Positions 1-64,000 of a DNA stretch of 64,000 nucleotides are shown here, piece after piece. A program made the position numbers and the translations under genes. How positions within the stretch are numbered: the stretch's first letter is position 1; each line of letters opens with the position of its first letter. A model generated the notes under the pieces. That model was given only the letters and a program-made list of their open reading frames with translations. It was not told the origin of the DNA and made no database searches. Source of the stretch: Onthophagus taurus (taxonomy: Eukaryota; Arthropoda; Insecta; Coleoptera; Scarabaeidae); assembly GCF_036711975.1 (NCBI RefSeq), contig NC_091971.1:16685501-16749500 (forward strand), written 5' to 3'.

Positions 1-760
1 CGAAGTGCCAGTAATTTTCTGAATCTGGTCCATCCATTCGGTTGGTTGAGCATTCTCTGGACCTTCTTTTTTTGTGATGTGTCCAAAAACCTCAGCATAT
101 TCACAAGACATATAAAACATAGTCTATTCTGGATGTTTAATTCTCTAAAGATTGATTCGCTCGATCTGTGCACTGTCCACAGAATTCAGATCATGCGCCT
201 CCAAAAATTTAATTATCCACGTTTTTAGTCCCATACTGGAAAATGGAGCAGATCAAGATGGACTGAACTAGCCCTATTTTAGTACTGTTTGGAATAGTCT
301 TAGATACTCATTGCACTTTTATCCAGTCCTTTTCTTCTTCTTCAGTCTTTATCCGTCATTTGCAGAACATTAGAATGATCGACGATCACAATTTTGGTTT
401 TCTCTGTGTTAATTTAAAGGCCACATTTATTACTCTCAGTTTCAACTCGGTTTAGAAGATCCTCATTTTCTCTTCTGATGCAGCTATCAAAGCTATCAAA
501 GTATCGTCTGCATATCTGAGTGCAGTTGAGTACAATTGCCATTCTCATTATTCTCCATAGATGGTAAAAAGCTCTGGAAAGAATATGCATTCCTGGCGAA
601 CACCCCTACCAGTTTTAAAGGGCAAAGACTGTCGGTTCTCTATTCTCACTGTGATTATGTCTTTGTCGTAGAGGTTTCTCCACAGCATTTTCCACTTGGC
701 GCATTCAAAAACCTTTTGATAATCCAAAAAACAGATGACCATTGGGATATTGAATTCTAG
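1..760 (-). pseudogene. LINE reverse-transcriptase fragment
   Basis: Read on the minus strand, about 760 down to 230 encodes a piece of a non-LTR reverse transcriptase. It shows a degraded FxDYQKAFD-type motif (seen as CFLDYQKVFEC), a GVRQ-C motif before the palm, and further on a YADDT catalytic motif followed by a helix with NTEKTK. The reading is broken by stops and a frame change near 545. The style is that of the jockey/CR1-like elements of insects. The same family may supply the fragment near 49 kb. It is dead and truncated at both sides within this window. Confidence 0.7.
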
Positions 761-1787
761 ACATTTTTTATGAGTTGCCTTAAATTTAGGATTTGTGTTA
801 TGGTCCCCACACTTAGTAGATATACTCTTACTTGCTGAGCTATGGAATTAATTTCACGTTTAATAATCACTTCATATATCGTAAATATCGTAAATTACAA
901 CAAATTTCTTTGAGTATTCCCAATTCATGTTCCTCGTTGTTATCAATACTAGCAACATTCTAGAGTACCATTCTTACTCCTTTATCTTCATATTTCTTTC
1001 TTCCTACTCTCCTGTATGTCTCTCCTGTGTACAATGATTACATCTCATTTTCTTATCACATCTTGCCTACCACTTGTTATGTTCAAAGTTTTAACATTTC
1101 TACCATCTTATCATTGCAAAATTTCCTTTCGTAGTCACCCCTTATCTACCTCATCCACTTCAATCTTTCTCTTCAATTTGTCCATTTTTTCTCTAGCTCC
1201 TACTGTACCTTTTAATACTCCTATCTTGACTTGTAATTGTGTGAGGATAATTATTAATGAATTATGCTTGTTTGAAAATACTTCATTCAATAGAAATTGC
1301 TTATATCATATCTTTGCATATTGTCATTGGATCTAGTGGTGCAATAAGTAGAATCTCCAAAATAGGGAGAAATTTGCTAGATGAAGTTCTATTTGTTGTA
1401 CATCTGAGGATTTAGTTATGACAATCATTTCAAATTATAATACCACGTTGAATATTGTGGTCTTATCTCAGAACATGTATATACCAGATTCTTTTCAACA
1501 AACATTTCCCATATGTTTTAAACCAACTAGCGCCATCTTAAAGCGAAAATCTAAATTAACCGAATATTCTCTAAAGTTATTTTGAAGAAAGCTATATAAA
1601 GTAATTCAAAATTTCTTTCCAATTCTTTATTATTTTATACTTTTAGATATTTTAATACATTTTCATAGGTACATAAATATTCATAAAATAATCAAATATA
1701 TAAAAATCATTGAGTGCTCTAAAAATACATGAATAAATAACGTGAAGACGTAATAAAAATAATAAATTGATAAAATAAGCGTTAAAA
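761..1787. other. Gene-free interval downstream of TG-1
   Basis: No convincing gene is seen. A 106-codon open stretch on the plus strand (1016-1336) has no recognisable motif. The opposite strand there reads lysine/glutamate-rich with stops and may be old transposon debris. The part next to 1788 is very AT-rich and should contain the 3' UTR of TG-1, with TTTATT (AATAAA on the minus strand) near 1627. Confidence 0.4.
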
Positions 1788-4700
1788 TTAAACTGGTGGA
1801 GCCTCCTCCTTGGGCAGTACATTAAAGTTAACAAATCCATCGACGTCGTTTAATTCTTTAGAAGTAAATTTAGCACCGATTGTATGCATTCCAATCTCTT
1901 TTGGTGTAAATTTAAACTGAGCGACCGCGCTTTGTTTAGTTAAAACAGCCCCTTTTACCTTAATTTTGATTTGTTTTGATCCTGGTACATCAACGAGAAA
2001 TTCCCCTTTTTTCAATGGATTTGGCAGTGGATTTACTAATTCGATATCACCAATAACTTCGTTATCTACCTGAAGATTATCGGGTAAAATTATTTTAATA
2101 TCCGGTTTACGAACTCTAAAATCGTCTTGAGCATAATATTCGAATTTGGTATCTTCAACCGTAGCTAAACAACTTATATTAAAATTAGCTTGCTCTTTTA
2201 ATTTTTTGAAATAATCTTTGTATGGCACTTCAAGTTTGACTTCGTGTACTGACTCTGATTTAACGACGATATCAAATTTTTCTTTTTTAATTTGTTCGGT
2301 TGATTTACCAGTGTAAGCCATAACATCGACTCTCAAAATAACCGAAACGTTAAAATCTTTGTTTTTGTTACGATTTTTCATTACCAAACAAACAGTAAAT
2401 GGATCTCCGATGATAATATCATCGCGTAATTCGAAATTAAAGTGAATATCATTAAAATCTTCGTTGAGATAATATCGTGAGAATGAACTTTCGGATTGTT
2501 GGAGAGCTTTTAACATCGTAACGCGTTCCTCGCGTGTTTTTTCCGGGTGTTTATACGTATATGTAATGTCTTCTCTTTCGAATTTTCCGGGTGCTTTTGT
2601 ACTTATTAATTTTCCTATACCTAACATGTCTTTACCCAAGAGTTTTAAAGGTTGAGTTGGACCGGTGTATCTCCAAAAAACCTATAAAAAAATTGTAAAG
2701 ATGTTTAGTTTTTTTTTTGTAATCAAATCACATAAGATGCAAAGTCTAATTTGCATAAGAATGCAGCGACATCAACGCTCTAACGTTTTGTAACAAGGTA
2801 ATAGATCCTTGTTTGGTCGACCTAATTGAAGAAAACCAACGCGTGCCGCTCGATTAGCATTTGCATCGTACGAGTAAACGCATATCTTAAAATAGTCTCA
2901 CTCTTCAAATATGCATACTTTGTCTGCGTTGACTTCCGCGAAAAGGAAGGAACCATCGTACGGTCTTAGAACTTCCCCTCTTTTGCAAGCCAACACGGAT
3001 GCCGGTCCGCAACGGTACACATCCTCACTCGGTTCTTGCGGTGTTGCATCAATTGCTTGCCAACCATCGTATTCTTCGCCGATATCCGGTCTTTTCATCC
3101 ACACCTCATTCCAAACATGAAACGTCCATATCGAATCAGAATTAAGATCGTCCACAATTTTTCCGTTCGAATCCATAAAGAAATCTACTGTTAAAGAACT
3201 TTGGGTATCGTGTGCCGATGAATAATTTGTTACAACTCTTGATGGAATTCCCAAAGCACGACAAACTATTAAATTATTTTATTATGAGATAATTTTTTAT
3301 AAGAAAGAATTTACTTACTTGTTGTTACAACCCCTGCAAAAACCCAACATTGTCCAAATCGAACTGGTTTTTTCTTCTTATAATATTTTTGTAAAATTTC
3401 CGCGCTCCCAATCCATTTTGTAGGTGGAGTCCCTCCCGAATGATTTTCAGACCAATTTCCCATAACAACACCTTCATCATCAACGCTATTAACCCCGGCG
3501 GCTAAAGCTCGCGTTATTTGTACTGGATCGGATTTGGAATTTCCGTGGATTTTTCCGATACAATTTAAAACATACAAAGAACATTCCAAAATAGTTTCTT
3601 CAAATTGATCGTATTTCCAAATTGTTGGTCGTAATCTATTCGCGGTTCCTCTCCAAATTAATCCAACATCATTTAAGGTCGTTTCTTCCCTCCACTCCTC
3701 ATTTTTCATATAAACTTGATCGCGTTTATTCCAGGGGTTAAAAAGAAGATAAATCCCAGTTTCCCAACTATATCGATAAGCACCATCTTCAACCAATTTT
3801 GTATCAATTTCCATTTTCCATTTCGCAACGGGACAATCAGATGGTGATGTAACTTGAACCGTTAGTAAATCTTCGCTAACTGATTCTAAAATAACGTTCC
3901 ACGGTAAAGATTTATCGGGTTTTCTTAATAATGGTACAGCTACTAATGTACCTTGACCATGACTAGGTTTTTCAGAATCTAAAATTATATCATTAAAATT
4001 TCTTTTTGTTGAATAATTTTTATTATTACCATCAACAACAAATACAAAAGAAATTCCATCTTTAGTATCATTGTAAGGTCTACTTAATTGGATGTCAAGT
4101 CTAAAAGATTGACCTCTTCGCACCACTAATTGCGGTTCAACGGATCTGGTCATTAGATGGTACTTTGAGGTATTATGAGCCGGCCCATTTGCGGCGATGC
4201 AAGGGTCAATTTTTCTGACGATGAGAATGTCGGCTTCTTTGTCGGCATCGATATACGGTAGCCCGTCGGTTTCGTCTAAATAAAAACAAGAAAAAGTGAA
4301 AAAAAACTCTCCGTTTCGATGGCGTTGCTGCTGAGATCACCAATTTGCGCCAAAATCGCGATGTCGTAAGACAAGATCGAAAGTAACACTAAAAGTATGT
4401 AGGTCAAACGACGACCTTCTTCAAGGCGAAACCATGTTTACTTCTAAATGATTCACGTTTTTTTTTTTTTTTAATTTAGTCAGTTGAAAACCCACACTAT
4501 TTTAATAGATCTCATAGTGAAACTAAAAAAGTATGAAATATTAATAGAAACGGCGTCATTCTCGGTGTCTGCAAAGTATTTAGATAACGTCCGTGTTTGT
4601 CTGGTTATTCGATATGACGAGAGCTAATGGAGAAAGAAATTGTTTTGATCTATGAACATAAAGATATAAACATGAAGATGTAAAGCATTAAAAATAAAGT

Positions 4701-5266
4701 TTGAAATAGATTTTCTTTAATTATAAAATTTCACGGGTGGTATATTCTTATTATTAGTGACTAATTCAATTTATTGAAATTCTTAGATTTGCTATGACAT
4801 CATGCTTCAAACGGTAATAAATTCAGTTTATTTTTATCGTTGCAATAAACTCGTGTTATTCCAGGGGGAAAACACCTTTTAGCCTTCTTTAATAACAAAA
4901 CAATGGTAGCATTACGTGCGATATAGTAGCCCTGAAGGATTTGAATAATGAGATCCTTGAAAAGAAGATTTTGTTTGTTAATAACACGTAAAAATCAAAA
5001 GCAAGAATTTCAATGTTAAAAATTTCTTTGTTTGCAAACAAACTTCCTCGACCTTGGTTTAACAAACTAACATAAACATTGCATATTAAAAAACAATTTG
5101 TAACAAATACCTTTATTATAAAATAAAATTTAAAACAAATTTTAATTTGAAATTTCTTACCTGCTTCTTTAGGTTTAGGTAATTCTTGTAAAGGAGTTTC
5201 ATTAACTTTATATTTAGCCCGAAAACAAGACATACAATTGCATCTATACCATTTTCTACGTCCCAT
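1788..5266 (-). CDS. Tg: Transglutaminase TG-1 (annulin-like)
   Basis: Protein-glutamine gamma-glutamyltransferase, which makes Ca2+-dependent isopeptide crosslinks between Gln and Lys. Exons on the minus strand: 5266-5161, 4275-3319, 3265-2919, 2681-1788. All have GT-AG borders and matching phases, giving 767 codons plus stop, the usual family length. The N-terminus starts MGRRKWYRCNC and has several early cysteines. Gly2 fits N-myristoylation and the cysteines fit palmitoylation, as known for grasshopper annulin and the Drosophila Tg-A form. Domain order is N-terminal beta-sandwich, core with FGQCWVFAG (Cys345), WTFHVWNEVW (His404) and IDATPQE (Asp427), then two C-terminal beta-barrels ending PPV. 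The triad is complete, so activity is expected. TG-2 and TG-3 lie upstream in the same orientation. The promoter was not identified. Confidence 0.93.
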
Positions 5267-5959
5267 CGTGCACTTTTCTGTTATAGGCTCTGTTGGATTA
5301 AAAAGCAACGCTACTTTGAGCGCTACAGCTCTGACTGTAACATCTACTTGAAAACGTCTTAGAAGTAAAAGATTCAGGAGTGGGAGTGTTGATTCATTAT
5401 TCATTAACTTTACAACATGCATTTTATTATAAACAATTTATCTTCATTACATTTCATTAAATAAAACTTAATTTTAACACTTTAATCATCGCATAAAGCA
5501 CGAGCAATAATGTTTAATATCGATGTAAATACAAAATCATAAACATTGTTTAATTGTTTCGTAAAGACTTTTATGGGTTAATTGTAGCTATAAAGATGAT
5601 TGATTAGATATTTGAAGAGTACATATAAATTATCTTTCCTTTGAAAAGGTGATGATGATTTACTGGAGTGGTACGGACAACATTCTCCTTTAGTTTACTT
5701 AAATATTGACACTTAGATCGCCAAAGCTCTCAAAGCTCAGTTGGCATAAATCGGATACATTGTCCAATGTACTCAGAAGGGCTCCTTTAATTTCGGTATA
5801 CCCACTTGTATGTAGATTAGGAAATCGTAAGGATGTCTTCTGCTCGTCAATTGCGTTCACTTTTTAGCGTTACCCAGGGTATACCACGAGGAGGGAATGT
5901 AGAATTGCAGCTCAAACTGCAGAAAACAACATAAAATTAATATTCGATGCTAAAAAGAC
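5267..5959. other. Upstream region of TG-1
   Basis: AT-rich interval upstream of the TG-1 start codon. The frame stays open upstream of that ATG to 5422, but the MGRRK start is preferred because it gives the annulin-type acylation signal and matches TG-2. No clear TATA box was picked out. From about 5700 a more mixed composition begins that grades into the LINE fossil. Confidence 0.4.
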
Positions 5960-7740
5960 TTTGTCTACTTCGGTATCCAAATCCCGATAATACTATCCTT
6001 TAATTTTTCAAAAGCCGACCAGCTGAGCTTCTCAAGAGACCTTAACAAACACTTGATATCGATACCGCCCACATATATCCATGATAGTGGTGATGCCGAA
6101 ATAGATCTGATCTTCATTCGGGATGCTGCCCGTGGAGAGAGTTGGTCCCAAACAAGAGAACTCAAGCAGAAAGACCTGGGCCCTATTAAAGAAGCTAAGG
6201 AAAAGTTAAGATGAGTCATTTAAGCCGCCCAAGTAGCAAATCATATTGTACTAGCGTCAAGAGCTCCCAAGGATGAGGACCACACCAGACGTATTAAAAG
6301 GGAGCTGAGAGAGATTAAGGTCGTCTGCTTGGAAAGGTCTAATTTCTCGAAACTTCACGCATGATGAAGTCTCCAGTACACTCCAACAGATAAAAATCGG
6401 TAAAGCCCCTTGGAACATTCATAACGACCTCTCGATTAAATGCAATCGGTTCACCAGGAATTGGCTAGCTGGATTTTAACCTGATATTTTGAAAAACGGC
6501 CTTGTACCAAAGGAATTTAATAAGACAAAGATCATCTTCATCCTAAAGCCTGGGATGCCGGCAGACTTGCCTGGTAGCTATCGACCCATCGGTCTACTAA
6601 TCGTTCGGTTTAAACTCCTAGAACGTTTCATTCTGCGTGGATCAGTTTCTCAGCCTTACAACTTATATCGAGGGTGGTTGTTTAGAATAATTCAAAAATT
6701 GAAAGTTTTATACTTATCGAATTAAACGAAAATATCCTCTTTTTTTTCACTCGATACTCAACAAAACTTATAACTTGATGTATTCAATAAAACGACGAAA
6801 TTCACGCTCTTTTCAAGACTTTTAATCGACTGACTGACTGACACGATACAGGTATTTTTACAAATATACTGGTTTTTGACAAGACGCACGCGTAACATGA
6901 ATACAAAGACAACATACAAAAGAACGAAAAGGAAAATTCGAATTGAAAACTAAAACTAAGTAATAAAAATTATAAGAATTCAAACAGTGGTTTTCAAAAA
7001 CGGAAAAAGACATCTCCCGTCGTTATAGATCTAACAGCTGCCTACGACACCGTATAAGAGGTCTGCTCTTTAAGTTTCTAAGGCTAATCTCTTATAAGAC
7101 ACTGGGCTTGCTGCTGAAACAATATCGTTCAGAAATTATGCTACAACCTTGCGATGCACGGCCTTAGGACTAGTCTACAGTGCTGCCGAGTACTGCTTAC
7201 CAATGTGGCTCGACATAGTTGTCACACCAGCAGTTTAGATGCTTAACTAAACTCCACCCTGCGAAAAATCACTGGCTGTATGAAAACTACTTCCATGAAC
7301 TGGCTTTCTGCGCTCAGCCACATTCCACCGTCCAAGCTTAGATGACAGGGCGACTTGACTCGAGAATTCCAAAAAAATATTAGATAATAGACAACTACCA
7401 ATCCATAACTACACCCAAGCTACTTCATCGTCCAGGCTGAACTTTAGACACCCTGCAATAAGGACAGCTAAGATTCTACACAATGAAACTCTACACAACC
7501 CAAACCAACCCAACCCAACCCCAGAATTGAGCACCTAACTGGATTCGAACAAGGCACGACTTACGCAGAGACTCACTCCATAAATGGAATAAAGCCAGAC
7601 TTGGCTGAGAAAGAAAGGCCAAAATATGGGGTAAGGCAATTGTGACTGCGATAGGGAGAACGAGACCATTGAGACTGCATACTGTGGCGAATTGGACAAC
7701 TTTTCCTACCTATCGTGAACGCCGATTCAATGGAGTGACA
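5960..7740 (+). pseudogene. LINE ORF2 fossil
   Basis: The plus strand carries scattered reverse-transcriptase blocks. A region near 6350-6420 reads FTHDEVSSTLQQIKIGKAPW. Next comes a thumb-side block at 6489-6660 with LVPKEFNKTKIIFILKPG and SYRPIGLL, then after about 350 bp of unrelated AT-rich DNA a block near 7015 with the DLTAAYDTV motif. All parts contain stops and frameshifts. This is a dead non-LTR retrotransposon of jockey/CR1-like type interrupted by an insertion at about 6670-7000. Downstream to 7740 only weak remnants remain. Confidence 0.65.
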
Positions 7741-9589
7741 ACTTGACAATCAACATACAAATGTCTATCCACATTATGTTAATTATACGTGTGTTATATT
7801 TTGTTTTTCTTTGTTATTTTTCTGTATAGGTATTTTATATTTTATCTCATATTCTATACAGGGTATATCACTACAACCTAAGGCAATCTTTTAATAATGA
7901 ATCAAGTTCTTCTTGGATTCTGCATAAATACTTACCTACAAATACACGAATACTAAATTTTAAAACGTTATTGATCAGACCAACGTCCTGAAAGTCGTAG
8001 CTGCTCTAGATGCTTATAACTTTAGTATATTGAGACGAACTGTTTTGCTAAGAACAGCATCTGTTTTTGTATTCGGTAAGTTAAGCAATTATGTTTTCAG
8101 GATCTTTAAGCATGAACTATGAGCAATTTTTAAAATAAGTCTTAATTTTAAAAATATCTGAATGAAATAAATTATAAAAATCCTGCAATGTGATCAAATC
8201 TGCAAGTTATGAATCTTTGCATTTATTTGAAATCTTAGTTCATTTTCAGGAACTAGTACATCGCCTCTTAATTCTTGCTCGAGTTTATTATTGCAATCAC
8301 CAAAACAAGATTTTTTGGTTCATCGGATTCAATCTCTATTGTTAATACTATCCGTACCTTAGAAGTCGAATAGTTTATCTTTACTATTATCGAAATCGGC
8401 AATAATCTCGGTTAATTCTGTTTCGAGGCGACATCACTACAATAATTGAAATAAAATATTAAACTTTTCAATGATGTTGCTAAATTAGTACTAACATCTT
8501 ATTGATAATTAAAACAATTTTCACATTAAAAATTAAATAAAAAATAAACAAGATTAAATTGCTAATATAAATCGTTTTCAACAGTGTGAAAATGTCAGCA
8601 ACCAGTAATACATATATATAAATGAAGTGTTGTGAATTTGCAATAAATAAGACGAAAGGTTTAGTCAAACTGTTGAAAAATGATTTCTAAGTCAATCTTT
8701 TCCTGACTGGTGGAAAGTTGTTACATCAACACTTTACCGAATATAATTGTTAAGACAACCTAACTATGCATTACGGATTTTCTTTATTTTTCATGAGGTT
8801 CTGAAGACTATTTGCGAGATTTTTGTTTATAATTTCCTTGGTTTCTTCTTTGCAGATGTTGCACTCACTGGTGTTGCAATACCAAGATTACGAATTTCAT
8901 GTCAGTTCATGTCCACTGATTGAAAGTTGCGATCAAAACGGAACTGTAATTTTCTACTCTCATTGCACCTAGAAAATATGAATTATTAGTTATTCACGTA
9001 GTTTCATAGCTACCTAAAAATATCTACACAAAATACATAATATTGTGCTATGGAACCACGCAGTATCAGATGTCTTGATACATATTTGTAGTCTGTATTC
9101 TTGGCATTTTTTCTACTAGGGTACAAGCTTGGAGGTTGCATTTCAACTTTGATGTCTTGAATATCATTTATTTCGCAAAACGTTGCAAACAAACTACTAG
9201 ATAGGCGTAAATATATATAATCAAAGAGCGCAAGGGAAGCACAAATATTGTGCTAAATTTGGCATAAGACAGAGGAATTTAACGAAGAGACAGAAACCTG
9301 ATAAGTCCTGATAAACCAAAGACTGACAAACCAGTCAATTACAGATGATGCAAGGTCGCAAAAGAAATGCAAAAATTCAACGATAAACCAACCAATAAAC
9401 CAGTGCTTCCTAAACAAGTACAAACAACATGTTTTTCAGCATAAACATTATCCAAGTACCATATGCCAATACAGTAAAAAACGTTGGGTATAACGAAAGC
9501 GCCTGCCAAAGAGAAAAAAGAAGAATTAGACAACAAATTTGAAAAAAATTATTCGCCTCTTTACGAAACCACCCAGTCAATATAAGTAT
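7741..9589. other. Gene-free AT-rich interval
   Basis: No gene or clear mobile-element coding block was recognised. Open stretches here (for example 8480-8668, 9010-9192, 9339-9536 on the minus strand) are short, low-complexity and without motifs. The last few hundred bases may be the upstream part of the LINE fragment that starts near 9590. Confidence 0.35.
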
Positions 9590-9930
9590 AACAAACTACT
9601 TTTGTACAAACAAATTGAATGAACATATAGCATGCAGTTCCTGGGTTGTGCCACTAAGAGCAATTTAGAAGTAGTCCAACCATACCAAAACAAAATGTTA
9701 AGGAACATGCTTATTGGTATTATAGAAATAGTAACCTCCATAGTAACATGGAAATGGACAACGTTAATCAGGGCGTTAGCAAATTCGCGAAGTGTCATGA
9801 ACAGCAAGACTTCTTCATCACGTTAATGTCGAAGTCATCCCAATCCTCGATAATACAAACCAGATCAGAAGACTCAATATGATCAAACCTTTCGAGCTGG
9901 TATAATTTATGTTAGTGCAGAAGCAAAGTG
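9590..9930 (+). pseudogene. LINE 3' end fragment
   Basis: The plus strand reads LGCATKSNLEVVQPYQNKML near 9638, which resembles the block near the C-terminus of insect jockey-like ORF2 proteins (typically W-G-A-S-N-I--QR-QNK-LR). About 40 codons later the reading goes out of frame. A trailing piece near 9880 (KPDQKTQYDQTF) fits the last part of the same protein. This is a short dead fragment. Confidence 0.5.
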
Positions 9931-10306
9931 CAGTATTCACACACAGAGACTCACACTCACATATGCTTGTGGCACCCGGGCAGAACCCTTCATCAACGGA
10001 AGAAACTTTCTTTGGGGCTCTCTTGGCCTTTTCTTCTAAAAGAGAAGTTATCATTCTTGCCTACCCGTGATTTTGCCACTCGGTAAAACGTAATTCCAAT
10101 ATCTTCCTTGTAGTGGGTGTTGTAATCGTGGTTGTTTGCATTATTTTGTAGCGAGTCTTTTTTGTTGTGAATATACTCAAGGCAGGTAAGTATAAAACAA
10201 CAAGGCAAGGTGACTATTTTTAATTTTTTGAAGTGACTTCTGCAGCTCTTATGATTTTTTAGCCTAGCGAGTATACGAATTGTCTTTAGAAACTATTGAT
10301 TATATA

Positions 10307-12308
10307 CAGGGTCATCCACGACGACCGTCCATTAGAACTTTACAGGGTTCTGGCCAATACAGAAATTTGAAAATTTAGATTTAAGTATTATTAATTGCGT
10401 TCTCTTCGACTAAAATATGTTCAGATTTCTAGCACTTCCGGTTATACCGGAAGTCGCCACCTACTTTATTTTTTTAAATGGAACACCCTATATATGTTTA
10501 CATATTTGGATTTGTCTGTTTTCAAGGTTTATGAATAACTTTACTTTTTGCAATTTGATTCGGCCGTTCTCGAGTTATTCGAATTTTTCTAGAAAAATCT
10601 GCTCCAGCAGACATTTGTTAAAAAAATCAGAGAACACTCGATTTTTGGGATATCAATTTATGATTCAGAACATGCGTACGCAACATGATGGAGTATGTTT
10701 TGGTGCCGAGTACGGCTGTCTAGATCGTTTGGTCACTTTACTACGGCACGTTAACTTTTCGAAATTTGGAAATACCATAACTTAATTTTTTTAAATGGCA
10801 CCCCCCATATTTTATTACTTAGTCGTCTTCGGTGTCTCTTTTTACATGTTTTATATCCCATATGTCCTATACCTAACATTTATAGTTTGGGAGATAATTA
10901 GGGTTTTTTGAAAAATGTACACATCATATCGATATTTAACCTAGTGTGCCATGAATACCTAGTGTGACCTAGTGTATAACCATATGAACTGGCCTTTTGA
11001 AAATTTGCAGACTTCTGTGTTTGATGCCAGCTTTTTACTAAAATATTTTCAGGTTCCGGGTGCTTGCGGTTACACCGGAAGAGGTGACAATTTTCATATT
11101 TCAAATGGAACACCCTGTATTTCATTACATTTTTGAAATTTTTGTTCAATTTTAGGCTCCTGTATGTTGCAGCCGACACGTATACGCAATTATTTGGTTG
11201 CACTCTCCATAAATTATTATCAAATTCAAATAATCCTCATTACTAAATTCCAAACGTGGCATTTCTTGAGAACAGATCACTACAAAAAGTAACCTAGTCA
11301 TCACACCAACAGAAATAAACCATAGCTTTAGCAAATGTCAAACTGTTTACTCTTTCTTTACTGATCCTCTGATAATACATAACCCCAACAACATTCCCAA
11401 CACAAAATTTTTTTTCCGGCGGTCAAAGTAGATGATTTATAAATTATAAAAAGTAACGTTGTAGTTGACATTTTTGATTGAAAAATGTTATAAAACTCAG
11501 GGTGTTCCATTTAAAATATGAAAATTGTCACCTCTTCCGGTGTAACCACAAATACCCGCAACCTGAAAATACTTTCGTTAAAAAGCTGATATCAAACATC
11601 ATAAGTCTGCAAATTTTCAAACCTCCACTTCATTCGGTTATTCACTAGGTCGCACTAGGTACTCATAACACACTATGTTAAATATCGATATTTGTGTACA
11701 TTTTTCAATAAACCCTAATTATTTCCCAAACTATAAATGTTAGGTATAGGACATATGGGATATAAAAGATGTAAAATGAGACACCGAAGACGACTAAGTA
11801 ATAAAATATGGGGGGTGCCATTTAAAGAAATGAAGTTATGATACTTCCAAGTTTCGAAAAGGTAACGTGCCATAGTAAAGTGACCAAACGTTCTAGACAG
11901 CCATACTCGGCACCAAAACATACTCCATCATGTTGCTTAAGCATGTTCTGAATCCTAAATTGATACCCGTAAAATCGAGTGTTCTCTGATTTTTTGAACA
12001 AATGTCTGCTGGAGCAGATTTTTCTAGAAAAATTCGAATAACTCGAGAACGGCCGAATCAAATTGCAAAAAGTAAAGTCATTCATAAACCTTGAAAACAG
12101 ACAAATCCAAATCTGTAAAAATATACAGGGTGTTAGATTTAAAAATATAAAGAAGGGGCGACTTCCGGTATAACCGGAAGTGTTAGATATTTGAAAATAT
12201 TTTAGTCGAAGAGAACGCAATTGATAATACTTAAATCTGAATTTTCAAATTTGCAGTTTGGCCAGAACCCTGTAAAGTTCAAATGAACGGTCGTCGTGGA
12301 TGACCCTG
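10307..12308. mobile_element. 2.0 kb fold-back element with ~810 bp arms
   Basis: The interval starts with CAGGGTCATCCACGACGACC and ends with the reverse complement of that string, with TA on both sides (10305-10306 and 12309-12310), as in the IS630/Tc1/mariner group. The two arms (about 10307-11117 and 11497-12308) are near-identical inverted copies, so matching open stretches appear on opposite strands (10417-10785 and 11822-12220). The arms contain short internal palindromes such as CTTCCGGTTATACCGGAAG. The central 380 bp is unique and has no transposase. It is probably non-autonomous. Arm similarity is high, with scattered substitutions and small indels. Confidence 0.85.
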
Positions 12309-12532
12309 TATAGAGACTATTAGAAAAGTATGAGAAACCCTATTTTATGTTTGAAATATATTACTCATTGATCTGAGGCATGATCAGAGTATAATCTAAT
12401 TAAAAAATTATCATATTATCTATTAATTACAACGTGTAACTATTACAACTTTAAATATTCGTTGTATATTAATATTCTTTTTGTTATTCATTATCATAGA
12501 TTCCTTATGTCCGGTGCTCTTATTAAGTAAAT

Positions 12533-12916
12533 ATCTTTATCTACAACTATTGAATTATCTATTCATTATACATTTGATTTTTGACGGGTAATGACATGCA
12601 TTACTCATGACTGACAAAGTGTTGAATAATGAAGCCATTATTCCACAGTTCTGACACGGCCTACTAATAACAAAATAAAATATTAACAGAAATGACAGCT
12701 TTCTTATATTGAGGTTATGTCTGAAATGTCTATCAAGTTTATTTTTTTTCGTTTTTTGATTTTTTTTTCAAAATTAAATAGTTGTAGATAAAGTATAGTA
12801 TTCAACTTGCGTATAATGGATGTTACCCACCCAGATTACAACACGAGCGAGCGCCCGTTTCAACTTCATCTTCGTGGGTAACAGTCGCCATTATACGCTT
12901 GTTGAATAATATACTA
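12533..12916. repeat. Two small inverted-repeat elements (MITE-like)
   Basis: About 12533-12797 is bounded by inverted copies of a string containing TTATCTACAACTATT. Directly after it, about 12793-12916 folds into an imperfect hairpin whose arms share GCGTATAATGG and GTTACCCAC with their reverse complements. Both look like short non-autonomous elements. Exact borders are uncertain. Confidence 0.5.
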
Positions 12917-13149
12917 TTAAAAAATAGTTAGTTATATGCAAGAGTGGGAAAGTTATTCTTATTTACAATGGGAGCATGCGAAAGACAGCAAAATTAATTT
13001 TTATAAGAATATAGAAATATTTATTTAACACAATAAAAGTAATAAAATATAATTTTAAAATGTAAGTAATGAAAAAATATAGTAAATAGAGAATAATTAA
13101 AATTGCTTCTATCAACTATTTTATAATAAAAAAAAACAATACAAATTAA

Positions 13150-15730
13150 TTAAACATCAACAACAATCTGTTTGAAACCTTCAACATCATCTAATTGTTT
13201 CGATACGAATTTAGCTGCAACAGTTTGAAGTCCAGGCATTTCCGGAGTAAACATAAATTGTTCAGTAATTTCACCGTGCGGAGGAATATCATTCTTCAAT
13301 TTAATTTTAAGTTGTTTTCCTAAACCGGGTGCTTCAATAAGAAATTCTCCTTTCTTCAACGGAATGGGAAGAGGATTTTTTATACCAACACATCCTTGAA
13401 CCTGTCTTCCAACTTGATTCTTATTTGCGACGTCAATTGAAACACCCGGCTTTTTAATTATAACGTTATCCCTATCGTAATAGTAATAATTTGTGTTTTC
13501 CACTGACGCTAAACAGGAAATGACAAAGAAGCAGTTATCGGTCAAAAACTTGTTGTAGTCTTCAAAAGTGACGGGCATTATGAATTCCTTCTGGCCATTT
13601 TTCGGTACATTCACAGTTTCTTTGATGGCTTTGGCGGTAGCGAGAAGTTTACCGTTGTAAGAAAATACATCCAACCGTAATATGGTGAGGATGTTAAAAT
13701 TTTGGGTAGTGTTTGTATTGGTCATTATTAATTTAAGGTCGAATGATTCTCCAACGTTAATATCGTCGTAATATTTAAATTTGAAAATAATTTCTTCGAA
13801 TTTACTGGCAACGTAAGCTTTCCCGAATGGATGTTCAACTTGACGCATAGCTTTTAAGAAAATTGCCCTTTCCTCGGCAGAACCTTCATTAAACTTATAA
13901 GCATCCGTGACATCTAATCTTTTATAACCATTTGGACTTTTTGTGCTTATAAATTTTCCGACGTGATTAGTATTTTTCTCTACCAATTGAGAAGCGAAAC
14001 CGTTTCTATCCAACTTCCAAGTCACTGTATCAGCGTTGACACCAGAAAAAACGTATGGGACATCGTAAGGTTTGGTAATATCTCCGTTTTTGACGGCGAC
14101 AACCGAAGCTGGACCACAACGGAAGATTCTGTCACTTCTTTCCTGAGGTGTAGCATCTAAAGCTTGCCATCCATCATAACCGGTTCCAAGATCGGCTCTT
14201 TTCATCCAAACTTCAGACCAAACATGGAAGTTCCAAATGGAATCTGATCCACTATCTATTTTACCGTCATCGTCTATGAAGAAATCATTAGTTATTGATC
14301 CATCACCATCATGCGCCGAACTAAAATTTGTTATGGTACGTGCCGGTATTCCAAGAGCTCTACAAGCTATGATAAGATGAATTAATAATTTTTTTTCAAA
14401 AAATAAAAAAGTTCTTACCTGATGTTAAAATTCCAGCAAATACCCAACATTGTCCAAACTTAACAGGCTGCTTTTTCTTGTAGTACTGTTGTAAAATATC
14501 TCTACTTCCTGTCCATTTTAAAGGACTAACACCTCCTGTATAATCCTTACCCCAATTTCCAGCTAAAACCCCATAATCATCGTTGCTATTCATAACAGCG
14601 GAAAGTTTTCTAGTTACTTGAACTGCATCCGAACGTAAACGACCTTTCAATTGACCCAAATTTCCCACTAAATACAAAGCACAATCTAAAATGTCTTCAT
14701 CGAACTGCGCATAATTCCATGGTCTTCCCAAATTCGTCATATTGCACCATATCATTCCGTCCGAATTCAAAACGGCTTCTTCTCTCCATTCTTTAGATTC
14801 CATAAAAACTTCATCTTCCTCACACCATGGATTAAATAGAATAAAAATACTTTTTGGCAAATTAAACGTAGCAACATTTTCTGTGTTTTTATATTCAACC
14901 ATCAATGACCATTTCCCAACAATACAATCGGGTGATGGTGTTATATCGACAACAACTGTATTAGCTTCATGAGAGACCAAATTTGCTTTCCAAGCGTATT
15001 CTGAATCGTTATTTTTTGATAAACCAATAAGCACTATGGTTCCATCTCGGAAATTTGGTATTTTAGCATCTGCACTTTTGAAATTAAAAGCAATCTTGTC
15101 CGTGTCTGGTTTGTATGGGGAACTGAGGGTTATTTCAATTCGAAAACTTTGACCACGTCTGATCACTAAATTCGATTTGGTTCCTTGACGCATGTGGAAA
15201 TATTTCGAGGTGTTGTGTTCTTCTCCATTTTTTTCGATGCATAGGTTGATATTTTGAATTCGAGAATCTAAGAAAATTAAATAATTTTAAATTAACAATT
15301 CGATAAATGATGGATTAATACGGGGAATGGAGTGTCCGTTATATGAAACATTTTTAATTTAAACTTTAAACTTTTTGAATGAATAATTTGAATGCAGACA
15401 AATTAGTTAGTTCTACTTTCAGTTCAATAAAAATATACAATTTAGCACTGAATAACAGCTAAAACTAGAATTAACACTAGCATTAGAACTAACACTAGAC
15501 CTACAACTAGAACTAGAACATTCTGGTTTAGCTGTAAGTCTCTTAAGGTGGCTAAACCAGAATGATTCTAGTTCTAGATCTAGCGTTAGTTTGATTTAAC
15601 TTTTTTTGATCTTACCACTTTCAATATCTGTGTTATTTGGTAACGGGGGTTTTTCCTTTTCTTCCGGTAATTTTTTATTATTTTTACACCCACAAAATAA
15701 AAACTTAGATAAAATATTTTTACCGCCCAT
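13150..15730 (-). CDS. Tg: Transglutaminase TG-2 (annulin-like)
   Basis: Second transglutaminase, 726 aa. Exons on the minus strand: 15730-15616, 15267-14419, 14366-13150; the phases agree. The exon equal to TG-1 exons 3 and 4 is uninterrupted here, so one intron differs between the paralogues. The N-terminus MGGKNILSK with CGC a little later is a strong N-myristoylation candidate (Gly2, Ser at position 8) with possible palmitoylation. Core motifs are FGQCWVFAG (Cys312), NFHVWSEVW (His369) and LDATPQE (Asp392), so the triad is complete. Two C-terminal beta-barrels follow, ending IVVDV. The first intron contains a CTAG-rich dispersed repeat. A possible alternative first exon lies far upstream at 22451-22472. 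Expected role: crosslinking of cuticle, clot or basement-membrane proteins, as known for insect transglutaminases. Confidence 0.93.
15405..15600 (-). repeat. CTAG-rich dispersed repeat in TG-2 intron 1
   Basis: One copy of a repeat family built of degenerate CTAGTTCTAG-type strings around a palindromic core (ACATTCTGGTTTAGC and its inverse a few bases later, with TCTTAAG in the middle). The flank AATAAAAATATACAATTTAG is shared, in either orientation, with copies near 55.3 and 59.5 kb. It lies wholly inside the first intron of TG-2. Confidence 0.65.
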
Positions 15731-16402
15731 TATATTGACGAGCAGACTAAACAAACGCGATTAATTAATAAATTATCTGTTTCAAACATTTTATACAAGA
15801 ATGCTTATCAGAAAGTGATTCAACAGTTGACGGTTTATGTGCAAAGTAGCACAGCTCCCGTTGCCCTCTTTTAATAGTTTCAGGAAGAACTTAATACTTG
15901 GAATGTATGTTGGGAAAAATTGAAAAACACTAACCGATATTTCACATTTGCCCCCAATTTTATTTCTCGACATCACGTAATTATGATGCATTCTTTCGCA
16001 AAAAGCTTTCGTGGATTTTTTATTCTTGTTACGTCAATTTCCTGGGCATTCCCGCTTATCGTAAGAGTTCCCCTCACACATGACATCCCGTGATAGTAAT
16101 AAAAAAAATTCAATTTTAATTCTTATCAAAACCGCATGTTTTTATAAAAATATCTATTAATAAAGAATTAAAGACATATTATCTACATATCTTGTGGTCA
16201 CAAATGGTTATATTTAAATATATGTTATAAAAAGGTTGTAATTAATAAATGAATAAGAAGAATGATTAAGATCTATTTGATGAAAATAATAAAAATGAAA
16301 TTTCAGAATATCAGAATAAGTTGTTTTGATGATTTTGTATTCGTTAAGAAACCGATTTTATTATCAAAGATGTTTGCATTTCGATAGGAATGGGTAATAT
16401 AT
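15731..16402. other. Region upstream of TG-2
   Basis: Presumed proximal promoter and 5' UTR of the myristoylated TG-2 form. No TATA box could be chosen with confidence. No other gene is seen. Confidence 0.35.
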
Positions 16403-16864
16403 TTTTTGTAATTCGCTACGGTAATGGAAGCTATAACAGTACTCAAACGGGTGCTGCAATGAGACTCCTTACAGCATCCGATGCTGTAATGAGATTTTAG
16501 TAACATTTTATGGAACCAGTTCAAGTTGGTAACATTGGGTCATTAATTCTTCTAGTTGTCAATGTGACAATTTTTGTCTATGGATGTTTAAACACGTTCT
16601 TAACATCGAATACAAAGTCCACAATGATGAGGACATAGACTCTGAGCAATTTCTCTTATTTTGGGAGGTGTACATCAAACATTTTTTTCAGGTGAATATA
16701 TTTTGTGTTTTGACAGTTTCTAATTGTCAATTCAAAGTTTCTATTTTCAAGTGTTCCGGTGTAACCAACTGCTACATACCTATTTCCCTACATTGCCAAA
16801 ATTTACTTTATTTTTGTTAAAAAAAAAGTATAAAAACGCGAATTACAAAAAATAGCATAAAAAC

Positions 16865-18122
16865 AAACTCTGTGAACCTGGAACCCGAGTTTACGATATT
16901 CTGATTTTATTACTACCATTCGATAGAGAATCGTTTGTACCTGTTTGTACCACTTTCGATTTCGTTTGTACCTCAACCGGTTCCAAAATACAGCGATTTT
17001 TTGATTTTTCAGAATACCGCTGAAATTGTGTATCTCCGTTATTAACACAGATATCGCAAAACGGTCGATGGAATTCGATAGAGAATCGTTTGTACCCGTT
17101 TGTACCACTTTTGTTTTCGTTTGTACCTCAACCGATTCCAAAATACAGCGATTTTTTGATTTTTGAGAATACCGCTGAAAGTGTGTATCTCGGTTATTAA
17201 TACAGATATCGCAAAACCGTCGATGGAATTCGATAGAGAATCGTTTGTACCCGTTTGTACCACTTTTGTTTTCGTTTGTACCTCAACCGGTTCCAAAATA
17301 CAGCGATTTTTTGATTTTTGAGAATACCGCTGAGAGTGTGTATCTCGGTTATTAATACAGATATCGCAAAACTGTCGATGGAATTCGATAGAGAATCGTT
17401 TGTACCCGTTTGTATCACTTTTGTTTTCGTTTGTACCTCAACCGGTTCCAAAATACAGCGATTTTTTGATTTTTCAGAATATTACCGCTGAAATTGAAAA
17501 AATCGCTGTATTTTGGAACTGATTGAGGTACAAACGAAACCAAAAGTGGTACAAACGGGTACAAACGATTCTCTATCGAATTCCATCGACAGTTTTGGGA
17601 TATCTGTATTAATAACGGAGATACACACTTTCAGCGGTATCGCCAAAAATCAAAAAATCGCTGTATTTTGGAACTGATTGAGGTACAAACGAAAACAAAA
17701 GTGGTACAAGCGGGTACAAACGATTTTCTATCGCATTCCATCGACAGTTTTGGGATATCTGTATTAATAACGGAGATACACAATTTCAGCGGTATTCTGA
17801 AAAATCAAAAAATCGCTGTATTTTGGAACCGGTTGAGGTACAAACGAAATCGAAAGTGGTACAAACAGGTACAAACGATGCTCTACCGAATTCCATCAAC
17901 CGTTTTGCGATATCTGTATTAATAACGGAGATACACAATTTCAGCGGTAAATTAGAAAATCAAAAAGTGGGGTTCCGGCAATTTTTCAAAATTTTTTTCT
18001 CACTTTAAGTCCTGAGGTACAAACGAAAGTAAAGGTGGTACAAACGAGTACAAACGATTCTCTATCGAATGGTACTAATAAAACCAAAATATCGTAAACT
18101 CGGGTTCTAGGTTCACAGAGCT
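16865..18122. mobile_element. Nested 1258 bp fold-back element
   Basis: Inserted in the left arm of the larger element. It is flanked by the 8 bp direct repeat ATAAAAAC (16857-16864 and 18123-18130). It begins AAACTCTGTGAACCTGGAAC and ends with the near reverse complement. Each half consists of 155 bp tandem units (anchors at about 17067, 17222 and 17377 on the left, mirrored on the right) and the two halves meet around 17485. An 8 bp target duplication fits hAT-type or related fold-back transposition. The overlapping 84-codon open stretches here are a by-product of the repeat. Confidence 0.85.
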
Positions 18123-19654
18123 ATAAAAACACGTGTCATAAGACTTAAAGCACTCATTCATTAAAAAACTCGTGGCTTCGCCACTCGTTTTTCAACTTGA
18201 ATTCGTGCATTTCAAGCGTGTCTTACGAAACTTGTTTTTTAATATACTATTATATTTCCAGTACTCAGCACATTTTCACGGAAATTTGCGATTATGCAAA
18301 CTTATTACTTATTACCTACTAAAATTAATAAAATGACGATTTTTTGAACTGGTTTAAATGATGTAAATAAATAAATAAACTAAAAAATGTTATAATTGGG
18401 TTATTATTTATAAGCTTATAATATTGTTTTCGAATAGAGCAAAAGTCGCTTTAAGAAACGTTGAGACACATTTATAAAACACATTTTTGTTCCACGATGA
18501 TAAAGAAATAAGAATGCTGGAAGAAAACGCTACCTCTTTTGATTGCTTTAATTTTTTGATTTTGATTATGCTAAAAGATATCAGAGATGATCTCGAGAGA
18601 TATCAAGAATGCTATTAAGAATCATTGATAATACTTGAAAATATTAAGAACAACTTTGTTCACAATTACGATGTTAGAGAAAATGTCGAAGGAAGCAAGA
18701 AACAGTGTTAAGACATGTCAGCAACAATTTAGGTGATGACGAAAAATGTTGAGAGATTTCATTGAAAATATTTAGCGATATTAAGGCCGATGTTGAGAAA
18801 TTGTGGGCAATATGTTGAAGGAGACCACGGTAGTGCTAAAACAGTCTAAAGATTATGTTTGGAGATGTCAGAAGTATTGAGGTTGAAGGACATCAGGAAC
18901 ACTATTTAGAGATAGAACGAACAATATTTAGCGGTACAAGGATGATATTGATAGATGATAGTGGAGATGTTGAGAGATAATATTCGAGGATATCTTGGTT
19001 ATGTTTAAGGTATTAGGGACGATACTTAGATATATCAACGAGTATATCGATATATGATGTGAAGTATCGAGAAAAACAACGATAAATAGTGGGGAATAAT
19101 AAGTATAATAAGAGTAATAAGTACGGGTCGCGATTGATACCTGGTGTAAGTAAATTTTCCCGCAGAGTTCGCCCCCGTTTTCAGAGGAGAAAATTAAGCC
19201 ATCGGTCCCCAAGGTTTGAATACAGAATATTTCTAAATTGATGCGAAAGATTTCAAGGTGATTTTTCAGCAAAAATTAAGGTATGTTTTTCATATAACTT
19301 TTTGTTCAAAACCGTGGAAAGAAAATATAAGATCGAGCTGAGCTAACGGAGATATTTCGTGTTTTATATTTATTAAATCGTTTTGAAGTGAACTAAAATA
19401 GTTATTTTTGATACAAGAGAGCGAAATGACACTTTTGTATTCGAGAACGAAAGTTTTTTTGAAAAAAAAATCGTTTGAGAATGCAAAAGAATTTTGCTGT
19501 CGTGTATCAAATAACATTTTTTCGAAATCTGCGTGTTCTAAAGTTTATTAATTAATAAAATGATCAAATTCAATATAATGAGTATAATGACATTTAGAAT
19601 TCATTTAATGTTACATACATATGTCAAAAACTTAACGACACATCGACTTAACTT

Positions 19655-20465
19655 AATTTTTTCTTAAAAATTTTAATTATATTATCTTATAGTTTTTATA
19701 TCATATCATAAACTGCAATCTTTAAGCTTCAATTTAACATAAAAATCGTATCATAATTCTTAAAAATGCGAATGATATGGTTTTTTGAAAATTTCGTAAT
19801 CTTTTTGACAATTTCTTCTTCAACAATTTACTCCTATAAATTTCATTAATATCATCTCATAGTTTTTATATCATATCATAAACTACAATCTTTAAGCTTC
19901 AATTTAACATACATATCACATCATTATTCATAATAATACGGTAGATATGAGTTTTTTTTAATTTCTCTTTTATTCATAAAATTGACAATTTCATCTTTAA
20001 TAATTTTTTCTTAAAAATTTCAATAATATCATCTTACAGTTTATATACCCCATCATAAACTAGAATCTTTAAGCTTCAATTTAACATACATATCACATCA
20101 TTATTCATAATAATACGGTAGATATGATTTTTTTAAAATTTCTCTTTTATTCATAAAATTAACAATTTCTTCTTTAATAATTTTTTCTTAAAAATTTTAA
20201 TTATATTATCTTATAGTTTTTATATCCTATCATAAACTACAATCTTTAAGCTTCAATTTAACATATAAATCATATCATAATTCTTAAAAATGCGAATGAT
20301 ATGGTTTTTTGAAAATTTCGTAATCTTTTTGACAATTTCTTCTTCAACAACTTTTTTCTGGAAATTTCATTAATATCATCTCATAATTTTTATATCATAT
20401 CATAAACTACAAACTTTAAGCTTCAATTTAACATACGAATCATATCATAATTCCAAAAAATGCAA
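19655..20465. repeat. 170/177 bp tandem array, five units
   Basis: The anchor TTTAAGCTTCAATTTAACAT recurs at about 19721, 19891, 20068, 20245 and 20415, spacings 170, 177, 177, 170. Units are very AT-rich and alternate between two variants, one with AATGCGAATGATATGG and one with AATACGGTAGATATG. The array lies in the interior of the long-inverted-repeat element. Confidence 0.8.
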
Positions 20466-21208
20466 TTGAACAAATGTACCATTATAAATTTGCATTTAAA
20501 CATGAAATTTTGTGTTTATAATTTGTTCATAACAATTAAAATAATTAAAATAAATTAACAATTAATAGTATCAAATTCTTTGATTGTTATAACTGGACAT
20601 GAAAGTCTTTTACGTCCAGAACGTAATAGTATATTAAGAAACTAGTTTCGTAAGACACGCTTGAAATGCACGAATTCAAGTTGAAAAACGTGTGGCGAAA
20701 AGTGTGTTTTTTAATGAATCAGTACTTTAAGTCTTATGAAACGTGTTTTTTATGCTATTTTTTGTAATTCGCGTTTTTATCCTTTTTTTTAACAGAAATA
20801 AAATATATTTTGACAATGTAGGGAAATAGGTACGTAGCAGTTGGTAACACCGTAACACTTGAAAATAGAAATTTGAATTGACAATTAGAAACTGTCAAAA
20901 CACAAAATGTATTCACCTGCAAAAAAAGGTTTCATGTACACCTCCCAAAATAAGAGAAAGCACTCAGTGTTCAATGTCCTCATCATTGTGGACCTTGTAT
21001 TCGATGCTAAACGTGTTTAAATATCCATAGACTAACATTGTCACATTGACAACTAGAAAAATTAATGACCCAATGTGACCAACTTGAACTGGTTCCATAA
21101 AATGTTACTAAAATCTCATTACAGCATCGGATGCTGTAAGGAGTCTCATTACAGCACCCGTTTGAGTACTGTTATAGCTTTCATTACCGTCGCGAATTAC
21201 AAAAAAGA

Positions 21209-22450
21209 CTTTTACGTCCTATTGACAAAAAACTATCGTTTTGACGGTCGCCAAGTACTACGCAAGAATCAACTTTTAATAGCAGTTTTCGAAAAGATTA
21301 TTAATATTATTTATAACAAACGTGCAGTTTGGTGGTGTTTTTCACCGTGATAAATAAATAAAATTCTGAAGCGTCCTTGCGACAAGTTTGTTTTTCTAAA
21401 GATTAAATAAAGCCCTTTTTTTTAAATCTTATAGTATTATTAAATTAAACTAAAATTATTTGCTTAATTAATAATTATTAGTGGATAACAAACTTAACGC
21501 TCAGTATAATAATAAATAGGTCCAGTATTAGTTTAATTAGTAACAGTTGTTACAAAAATACATCAAATCTTTGTTGTTCCTACCCATACCGAATAATAAG
21601 TAACATAGAGATGAAATCGATAACGTTTACAAAACTAGTATTTTGTGCCTGTTACTTTTTGAATTTAGTAACTGTTCCAAGGAACAACATACAAACACCT
21701 GTTCTAAAGTAGCAGGTACAAGTATGGGTTAACACCTCTAGTTAGGACATAATAGAGTTATACTAATTGTGTTATTAAACGTCAGGAACGAAATTGAGCA
21801 AAAATTTTGAAAAATATCTGATATCAAGACACGACGTTAATACACCCTGATTGTTAAGAGCTTAGAAATACTAAGCAAGATGTTAATAGATGATGAGTTA
21901 AAGATTGTCATAGACAATGCCATAAACAGTGTTTAAGAATAATACTGGTTTGAGTATAGCAGTATAGGTGAGACGATGTTGAGGTATGTCAAGGATAGAT
22001 CAAGATGTAAGGGTGATCCATATAGTGTTTTTTTTTTAATTATATGTTATTTTGACAGTGAGTGATACATCTTTCCCACTGGAAATATTGACAGAAAATT
22101 AATATTAACTGAACAAAGTTGAGAAATATTGAGAAAAAATAACCATATTGGTTAGATACCAAACCTATAATGTTTAATTTCATTTGTTAACGTCCGGCAC
22201 ACACGATTATTTTTAGTGCCTTTTAGCTACTAAGAATTCTTCAAAATAACATGTAATTTTATTATAAGACGACAGAATTTTTAAGAACTCTTCAATCAAT
22301 TCTTAAAATTGTATAATATAATAATAAGATTGTTAACCAAAGTGTTGTTAATCAAAGAAATACTAAAATATTACAAGTACGGACTTATTATATTTATAAC
22401 AGTATAAAATACACCAAATCAAATATTAAATATTAATAAGGCGAACTTAC
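21209..22450. other. Gene-free interval
   Basis: AT-rich sequence. From about 21780 to 22140 it contains degenerate GATGTTGAG/ATGTTAATAGATGA-like strings that resemble those at about 18440-19080 inside the neighbouring element, perhaps an old satellite. No gene is seen. Confidence 0.35.
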
Positions 22451-22472
22451 CAGAATCGATTAAAACAGGCAT
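22451..22472 (-). CDS. Tg: Putative alternative first exon of TG-2
   Basis: On the minus strand an ATG at 22472 opens MPVLIDS and ends in phase 1 at a strong donor (G followed by GTAAGT) at 22451. The acceptor of TG-2 exon 2 (15267) is also phase 1, and its sequence (DSRIQN) would continue the frame. The MGGK exon of TG-2 ends in the same phase with the similar sequence DIESG. Drosophila Tg is known to have two forms that differ in just this way, one N-myristoylated and one not. The exon would belong to TG-2, the next gene downstream. It is 22 nt long and has its own TATA-like sequence. This is inferred from splice signals only. Confidence 0.5.
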
Positions 22473-22542
22473 TCTTGCAGATGTGTTGTTATCAGTTTAA
22501 ATGTTATAAAACGACTGTTATTTAGAAGACCTAAAGGCGTGC

Positions 22543-22552
22543 TTATATATAT
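22543..22552 (-). promoter_or_regulatory. TATA-like box before the alternative TG-2 exon
   Basis: On the minus strand TATATATAAG lies about 70 nt upstream of the MPVLIDS start codon. A start site 25-30 nt downstream of it (near 22515) would give a short leader of roughly 40 nt. It is part of a short (TA)n run, so chance is possible. Confidence 0.35.
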
Positions 22553-22559
22553 ATATGTA

Positions 22560-23422
22560 GTTCCGAAGGCTTATCAAATTCAATAAATAAACTTCCTTCC
22601 TTGAACTTCGTACACCACTTCCTCCTCATTCTCGCAAAAAAAATTATTTATACATTATTTCACATTGATTATTTAAGTTATTGATACAAAAAATTAAAAA
22701 ACTCTTTTATATTCAGTTTATTTATAGGTTCTCTAAAACAGTTATTTAAACATTATTTCTAATTAATCATTTTTAAGGCATATTCATAAAAATTTGAAGA
22801 ACTCTTTTATATTCAATTTATTGTTGGATTAATTGAAATTAATGTATAAACATAAACTTCCTAGTAAAAATTTATTTAAAAAAAAACTTTTATATGCAGT
22901 CTTTGGATTTTCAAAAAAAATGTTGTAATCATTATTTGAGATTAATCATTTTTAAGGCATATTCATAAAAATTTTAAGAACTCTTTTTATACAGTTTATA
23001 TTTGGATAAATTGAAATTTTAGATAATTATTAATGTTTACACGAATAGTTATATATTTTATTCTTATTGTAAATAATACGATCATAAAACCTTCCATCCA
23101 TAAATGATACAATGTAATATTAAAAATCTAGATTACGTAATGAGTAGTAAATATATAATTGGGTGCAAAAATATATAACAAAATTAATATTTATATACAA
23201 GACGTATCAAATATACCTTGGGTAGATTCGAAAAATAGCAAAAAGATAAGTAAGTTAAAGTGCAACATGGTTGTAATAAGTATTAGGGGAAGATAACACA
23301 GAAAGAAAAAACCTACCAATTATTTGGTACGTCCAATATACATTTTCCGATATACATTGCCTGTGACATTTTATAAAAGCTAATATACGAGTACATTTTC
23401 CGCAAAACCAAAAGCTTCTTTT
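22560..23422. other. AT-rich interval downstream of TG-3
   Basis: No gene is seen. Sequence around 22720-23000 contains weakly repeated strings (ATTCAGTTTATTTATAGG-like, and TTTTAAGGCATATTCATAAA at about 22770 and 22950) suggesting a decayed tandem repeat of about 180 bp. The end nearest 23423 is the expected 3' UTR of TG-3. Confidence 0.4.
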
Positions 23423-26400
23423 TTATTGTACGAGTACAATAAGGCTACCATTAATACAATCGATTTCTTTGCAATTAAAATTCGCCACGATTCTTCTTTC
23501 CCCGGCCCTATGCGGGAAAAATCCTTCCTCAAAAGTAACCACTTCATTAGGTTGTACCTCCCTGTAATGATTCACTTTGGTCTTTTGCAAACCAGGACCT
23601 TCAACTGTATACGAACATCCTGTTAAACGGCAATTTAGTGGATTTCTAAAACTGAATTCTGCACGATTTTCTTGTCCAACAATCCATCTTTGATCGGTAT
23701 GGATTTGTAGGTATGGTTTCATCATAGTGAAATCATCCTCTTCACTCCAATTTTGTCCTGTTTCTTTTACATGGCCAATCGCGTAAATTTTCATCATACT
23801 ATGATCAACCAATTTTCCCAAATATTCAGTTGGGGATATATGTAGTTTAATAACCTCTTTGTCTCTAGATTTTAAAGTAAATGTGTGTTGATGACGTTTA
23901 ATATTCGCTGCGGTCATTCCGTGATAAAAAACGGAAGCAATCGAGACCATAACGTTGATTGTCCGGGGTTCATTTGCGTTATTACTAACGTTTATGAGAA
24001 TATTAAAATCTTGCCCCATTGGTACTGCATCTATATCAATCAAACTTAACTCAACATCTTGAATGTAGCAATCATCTGGGAGTTCTTGCATTGGGTGGGT
24101 TCGAGGAACACCACGAACGGCGTTATAAACTGCGAATCTTTCAGCATCCGCTTCTTCAAGGTTTTTATATTCTCGGGTGATATCCCAAAGATCATTTTCA
24201 CCAACATCATCATCGATATCGACGCGTTTTGTAACAATACGGCGACCAATTCTAAAAAAATCAAAATTGAAATAAAAATATTAACAAAAAGATTATAATT
24301 TACTGGTAACGATCCAAAAATAATCGATTATAACCCCAATCAGATCGCGGATCTTCTTGATAATGACACAAATCTGCATTAACCTCAGCAAAAACGAAAG
24401 GAGTATCGTATAAAAATCCAACTTCTCCTCTTCTAATAGCCTCAACGGATGCAGGCCCACATTTAACGATCGTATCATTTTGTTCTTGCGGTGTTGCATC
24501 AATAACTTGCCAACCTCCGTATCCTGGTGGTAAATCAGGTCGAGCCATCCACACTTCATTCCAAACATGGAACGTCCAGCAAGTATTGTAATAATCCCGA
24601 TTATAATCGGGGCTATGATAATCTCGGTTAAATCTCCAATCATAACGATTATCATGTCCTTCAAAACAACGTTTGTTATAATAATCTCTATCGTAATAAT
24701 TTCTATTAAAATAGGAAGAAGAATCGGTGTTTCTGTAGCGATTATCGTAAAAATCTCTTGGATGGTCGAAATAACTTTCGGGGAAGTTATGTTTATAAAT
24801 GTCGTAATATCGATTACCGTTCACACGGCCATAATTAAATTTGTTGTAATTATAATCAAGACTTTTGCTGTAATTCCCATCGAAATATCCTCTTTGGTGA
24901 CCGTTTCTGTAATAATCATTTCCGCGGTCGCTATCGTATTCGAAACGACGACCCATATCGAAATGGTATCTATTTTCATCGCTGTAACCTCTGTTCCAAC
25001 CGTAAATGTTCCAGTTTCGATCCCCGTCAAAATAGTTTCTATTCCAGTGTCGATCCCTATTATCAAAATCTCCATATCTGTTCCAATGCCTGGCTCTATC
25101 CCAATAATTCCCACCGTAATAATCCCCGTTGAATCTATTCCAATAACGATTTTTAGTCCAATCTCTTTCATAATCCCACTTTTTGTTACATTCAAATCGA
25201 TCTCCATCAAACGAACCTCTATTCCATCTTCTTTCGGGCATATCACCATCTAAATTATGTCTATTCCAAAATCTTTGCCGATCATAGTCAGGTTCAAAAC
25301 GATTTCTATCGCTGTAATCCCTGTAATATCTGTTCCAATAGCGGTTACTTTCGAAATTGTCGGGTTCCCCATAATTTCGTCTATTTCCTTCCATACATCC
25401 TCTATCACCATCAAAATAATTTCTATTATAATTTCTTCCAGGATTAGACCCTAATCTTTCTCTATATCTCTCCCTTTCAAAATGAGGGCGCTCAAATGAT
25501 TCGTATTTATCAAAATGATTTGGTCCTAATCGATTAAAATTCCTAAATCGGTCATAATCAAATCTATTTTCTCTGTCGTATAAACCAGTTCTGTCCATTC
25601 TATCAAATCGGTCCATTCTATCCCATCTATCTAACCGATCCATGTTGCGATAATTTCCTTCACCATACATAGGATTGCGAGAATACATTCTTTGCTTTTC
25701 GTAGTAATCAGGCATAAAATTTCTATCCTGTTCATAACTATTCCTATTGAGATGTCTCCCCCCATCAAAATTAGGATCATTAAAGCTTCTATTCCAATAT
25801 CTATTCCCATAATTTCGATTGCCTTCCATGTTATCACAACTGGTTCTATAATATCGATTACTTCCATCCCAACTTCTTCTATTAAACGCGTTCCTGCTGT
25901 AATCCCAATCGTTGTTGTAATAAGCTCGGTTCCAAAAATAATTTCTGCTATTATCAAAATACCCGCGATTATAATCATTTCGACCATCCCTATTATCTGG
26001 GGATGAATAACTTTTACTTGGATTTCCAAAATTTCTTGTTTCATAATCATAACTTGGTCTGTAACGATATCCTCCATCTAAAGGACCACTTTTAATATCC
26101 ATTCCCAAACCTCTTCGATTATGGTAATCGCCATCGTAATTTGAATTTCCTTTTCCCTCGAAATAACCGCGACAAGCATTGTAACAACTCACCGTACCAT
26201 CCAAACAACTCTTCGAATCTTGATCTTTTCTATTATCATAACAATTATAATTATAATAACTTCCTTTTCCATCAAAATAGCTCCGATTTCTATTATATCC
26301 GGTCCCATCAAAATAACTTCTCGTATCTGAGTAACCTCTTCCATCAAAGTAACTTCTATTTCTATCGTAAAAACCTCCCCTTCCATCGCCTCCATCCGGG

Positions 26401-27796
26401 GAAGGTTGAACGCTTTCAGTTCTTCCTTCATAACAAGGAATTTGGGATCTCCTCGGCCAAGATTGTCTTCTATATCGGTAACCATCATCAGGAAGATCTC
26501 GCTTATACATCCAATCTTGATTTTCGGCATCTTTTGACCAATCATATCTTTGAATGCGTCTTTCTTGATCGTTAAGTCTTTGGTAATTGTAAGAAATAAC
26601 GCGTTTATAGCGATAGCTTTCTCCTCTTGGGCCATATTCCAAACGATTTCCTCTCAAATCGAAATATCGATCAACAGTTAAAGAACAATTTGTGTCATGG
26701 GCCGAAACATAATTGGTTGTTGACCGACACGGAATTCCTAAAGCTCTGCAAATTGTTACCACAAGAGCTGAAAAAACCCAACATTGTCCGTATTTTACTG
26801 GACGACCACCTGCTTTTAAAAATTGGCTCAAAATTGCAACGGAACCAGTCCATGCGTGTGGTGAAGTTCCCCCGCGATAATCACCATCCCATTTTCCTTC
26901 TAAAAGGCCTTCATCGTCGAACGCATTTACAACTTGGGTGATAGCTCTTGACACCAAAACTGGTGATCCCCAATCGACGTAAGGAAGATGGGATTTATCT
27001 AAAAGAAAAAGAACTGCTGGAAGAACGATTTCGTCGAATTGACCATAAATCCATCGTTTTCCTTTTGGATGTTTGTAAGTTCCACACCAAATTTTTCCGC
27101 TATCGTTTAAAACGTATTCTTGGCGATCATCTTCATGGTCCATGTAAACCCCATCGTCTCTACACCAAGGGTTAAAAAGGATATAGACGTCTTCTTCACA
27201 CTAAATTAATTAAAAAAGTTAATAATTAACAACAAAAAAATTTATGAAATAATTCATACTCTGAAATCATCTCTTTTTAAATTATCCCTCCCATCGATAT
27301 ACAATTCACCCCTTCTATAAGCATCATATGATCGCCCTCCAAAAATTTCAGTTTGAATCTCACACCTCCAAATTCCAACTTGAGCGTTCGGTGGAATGTG
27401 GATTTGCATAGTTACGGCATTTCCTTCGTGTCGTTGCATGGTCATGTTCCATCTGTACATTTCTTTTTGCATTTGTTTGTCCCTTGTGAGCAAGGGAAGA
27501 ATAATTTTTGTGCCCTTTGTAACATGCGGTTTCGGTCCTATATAAAAATTAAATTAAAAAAGGGGTTACACAAAAATTTTAATCGTACCAAAACAAAACG
27601 CAATATAAACGATGTCTCTTGCTTCATCGAAATTTCTGTTAAAACGTAATGTAAAAATGAAACTGAAACCTCGACGTAAAATTGGGGTTGGTTTATCTCT
27701 TAATGCCACCAAATCATAACGTTCGGTGTGATGTTCTCTGGAATTATCTCTTGCATAAAAATCGAATCCTTGGACGTCCAAGGGATCCAAAGACAT
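23423..27796 (-). CDS. Tg: Transglutaminase TG-3 with ~680 aa insertion in the catalytic core
   Basis: Third transglutaminase of the cluster. Exons on the minus strand: 27796-27589, 27537-27260, 27200-24304, 24251-23423, with phases consistent. A likely 5' UTR exon ends at 27865. The product is 1403 aa, twice the family length. The start MSLDPLDVQGFDFYARD lacks the MG acylation signal. The N-terminal domain, FNPWCRDDGVYMD and the core follow: YGQCWVFSA (Cys302), CWTFHVWNEVW (His1040) and VIDATPQE (Asp1063), so the triad is intact. Between FDLRGNRLEY and CWTFHVW lie about 684 extra residues (352-1035) dominated by Tyr, Asn, Arg, Asp, Gly and Phe, with repeated YFDG and RYWNR/HWNR motifs. In TG-1 this interval is about 20 residues. 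C-terminal barrels are normal. The insertion is one open frame with the rest of the exon. Confidence 0.9.
24582..26633 (-). repeat. Tyr/Asn/Arg/Asp-rich insertion within TG-3
   Basis: About 2052 nt encode roughly 684 residues of low-complexity protein inside the TG-3 core. YFDG or a close variant (SYFDGRG, SYFDGTG, NYFDGDR, GYFDGNY) recurs about ten times, WNR (RYWNR, HWNR, RRWNR) more than ten times, and there is a short run of MDR/WDR/FDR repeats near 25570-25640. Aliphatic residues, Lys and Gln are sparse. Long open stretches in other frames (for example plus-strand 24567-25253, Ile/Val/Ser-rich) are by-products of the biased codons. Confidence 0.9.
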
Positions 27797-27864
27797 GATG
27801 GTAATGGATTGAAAACTGAAAAAAATTTAGAAAGTTTGTGATGATACAAAATTAAACCACTTAC

Positions 27865-27900
27865 TTGTTGTTGTAATGTCTTCAGGTGAAGTCACTAATC
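27865..27900 (-). other. Putative 5' UTR exon of TG-3
   Basis: On the minus strand a strong donor (CAA then GTAAGT) follows 27865, and an acceptor with a T-rich tract ending CAG lies just before 27815, 19 nt upstream of the TG-3 start codon. The exon carries no ATG. Its 5' end near 27900 is inferred from the TATA box. Confidence 0.55.
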
Positions 27901-27925
27901 TACACGAAAAGTTTAAATCTCGTCG

Positions 27926-27933
27926 CTTTTATA
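27926..27933 (-). promoter_or_regulatory. TATA box of TG-3
   Basis: TATAAAAG on the minus strand, 60-70 nt upstream of the putative leader-exon donor. This placement fits a transcription start near 27900. Confidence 0.6.
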
Positions 27934-28669
27934 AGGAAACTGGAGAAGGTGCTTTAAGTAGGGCGTATTTTTATTTCTTTCTGGACGTTCACATTTTGTC
28001 ATAAAAGATTTTTTTTTAAGAATTTTTAAAATAATTTTTTTTTAAACTTAAATTATTAATTAAAATTTATCAATATTGTTGATTAAAAACGTTGAGAATA
28101 ACTAAATGACGTAAATACTAATTGAAATATCTGTTAAACTTTATGATTTGTAACTTTATCGTTCTAGTAGTTGGTTCGAAACAAAAACAGATTTAACGCT
28201 GTATTATTTTTCGCGTACGGTTTTTGAACTTGTAGGTTCAAAGACCTTTTTGGCGTTAAGAAATGTTGTTAAATCCTCAAATTCCATTCTCTATTCATAT
28301 TTTTTAATCATATTTTTGGTAATTTTTCTACCAGAAAACCTATTTAAATACTATTTAAGGGTTGTTTTAACGTTATTATAATGAACAAAAAATTGTTTTG
28401 TCATAAAAATGTTGTTAAACGTTGTAATAATGTGACTTGGATGAATTAAATGAGCTGTTTAGTGAAACGTCCTCTACCATTCCATCCAGATGAAGAAAAA
28501 TATGTATTGACAAATTGTGAAAATCTATCTGAAGACAACTTACTAATAGGTGCTTGGCGATTAACCCCAAAGTAAATATTGAGTTTAATTTGTTTAATGA
28601 AGAGCATAGAGCCATTTCAGGAATTAATGAATTCATTAAATATTGTTAATAATATTGATAATATTATCT
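27934..28669. other. Upstream region of TG-3
   Basis: AT-rich, with no gene recognised. It probably contains upstream control sequence for TG-3. The last 200 bases may be the start of the LINE fossil. Confidence 0.4.
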
Positions 28670-30300
28670 ACTGAAACGACGCAATAAATTTCCATCCAAA
28701 GAAGCTCGAACAATAGCGAACCATTGGTTAGAAGACTATACAATAAAGTCAGGTATTCCAAAGACGAACATACATTAGGAGTTATAACTTGGCCATTCGA
28801 AAAGCCAAAAGAAAAAACTTGACGTAGTTTCTGCGAAGGTATACACATCATGTTGCTCGCCTGCATAAGGTCTTGGAAAAAATATCATACACTGATCTAG
28901 GTCACCTATGCAAAGAAAATCGAAAATATACTAAGGAATCGTTAGAGCTCCTATTGCAGCACATATTTTCCTGCATTAAAAGTTCGTACTAATGCAGAAG
29001 CAGATCACGAAGTAAAGGATATCACCCGTTCATGGCATGGTTCGCAGTTTAGCTGGGAAAATTTTCACCCAGTACAGATAGGTGGGCTATTTCTAATTTT
29101 AAGCCCTTAAAATCACATGGAGGGGATGGAATTCTGCCTATCTTTCTTTAAAAAGGCATAGGAGATGTACTCCCAATAATATGTAATATCCCTATATAAT
29201 AGCTAGCTATAGCTTTAGCTGTATGTATACCTAGATTATGGAGAAAAATAAAGGTAGTCTTTACACCCAAAGGTGGAAGACATTTAAACGCCGATCCCAA
29301 GAAACAGAGGTCCAATACCTAGGGGTAATACTAGACAGTGAATTAAACATGTCTTAATATAACGGGTACAATGAGATCTTGAACCTGAGAACCACAATTT
29401 CAATTGTACATACAAAAAGAGACAGCTTTGAGTGCTTTGTCACTAAAGACATGTTCTTCAGTGAAGCTGATGGAGGACATCTCGAAATCCTCAGGGAACC
29501 ATGCCTAAATCACTTGATTCAAATTAAAACGAATCTTATACCGACAGAATATAGTTTCGACCAGCCATATAAGATCATGTTTAGTAGTAACGGACCAAAA
29601 AATCGGATTAAGATACCCTTAAGCTCGGATACAACCATTTTTCAGGATGAAGTTCTTGCCATAAACTTTTGCACCGTTTTAAACCCTGAGAAGAAACAGA
29701 AAGGGGCATCGGTAAAGATCTTTACGGACAATCGGGCCGCCCTAGCGGCGATTCAGACCTACACCTATGAATCCACACTGGTCAAAAAATTTACCAACAA
29801 CCTGAGAGCTCGCTAGGGGTAATGAAGTTAGGTAATGGTAAGTAATGAAGTGAGTTCCAGGTCATAAAAGAATTGTGGGTAACGAAAAGGCGGACAAGCT
29901 GGCCAAAGAGACAACGAGGACGCCTTTTATTGCACCCCAATTAAACTGTGAACTTCAAAAAAACCACTGAAAACAGATTATTAACACATGAGTGGACTCA
30001 AATGTAGCCTGGAGCTGGAAAGAACTTCCAGGTCACAAACAGGCGAAGAGTAGGATAACGCCGTTGCAAAAGGAAACCAAAGAAGTTTTATGCCTCTCCA
30101 TCTCTTTACCACTGGACAAGCTAAATGCGTCGCCAAGGTCGCCTAGGACACAAAATTTTCGGAAAGGTTTGCCTGACACATACTGAATTAAGGGAACAAG
30201 ACCGTGGAACAATACTAAGGTGCATCAAGGACCTTAAACATTTGGAGGGTGTAAGTTGCAATAGATCTTATAGGTCGCAATGATGAGAGGGGTCGCTCCC
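28670..30300 (+). pseudogene. R1/jockey-like LINE ORF2 fossil
   Basis: Plus-strand blocks in the order expected of ORF2, all broken by stops and frameshifts. An early block near 28830 reads SFCEGI and KVLEK-like; then near 29090 comes FKPLKSHGGDGI (usually FKPKSPGxDGI), near 29245 WRKIKVVFTPKGGRH, near 29325 YLGVILDSELN, then an RNase H block at 29640-29790 with IFTDNRAALAAIQ, and a GNEKADKLA motif near 29878. The central reverse-transcriptase palm (FADD region) is missing, so there is an internal deletion between about 29280 and 29310. Confidence 0.75.
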
Positions 30301-31769
30301 CTTAGCACGACAGAATCAAAAAAAAACAAAAGGATCTTGAAAAGAGTCGCATGGAACGTTAGCAAAGATTTAGATTTTATGAAAATAGAGAAGCTTTATT
30401 GAATTACAGATCTTTGAGATATTAATTGTTCTCTGAAACTTGAAAAGTTTTAAAAATGTTTCTAATTCCCTTGTAATTGATACCATTTTTAGGTTGGCTT
30501 TGAAAATTCTTAGGGAATGTTATTATTATTAATCGTTGAATATATTTAGAAAACCCAGAACATCCTCGAAAATGTTTAGAAATCCATTGAATTTATTATA
30601 CATTTTTTGGGATAAAGGCAGAAAGAAAAGTTACCGTTGAAACATTCAGTTTATGAATGAAATAGACAGAAGTTTTATTGTATGTCCTGGATGAAAAAAA
30701 TATTAATGCATTTTCGTTGAAGTGATAAACGTTAAACATGTCATCATTGCAACATTTTTATTTAACCAACGATTCATTTGTTCATTATTAACTCAAGGTA
30801 TTTAGTCATAAAGTTTTTATTGCCATCAGTCATATTAGCAATTCATTCATTGAACTCTCATTAGTTCAAATTTTTTTTATGATTGTTTTATAATTTTTTT
30901 ATACGTTGTTATTGGCATTTATAATGCTTTGGTTGACTCCCAAAAAATGATGACTAGCTGCTAGGATATGGACCCCAACTACTAGCGATTTTAAACCAAC
31001 AATTCTTATTTCTTTGAAAATTGAGTAAAAAAAATATGAAATTATTGGTGTACTGACAAACTTTTGCTCCCATCGACAATGCATAATGTGTTAAAATTGC
31101 AGCTCGATAGGTTGAATAAAATTTCAACTCTGTTTCCCATGGATTGAAAAAAAATCTAGTTTCGAGATAACTTCATATATGTAAAGTAAGCAATATATCA
31201 CTTTGCAAATATTTGGAATTACGGTCTGAATTTTTCATAGTTCTTAGTAAATGCTGCTATATAAATATGAAAGAAAAATGATCGACTTAATTTTGGTCGT
31301 TTCTTGGAATTTGTTATTGATATGTTCTGTAGGTCTGTAGTACATTTGGTATTTGTAAATATGTAAATATTGATTATAATTATTATTTATTGATATAAGA
31401 CGTGTACATCTATAGACATAAGATATCTGATTCGTGCGCAGACAGATGTTAAACATGAAAAAATGAATTGTTAATACAAATTGTAATCAATTTACATCAG
31501 AATGTAATAGAGTTTAATAGTCTATATCTAACATAAAAAAGAATGATTTCAATTAAAAAAACGAAAAAATTTATGAAAGAAATGCTAACTAAACACCTTT
31601 CACATACCACAGAATTTAAATACTTAAAAATAACAATATTCTATTTAACAAAGCAGACAAAAATTGGTTGAGTTGATATTTAATTTAAAGATAAGACTAT
31701 TTCAACCACAATAACATCTTTAAATTTGGAACATCATAATCGCTTTCAACACTAGTTAATCTTCAGATT
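30301..31769. other. Gene-free AT-rich interval
   Basis: No coding motif, clear repeat or RNA gene was recognised. Short open stretches (30899-31084, 31244-31456 on the minus strand) look random. Confidence 0.4.
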
Positions 31770-32960
31770 AATTGTCATGATAAGAAATTTTGTCCTCTTC
31801 ATCACTCTCCTCGTCTTGGGCTGTTTTGAGTTTTAGAAATTTTACCTTTTCTTTTTTCGGTTTCTTCTTAGCATGTCTTTGCTCAAGTTCTATTTTTTCT
31901 GGCGTGTCAGTTGCTATTCTGCATTTATCTTTGTTTCAAGGTGCCGAATACTTTTCCTTGCTTTCGAGAATGGGTGAATAATATCAAGAGATACAAAAAC
32001 TTGGTTGCGAGAAGTTAATAGCATGTCCAATTACAAGTTATTGCTGGAATTATTAGATTTTGATGTACTCATTCATTCACTTAACAAGACAAAATGTTTT
32101 CTTCCTTTAAAACAGACTTATTAAATGGCACAATACCGGTGCACCTAAACCCTGCTTGGATGTTTGTAACTGTTGCAGCCCTATCCCAATACTATAGGCA
32201 AATAACAGGTAGGTCATATATCGATGCTGTTTGCCCAGGATGCATAAGCAACTAAGAAGTTACGCCTTGATTGAAAAAGGTTTTAAACGGACCAAACACC
32301 GTTCTGTCAAGGGGATGAAATTTGTTAGAAGTATGAGGGGGTAGTGTTAATACTACAATTCCATTAGATCGGCAATATTCTATTGCGGGTACCCACAAAT
32401 GTGAATTATGATTATTCATGATCAATAGAATTTTGCTGCCAGGCGAACATTTTGTATGTATTGTAACATGCTTTAACGTCTCCAAAAAATTGTCTGCAGT
32501 CATCCAACCACTTGGATATACTAATCCGAGGGCCACACAATCTGAAACATTCATGCATCCATATTAGTGGTACTGCAGAGAGATATTGCCTGGTTAATTT
32601 GGTGTTCTCTTACTGAAAGTTTGGGATATCGTTTCAGAAACGCCCAGAACCAATCTCTCCCAGCTAATTTATTTTCCTTCTATGCATCGGGCATTTAGTG
32701 TTAATCCATAAAACATAGAGGAACATTTTAATAAGTAAGTTTAACGTTTCAAAGCATTTTTGATTTCACTACTAGTAAATATCTGAAACTTCTTAAAGTT
32801 TGGTGAAAACTCAACGTTATTCCATCCGTTTTCTAGTGCTACTTTGACATAATTGTAGAGGCTGGATTTTTTAATGCCATTTCTTTTAGCACTCTCTCGG
32901 TCAGGCATATTATTTTCTTCATCAATTTGATTCAATATTTTTGGATTATTTTGCAAATTT
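31770..32960 (-). pseudogene. Pogo/Tigger-like transposase pseudogene
   Basis: Read on the minus strand from 32956. First comes an N-terminal helix-turn-helix piece (DRESAKRNGIKKSSLYNYVK). Then 32554-32252 is a DDE_1-type catalytic piece with the block KILLIMNNHNSH and LPPHTSNKFHPLDRTVFGPF, where D of the usual DN pair is changed to N. A Lys/Glu-rich tail with DEESDEEDK ends near 31775. The middle is frame-broken. This is a dead member of the pogo branch of Tc1/mariner. Confidence 0.75.
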
Positions 32961-33078
32961 GTTAAATAAGTTGCCTAACGCCTCACTTATATTCGTCTCC
33001 ATAGAAACCCCATGATGCAAACTTCTGTCTTCTACACAAACCTAACCTAAGCAAACAGCCTTTAAATTCCCAACAAAA

Positions 33079-34241
33079 ATGGTAATTGTTAATTTATACT
33101 CAAAATGTTTAAAAATAACTTATAAAAACTATCTATTTTCAAAAGCAAATTTTTTTATTGTACTAACAACGTTATTAAATGTGATTATTCCATTTATATT
33201 TTCTTATAATAGTCGAGGTGAGTTCTTGAATCATTACTTTTAAAATTAATAGTTATAACTAAAACTTATTTTAGGTTTCTGGTTAAAACATGATACGATT
33301 TATGAACAACCGGATGTAAAATTTAAAGGTGAATACATTTTTTTAGCTCATACAAATGATATAAGTTTAAAATTTATTTGTAATAATTTCGCGTATTTTG
33401 ATGATAATGATTTTGAGGATTCTTGTTCAGAAATAAAGGTAAAAACAACAATAAACAAAAAAATGGTTAAATTAATTATTTACTTTGTTTTAGGTGGTAG
33501 AAATAGATAACAATTTTGATGGGAAGGTTGACTTGTTTAATTTTGAATTACATTTAAACCTTCCACAAAGTATAAGTATAACAAGATTTGATTTAATACT
33601 TACTTTAGATTACAAATTAAAGGTAAGTATAAGGGACCATCAAAATTTATGTACAAAAAAAAACATTTTTATCTACAGCTAATATTATTTGTTGTTCTCC
33701 TTTTAGGCGACTTGTGGTTTACATATGCAATCTTTAGTTCTTCTTCAAGAATTTTTACAAGATACCAGTCAAATTTATATTTCTTCCATTCTTGAATTAT
33801 CACAGCTATACCCCATTTTTTGTCACCCTAGAATTATTAATACAGAATTTAATACTTCCATTATAAATGAAAACGATTTTGATAGTTATAAGTTTAATAA
33901 TATAATTAAGAATTATTTTCAAAAAAATGGTGAGTTATTTTTATGTAGTTTCTAAAATAATTTTTTATGTATTTTTTTTAGTTACAACACATTTAAAATC
34001 AACCTATAAATCGTATGGAGGTCAAAGCGAATTATTTTCGTTAAAATTAACGATTAAATATCCAGAACACATGTTTTATTACACCCCAGGATTTTGGCAA
34101 GTAATAAAATGGGCTTGGATTCAATACATATCAATTTATATTATTTTATGGTGGATTATTAAAAAGATTAGAAATTATGTTTTTGATAATCACATATTTG
34201 TTTTTTATGAACAAAATCCAATTAAATATAAAAAAGATTAA
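33079..34241 (+). CDS. TMEM231: TMEM231, ciliary transition-zone protein
   Basis: Five exons: 33079-33217, 33275-33438, 33494-33622, 33707-33929, 33982-34241, all GT-AG with matching phases. The product is 304 aa, close to the usual family size of about 315. TMEM231 is a two-pass membrane protein of the MKS/B9 complex at the ciliary transition zone, needed for the barrier that sorts ciliary membrane proteins. Seen here: a short basic N-terminus, a first membrane segment at about residues 24-44, a luminal domain with GFWLKHDTIYEQPDVKFKGE, and a second membrane segment near the C-terminus (WAWIQYISIYIILWW) with a short basic tail. In insects ciliated cells are mainly sensory neurons and sperm. 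The start is the first ATG, 24 codons before the first membrane segment. No neighbour shares its pathway. Confidence 0.85.
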
Positions 34242-35039
34242 TTAAAGGCTTTGTTCTTACTCCAATTGATATTTTGAGTGTCAAAAATGATAAGATATTA
34301 TAACCTTCAAATTAAAGTGATTTCACAAAAACCAAATTTTATATTTTACATAAATTATATACCGGGTGTCCCAATAACAGTACTGAGATCGACAATGGTA
34401 AGTGTTAAAGGTTTGGGAAAAGATCCTTATCATCAAAACAAATAGAAATTATTTTGAGAAGTTCGTAATTCGACAGCTAGGGGGCGTAACTGCCATAAAA
34501 CTACAACTTTTACAATCATTTTTTAATAGCATGGATAATACCGCATCGTTTTGCATTGCGACATGGCCAATGCGTTTTCAAATATTTACATTTTAATATC
34601 TCCTGGAGCATTTAGCTAATTTATTTTGTTTAAAACAGCAATTTATGTTTTTTTTTAAAAGATATTTTTGTAAAACCGTTTGGTTTAAAATAAATAAAAC
34701 AAGCTAGAAAGAAAATTCTGCAATTTCCATAAAGAACTCTATAGAGAACATCTAGAAGAGTCTATGAACTAAATGGTGCCGTTCCATTTAACTTTTTATC
34801 CAAAAACACACAATTATGTAGTCTTTAGACTAACCTAGTTTTTCGGGAAAAGCAACCCAACTCAACCCAACAACCAGGATAATATGACGGTAAGAATACA
34901 AAATGCCATTAGAAACGTATCCAAGGCTAAAATTCAAGCAGCGATTTTTTTCCTACCGAAACTAGACTAAATAAATGCATCGAGAATGAAGACATTTCAA
35001 ATACTTCTGGATAAAATTTGAATAATTCTAAGTGTGTTG

Positions 35040-35180
35040 CTTTAATTTGTTTAAAGCGTCTTAAGAGACGGACGACTAAACCCGAATGTTTCAACTTCTA
35101 CGTCTAGTGATAGTTGCAGTGCTAATATTAGGTCTAGTTTTAGTTGTTACTCAGCGTTAGATTGTTAGAACTAGAAACAT
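35040..35180 (+). repeat. CTAG-rich dispersed repeat copy
   Basis: Contains the palindromic centre GTCTTAAGAGAC with CTAAACCCGAATGTTTC and then CTAG strings followed by GTTACTCAGCGTTAGATTGT. It is the same family as the copies near 15.5, 55.3, 56.5 and 59.5 kb. Confidence 0.6.
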
Positions 35181-35389
35181 TTATGCTTAACCAAACCTTC
35201 AGAACTGACAACTTAGTACAACACAATTGGCAAGTTATTTCAAAAGATGGCCTGTTTAGTCAAGTGGCATGGAATTTTTTTCTTATTTTTACCAGAACAG
35301 GTATGGGTTGGCCTCTTGCCCGGCACCCGCTTGACATTGACTTTCTGGACACCTCTATACCTTGATATACACTGACATTAAGTCTCCTA

Positions 35390-35660
35390 TAAGAAAACAT
35401 TTACCTTCACTCTGCCGAGGTCGCTTGCGGACGAGGCGCTAGTTTTGATAAATCAACTTGAAATAGTCAGCTCTGAGTATTCTAGGGCCTCGCCCGCAAG
35501 CGATCTCACACGATTTGAGACGAAATCGTTCCTCATATATCTCGGCAAAGACACTAATTGTAAGTCTCCTATAAGAGAAAATGTATCCTCACTCCGCCGA
35601 GGTCGCTTGCGGGCGAGGCGCTAGTTTTGATGAATCAACACGAAATAGTCTAATGGTTGT
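35390..35660. repeat. Satellite fragment, ~1.5 units of the 175 bp repeat
   Basis: Contains GAAAACATTTACCTTCACTC then GCCGAGGTCGCTTGCGG and, inverted, CCTCGCCCGCAAGCG. It is the same 175 bp unit that forms an array at 55.4-56.5 kb. Both copies adjoin a CTAG-rich repeat, which suggests they move together. Confidence 0.75.
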
Positions 35661-35695
35661 AAATCTAAAATGACTTCACGGACATACTGCATATA

Positions 35696-37105
35696 CATGG
35701 TGATTTATTAGCTCACCATCAAACTTTGACATATGATAGCTAATCCAATTACCAAAAAAAAATTTTAATGAACATATGTCCTATTTCACTTATTTACGAA
35801 ATTATAACACTTTAAAGTTTTAATTTTTATATCATAATTAACTGCTAAATTTTTTTTAAACACATAAATATTGTTCAAAATAGCCTCCTTTTGCTAGAAT
35901 ACATGCTTCGCATCGACAAATTAAAGAATTCTTCAGCCGAATTAAAATGTCTGGTTGATTTCTTATTTCAGTAACAGCCATTTGTATTCTATTTAGTATT
36001 TAGAGGTTTGTTGCTATCGTCACACGGGTGTTGAGGACAAATTTCGGTATCTTTTTACCTCCCAAATTTTAAAATTAGAATTTGTAGAGGGCTAAAGCAG
36101 CTCACAACAAATTATTAAGTTTTCGTAATTTTTGTCGCACTCCCTAGACGAATTAAAGAGTTCTCCAGCCGAATTAAAATGTCTGGTTGACTTCTTATTT
36201 CAGTAGCGTATTATTCTATTTAATAATTGTTCTTGTGTGTTAATTTCCACTTGATACACAATTTGTTTCATTTGACCCCATAAGTAGAAATCCAATGGAT
36301 TAAGGTCGGGGGATCTAGGTAGCCAAGCAAATCGCCCATTATTACCAATCCACTTGTTTGGAAAATATTGGTTTAACCACTCGACAACTACTCTTCCGCG
36401 ATGAGGTAAGGCACCATCGTGCTGGTACCACATATTTTGAATTAAGAGGTATATCTTCAAGTAAATCAAAAAGTGTATTGTTCAAAAAAATCTGTAATTA
36501 TTTTAATTACAGATTCATAAGTCATTATTTTGGGAATGTTGCTGCAATAACTATTCACAAAATGCTAACCGTTGCTGATTATCTCCTGGCGTAGAGCTTG
36601 AACATTCTCATTACGATACGTATGAAGGACTTCGCGGTTCAATACGCGCCATGTAAAATTTTGACTTAGATGTATTTTGTGTGCTATTCTTCGAGTGCTG
36701 ATGGAAGGATTATCAATAACAGCATTAATTACAGCTTCTTCGTCCTCTACATTAACTACATGCGGTCGAATAGCTTTTGCTGGAGCAGGATTGTCGAGCA
36801 TTTCAATTGCAAAAACCATACACGAAAATTATATCAGCATACTCTTCAGTGCTATAAGCTTACATTTTGGGTTTCTTCTTGTATGTAATAATTAAACCTT
36901 ACAGCAAATTGACATATTATAATGACAACTTTATTTTTGTTGAATGTTTGATTTTACTGACTATTAATAAATTCACTGCAAAAAACTTTAAAGTGTTATA
37001 ATTTCGTAAATAATTGAAATAGGACATATGTTCATTCACATTTTTTTGGTAATTGGATTAGCTATCATATGTCAAAGTTTGATGGTGAGCTAATAAATCA
37101 CCCTG
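35696..37105 (-). mobile_element. Mariner-type element with decayed transposase
   Basis: Terminal inverted repeats of about 125 bp (CATGGTGATTTATTAGCTCA at the left, matching inverted end at the right), flanked by TA. On the minus strand 36819-36565 encodes a helix-turn-helix region (ISTRRIAHKIHLSQNFTWRV) and 36469-36200 the DDE C-terminal part with MWYQHDGALPHRGR and WLPRSPDLNPLDFYLWG. The middle is out of frame. A block starting GAATTAAAATGTCTGGTTGA is present twice (about 35920 and 36150), so there is an internal duplication or insertion. Inactive. Confidence 0.85.
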
Positions 37106-37299
37106 TATAGGGCCCGCCACGTCATACTGTGTAAGCGCGTATACTGGAAGGTTAAGGTTGGCTAGCCGATTACGGGAAATTGGCAGCCCATTCGTACACC
37201 TCTAGAATTTTTTAGAACAAGCATCGCGGAAAGTATTATTAATGTTGTTGCTTATGTGTAATGCGATCCCACATTGAACTTCTGACGACCTAGGAATCG

Positions 37300-37760
37300 C
37301 GAAAACAATTTTGCAAGAGAATATGCATCGCTACCACATTGTTTTACATCAGGCTTGAACAAATACCAATTATGATAACAGACTGAACTATGTATTGTCT
37401 TTGGGTGTTAAATATGATTCAGGCAAATCCAAATTTTTTATCACAAATAGTATGGACACATGAAGCATCTTTCAGTAGTGTATGTGGTGTAAATTTGCAT
37501 AACATGCATTATTGATTCGAGCAAAACCCACATTGGACGTGACAGGTAGAGCATCAAAATCGTTGGAGTTTGATGCAGAATCGTGGAAGGTTTTTGAAAA
37601 ACGTTTCCTTGGAAACAAGAAGGAACGTGTGGTCCGAAACATACATTAGCATTTAGATTAGCAATATCCGAAGCATCCAATAGGAACAAGAAGCTATTTT
37701 CATGGCCGACGCGTTCGTCGAATCTTACTTGTTTAGATTTGTATCTACGGGTAGACTAAA
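37300..37760 (+). pseudogene. Second mariner/IS630-type transposase fragment
   Basis: The plus strand, with frameshifts, contains YHIVLHQA, DNRLNY, then NLHNMH and PHW, and near the end RSSNLTCLDLYL (usual form RSPDLTPLDFYLWG). It has the same gene type as the neighbour at 36.2-36.8 kb, but opposite orientation and a different sequence. The left part of the protein is absent. Confidence 0.65.
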
Positions 37761-38920
37761 AAACCTGTTTTTTTTTCAATAAAAACAAAATGACATTAGA
37801 CATTAGAAAGGTGTCCAGGGCTGAAATCTAAGCGGCGCATCCTTTCTATGTACTACCGCGGTTTGCCGCCATTTTAGCTCGATGCGCGATATTTAAAACT
37901 ATATCGTTGTGTTGATAAAATTACGCGAAATTTCCTTTGTTTTTTTTCTCGTTGTACTATGAAGAGTCGAAAACCCATCTTACTGCTATTTTTGCAACTC
38001 CAAAGGCAACAAGACGGCATTATTTTTGTAAATAAGTGGTGACGTGCACTAACAAGCTGTCAAACCGCCATTTTGGCATGAACCGCGGTACTTTGATAAT
38101 TTTGACTTTAATTGAAACTAGATTAAATGAATGTAACGAGAATGATGGAAGACATTTCGAATAATTTGAGTAATTCTAAGTGTTTTAGTTTATTTTTATT
38201 ATTTCATTGGCCTGTTGGGCTTTAAATATGCATCAAAAATGGTTTTGAATCAGTCCTAAGCTTGGATAAAGTGCGAAAGAAAGCTCTATGTAATTACATT
38301 TTTGTGCTCTGTGATTTGTCTGCTAAGGTAACTTGATATGATTAAGCTAATATGAAGTCGCTGCAAATAGCGCCTTTTACCCAATTTGCCAAACCGTTTT
38401 ACATAAAATATCTTTTAAAAGAACATTAAACGCTCCTTCAAACAAGACCAAAAATATTTAAATTAGTTGAATGATCCAAGAATTATTAAAATGTAAATAT
38501 TTGAAAACCTCTCTTATTATGATAGATATAAAAAATGGCGCAAAGCTAAATGATGCTGTATTAAATGATACTTAGATGCTGTAAGTTATTAAATGATATT
38601 GTCAAAGTTATAGTTTATCATCTAATTTTCTAAGATAGTGGGAATTTTATGTTTCTTTATGGCAGTTACGCCCACTAGTGATTGAATTACAAACTTTAAA
38701 ATAATTTCCATCTATTTGCTGATAAGGACTTTTTTCTCAAACCTCTAAGCCTTACCATTGTTGAGATACAACTGCTCCTTACCCTTATTTGGACACCCAG
38801 TATATAATAAAATTTGTATCTAAAAATTAAGAATCATTTTTTTGATATCAAAATATTAGCATTGACTTTACCCTCAAATAATAACCTCCGAAATACATTT
38901 ACAATTTAATATTTAATACC

Positions 38921-38926
38921 TTTATT
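38921..38926 (-). terminator. Poly(A) signal overlapping the TIMM21 stop
   Basis: AATAAA on the minus strand includes the TAA stop codon of TIMM21. If used, the 3' UTR would be only about 15-25 nt. TTTAATA-type variants occur a little downstream, so usage is not certain. Confidence 0.4.
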
Positions 38927-39530
38927 CAAATGAAAAAGCTGGTAAAGGCGGTTTTTTATTCACATTATCTTCCAACACAATTTTTGTTTGAAGTAAATCA
39001 TTTACTTCAATAAACAAATATCGATAATCATATTTTCCTTTATCATTCTCCATCATTTCTAAATTAACTGTTCCTTTATGGAACGTTCCCTTTAAATAAA
39101 ATTTCATCCTCATATACTTTTTTCCACCTTTAATATATTCTAAATGTGTAACATGTTGTCTTCTACCCCTTCTAGTTTCTTCTCCATAAGCAGTAATAGG
39201 CGAACCTAACTTATCTTCAACACGATTATCAGCCAAACACTTTTTAACAGCTTGCGTGTATATGTTATTTGGACTTTTGCTAGAGAATAGTTCTTGAAAC
39301 ACCGCATAAAATAAAGTACCGGTTACACCGACTCCTAATAATATAACACCTAGATAAGAGGCAGTTTTCGTCGTTTCTTTCACTTTTTCTCCTAACGGTT
39401 TTACATTTGTATCTAAAGCGGTTCTTGTTGAAGTTGTGACGGCTTTAGTAGTTTTTAGTCTTGTAATTAATGGATATAAAATCTGACGACGTTTTAATAA
39501 TAATAATGGATTGATGACTTTTGAAAGCAT
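38922..39530 (-). CDS. TIMM21: TIM21, mitochondrial inner-membrane translocase subunit
   Basis: Single exon, 202 aa. Tim21 is an accessory subunit of the TIM23 complex that contacts the TOM complex from the intermembrane space and helps deliver respiratory-chain subunits. The first 40 residues are Arg/Lys/Thr-rich with no acidic residue before position 40, as expected for a mitochondrial presequence. A single membrane segment follows at about 57-79 (YLGVILLGVGVTGTLFYAVF), then the C-terminal Tim21 domain with RRGRRQHVTHLEY and KGTFHKGTVNLEM. It is somewhat shorter than the human protein. The stop codon overlaps AATAAA on the minus strand (38921-38926). It is head to head with SLC66A2. Confidence 0.88.
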   Translation of the reverse strand: MLSKVINPLLLLKRRQILYPLITRLKTTKAVTTSTRTALDTNVKPLGEKVKETTKTASYLGVILLGVGVTGTLFYAVFQELFSSKSPNNIYTQAVKKCLADNRVEDKLGSPITAYGEETRRGRRQHVTHLEYIKGGKKYMRMKFYLKGTFHKGTVNLEMMENDKGKYDYRYLFIEVNDLLQTKIVLEDNVNKKPPLPAFSFE

Positions 39531-46831
<7,301 letters not shown>

Positions 46832-47329
46832 GTAGTTATTATTTGGACGCATGATTGTAGCGTGAAAGAGGGCAAAGTCGATGAAGAACAAAACGACTCC
46901 AAACAAATAGAACATCAGCAATCGGAAAAAGAACAACAACAATGTAATGGTAACGATAAACAACCGATTATCGTTCCCGTTAACGGCGAATCCTGCAAAT
47001 TCGCCGTTCGTAGTAATAGTTATGATGTAAAAAATACGACACCTTCGTCATCGTCTTCGAGTAATAGTGTGGTTTCGGAAATTTCCGTTAAAAATGGAAA
47101 TAATAATTCGATTAATAAAGAAGTGATTAACGCTGACGTTCACGTTGGCGATTATATATGTCTTCGAGATGGTTTGCAGGATTCTTTAGAAGATGTGATT
47201 GTAGGCGGTAACGCAAATGGTAATTGTGATCGTACGATTGAGTCTGTTGAGCTCGACGTACCAAGATTCAGTAAGTTTAAGCGGAGTTCTAATAAAATTA
47301 ATGTACTGATCCATAGGCACACATTATGA
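46832..47329 (+). CDS. In-frame extension after the SLC66A2 stop codon
   Basis: Immediately after the SLC66A2 TGA the same frame stays open for 165 codons to TAG/TGA-type termination at 47329. There is no ATG anywhere in it, so it cannot start on its own. The encoded segment is polar and low-complexity (Glu/Gln/Asn early, a Ser6 run, Asn-rich middle, then GDYICLRDGLQDSLEDVIVG) and of protein-like composition. It could be reached by readthrough of the TGA, or by an alternative acceptor at 46858-46860 (TTGTAG) spliced from the donor at 41500, which also keeps the frame (222 nt skipped). It may add a cytosolic tail. Otherwise it is 3' UTR that stays open by chance, which is unlikely in DNA this AT-rich. 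Confidence 0.5.
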   Translation, partial: VVIIWTHDCSVKEGKVDEEQNDSKQIEHQQSEKEQQQCNGNDKQPIIVPVNGESCKFAVRSNSYDVKNTTPSSSSSSNSVVSEISVKNGNNNSINKEVINADVHVGDYICLRDGLQDSLEDVIVGGNANGNCDRTIESVELDVPRFSKFKRSSNKINVLIHRHTL

Positions 47330-48899
47330 CAAATCGCTTTTTCGGCTCGGATTTTTAAAATTATTTTGCGCGCGAGCTGCACAAAATATGTATTAGTACA
47401 ATTCCGTAATGATTTTATTTTCATTTCTTATACATAATATTGAAAAAAAATTATAACTAGCAATAATAGAAAGTTCCTTTTACATTCCTAAAATTATCGC
47501 ATATCATTAGAGCTCAACATTCCAAAACATGCATTGAATTTGTATTAAATCTACAATAAGGGTGTTTTGTAAAAACACCTTGTATTAATTATTTGAAATT
47601 TTTGTTTTAAATTAAATTCAATATTTTGTATAAGAAGAAATGAAAAGTAATTAAAAGTTTTTTCTGATTAAACAATGATCCTAAGTAATAATCTTCCAAA
47701 TAATATTTGTACATATCTATATGTATATTAGACCGCATTTAATTTCTTGGTACATTAGATTAGTAAATAAAACGTAAATCATTAAATTTATTAGGTAAGT
47801 GTTAAAAAATGTGGTATGTGGCCATGTGCCTTACCAAAAATTTTGTGAAATATAAAAAAATCGTAAATAATTATTAATGTAATTAACTGTTTAGAAAAGA
47901 AATGAAATTGCAACAGAAAAAGTAATATATAAATTAATTATTGAATTAAAATTTTCCCTTCTTAAAATATTTTATAACAATTTATTTTTGTTTATTAATT
48001 TTAAGAAAGTAAGTTTAATTTTATCGTTTTCTGTGATGTAGCGGGACGCAGTATCGAGAATTTAACAATCTGTACCTAACGAACGTGACGATACAAATTT
48101 GAACTAGTCTTGATATCAATATTTTTATAAGTGATACGTAATATTATTAATTATATTCACTATTATCTCGCCTCAGTTAATCGTCAACAACTTTATAATT
48201 TTATAGTCAATTTATAATTTTTAAGGGTAATTTTTAAGTCTAATTGTGCACAAAGTTAACAAAAATGAGCTTTTGTCGGTATAAGCTTAATTATCTAAAT
48301 TGCTTTTAAATGGTATAATCCCAGAAAATGTAACCTGTTCCACAAAATGAGTAAGAAATAAATAAAAATAAGATTACAAGATTTAATTGTAAAAACAAAG
48401 AGAAATTATAAAAATAAAACAGGATTTTTGAGCTTTTACCAACTTTAACTAATTTATAATCTTCCAAATAATTAAAACATTACCAGCATTTTAATTGAAA
48501 ACGTAACAATTGTACCTAATTTTCGAATCTTTTGTAGTATATTATAAAAAAAATAAATAAAATTTTAAAATTTCTAAATATCTCTTTTCAACATGTTACC
48601 TTCCGACATTCTTCTCTCATTCTGATCATAAAAACTGTAATGAATGAGAAATATCTTAGACAATAATTGTTGATGTATAATTTATACCATGTTCTTCATG
48701 AACATTTAAGTGTCAAAAATGGATTCTTTTCTAAGATATTCCTTTGCACGAATCATTATATCTTGAATTTCTACTCAACTTATATTTTGTAGTATTTTTT
48801 TTCAGTGGGTAACTTAGAAATGGAATGAGAGAGCTGGTTAAATTAGACTAAATACTTAATATATATAAAAGCTGAAAACGATGATTGGAGGCAATTGTA
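47330..48899. other. Gene-free AT-rich interval
   Basis: 3' UTR of SLC66A2 is expected in the first part. No coding motif or RNA gene was recognised. AATAAA strings are frequent because of base composition. Confidence 0.4.
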
Positions 48900-49400
48900 G
48901 GTAATAAGTTATTTACAAAAAAAGCACAGATATCTTTCTCTTCTAAAACTACGTCTGTTCCTTGCCGTATTCTTCACTTCCTCCTCTCTTGCACACTATC
49001 TCCTCCACTCCATCCTCCCATTTTCGTTACTCCACTCTGGGAAATCTCTTTTCTGGCATTCTGACTAGGTCCATACCAGCTCAGCTGTTTGTTTTCTATT
49101 TCAGTTGCCAGCAGTATTTGTTCTAAATCGTCTCTTATAGTTTTATTTCTAATTCGAACTATTCTTGTCTTCCCCGCAATCTTTCTTAAACATTTCATTT
49201 CAGCTGCTGTTATTTTTTATTTGTGTTTATCTCTCATCACCCATGTTTCAGCTCCATAACTGAGGGTCGGTGTATAGATAGTTTTATAAATCCTTAATTT
49301 TGCATTTGTTCTTATTTTTTTCTTGCCCAGAATTGTGTTATGCATTTGGTAATATACTTTGAGATCTAACAAGATGATATATTTCTTGTCCGGTGAAAAG
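48900..49400 (-). pseudogene. LINE ORF2 C-terminal fragment
   Basis: On the minus strand about 49345-48974 reads, after a frame-broken start, IYKTIYTPTLSYGAETW, then EMKCLRKIAGKTR, RNKTIRDDL and LSWYGP (usually LRWFGH). These are the closing blocks of CR1/jockey-like ORF2 proteins. The terminal Lys/Arg-rich piece ends at 48974. Upstream parts are missing here; a reverse-transcriptase piece of similar style lies at the left end of the window. Confidence 0.7.
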
Positions 49401-49504
49401 GAGATTAGAAATCTGTTGGCAAATTCTTAGCCTTAGATTATATAGGCTCATTCTGGATATTACTTCGAATTTATCATCTTTAATTAGGTTCATCATCTGT
49501 GTAT

Positions 49505-49553
49505 GAACCCCTCATCCATTTCCAGTTAGAAACTGGAAATGGATGAGGGGTTC
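49505..49553. repeat. Perfect 23 bp hairpin with 3 nt loop
   Basis: GAACCCCTCATCCATTTCC plus AGTT is followed by AGA and then by the exact reverse complement. All 23 pairs match. No run of T follows. Confidence 0.9.
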
Positions 49554-50749
49554 TCAGTCCCGTAGAATAGTTCATTTTCGAGTTGTCTTCCATTTTTGGC
49601 AGTTAAACAAATTTCTAAGATTATAGAAAGTACGCACTTTCGGTTATATATACCATATTAATTTGTGAGCCCAAACCTTGGTTCCATAAAACATTAATAT
49701 TTTTTTATTGAAGTGTTTCTACAATCTGCCCAACAGGCAATAAGTGTTTGTGTTGATAATAGAACCTTAAAAGTCATATAGAGTCTCACACCAGTGAGTA
49801 ACAAGTAAGTATAAATTTAGTGCCTGTATTTATCTTTCCATTAGAACTAGATCGGACGGCAATAGACGTTGCAGTATTTAGATGGAAACATTATAGCGCA
49901 CAAACAATCGTTCACTGTACCGTAAGCTTAACTAATAGATCACTTCTTTTATGGTCTGTAGTGAGATGTCACGTTGAATGGACTCAGTGAAGACGTAGAA
50001 ATGCGCATCAACGATGGCTTGCAGAACTTTGTTTTGAAAACGCTGGAGGAATGCTATGTTGAAGGCACAGGCGGTAGTATCTCCTATAGTTGAATAGCGT
50101 ACGTCCACAATATTTTGTTATTTTAAGGTTTTAGTTTTATACCTAGTTGCTTGCGTTTAGAGAAAATACCTTTTTTCCACAAAAGGCGTCTTTCGACATG
50201 CATATCTACGTATTTGGCATCGTCTACTTGTGGTAGTGGACTTTTAGTAATAGTCACAGGAGCGTAAATTTTTCTACGCGTACCTAGTGAAGGTGACATG
50301 TTCGGATTTAAGTTTATTGACTCAGATTCGCCACGTTTTCATTCACCCCTGAATTATGTTAAAATTTTATTGCAAATTACTAGAGGCAGATATTGCGTCA
50401 GTGTAAGTATGTATAGTCAGTCTACCGACAGGAGACTACGACAACGAGAGGATGATATCTCGGACAGACCACAGCAACACACTTCTCCATCCGTGAAGCA
50501 CTAGAAGTATATATGTATATATATAAGTATTTATCACCGTCATATGTTGCAAAAGTAGTACTTTTTGTTGTTGGCAGATATGACTTAGGTATACAGTAGA
50601 TACATTAATGGATCACGCTACCTTGAAACACTTGGTAGCACGTGGTGTATATAGATTGGAATATTCACTACCTTGTTTCATAACAATGTGCCTGCTTGTC
50701 AGATATGGTTTCAGCAGTACAACAGATAGTGTGGATGGGGAAGCTGCCT
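49554..50749. other. Interval without recognised gene
   Basis: Moderately complex sequence with short open stretches (for example 50298-50504) but no recognised domain. Part of it may be the 3' end of the minus-strand LINE that becomes readable above 50750. Confidence 0.35.
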
Positions 50750-52300
50750 TTTTAGTTTGACTTGTAAGTCTCTATGTCACACTTTATCAAAGACTTGAGA
50801 TGTATCGAGGAAAGCTGAAGCCCAATATCTTTTACTATTTACATTATTATTAATTTGGTTGATTAGTCTGTGAACTTGCTCTATTTTTCAATCTTTGTTG
50901 CGAAAGCCAAATAGATGATTCAAAATTATTTCTCTATCTTTTATTACTATATTGAGTTTCATGGCATACAGTTGTTCGAAAACCTTGGAAAGCATATGTA
51001 GCAAGCTTATGAGTCTATACGAGGTGATCTCTTCTAGCTTTTTTCTTGGTTTATGAATCATAATGATTTGAGCAACTTTCCAGGTGACAGGGAAATAGCT
51101 TATTCGTAGAATCGCATTAAATGTGAAAATTCATATTGTGACATTTTTTGGATACTTTCTGTAAAGTTTTTGCAGCAATAAGGTCAAATTTTTACTGATA
51201 AATTTTTAATATTTATTGTTTCATTGTGACCTGTTTTATTTTAATAGTTGTGAACTTGCAGTTAGGCAGTTCTATAGGAAATGGTGCGCTCAAGGAACTA
51301 GTTATGGCAGTTTCATCGCCGGTAAATAGCTAAGACAGAAAAGGTTTAAATATGTTCTCTAGATGTTTTGAGAAAATCTTGGCATTATCTTTATCATTTC
51401 TGAACCAGAAGTTATTGTCATCTTTAATTGCGGGGATGTGCCGTTGCTTTTTTTTTTAATTTGTCATGTAGGTTTGCAAAGCTAGTAATTCAAAGCATTC
51501 TGTTGGTGTAAGATTTTCATTTCTTTAGTCACTTAATTTAATTTTCTTTTGTTTTCGGGTTTTCTTTTGTCTGGCTTATTGCCATTTCTTTCTCCATCTA
51601 TCTGCAATTTTCTTTTTTAAAATTTTCCTCTTATAGTTCTACGTTCAATGATTAACCCAGCGAGATCAAATTTTTCTCTGAATGCATCCCAATTGTCTTT
51701 TTGTTATGTGAGGTTGGTTGTTTTTTTTTTATTAGAATCTATGAATGAAAAGATTGAAAAACAAACCACGGCCAGTTTCTACTTTACGTTTTCTTATGTC
51801 GATTCCTTTAATAATGCAGAAGTTAATAATATCAGGGCCATCTATTTCTATCATACATAGAAAATATATTGTACATTGGTTTTAGCTAATAGATATTTGC
51901 TGTAGATTGTTTGCTTTCATTGCTTTGACTAATTCTCTTCCTTTTAGTGTTGTTAATCGTGAACCCCATATCGAGCGTTTAGCGTTATAATCGCCTCCTG
52001 TATAAAACTTCTTGCCCAATGTTGAAGAATACAAAATAGTGTTTCTTTTTGTTATGTTTCGGTGGACAGTATATGGCTGAGAGTATTGAATGATATTAGT
52101 AGCTGCTTTGTTACTGGGATGTTTTGTATGATATAATTCATATTTTGTAATTCTTAAGTAGTTTTTATTTCCAAAATGAGTTTCAGAAATCATTATGATG
52201 TCAACATTTTGTTCATTAATATTTTTAGTTCTTTAAAGTATTGTGCATCAAGACCATTGGCGTTTCAAGGAGCTATCTTATATTTCGGTTGTATTGCCAA
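50750..52300 (-). pseudogene. Jockey-like LINE fossil
   Basis: On the minus strand 52193-51882 encodes part of the apurinic endonuclease domain (ISETHFGNKNYL, then GGDYNAKRSIWGSR and TLKGRELVKAM). About 51090-50890 encodes reverse-transcriptase text (FPVTWKVAQIIMIHKP, then ISLLHMLSKVFE). Intervening sequence is frame-broken. Order and spacing fit one decayed ORF2 of the jockey clade. Confidence 0.75.
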
Positions 52301-52549
52301 TTAGCTAGTTTGCTGATGGCGGTGATAAGTAGGTTTAACATTGTTCCCATTTGCTCCATGAGTTTGGTAGGCATTTTTTTCAAGCTAAGCCAAGTTGTTG
52401 ATAGGTAGGATGTTGGCTGGTATCGTTTCATTATCGAGTGCTTGGGTATATGATAGTCAGTCCTGGTTGAATTTGTCGCACTGAGATGGGTTGGACTTGA
52501 TGCATGTTATTTCTCTTTTCACGTAATGCATAATTCATAAAACGCTGTC

Positions 52550-52640
52550 AAAAGACTGAAGAATTATATAGATATTGGTTTGGATAATATCCCTGCGGAA
52601 CTTTTTAAGAAAGGTGGGGACACTTTACGTAGTTGGTATT
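52550..52640 (+). pseudogene. Short LINE reverse-transcriptase scrap
   Basis: Plus strand reads IGLDNIPAELFKKGGDTL, the block normally seen as GLDNIPAELLK in CR1/jockey-like elements. Nothing else of that element is nearby. Confidence 0.5.
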
Positions 52641-53239
52641 AATTTTTCTCTATGACCTCTGAAGACCAAATGTGAGCTGCTAAAAAACTTCTTTACAATT
52701 GCAAAGAATCTTTCTAAAAATCTTGTTCAATTTGAATTTGGGCCAAAGAGTTTGTCCCTTACTAAACTACCCCACTCAAGTTTCATTACCTACATCGTCA
52801 TAATCTTTTAAAGCTTTTATATATAAAAATAAAAACATTACTAATTATCCGATTCATTACATTACAGTAATTTTTGATCTTTACTTAATTCCACAACCCT
52901 TGCATTCTAATCCAACCTCAATTTTCAATTAAACCACACACAAATTAAGTTTTATCTTCCCTCCACACCTCATCAATCAATCAATCATCATCAGGCAAAG
53001 GCCGATTTTCCAGTAAACGGCTTTCCCATTCAATTTTCATTTCGGTGGCGTCGCGACGCACTCAGACTGTGACCGAACGTGTAGAATCGATCGTTTTCAG
53101 TACGGTTTCGTCGCGGGATTGGCCGACGACAACAAACGTCAAGTACCTCCTTTACTGGTTGTTTCCAAAGGGAATTTCCAAGTACCCCGGGATCTTTATA
53201 AAGAAAAGCCGGCGAACGGAAATGATGTGAAAGTTGTCT

Positions 53240-53444
53240 TTACGTCGGTTGTTAATGTCAGTCGGTATTAAACCGAGGTTGTGTATGTGACAGAACGAAC
53301 ATCATCCGTCCGCAAGGATGTGGCGAGATCAAAGAGATAGACGAAGAAGCTTTTAAATGGGATCTTACGGTTATTAAGAAAATTAAAGACCTTTTTTAAT
53401 TAATGAACGTGGAGTTCTAGTTTTAACCGTTTTTTTTACGGGAG
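53240..53444 (+). other. Possible 5' UTR exon of the UBE2QL1-like gene
   Basis: The sequence from about 53040 to 53444 is richer in CpG than its surroundings and ends with GGGAG at a strong donor (GTAAGA, 53445). The next good acceptor in the same direction is at 53834-53835, just before the UBE2QL1-like coding exon. The left border is not known. Confidence 0.35.
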
Positions 53445-53862
53445 GTAAGATTTAAAATTTTTTTTTTTTGACATATTGTAAGATATTTAAATTTTTTTAA
53501 TAAATTTTCTTTCATTTTCTAAGTAAAGTCACGTACCGTTTAAATGTTACTTAATACTTACACAAACTGGCACAAATATACGCTAGAAGTGAAAGTTGAA
53601 AAGCAATCTTCATTTTAAATTAACCACTATTAATGGTTTTTGTGGTTTTATGTAACGTTTAAATTAAATGCTTATAAATTTATTTTTTAATCATTCCTTT
53701 TTCAGATTCCCAACCTAATTTAACTTTCCAATTTTCAATCCTTGATGATATCTGAAGAACCCACCAATAAACCAATCCAAGTAAAATGAACTTTCTTTCC
53801 ACTCCGTTTTTTTGAAACATCTAAATTTGTTACAGTGGTTTTGTTTTCGTTGGTTAAAAGAA

Positions 53863-54618
53863 ATGTCATCTCGTCCTAAAGATAAAGTAACAGCAATATT
53901 TCGAAAACTTTTTGCGAGATCCTCCACCAAAAACGGTGAAGGTCCCAGTAGACAACGCGAACCAAATAATGGTTCCCCAGCTAGAAGACTTTTACGTGGA
54001 TGTAGAGATACTGTTTCTCCAGCTGCATCTTCAGGAAGTCCTTCGTTAACTTCTGCGAAATCGTCTAGATCAAAAACGTTGGAAGATCCACCATCGAGTA
54101 AAACCGTACGAGCACGACGTCTTATGAAAGAGTACAAAGATTTGCAGAGGATACAAAATTCTCGTCCAGATCCAGTGTTTTCCGTTGAACTTGTCGATGA
54201 TAACTTATTCGAGTGGCACGTGAGGTTATTACGGGTTGATCCAGAAAGTGATTTGTACAACGATATGACTGAATTGGGAATAACATCGATACTTCTTCAT
54301 TTAATATTTCCGGAAAACTTTCCTTTTGCACCACCTTTTATGAGAGTAATATCGCCGCGTATAGAGAAAGGATTTGTAATGGAAGGTGGAGCGATTTGTA
54401 TGGAGTTGTTGACGCCAAGAGGATGGGCAAGTGCGTATACTGTGGAAGCGGTCATCATGCAATTTGCGGCTAGTGTCGTGAAAGGACAGGGTCGTATACA
54501 GAGAAAAGCTAAGGGTCAGAAAGTGTTCAGTAGACGGACTGCTGAAGAAAGTTTCAGATCTTTGGTGAAAACGCATGAGAAGTACGGTTGGGTTACACCA
54601 TCTCTTGCGGACGGATAA
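53863..54618 (+). CDS. UBE2QL1: UBE2QL1-like ubiquitin-conjugating enzyme E2
   Basis: E2 enzyme of the UBE2Q branch that accepts ubiquitin on a cysteine and passes it to E3 or substrate. It is 251 residues from the ATG at 53863 (MSSRPKDKVTAIFRKLFARS). An acceptor at 53835 precedes it and the frame has no earlier ATG. The first ~85 residues are basic and Ser-rich and probably disordered. The E2 fold follows (FSVELVDDNLFEWHVRLL, FPENFPFAPPFMRV), the catalytic site GGAICMELLTPRG with Cys179, VEAVIMQFAASVVKGQGRI, and the end KYGWVTPSLADG. The catalytic core and ending match vertebrate UBE2QL1 closely, and the N-terminal part is longer. AATAAA lies at 54675-54680. Neighbours give no functional hint. 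Confidence 0.88.
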   Translation: MSSRPKDKVTAIFRKLFARSSTKNGEGPSRQREPNNGSPARRLLRGCRDTVSPAASSGSPSLTSAKSSRSKTLEDPPSSKTVRARRLMKEYKDLQRIQNSRPDPVFSVELVDDNLFEWHVRLLRVDPESDLYNDMTELGITSILLHLIFPENFPFAPPFMRVISPRIEKGFVMEGGAICMELLTPRGWASAYTVEAVIMQFAASVVKGQGRIQRKAKGQKVFSRRTAEESFRSLVKTHEKYGWVTPSLADG

Positions 54619-54674
54619 AAAAAAATAGTTTTAAATTTTAAAGTTTAAAAAAGTCTGTAGTTCTTTTTTAAATG

Positions 54675-54680
54675 AATAAA
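54675..54680 (+). terminator. Poly(A) signal after UBE2QL1-like gene
   Basis: AATAAA about 57 nt after the stop codon, in an A/T-rich 3' UTR. Confidence 0.45.
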
Positions 54681-55138
54681 TCTCAACAAAGAAAAAGAAA
54701 ACGAACGACTGATTGACAACAAAAATTATGAATCCGGTCCTGTTTTATATTTTAAGAATATTATACTCGTGTATTCGCGTAAGTGTTTATATGGATGTTA
54801 ATCGGTGTTCTTATTACCCATTTTTGGTAGTCCATGAAATCACCATAAAGTTTTTACAATTTTATTTGAAATGTATCACGTAATTTACACAACAATGATA
54901 ACTTTCTAATAGAATTGTAGGAACTATAAATAAGTTGTTGCATACGTATACTATTCAAGTAAAAATAAAAAGCATCCGTTCATTTTAACCCCATAAATAC
55001 AAAAAAGAATGTACAGAGTTTGTTATATTTTGTAGGAAAATGTTTTTTGATATGAAGAGTGCATTAAAACCAAAAAAAATGTCAAAACAATACTTTTTGG
55101 CTTATATTTGCAGGATGATCTATGTAATATTTTTATAA
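54681..55138. other. Gene-free interval
   Basis: Nothing recognised except AT-rich 3' flank of the E2 gene. Confidence 0.4.
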
Positions 55139-55269
55139 TACGTTAAAACCTCGATATAACGAAATCCAACTCGGGTTATTCCCCAAGTTGCTCTATTTTA
55201 TGTTTATATATAAAGTCGGGATATCTATTACCCGAGTTGTTTATACGATGAGTAAATCAAGGATGGTAG

Positions 55270-55440
55270 TTCTAGGTTTAATTATTATTCAGCGATATGG
55301 ATTGTTGTATATTTTTATTGAACTAAAACTAGAACTAGAAACATTTCGGTTTAGACGTCTTAAGAGACGCACCGCTAAACCCAAATGTTTCTAGTTCTAG
55401 CTCTAGTGTTAGTTCTTGTGTCAGTAGTAACTCTAGTTTA
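55270..55440 (+). repeat. CTAG-rich repeat, left of satellite
   Basis: GTATATTTTTATTGAACTAA is followed by CTAG-type strings, then a palindromic core (GGTTTAGACGTCTTAAGAG) and a mirrored CTAG part. Further copies are at 56535-56640 and 59490-59760. Confidence 0.65.
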
Positions 55441-55441
55441 A

Positions 55442-56510
55442 GAAAACATTTATCCTTGCGAGCAAGGCGGTAGAATTTCCCAGAGTTGACAATTTTGTGT
55501 TGATACAACAAATCCAGCGCCTCGCCCGCAAACGACCTCGGCGATTTGAGACGAAATCGTTCCTTATATTTCTTGGTAAAGACACTATAAGAAAACATTT
55601 ACCCTCACTCCGCCGAGGTCGCTTGCGGGCGAGGCGCTAGTTTTCGTAAATTAACACGAAATAGTCAGCTCTGAAGGTTGTAGGGCCTCGCCCGCAAGCG
55701 ACCTTGGCGATTTGAGACGAAATCGTTCCTTATATACCTTGGTAAAGACATTAAGTTTGTTATAAGAAAACGTTTACCCTCACTCCGCCGAGGTCGCTTG
55801 CGGGGAGGCGCTAGTTTTCATGAATCAACATGAAATAGGCAACTCTGACGGTTCTAAGGTCTTGCCCGGAAGTGACCTCAGCGATTTGAGACGAAATCGT
55901 TCCTTATATACCTTGATAAAGACATTAAGTCTCTTATAAGAAAACATTTACCCTCACTTAGCCGAGGTCGCTTGCGGGCGAGGCGCTTGTTTTGTTGAAT
56001 CAACACGAAATAGTCAGCTCTGAAGGTTGTAGGGCCTCGCCCGCAAGCGACCTCGGTGATTTGAGACGAAATCGTTCATTATATACTTTTATAAAGACAT
56101 TAAGTCTCTTATAAGAAAACATTTACCCTCACTTCGCCGAGGTCGCTTGCGGGCGAGGCGCTAGTTTTGATGAATCAATACGATATAGTCAGCTCTGATT
56201 GTTCAAGGGCCTCGCTCGCAAGCGACCTTGGCGATTTGAGACGAAATCGTTCCTCATATACCTTGATAAAGACATTAAGTCTCTTATAAGAAAATATTTA
56301 CCCTCACTTCGCCGAGGTCGCTTGCGGGTGAGGCGCTAGTTTTCATGAATCAACACGAAATAGTCAACTCTCAGCGTTCTAAGGTTTCGCCCGGAAGTGA
56401 CCTCAGCGATTTGAGACGAAATCGTTCCTTATATACCTTGGTAAAGACATTAAGTTTGTTATAAGAAAACATTTATCCTCACTTCGCTGAGATCAATACG
56501 AAGTTGTTAG
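55442..56510. repeat. 175 bp satellite array, about six units
   Basis: The anchor GAAAACATTTACCCTCACT recurs at about 55591, 55766, 55940, 56115, 56290 and 56465 (spacing 174-175), with a shorter unit at 55442. Each unit contains CCGAGGTCGCTTGCGGGCGA and, about 80 bp later, its inverse, so each can fold into a hairpin. It is GC-rich relative to its surroundings. Confidence 0.9.
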
Positions 56511-56534
56511 TTTTCCTCGCCCGCAAGCAACCTT

Positions 56535-56640
56535 CTTGGTCTAGAACTAACGCTAGAAATAGAACTAGAAACATTCCGGTTTAGCCATTCGTCTCTTAAG
56601 ATTGAATGTTTCTAATGTCTCTTAACCCTAGATTATTGCA
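56535..56640 (-). repeat. CTAG-rich repeat, right of satellite
   Basis: CTAG-type strings with AGAAACATTCCGGTTTAGCC and CGTCTCTTAAG close the satellite array on its right side, mirroring the copy at 55.3 kb. Confidence 0.55.
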
Positions 56641-56925
56641 CTGTTTTCTACGAACACGAAAAACACTAAGTACTTTCCACAAAAAATATTTATTATAAAA
56701 AAAAATAAAAATATCAATCCATTTCTTTGGTGCTTTAGCACAACAATAATGAGATGGTATTACACATTGTATAAATATCACCTCTGTGCTCACTACAACT
56801 AGCATATTTGCACTGTTTGCAGTGGTCATACGTGTTTTCCCACTTGGGGAGTAGAAACAAATTTTTCGTTTCTTGTTTTCAGGTTCAGATTTTTCATCGT
56901 TACCAGAAATCTGTAGGATATTATC

Positions 56926-57637
56926 TACAGTGTGTCCCATGATAGATGTTACAAGAGGTATAATGACTTAAAAAGATTTGAATTTTATTTTAAGGCTAAG
57001 GAATTAACCCCTGCTTGGTGTGAAGAGAATTTTAAGAATATTTTCATATTTTGAAAACAAAGGCGGCCTTGACACTGAATCGAAAACTATTTTTAGTTTA
57101 GGTAAAGTAATCTTTTTGTTCATGATTATTCAAAATGAGAAATTATGGTCCTATACAAAATTTCAGATCTACTTTGGTTGAATCATCACATTTCAGTTTA
57201 AATAACATAAATATTGTATAGTAATTGAAATGTGAATTAAAACTGAGGGATAATACAATTTATTTGTCAATATTTGCGACAACTTAAGTCATTTTTTTTC
57301 ATGGCATTTTTCATTGTTCTTTTTTCTTCACTCTGATCTAATCTAAAATATGGTGTAAATCAATGTAGGTAGATCTTCCTGAAATGTTGCATAGTGCCAT
57401 AATTTTTCATTCTGAACAACTTTCCTTAATAATATTTTGTCGTGCCATGAACAAAAAGCTTACTTTACCTGAACTAAAAATAGTTTTCGCTTCACTATCA
57501 AGCCCGAGTTGATTTTCCAAATATGAAAATATACGTAAAATTCTCTCTATACCCTGCAGGGCTTAATTCCTCAGCGTTAAAATAAAATTTTTTAAGTCAT
57601 TATAGCTCTTGTGGCATCTATCCTGGGACACACTGTA
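56926..57637. mobile_element. ~710 bp MITE with long inverted ends
   Basis: Starts TACAGTGTGTCCCA and ends TGGGACACACTGTA. The arms match inward for about 200 bp (shared blocks include TTTTAAGTCATTATA-like and AACTATTTTTAGTTTAGGTA against its inverse). TA borders fit a Tc1/mariner-type MITE. No coding capacity. Confidence 0.8.
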
Positions 57638-57661
57638 TATTTTAGCAAACATTGCAACGTA

Positions 57662-58963
57662 GGGTAAACGCACCAGTGTTTGACCGAGTCATATTATTTT
57701 TCTTGTAGATCCCTCTGCCCTTACATAAAATCATCAAAATATGATCAAATACACATCTGATTCATTTAAAGTTACTTATAAAATTTTAATTGAAACCTAC
57801 ATATAAAATATAACATCATAAAGTAATATTTTACACATTATTTTACATTATTTGACCAATAATCTTCTATTCTTTGACCTTAAAACCGTAAATGTTTGAC
57901 CGATTCTTAATATAATATTCATTTTCATTATTTTTTCATACAATTTTGTTCATAAAAAAATGTTCTTGACTTAACTTTTCACCCAAATTTTGTGTTTTCC
58001 AACTGGGTTTTTGTAACAGGAAAACCCCTATCTGCTGAATGAAACAACCTTTCAAGCAGTAGTTTTTCTTCATCAGAATTTAAAAATGCTGGTGGGCCCA
58101 TTTTCCTCTGCATTGGTGTTTGTCCTTTTCCTCTTTATAAATAAGAGTTAACTTTGGTACATTAAACATCTTTCCTGCTTTTTCATAAGATAAATCCCTA
58201 CTTCTTGCATCGAGAGCCTCTTGAAGATCTTTTTCACTATATTTAAACTTAATCTTCGTTGTCATATTGGTACTGAAAAAAAGTTAACCTGATTATATAT
58301 TTGCTAAATTTTCCATATAGATTTTCCATTTTTTGATAATAATTGACCACCATAAGAGTCAGTGTTTGACCAACCTTTTATCCTTTTAATTTTACAGATT
58401 GATTACTGCTTAAATGTGTTCAATTACTTTTATTGTTATAAAAAAGGTTTAAAAAAATAGAAAAGAACCAAACATTTACACTTATATTTATATTAGGCTT
58501 AAATATTTATAAAATTTAAAATCGGTTAAAAACTCAGTGTTTGACCCGTTTGTGTCCTATAAATGACCAAAAGAAGAATCAGTAATTGACCGCATATTTA
58601 AACTGATTGTATCTTTATTTTAACAAATAATTAATTAAATGATTAGATCACTGGCAAACAAAAAGAAAACATCATACATGCAAAAATGGCTGAATAGTAC
58701 TACCTTGTTTGGGCGAATTTCTAAACATAAAAATTACCCTTTTTAGCATGATGTGAAAAAACCGACAGTTAGCGCGAAATTAAACAACAAGAACTCAAGA
58801 ATGGTATGGTTGTGGACTTTTTGCGTAGTAGTGGGTGGAGCAGAGACTGGTGGCTATTTATGGATAGATTTTTTTTTAGATATTCCTTGGATCCTTATTT
58901 TTGACATTTTTTTTACAAAAACGGTCAAACACTGACCAACGGTCACTTGCTGGCGTTTTACCC
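57662..58963. mobile_element. TA-flanked element with repeated GTTTGACC motifs
   Basis: Ends GGGTAAACGC and GCGTTTTACCC, with TA on both sides (57660-57661, 58964-58965); 1302 bp. TGTTTGACC or close variants (ATTGACC, ATGACC) occur repeatedly, at both ends and inside. On the minus strand 58265-58080 encodes MTTKIKFKYSEKDLQEALDA with the SYEKAGKMFNVPKLTL helix-turn-helix of the Psq/CENP-B type that starts many pogo/Tigger transposases; the catalytic domain is absent. It is probably an internally deleted pogo-like element. Confidence 0.7.
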
Positions 58964-59079
58964 TAAAGTGTTATTTTTCAATCTCTCTCTTATCCATGGT
59001 TCAGCCAGATAGCGACTCAAATCAATCATATATTAAATAGGTATTTAATGAATTTTTATTAGTTTTTAAACAATAAAAT

Positions 59080-59235
59080 TTGTTTCATCATGAAACTCAC
59101 TCAATTCTGATTCTATGTTATCTGCTTTCCAATCATTGTCACTGTCTTCAAAAGGTTCGAGATCACTTTCATTGCTGTTCAATATTTGTTGTACTTTATC
59201 TACTTCCTTTTGCGTCAATGGTTTTTCTTAAAGAC
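59080..59235 (-). pseudogene. Short acidic transposon-like coding scrap
   Basis: The minus strand from about 59233 reads PLTQKEVDKVQQILNSNESD then LEPFEDSDNDWKAD and ends at a stop near 59090. The acidic DSDND style is common near the N-termini of piggyBac-like and pogo-like proteins. No ATG precedes it and nothing follows, so it is a remnant of uncertain origin. Confidence 0.4.
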
Positions 59236-59489
59236 ATTTTTCTCTGAAATGTCAAGATTTATTTGAAAGCATTATCGTAAAACTGTTGCCCTGAAAATTT
59301 TTAAGTTCGTTATGGACACTACGTAAATACTGGACTTTCGTAAAATTTACGACTGAAGTTTAAAATAATCGCCGTAATCGTAGTAAGCTAAACACTCTAG
59401 AGAGTCTAGAGGCTGGTAATGAAGTGCTCAAAGACTTAAGTGCCGTAAAATTTACGAGTGTCTAGTAATCTAGAGTTAAGACGGCTAAA

Positions 59490-59760
59490 CCCGAATGTTT
59501 CTAGGTCTAGTGTTAGTTCAAGTTTCAGTTGTTATTCAGCGTTAGATTCTTGTATATTTTTCATTGAACTAAAACTAGAACTAACAGTAGACTTAGAACT
59601 AGAGAGTCTCGGGTTTAGCTGAGGGTCTTTAAAGAACCCCAAGTGTTTCTAGTTCTAGGTCTAGTGTTAGTGCAACTTTTAGTTGTTATTCAACGTTAGA
59701 TTGTTGTATATTTTTCATTGAACTAAAACTAGAGGTATAACTAGAAACATGCACTAACTA
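59490..59760 (+). repeat. CTAG-rich repeats, two adjacent copies
   Basis: Two successive copies, each with TTAGATTCTTGTATATTTTT- or TTAGATTGTTGTATATTTTT-like text followed by CATTGAACTAAAACTAG and CTAG strings. Palindromic core near 59605-59640. Confidence 0.6.
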
Positions 59761-60052
59761 AAGAGATCCCTAACAAGATCTTTATTTTATACTATGAACC
59801 TTAAGTCTCAAACTAACAACACTAGAAAACACGAATAGAATTAATCATTTTCTAATTCAAAGTGTGAAATAGTAGTTGCCTACCCATACGTGACGTCACG
59901 AACGGTCCTTTTATTCACCTGTTTCTGGGATGTAGCAGTTCTCTTAGATTCTACCGTCCTTGGTATAAATATAAAGTCACGTAGATAGAACGCAAAGTTG
60001 TGTTTAACACTACCTTCCCCGTATTAATTCGTTATATCGAGATTTTACTGTA

Positions 60053-60775
60053 ATTGCTTAAAAATGATTTAATTCATTAGAAATGGGTAAGTTAACAGGG
60101 TTTATAAAATTAAAAAATAAAATAAAATTGTTATATACACGAATAATTTCCATAATTTACACGTATCCAAGGTATGTTAAGGGTTAAGGCAGTTTTTGAA
60201 AGTGTTTTTGTACATTCCTAAATACGTACCTGCCTTAACTTAAGTTATAAAAAAAGAACGAGAAATAAATCAAATCAAAATGCTCAGGCACAATACTAAT
60301 AAAATTAAAAAAGGAACTCGTTTCTGTGCGATTTTATATCCATAAATTTAAAATAAATTACCCTAACAGTATTATTAATATATTAATAATTACTAATCGT
60401 AATTAGATCTCGTCGTTACTACTTCTAAAACAATGTATATTTGGTGTGTTAAGTTTTCTAGTCTAAATTTCGTCTTCCAAAGGCCTCTATTATTATTTCG
60501 ATAATGTAGTTTTATCAATCTTCGAATAAACGAATGAATAAATGTATTATACATAAAAGAGTCTTATTTTACTTTTGCATCATCCTGTACACAAAATATT
60601 TTTTATGTCAAGCGTCAAAATCTGCAGTACCGGCCTGTCATCAACTGTCAAACGTCTGGGGCTTTTGTATTCAATGATATCGTTAATTCGGCGTTAAAAT
60701 TAATCTTTCCAGTACGATTTTTACCCAGTCCTTTTTAACTAAGCTCTTAGAACGTAGTTGAACTAATTTATAAAG
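60053..60775. other. Upstream region of NEDD8
   Basis: AT-rich. The last ~170 bases (from about 60600) are less AT-rich and should hold the NEDD8 promoter and 5' UTR. No TATA box is evident. Confidence 0.4.
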
Positions 60776-61134
60776 ATGCTGATTAAGGTTAAGGTAAGCG
60801 GATTTGAGGTTATGTTAAGACGTTTTTTTCTAATTTGATTTTCTTTATGAAGACTTTAACGGGTAAGGAAATTGAAATCGATATTGAACCCACTGATAAA
60901 GTGGAAAGAATCAAAGAAAGAGTGGAAGAAAAGGAAGGAATACCCCCACAACAACAGCGTTTGATTTTTTCTGGAAAACAAATGTAAGATATTTACAAAG
61001 TTATTTTTATCGTTTAATTGAGTTGGTTGAAATGATTTTTTTTTTGTAGGAATGATGAAAAAACAGCCCAAGACTACAAGGTCCAGGGTGGCTCAGTGTT
61101 ACATTTAGTTCTAGCTCTTCGCGGAGGACTGTAA
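60776..61134 (+). CDS. NEDD8: NEDD8, ubiquitin-like modifier
   Basis: Exons 60776-60793 (18 nt), 60853-60983 and 61050-61134; phases agree, 77 residues. NEDD8 is attached to cullins and controls cullin-RING ubiquitin ligases. It opens with [20 protein letters not shown] and ends [11 protein letters not shown], so the processed C-terminus is Arg74-Gly75-Gly76 with a one-residue tail (Leu77) that must be removed. The hydrophobic patch Leu8, Ile44, Val70 is present, and Ala72 distinguishes it from ubiquitin (Arg72). The usual Tyr45 is Phe. The first coding exon holds only six codons, so it is easy to miss. Confidence 0.96.
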
Positions 61135-61878
61135 GCAATGAATTACAATCACAAACCACTTTGTTAATCCTCTAAAAACAGTACTACTATTTAATATATT
61201 ATATTTTGTAAGCTACTATTTTATTTTTTGAGGAAGTTTCGGCCTTGTTTTCTTATTTGTTATTGCAAATATAAAAATGCTAAAAATGAAGTTTCGGTTC
61301 AAGTGACATCAATAAATAAGTTTTTTAATATTTTTTGTTTTAATATACATTTTATAAAATTTATAATTTATATTTTTAATATAATAAACGTTTTTAAAAA
61401 TAAAATTAATTTTGTTGTAGGCAACTTCTTTTACTTTTTTGAAATTTGAGATTTTTAATTAGAACTAAATTATAAATTTGTTGTAAAATTACCTGGAAAT
61501 GATTTGCAGAGTTATTATTCGGCTTTTAAACACTTGTTAATCAATTAAATTATTTTTATTCATTGTGAAGTCAGTTATGCCTAGGGTTCTGATATCTCAG
61601 CCTGGGTCATCCTTTGGGTCTAACTAAAAAGTTGGTGTTGATATTGTTGATCACCAGTATATTAATTCGCTTTATTAATTCAATTGATTACTCTTTTATT
61701 ACATTATTTCTCTTAATTACAAATTTTTAATTTATATTTTTGTCGGTATAGGCAACCAAAGTAACACCTCTTTAACACTAATTCATGGTAGACATAACCT
61801 CACATTTTTAATACTGTCAATTTATAAAGTAAATAACATTGTTTATTGATTTATTAAATATTATTATTAAGGTCGAAG
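61135..61878. other. NEDD8 to TANGO6 intergenic interval
   Basis: Contains the NEDD8 3' UTR and the upstream region of the next gene. It is very AT-rich. The open stretch 61228-61449 is Phe/Asn/Ile/Lys-rich without motifs and is rejected as a gene. Confidence 0.5.
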
Positions 61879-64000
61879 ATGAGTTACGAAGCTATAATTG
61901 ATCATTTGAAAGTATTAAATTCCCAAAACTTATCAGGTATGAAATTTTAATTTAATAATTAGATATTTCTAAATAACAATATAACCTCACTTTTTATTAA
62001 AACTGCAAAATCTTTAAAATTATTAATTTTTAGAATATCCTGGAGATTTAAATGAACTTCTTACTAAAAATATCGAGTCTACAATCACCCAAGTACAACT
62101 AAATGATACGATTTTCATTTTACCTGATTTAAAACCTTATGAAATTAATGATAATTTTATAATCTGGAAATACATCTGCTTTAATTCTTATTTATTTAAA
62201 GAATTAGGAGAAACATTAAAAGATGTTGATACAAATTTATTAAGTGTCCACCAAAATAAGCTTTTGCAAAAATCTTTTGATAATTACATAAACTTAGGAA
62301 TTTGTGCAAATTTATTACCAAATATGTCAGCATATCGTAAAATATCAATACCTAGAAATGAAAATTTAATCATAAATCAATACAAAATGTTAGCAGCAAC
62401 AACATCATTTCTAATTTACCTCTTAAAGTATCCAAAATTACGCTTAATTATCTTATCAAGCTTTTCAAAGCCTCTTCTTAATGCTTTATACCAAATAATT
62501 TACTGCCCATTAAAAAAACCTTCCACTGAATCAACATGTAATTTTGTTATGTCAGAAGAAATTTATAACTGGTTGCTTGAGGATAAAGAAAAGTTTAAAA
62601 AATCGTTTGATTACCTTGTACATTTATTGAATAAAAAAATTTATGTCCACAACACAATGATGTTAATTACACCAAAATCGCCGAAATGGTTAAAAAGTTC
62701 TGTTTCTCAAACGTTAGATAATATTCTTGTTGCTCCTCAAGGTGTTGAATCGACTCTTTGGGCAATGTTAGAGTATAAAGTGGATTCTTTTGAGACGAAT
62801 GATAGAACAAAAAATTGGGAAACTCTTGAGATTTTAACAAAATTAATTTTAAATTTTTATAATAAACCAGAATTTGATGGTTTATGTAATCAACTGATTA
62901 ATTTGTTAAATAAACGAGATAATAATAAGAAAATTACAACATTTGAAGATTTATATTGTTTGTGTGTTAAACAATTGTATTTAATTGATAAAGAAGTTTG
63001 CAAAAAAAAATTATTATGCAACATTTTTGATCAATTAAACCATTTATGTTATGAAAATACAAAAAAATTTGTTGATAATGAGGATATAACTGGTGATATT
63101 GAACATAATTTTCGATTAATTTATAATTGCTTTATTGGAAAAAGTCTACAAACAACCGATTTACCAATTATTTTAATAAAAAAATATTTGAATGTATTTT
63201 TTAATTTTTATATAATATCATTAGATTCGCCTCATGGTTTATTAAAAAATCAATTAGAAGATATCCTTTTAAAATATATGAAAAATTCAGATTCAGAGAT
63301 TTTCGATAATTTCCTCTTTGATTTACAACCAAACGAAATCGCTTTAATGAGGCGAGATATTTTTATTGAAATCCGAGGAAAATCGGTGTTTGTTAAAGTA
63401 CCTCAAAGTAAAATTAAAATTAATATAGGAAGAAAAGGAGATGTTCTTATAAAGTTATGTAGAAAAAACGAGGATTTATATATTTCTTTATTTTTATATT
63501 ACATGAGAACATTAAAAGATACAGAAAAATATTTTAAATTAACAACGAATTTAGATTTATTAAAATTAGAAGATGAGGTAACTTTAGATGAAGTAACCGA
63601 AAGAAAATTGATGGTTTTTCAAAATTTATCAGCTTTAGCTGAAGATGTATTAATTCAAGAACATATAAACGAAAATCCAAAAACAATAATCGATTTTTTA
63701 AAAGATTCATTAACAAACATCTTAACATCCAATATTCATAAATCGCTGGATTTTGATTCGGATGATTTTCAAAATGTTTTTACGACAGTGATGATTCTTC
63801 AAGCACTGGTAATGAATTCCACTAAAGAAAATTTAAAATATTACAAAACCCTCTCTGAAATTGTTCACACCTTATTTTGTGAAACTCTAAATATAGAATT
63901 AAAACAACTTTTAAAAACGATCGATAACATTTTATGTAACGATGATTTTAAACAAAAATCAAAAAAAGTTGTAAAATCTGAAGTTGATAAAGCTCTCGAT
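61879..64000 (+). CDS. TANGO6: Probable TANGO6 (N-terminal 675 residues, runs off the window)
   Basis: Exon 1 61879-61936 (MSYEAIIDHLKVLNS...), intron 61937-62033, then exon 2 from 62034 open without a stop to 64000. Exon 2 supplies 655 complete codons plus the split one, and the gene continues beyond the edge. The protein is long and mostly alpha-helical with no signal peptide, and is consistent with the HEAT-like repeats of TANGO6/TMCO7 (human protein about 1100 aa, secretory-pathway organisation in Drosophila screens). Landmarks seen: PKWLKSSVSQTLDNILVAPQ, SLDSPHGLLKNQLEDILLKY and LMRRDIFIEIRGKSVFVKVP. The family name rests on general resemblance and is less certain than the gene itself. 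It is in the same orientation as NEDD8, 744 bp downstream. Confidence 0.75.

Follow-up and report, generated by a model that had tools for sequence, protein, structure and literature searches.

A beetle transglutaminase gene with a long, repeat-bearing insertion between its catalytic cysteine and histidine

A minus-strand gene in the stretch of Onthophagus taurus DNA analysed here (64,000 nucleotides, hereafter the window) is best explained, from its sequence, as encoding a true transglutaminase (a protein-crosslinking enzyme) of the animal, factor XIII-like type, with 684 additional residues between its catalytic cysteine and histidine. We tentatively propose, with a probability of about 0.4, that these residues form a self-associating loop, which would collect copies of the enzyme in a gel, coat or clot and change how the catalytic core and the C1 barrel open.

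The gene has 4 coding exons (Table 1) separated by GT-AG introns of 51, 59 and 52 nt, and its product of 1403 amino acids ends at a TAA stop. In Pfam, Transglut_N (PF00868, 2.6e-28) was recognised in the N-terminal 349 amino acids with exons joined, and the C-terminal barrels matched PF00927 (Transglut_C, 6.1e-27) in 2 stretches. The match of the core exon to Transglut_core (PF01841, 3.4e-10) is partial, with the best stretch covering profile positions 51-84 of 108, because the insertion interrupts the domain; the segments flanking it both align with factor XIII. Catalytic Cys302, His1040 and Asp1063 are present, His330, Gln1067 and Glu1068 are also kept, and so is the C1 tyrosine (FYHG aligned to factor XIII FYTG), in agreement with the preliminary description, which had reported an intact triad and intact other domains. 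Among solved structures, the best match for the core exon and the barrels was the human factor XIII A chain, with which domain order, triad, the side-chain ligands of two calcium sites and the C1 tyrosine are common; where our protein has 686 residues, this chain has 7 (query 185 and 872 aligning with chain positions 359 and 367).

Table 1. Coordinates of the features in the window
Feature	Position	Strand	Details
Sister transglutaminase without insertion, Cys-His 59	1788..4336	-	extent of main open frames, not full gene model
Sister transglutaminase without insertion, Cys-His 57	13150..15286	-	extent of main open frames, not full gene model
Coding exon 4, two C-terminal beta-barrels, stop TAA	23423..24251	-	Transglut_C
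Coding exon 3, catalytic core: Cys302, insertion, His1040, Asp1063	24304..27200	-	
Core beyond insertion; Trp1037, His1040, Asp1063	24304..24587	-	His1040 codon starts 24569
Insertion, repeat part, residues 438-1033	24588..26375	-	degenerate [W/Y/F]NRxYFDG[D/K]R units
Insertion, first part, residues 350-437	26376..26639	-	7 of the 12 insertion Gln, Phe 0, little Asn
Core ahead of insertion; calcium site 3 residues 331-339	26640..27200	-	Cys302 codon starts 26783
Coding exon 2, N domain	27260..27537	-	Pfam
Coding exon 1, ATG start, transglutaminase N domain	27589..27796	-	Pfam Transglut_N
Probable 5'UTR intron, GT-AG, 49 nt	27816..27864	-	donor and acceptor read by eye
TATAAA box upstream of gene	27933		sequence

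Three transglutaminase genes lie on one strand within the window, which also holds TIM21 and ubiquitin-conjugating enzyme genes. After splicing, the catalytic cysteine and histidine of the two sister proteins are 59 and 57 residues apart, and the range of 57-59 given earlier was thus correct; a spacing of about 58 is a common property of the sisters and not a defining requirement. The corresponding distance in the insertion-bearing protein is 738 residues, all within a single exon that is open throughout, so that the original observation of an insertion in an open transglutaminase frame holds. From the alignment, the insertion comprises residues 350-1033 (684 amino acids, window 26639-24588) with 0 in-frame stops; the preliminary description had its length right at 26633-24582, although shifted by 6 bases, which is within alignment uncertainty. 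For comparison, the longest open reading frame in 1000 first-order Markov sequences of the same length averaged 72 codons and reached at most 157. The insertion (684 residues) nearly matches the rest of the enzyme (719) in length.

In composition, the insertion is dominated by Arg (15.9%, 109 residues), Tyr (13.3%, 91), Asn (12.6%, 86), Asp (12.3%, 84) and Gly (8.9%), and the reported scarcity of Lys, Gln and aliphatic residues was likewise found (2.6, 1.8 and, for I+L+V+A, 3.9%). Its charge is nearly balanced, with 127 positive (Lys or Arg) and 113 negative residues, 35% being charged. The few Gln residues are skewed towards the first 88 residues (7/12 within residues 350-437, p about 1e-4 for a region chosen after looking), from which Phe is absent. 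No known domain was detected in the insertion by Pfam (E up to 10), among PDB sequences (E up to 1) or with the bacterial and archaeal models of NCBIfam (E up to 1). There is also no second copy of it in the window, where tblastn gave beyond self only matches of E 3.0 and 5.8, and blastn against the rest of the window gave only short ones of E 0.03 or worse. With the exon as query, viral contigs (2 pattern matches) and prokaryote genomes (9) yielded 0 confirmed cases; insect genes are not expected in either.

A degenerate unit, [W/Y/F]NRxYFDG[D/K]R, recurs along the insertion. The repeated YFDG and WNR motifs already pointed out occur 6 and 9 times, far above the means of 0.05 and 0.38 in 500 residue shuffles, and the number of 8-residue window pairs with at least 6 identical positions was 63, whereas 200 shuffles averaged 3.7 and never exceeded 14. 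Moreover, a motif search returned 14 sites of a 9-residue NRxYFDG-type motif, some of them weak, with 255 bits in total, whereas the same search in 12 shuffled insertions gave 102-130 bits. At the DNA level, aligned identical residue pairs used the same codon in 96 of 165 cases (0.58), where 0.53 would be expected with random synonymous sites. We found 19 DNA-similar in-frame segments, compared with a mean of 16 (range 8-24, 20 runs) upon synonymous-codon shuffling and a mean of 3.2 (maximum 7, 20 runs) upon shuffling of codon order. A recent repeat expansion was rejected on these grounds, as the DNA likeness of the copies falls within the synonymous-codon-shuffle range. The motifs have persisted although the silent sites are close to random, and therefore the insertion is, as far as its sequence tells, an old repeat maintained at the protein level and not a fresh one.

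These results also bear on the possibility that the insertion is a tolerated, functionless expansion, i.e. that the loop simply accepts repeats, the frame being maintained only since any frameshift would ruin the enzyme. Low complexity, the position in a loop and a weak 12-residue periodicity (among 59 lags, the identity excess was highest at lags 24 and 12, with z of 2.8 and 2.1) are in its favour, but the preservation of motifs despite nearly saturated synonymous sites, the bit score of the 14 motif sites and the spacing of Lys/Arg residues, which was as even in 0 of 2000 shuffles, speak against it, and we consider it improbable.

Could the segment instead be an unspliced intron or an assembly artefact? 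With a consensus matrix, we scored every GT-AG pair in the segment that spans 60 nt or more (5616 pairs) as a single intron; in 56 of them, both sites are at least as strong as the weakest real ones of the gene. Twelve of these keep the frame and would delete between 38 and 420 codons; 420 is the figure for the best of the in-frame pairs (25962 -> 24703). The strongest pair, with a strong donor at 26192 and a strong acceptor at 24703 inside the segment, would remove 1490 nt, but it is out of frame and leads to a stop within a few codons. Furthermore, none of the 48 in-frame pairs removing at least 600 codons has a donor matching the weakest real one. Both sister genes have an intron directly after the catalytic cysteine, which is absent from the insertion-bearing gene; the idea that the insertion represents this intron was rejected, since the missing intron lies elsewhere. 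At the ends of the insertion there is no inverted match of at least 8 bases and no direct match of at least 10, which argues against an intron or artefact. A single 9-base direct match at the ends was judged to be chance, its right copy lying 21 bases outside the junction within the conserved His region. A mobile-element origin was rejected as well, given the absence of a terminal inverted match of at least 8 bases and of a second copy in the window. Together with 684 open codons containing old protein-level repeats, these data leave an intron or artefact with a negligible probability, and the insertion appears, as proposed in the preliminary description, to be real protein-coding sequence in an enzyme that is probably made: the frame is open, the repeats are old, the triad is present and no good single in-frame intron spans the whole of it. 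A shorter splice form of the insertion is possible, as judged from the in-frame pairs.

The surroundings of the loop at calcium site 3 are the same in human transglutaminase 3 (TG3), which is without insertion, and can be matched residue by residue. In the alignment, the insertion falls between the equivalents of TG3 Asn318 and Asp325, in the loop that joins the strand ending with Gly346-Asn347 (TG3 Gly317-Asn318) to the strand with Trp1037 and His1040 (TG3 Trp328 and His331). On the N-terminal side of the insertion, TG3 residues His301, Asp302, Asp310, Gly317 and Asn318 are conserved, and on the C-terminal side Trp328, His331, Asp354, Gln358 and Glu359. In TG3, calcium site 3 is formed by the Ser308 backbone together with the side chains of Asp302, Asp304, Asn306, Asp310 and Asp325, and bonds to the C1 barrel come from Gly317 and Asn318 (PMC10556103). 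Published work further places the Asp325 loop against C1, the barrel that closes the active site. Thus, the note that the insertion lies between Cys and His can be sharpened: by alignment with TG3, its site is the loop under calcium control that lies between core and lid, and this exact site fits gating, one of the functions suggested at the outset.

This position raises the possibility of a regulatory lid, in which the loop would mainly block or prop the core-C1 interface and keep the enzyme latent until trypsin-like proteases nick the Arg-rich loop to give a two-chain active enzyme. In the calcium-free state, the counterpart loop of TG3 overlies part of the substrate site, and it shifts on calcium binding, and TG3 itself requires activation by cleavage, at another loop (PMC10556103); with 127 of 684 residues being Lys or Arg, trypsin-like proteases could cut the insertion almost anywhere. 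However, such a lid needs neither 684 residues nor repeated aromatic motifs, and no specific cleavage site stood out, and we regard it as unlikely.

Calcium site 3 itself is altered in our protein. Asp302 and Asp310 are retained, but TG3 Asp304, Asn306 and Asp325 are replaced by Asn, Ser and Asn, respectively, and TG3 Asn329 is Thr. The insertion might therefore have damaged this site and left a catalytically dead or altered scaffold that now serves as a structural protein, for which protein 4.2, a transglutaminase relative with solved structures that is an inactive structural member, would be a precedent. Against this, Cys302, His1040, Asp1063, His330, Gln1067 and Glu1068 are all kept, the other two calcium sites retain the side-chain ligands of factor XIII (alignments read by eye), and one of the insertion-free sisters, sister gene 1, also departs at site 3, where, on inspection by eye, Asp304 is replaced by Gln and Asn306 by Ser. 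We hold a dead scaffold to be very improbable.

Aromatic residues are described as stickers, with context-specific effects of Arg (PMC11820118), and aromatic plus Arg residues make up 258 of the 684 residues of the insertion (0.38); by comparison, the figure given for the FUS prion-like domain is 24 residues, a fraction of 0.14 (PMC10850361). Because of this sticker-rich composition, self-association is plausible for the insertion. By each of three measures, none of 2000 residue shuffles reached the evenness of Lys/Arg spacing, and equally even spacing was found for Asp/Glu in 0.4-1%, for Arg alone in 0.6-6% and for aromatic residues in 4-35% of shuffles (8.6% by gap spread and 4.4% by window variance); that of Gly and Asn in the insertion was no evener than chance. 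In composition the insertion resembles FUS-type prion-like and Arg/Tyr-rich low-complexity regions, in which aromatic and Arg residues are distributed along the chain (PMC11820118, PMC10850361). Unlike the FUS type, the insertion is 35% charged, has an NRxYFDG repeat motif and lies inside a folded enzyme core. Two disorder measures disagree: charge-hydropathy puts the insertion on the disordered side (0.284, boundary 0.421), whereas by TOP-IDP it is no more disorder-prone than the core (0.031 versus 0.050), because aromatic residues count against disorder in the latter. An AlphaFold2 model of the 966-aa exon with four sister fragments (five rows) reached a mean pLDDT of 31.1 over the whole exon, core included, and a pTM of 0.24; within this uninformative model, the strands flanking the insertion fit its placement, to which we attach no weight.

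In our proposal, a long and old Tyr/Arg/Asn/Asp-rich repeat chain would have grown inside one surface loop. The chain would be largely unfolded, leaving and re-entering the core at the calcium-site-3 loop, and copies of it may associate through their dispersed aromatic and Arg residues, so that the enzyme would accumulate in a gel, granule or extracellular coat. Since the chain is attached to a loop that shifts upon detachment of the C1-C2 barrels, assembly might then pull on, or substitute for, calcium site 3 and couple crosslinking to the assembled state. The first part of the insertion (88 residues), which bears most of the Gln, might also undergo auto-crosslinking and so hold the enzyme in place. 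Several points count against this proposal: aromatic residues are spaced only slightly more evenly than expected by chance and Gly and Asn not at all so, the charged fraction differs from that of typical prion-like domains, Arg-Asp pairing within the insertion could reduce stickiness, and Thr stands in place of the Asn329 that in TG3 contacts the bound inhibitor (PMC10556103), although sister gene 1 also has Thr here. A more ambitious form, a self-scaffolding crosslinker whose loop condenses enzyme and targets and, via the calcium-site-3/C1 loop, makes assembly the activation signal, so that crosslinking would be on where the protein gathers, seems rather doubtful to us.

Alternatively, the Tyr-rich chain (91 Tyr) could serve as a matrix anchor or co-substrate, being incorporated by Tyr oxidation, and at its few Gln and Lys residues, into cuticle or some other coat and so fixing the enzyme where it works, with self-association secondary. 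Drosophila cuticle contains both transglutaminase and dityrosine crosslinks (PMC6440989, PMC2956697), but no chitin-binding domain was found in the insertion by Pfam, and we place this anchor decidedly on the unlikely side.

Drosophila has a single transglutaminase, which acts in the cuticle (PMC2956697), and Anopheles gambiae has three, AgTG1-3, as the window does, AgTG3 being specialised for the mating plug (PMC4113009). These roles provide a precedent for a specialised extra copy. An insertion goes unmentioned in the accessible descriptions of the insect enzymes, on which this comparison is based. Among the open-access matches listed, no title or abstract start mentioned a transglutaminase with such an insertion, and the portions available of PMC5332030, PMC13073648 and PMC11236712 contain nothing on such insertions. 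Provisionally, we regard the insertion as a new transglutaminase feature. If the proposed reading is true, a sticky low-complexity domain placed between two catalytic residues, and not at a terminus, would represent an unusual coupling of assembly and catalysis, and it may offer a natural template for self-localising protein glues.

Three transglutaminase genes lie in the window on the same strand, and their exon structures differ. The intron directly 3′ of the catalytic Cys is present in both sister genes, which have no insertion, but absent from the third, insertion-bearing gene, and the stretch encoding the N-terminal domain (Transglut_N) is interrupted by two introns in the third gene, whereas it is a single open frame in each sister. 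Tandem arrays were also found in the window: the array of a 175-bp unit includes the GC-rich segment GCCTCGCCCGCAAGCGACC, and the two arrays of a 155-bp unit adjoin each other, the consensus of the second being, by eye, the reverse complement of that of the first.

Features of the window
Feature	Position	Strand	Unit (bp)	Copies
Transglutaminase sister gene	1788-4336	minus		
Transglutaminase sister gene	13150-15286	minus		
Third transglutaminase gene, insertion-bearing	23423-27796	minus		
Two adjoining tandem arrays	16918-17949		155	3.6 and 2.9
Tandem array	55519-56491		175	5.6

Seven of the 12 Gln of the insertion fall within its first 78 residues, inside the segment 26376-26639, and these are possible sites of self-crosslinking. 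Splice-site scoring placed a strong donor, ACGGTGAGT, at 26192 and an acceptor at 24703 within the insertion; the span between them is 1490 nt and does not preserve the frame, and splicing from 26192 to 24703, if used, would yield a truncated protein.
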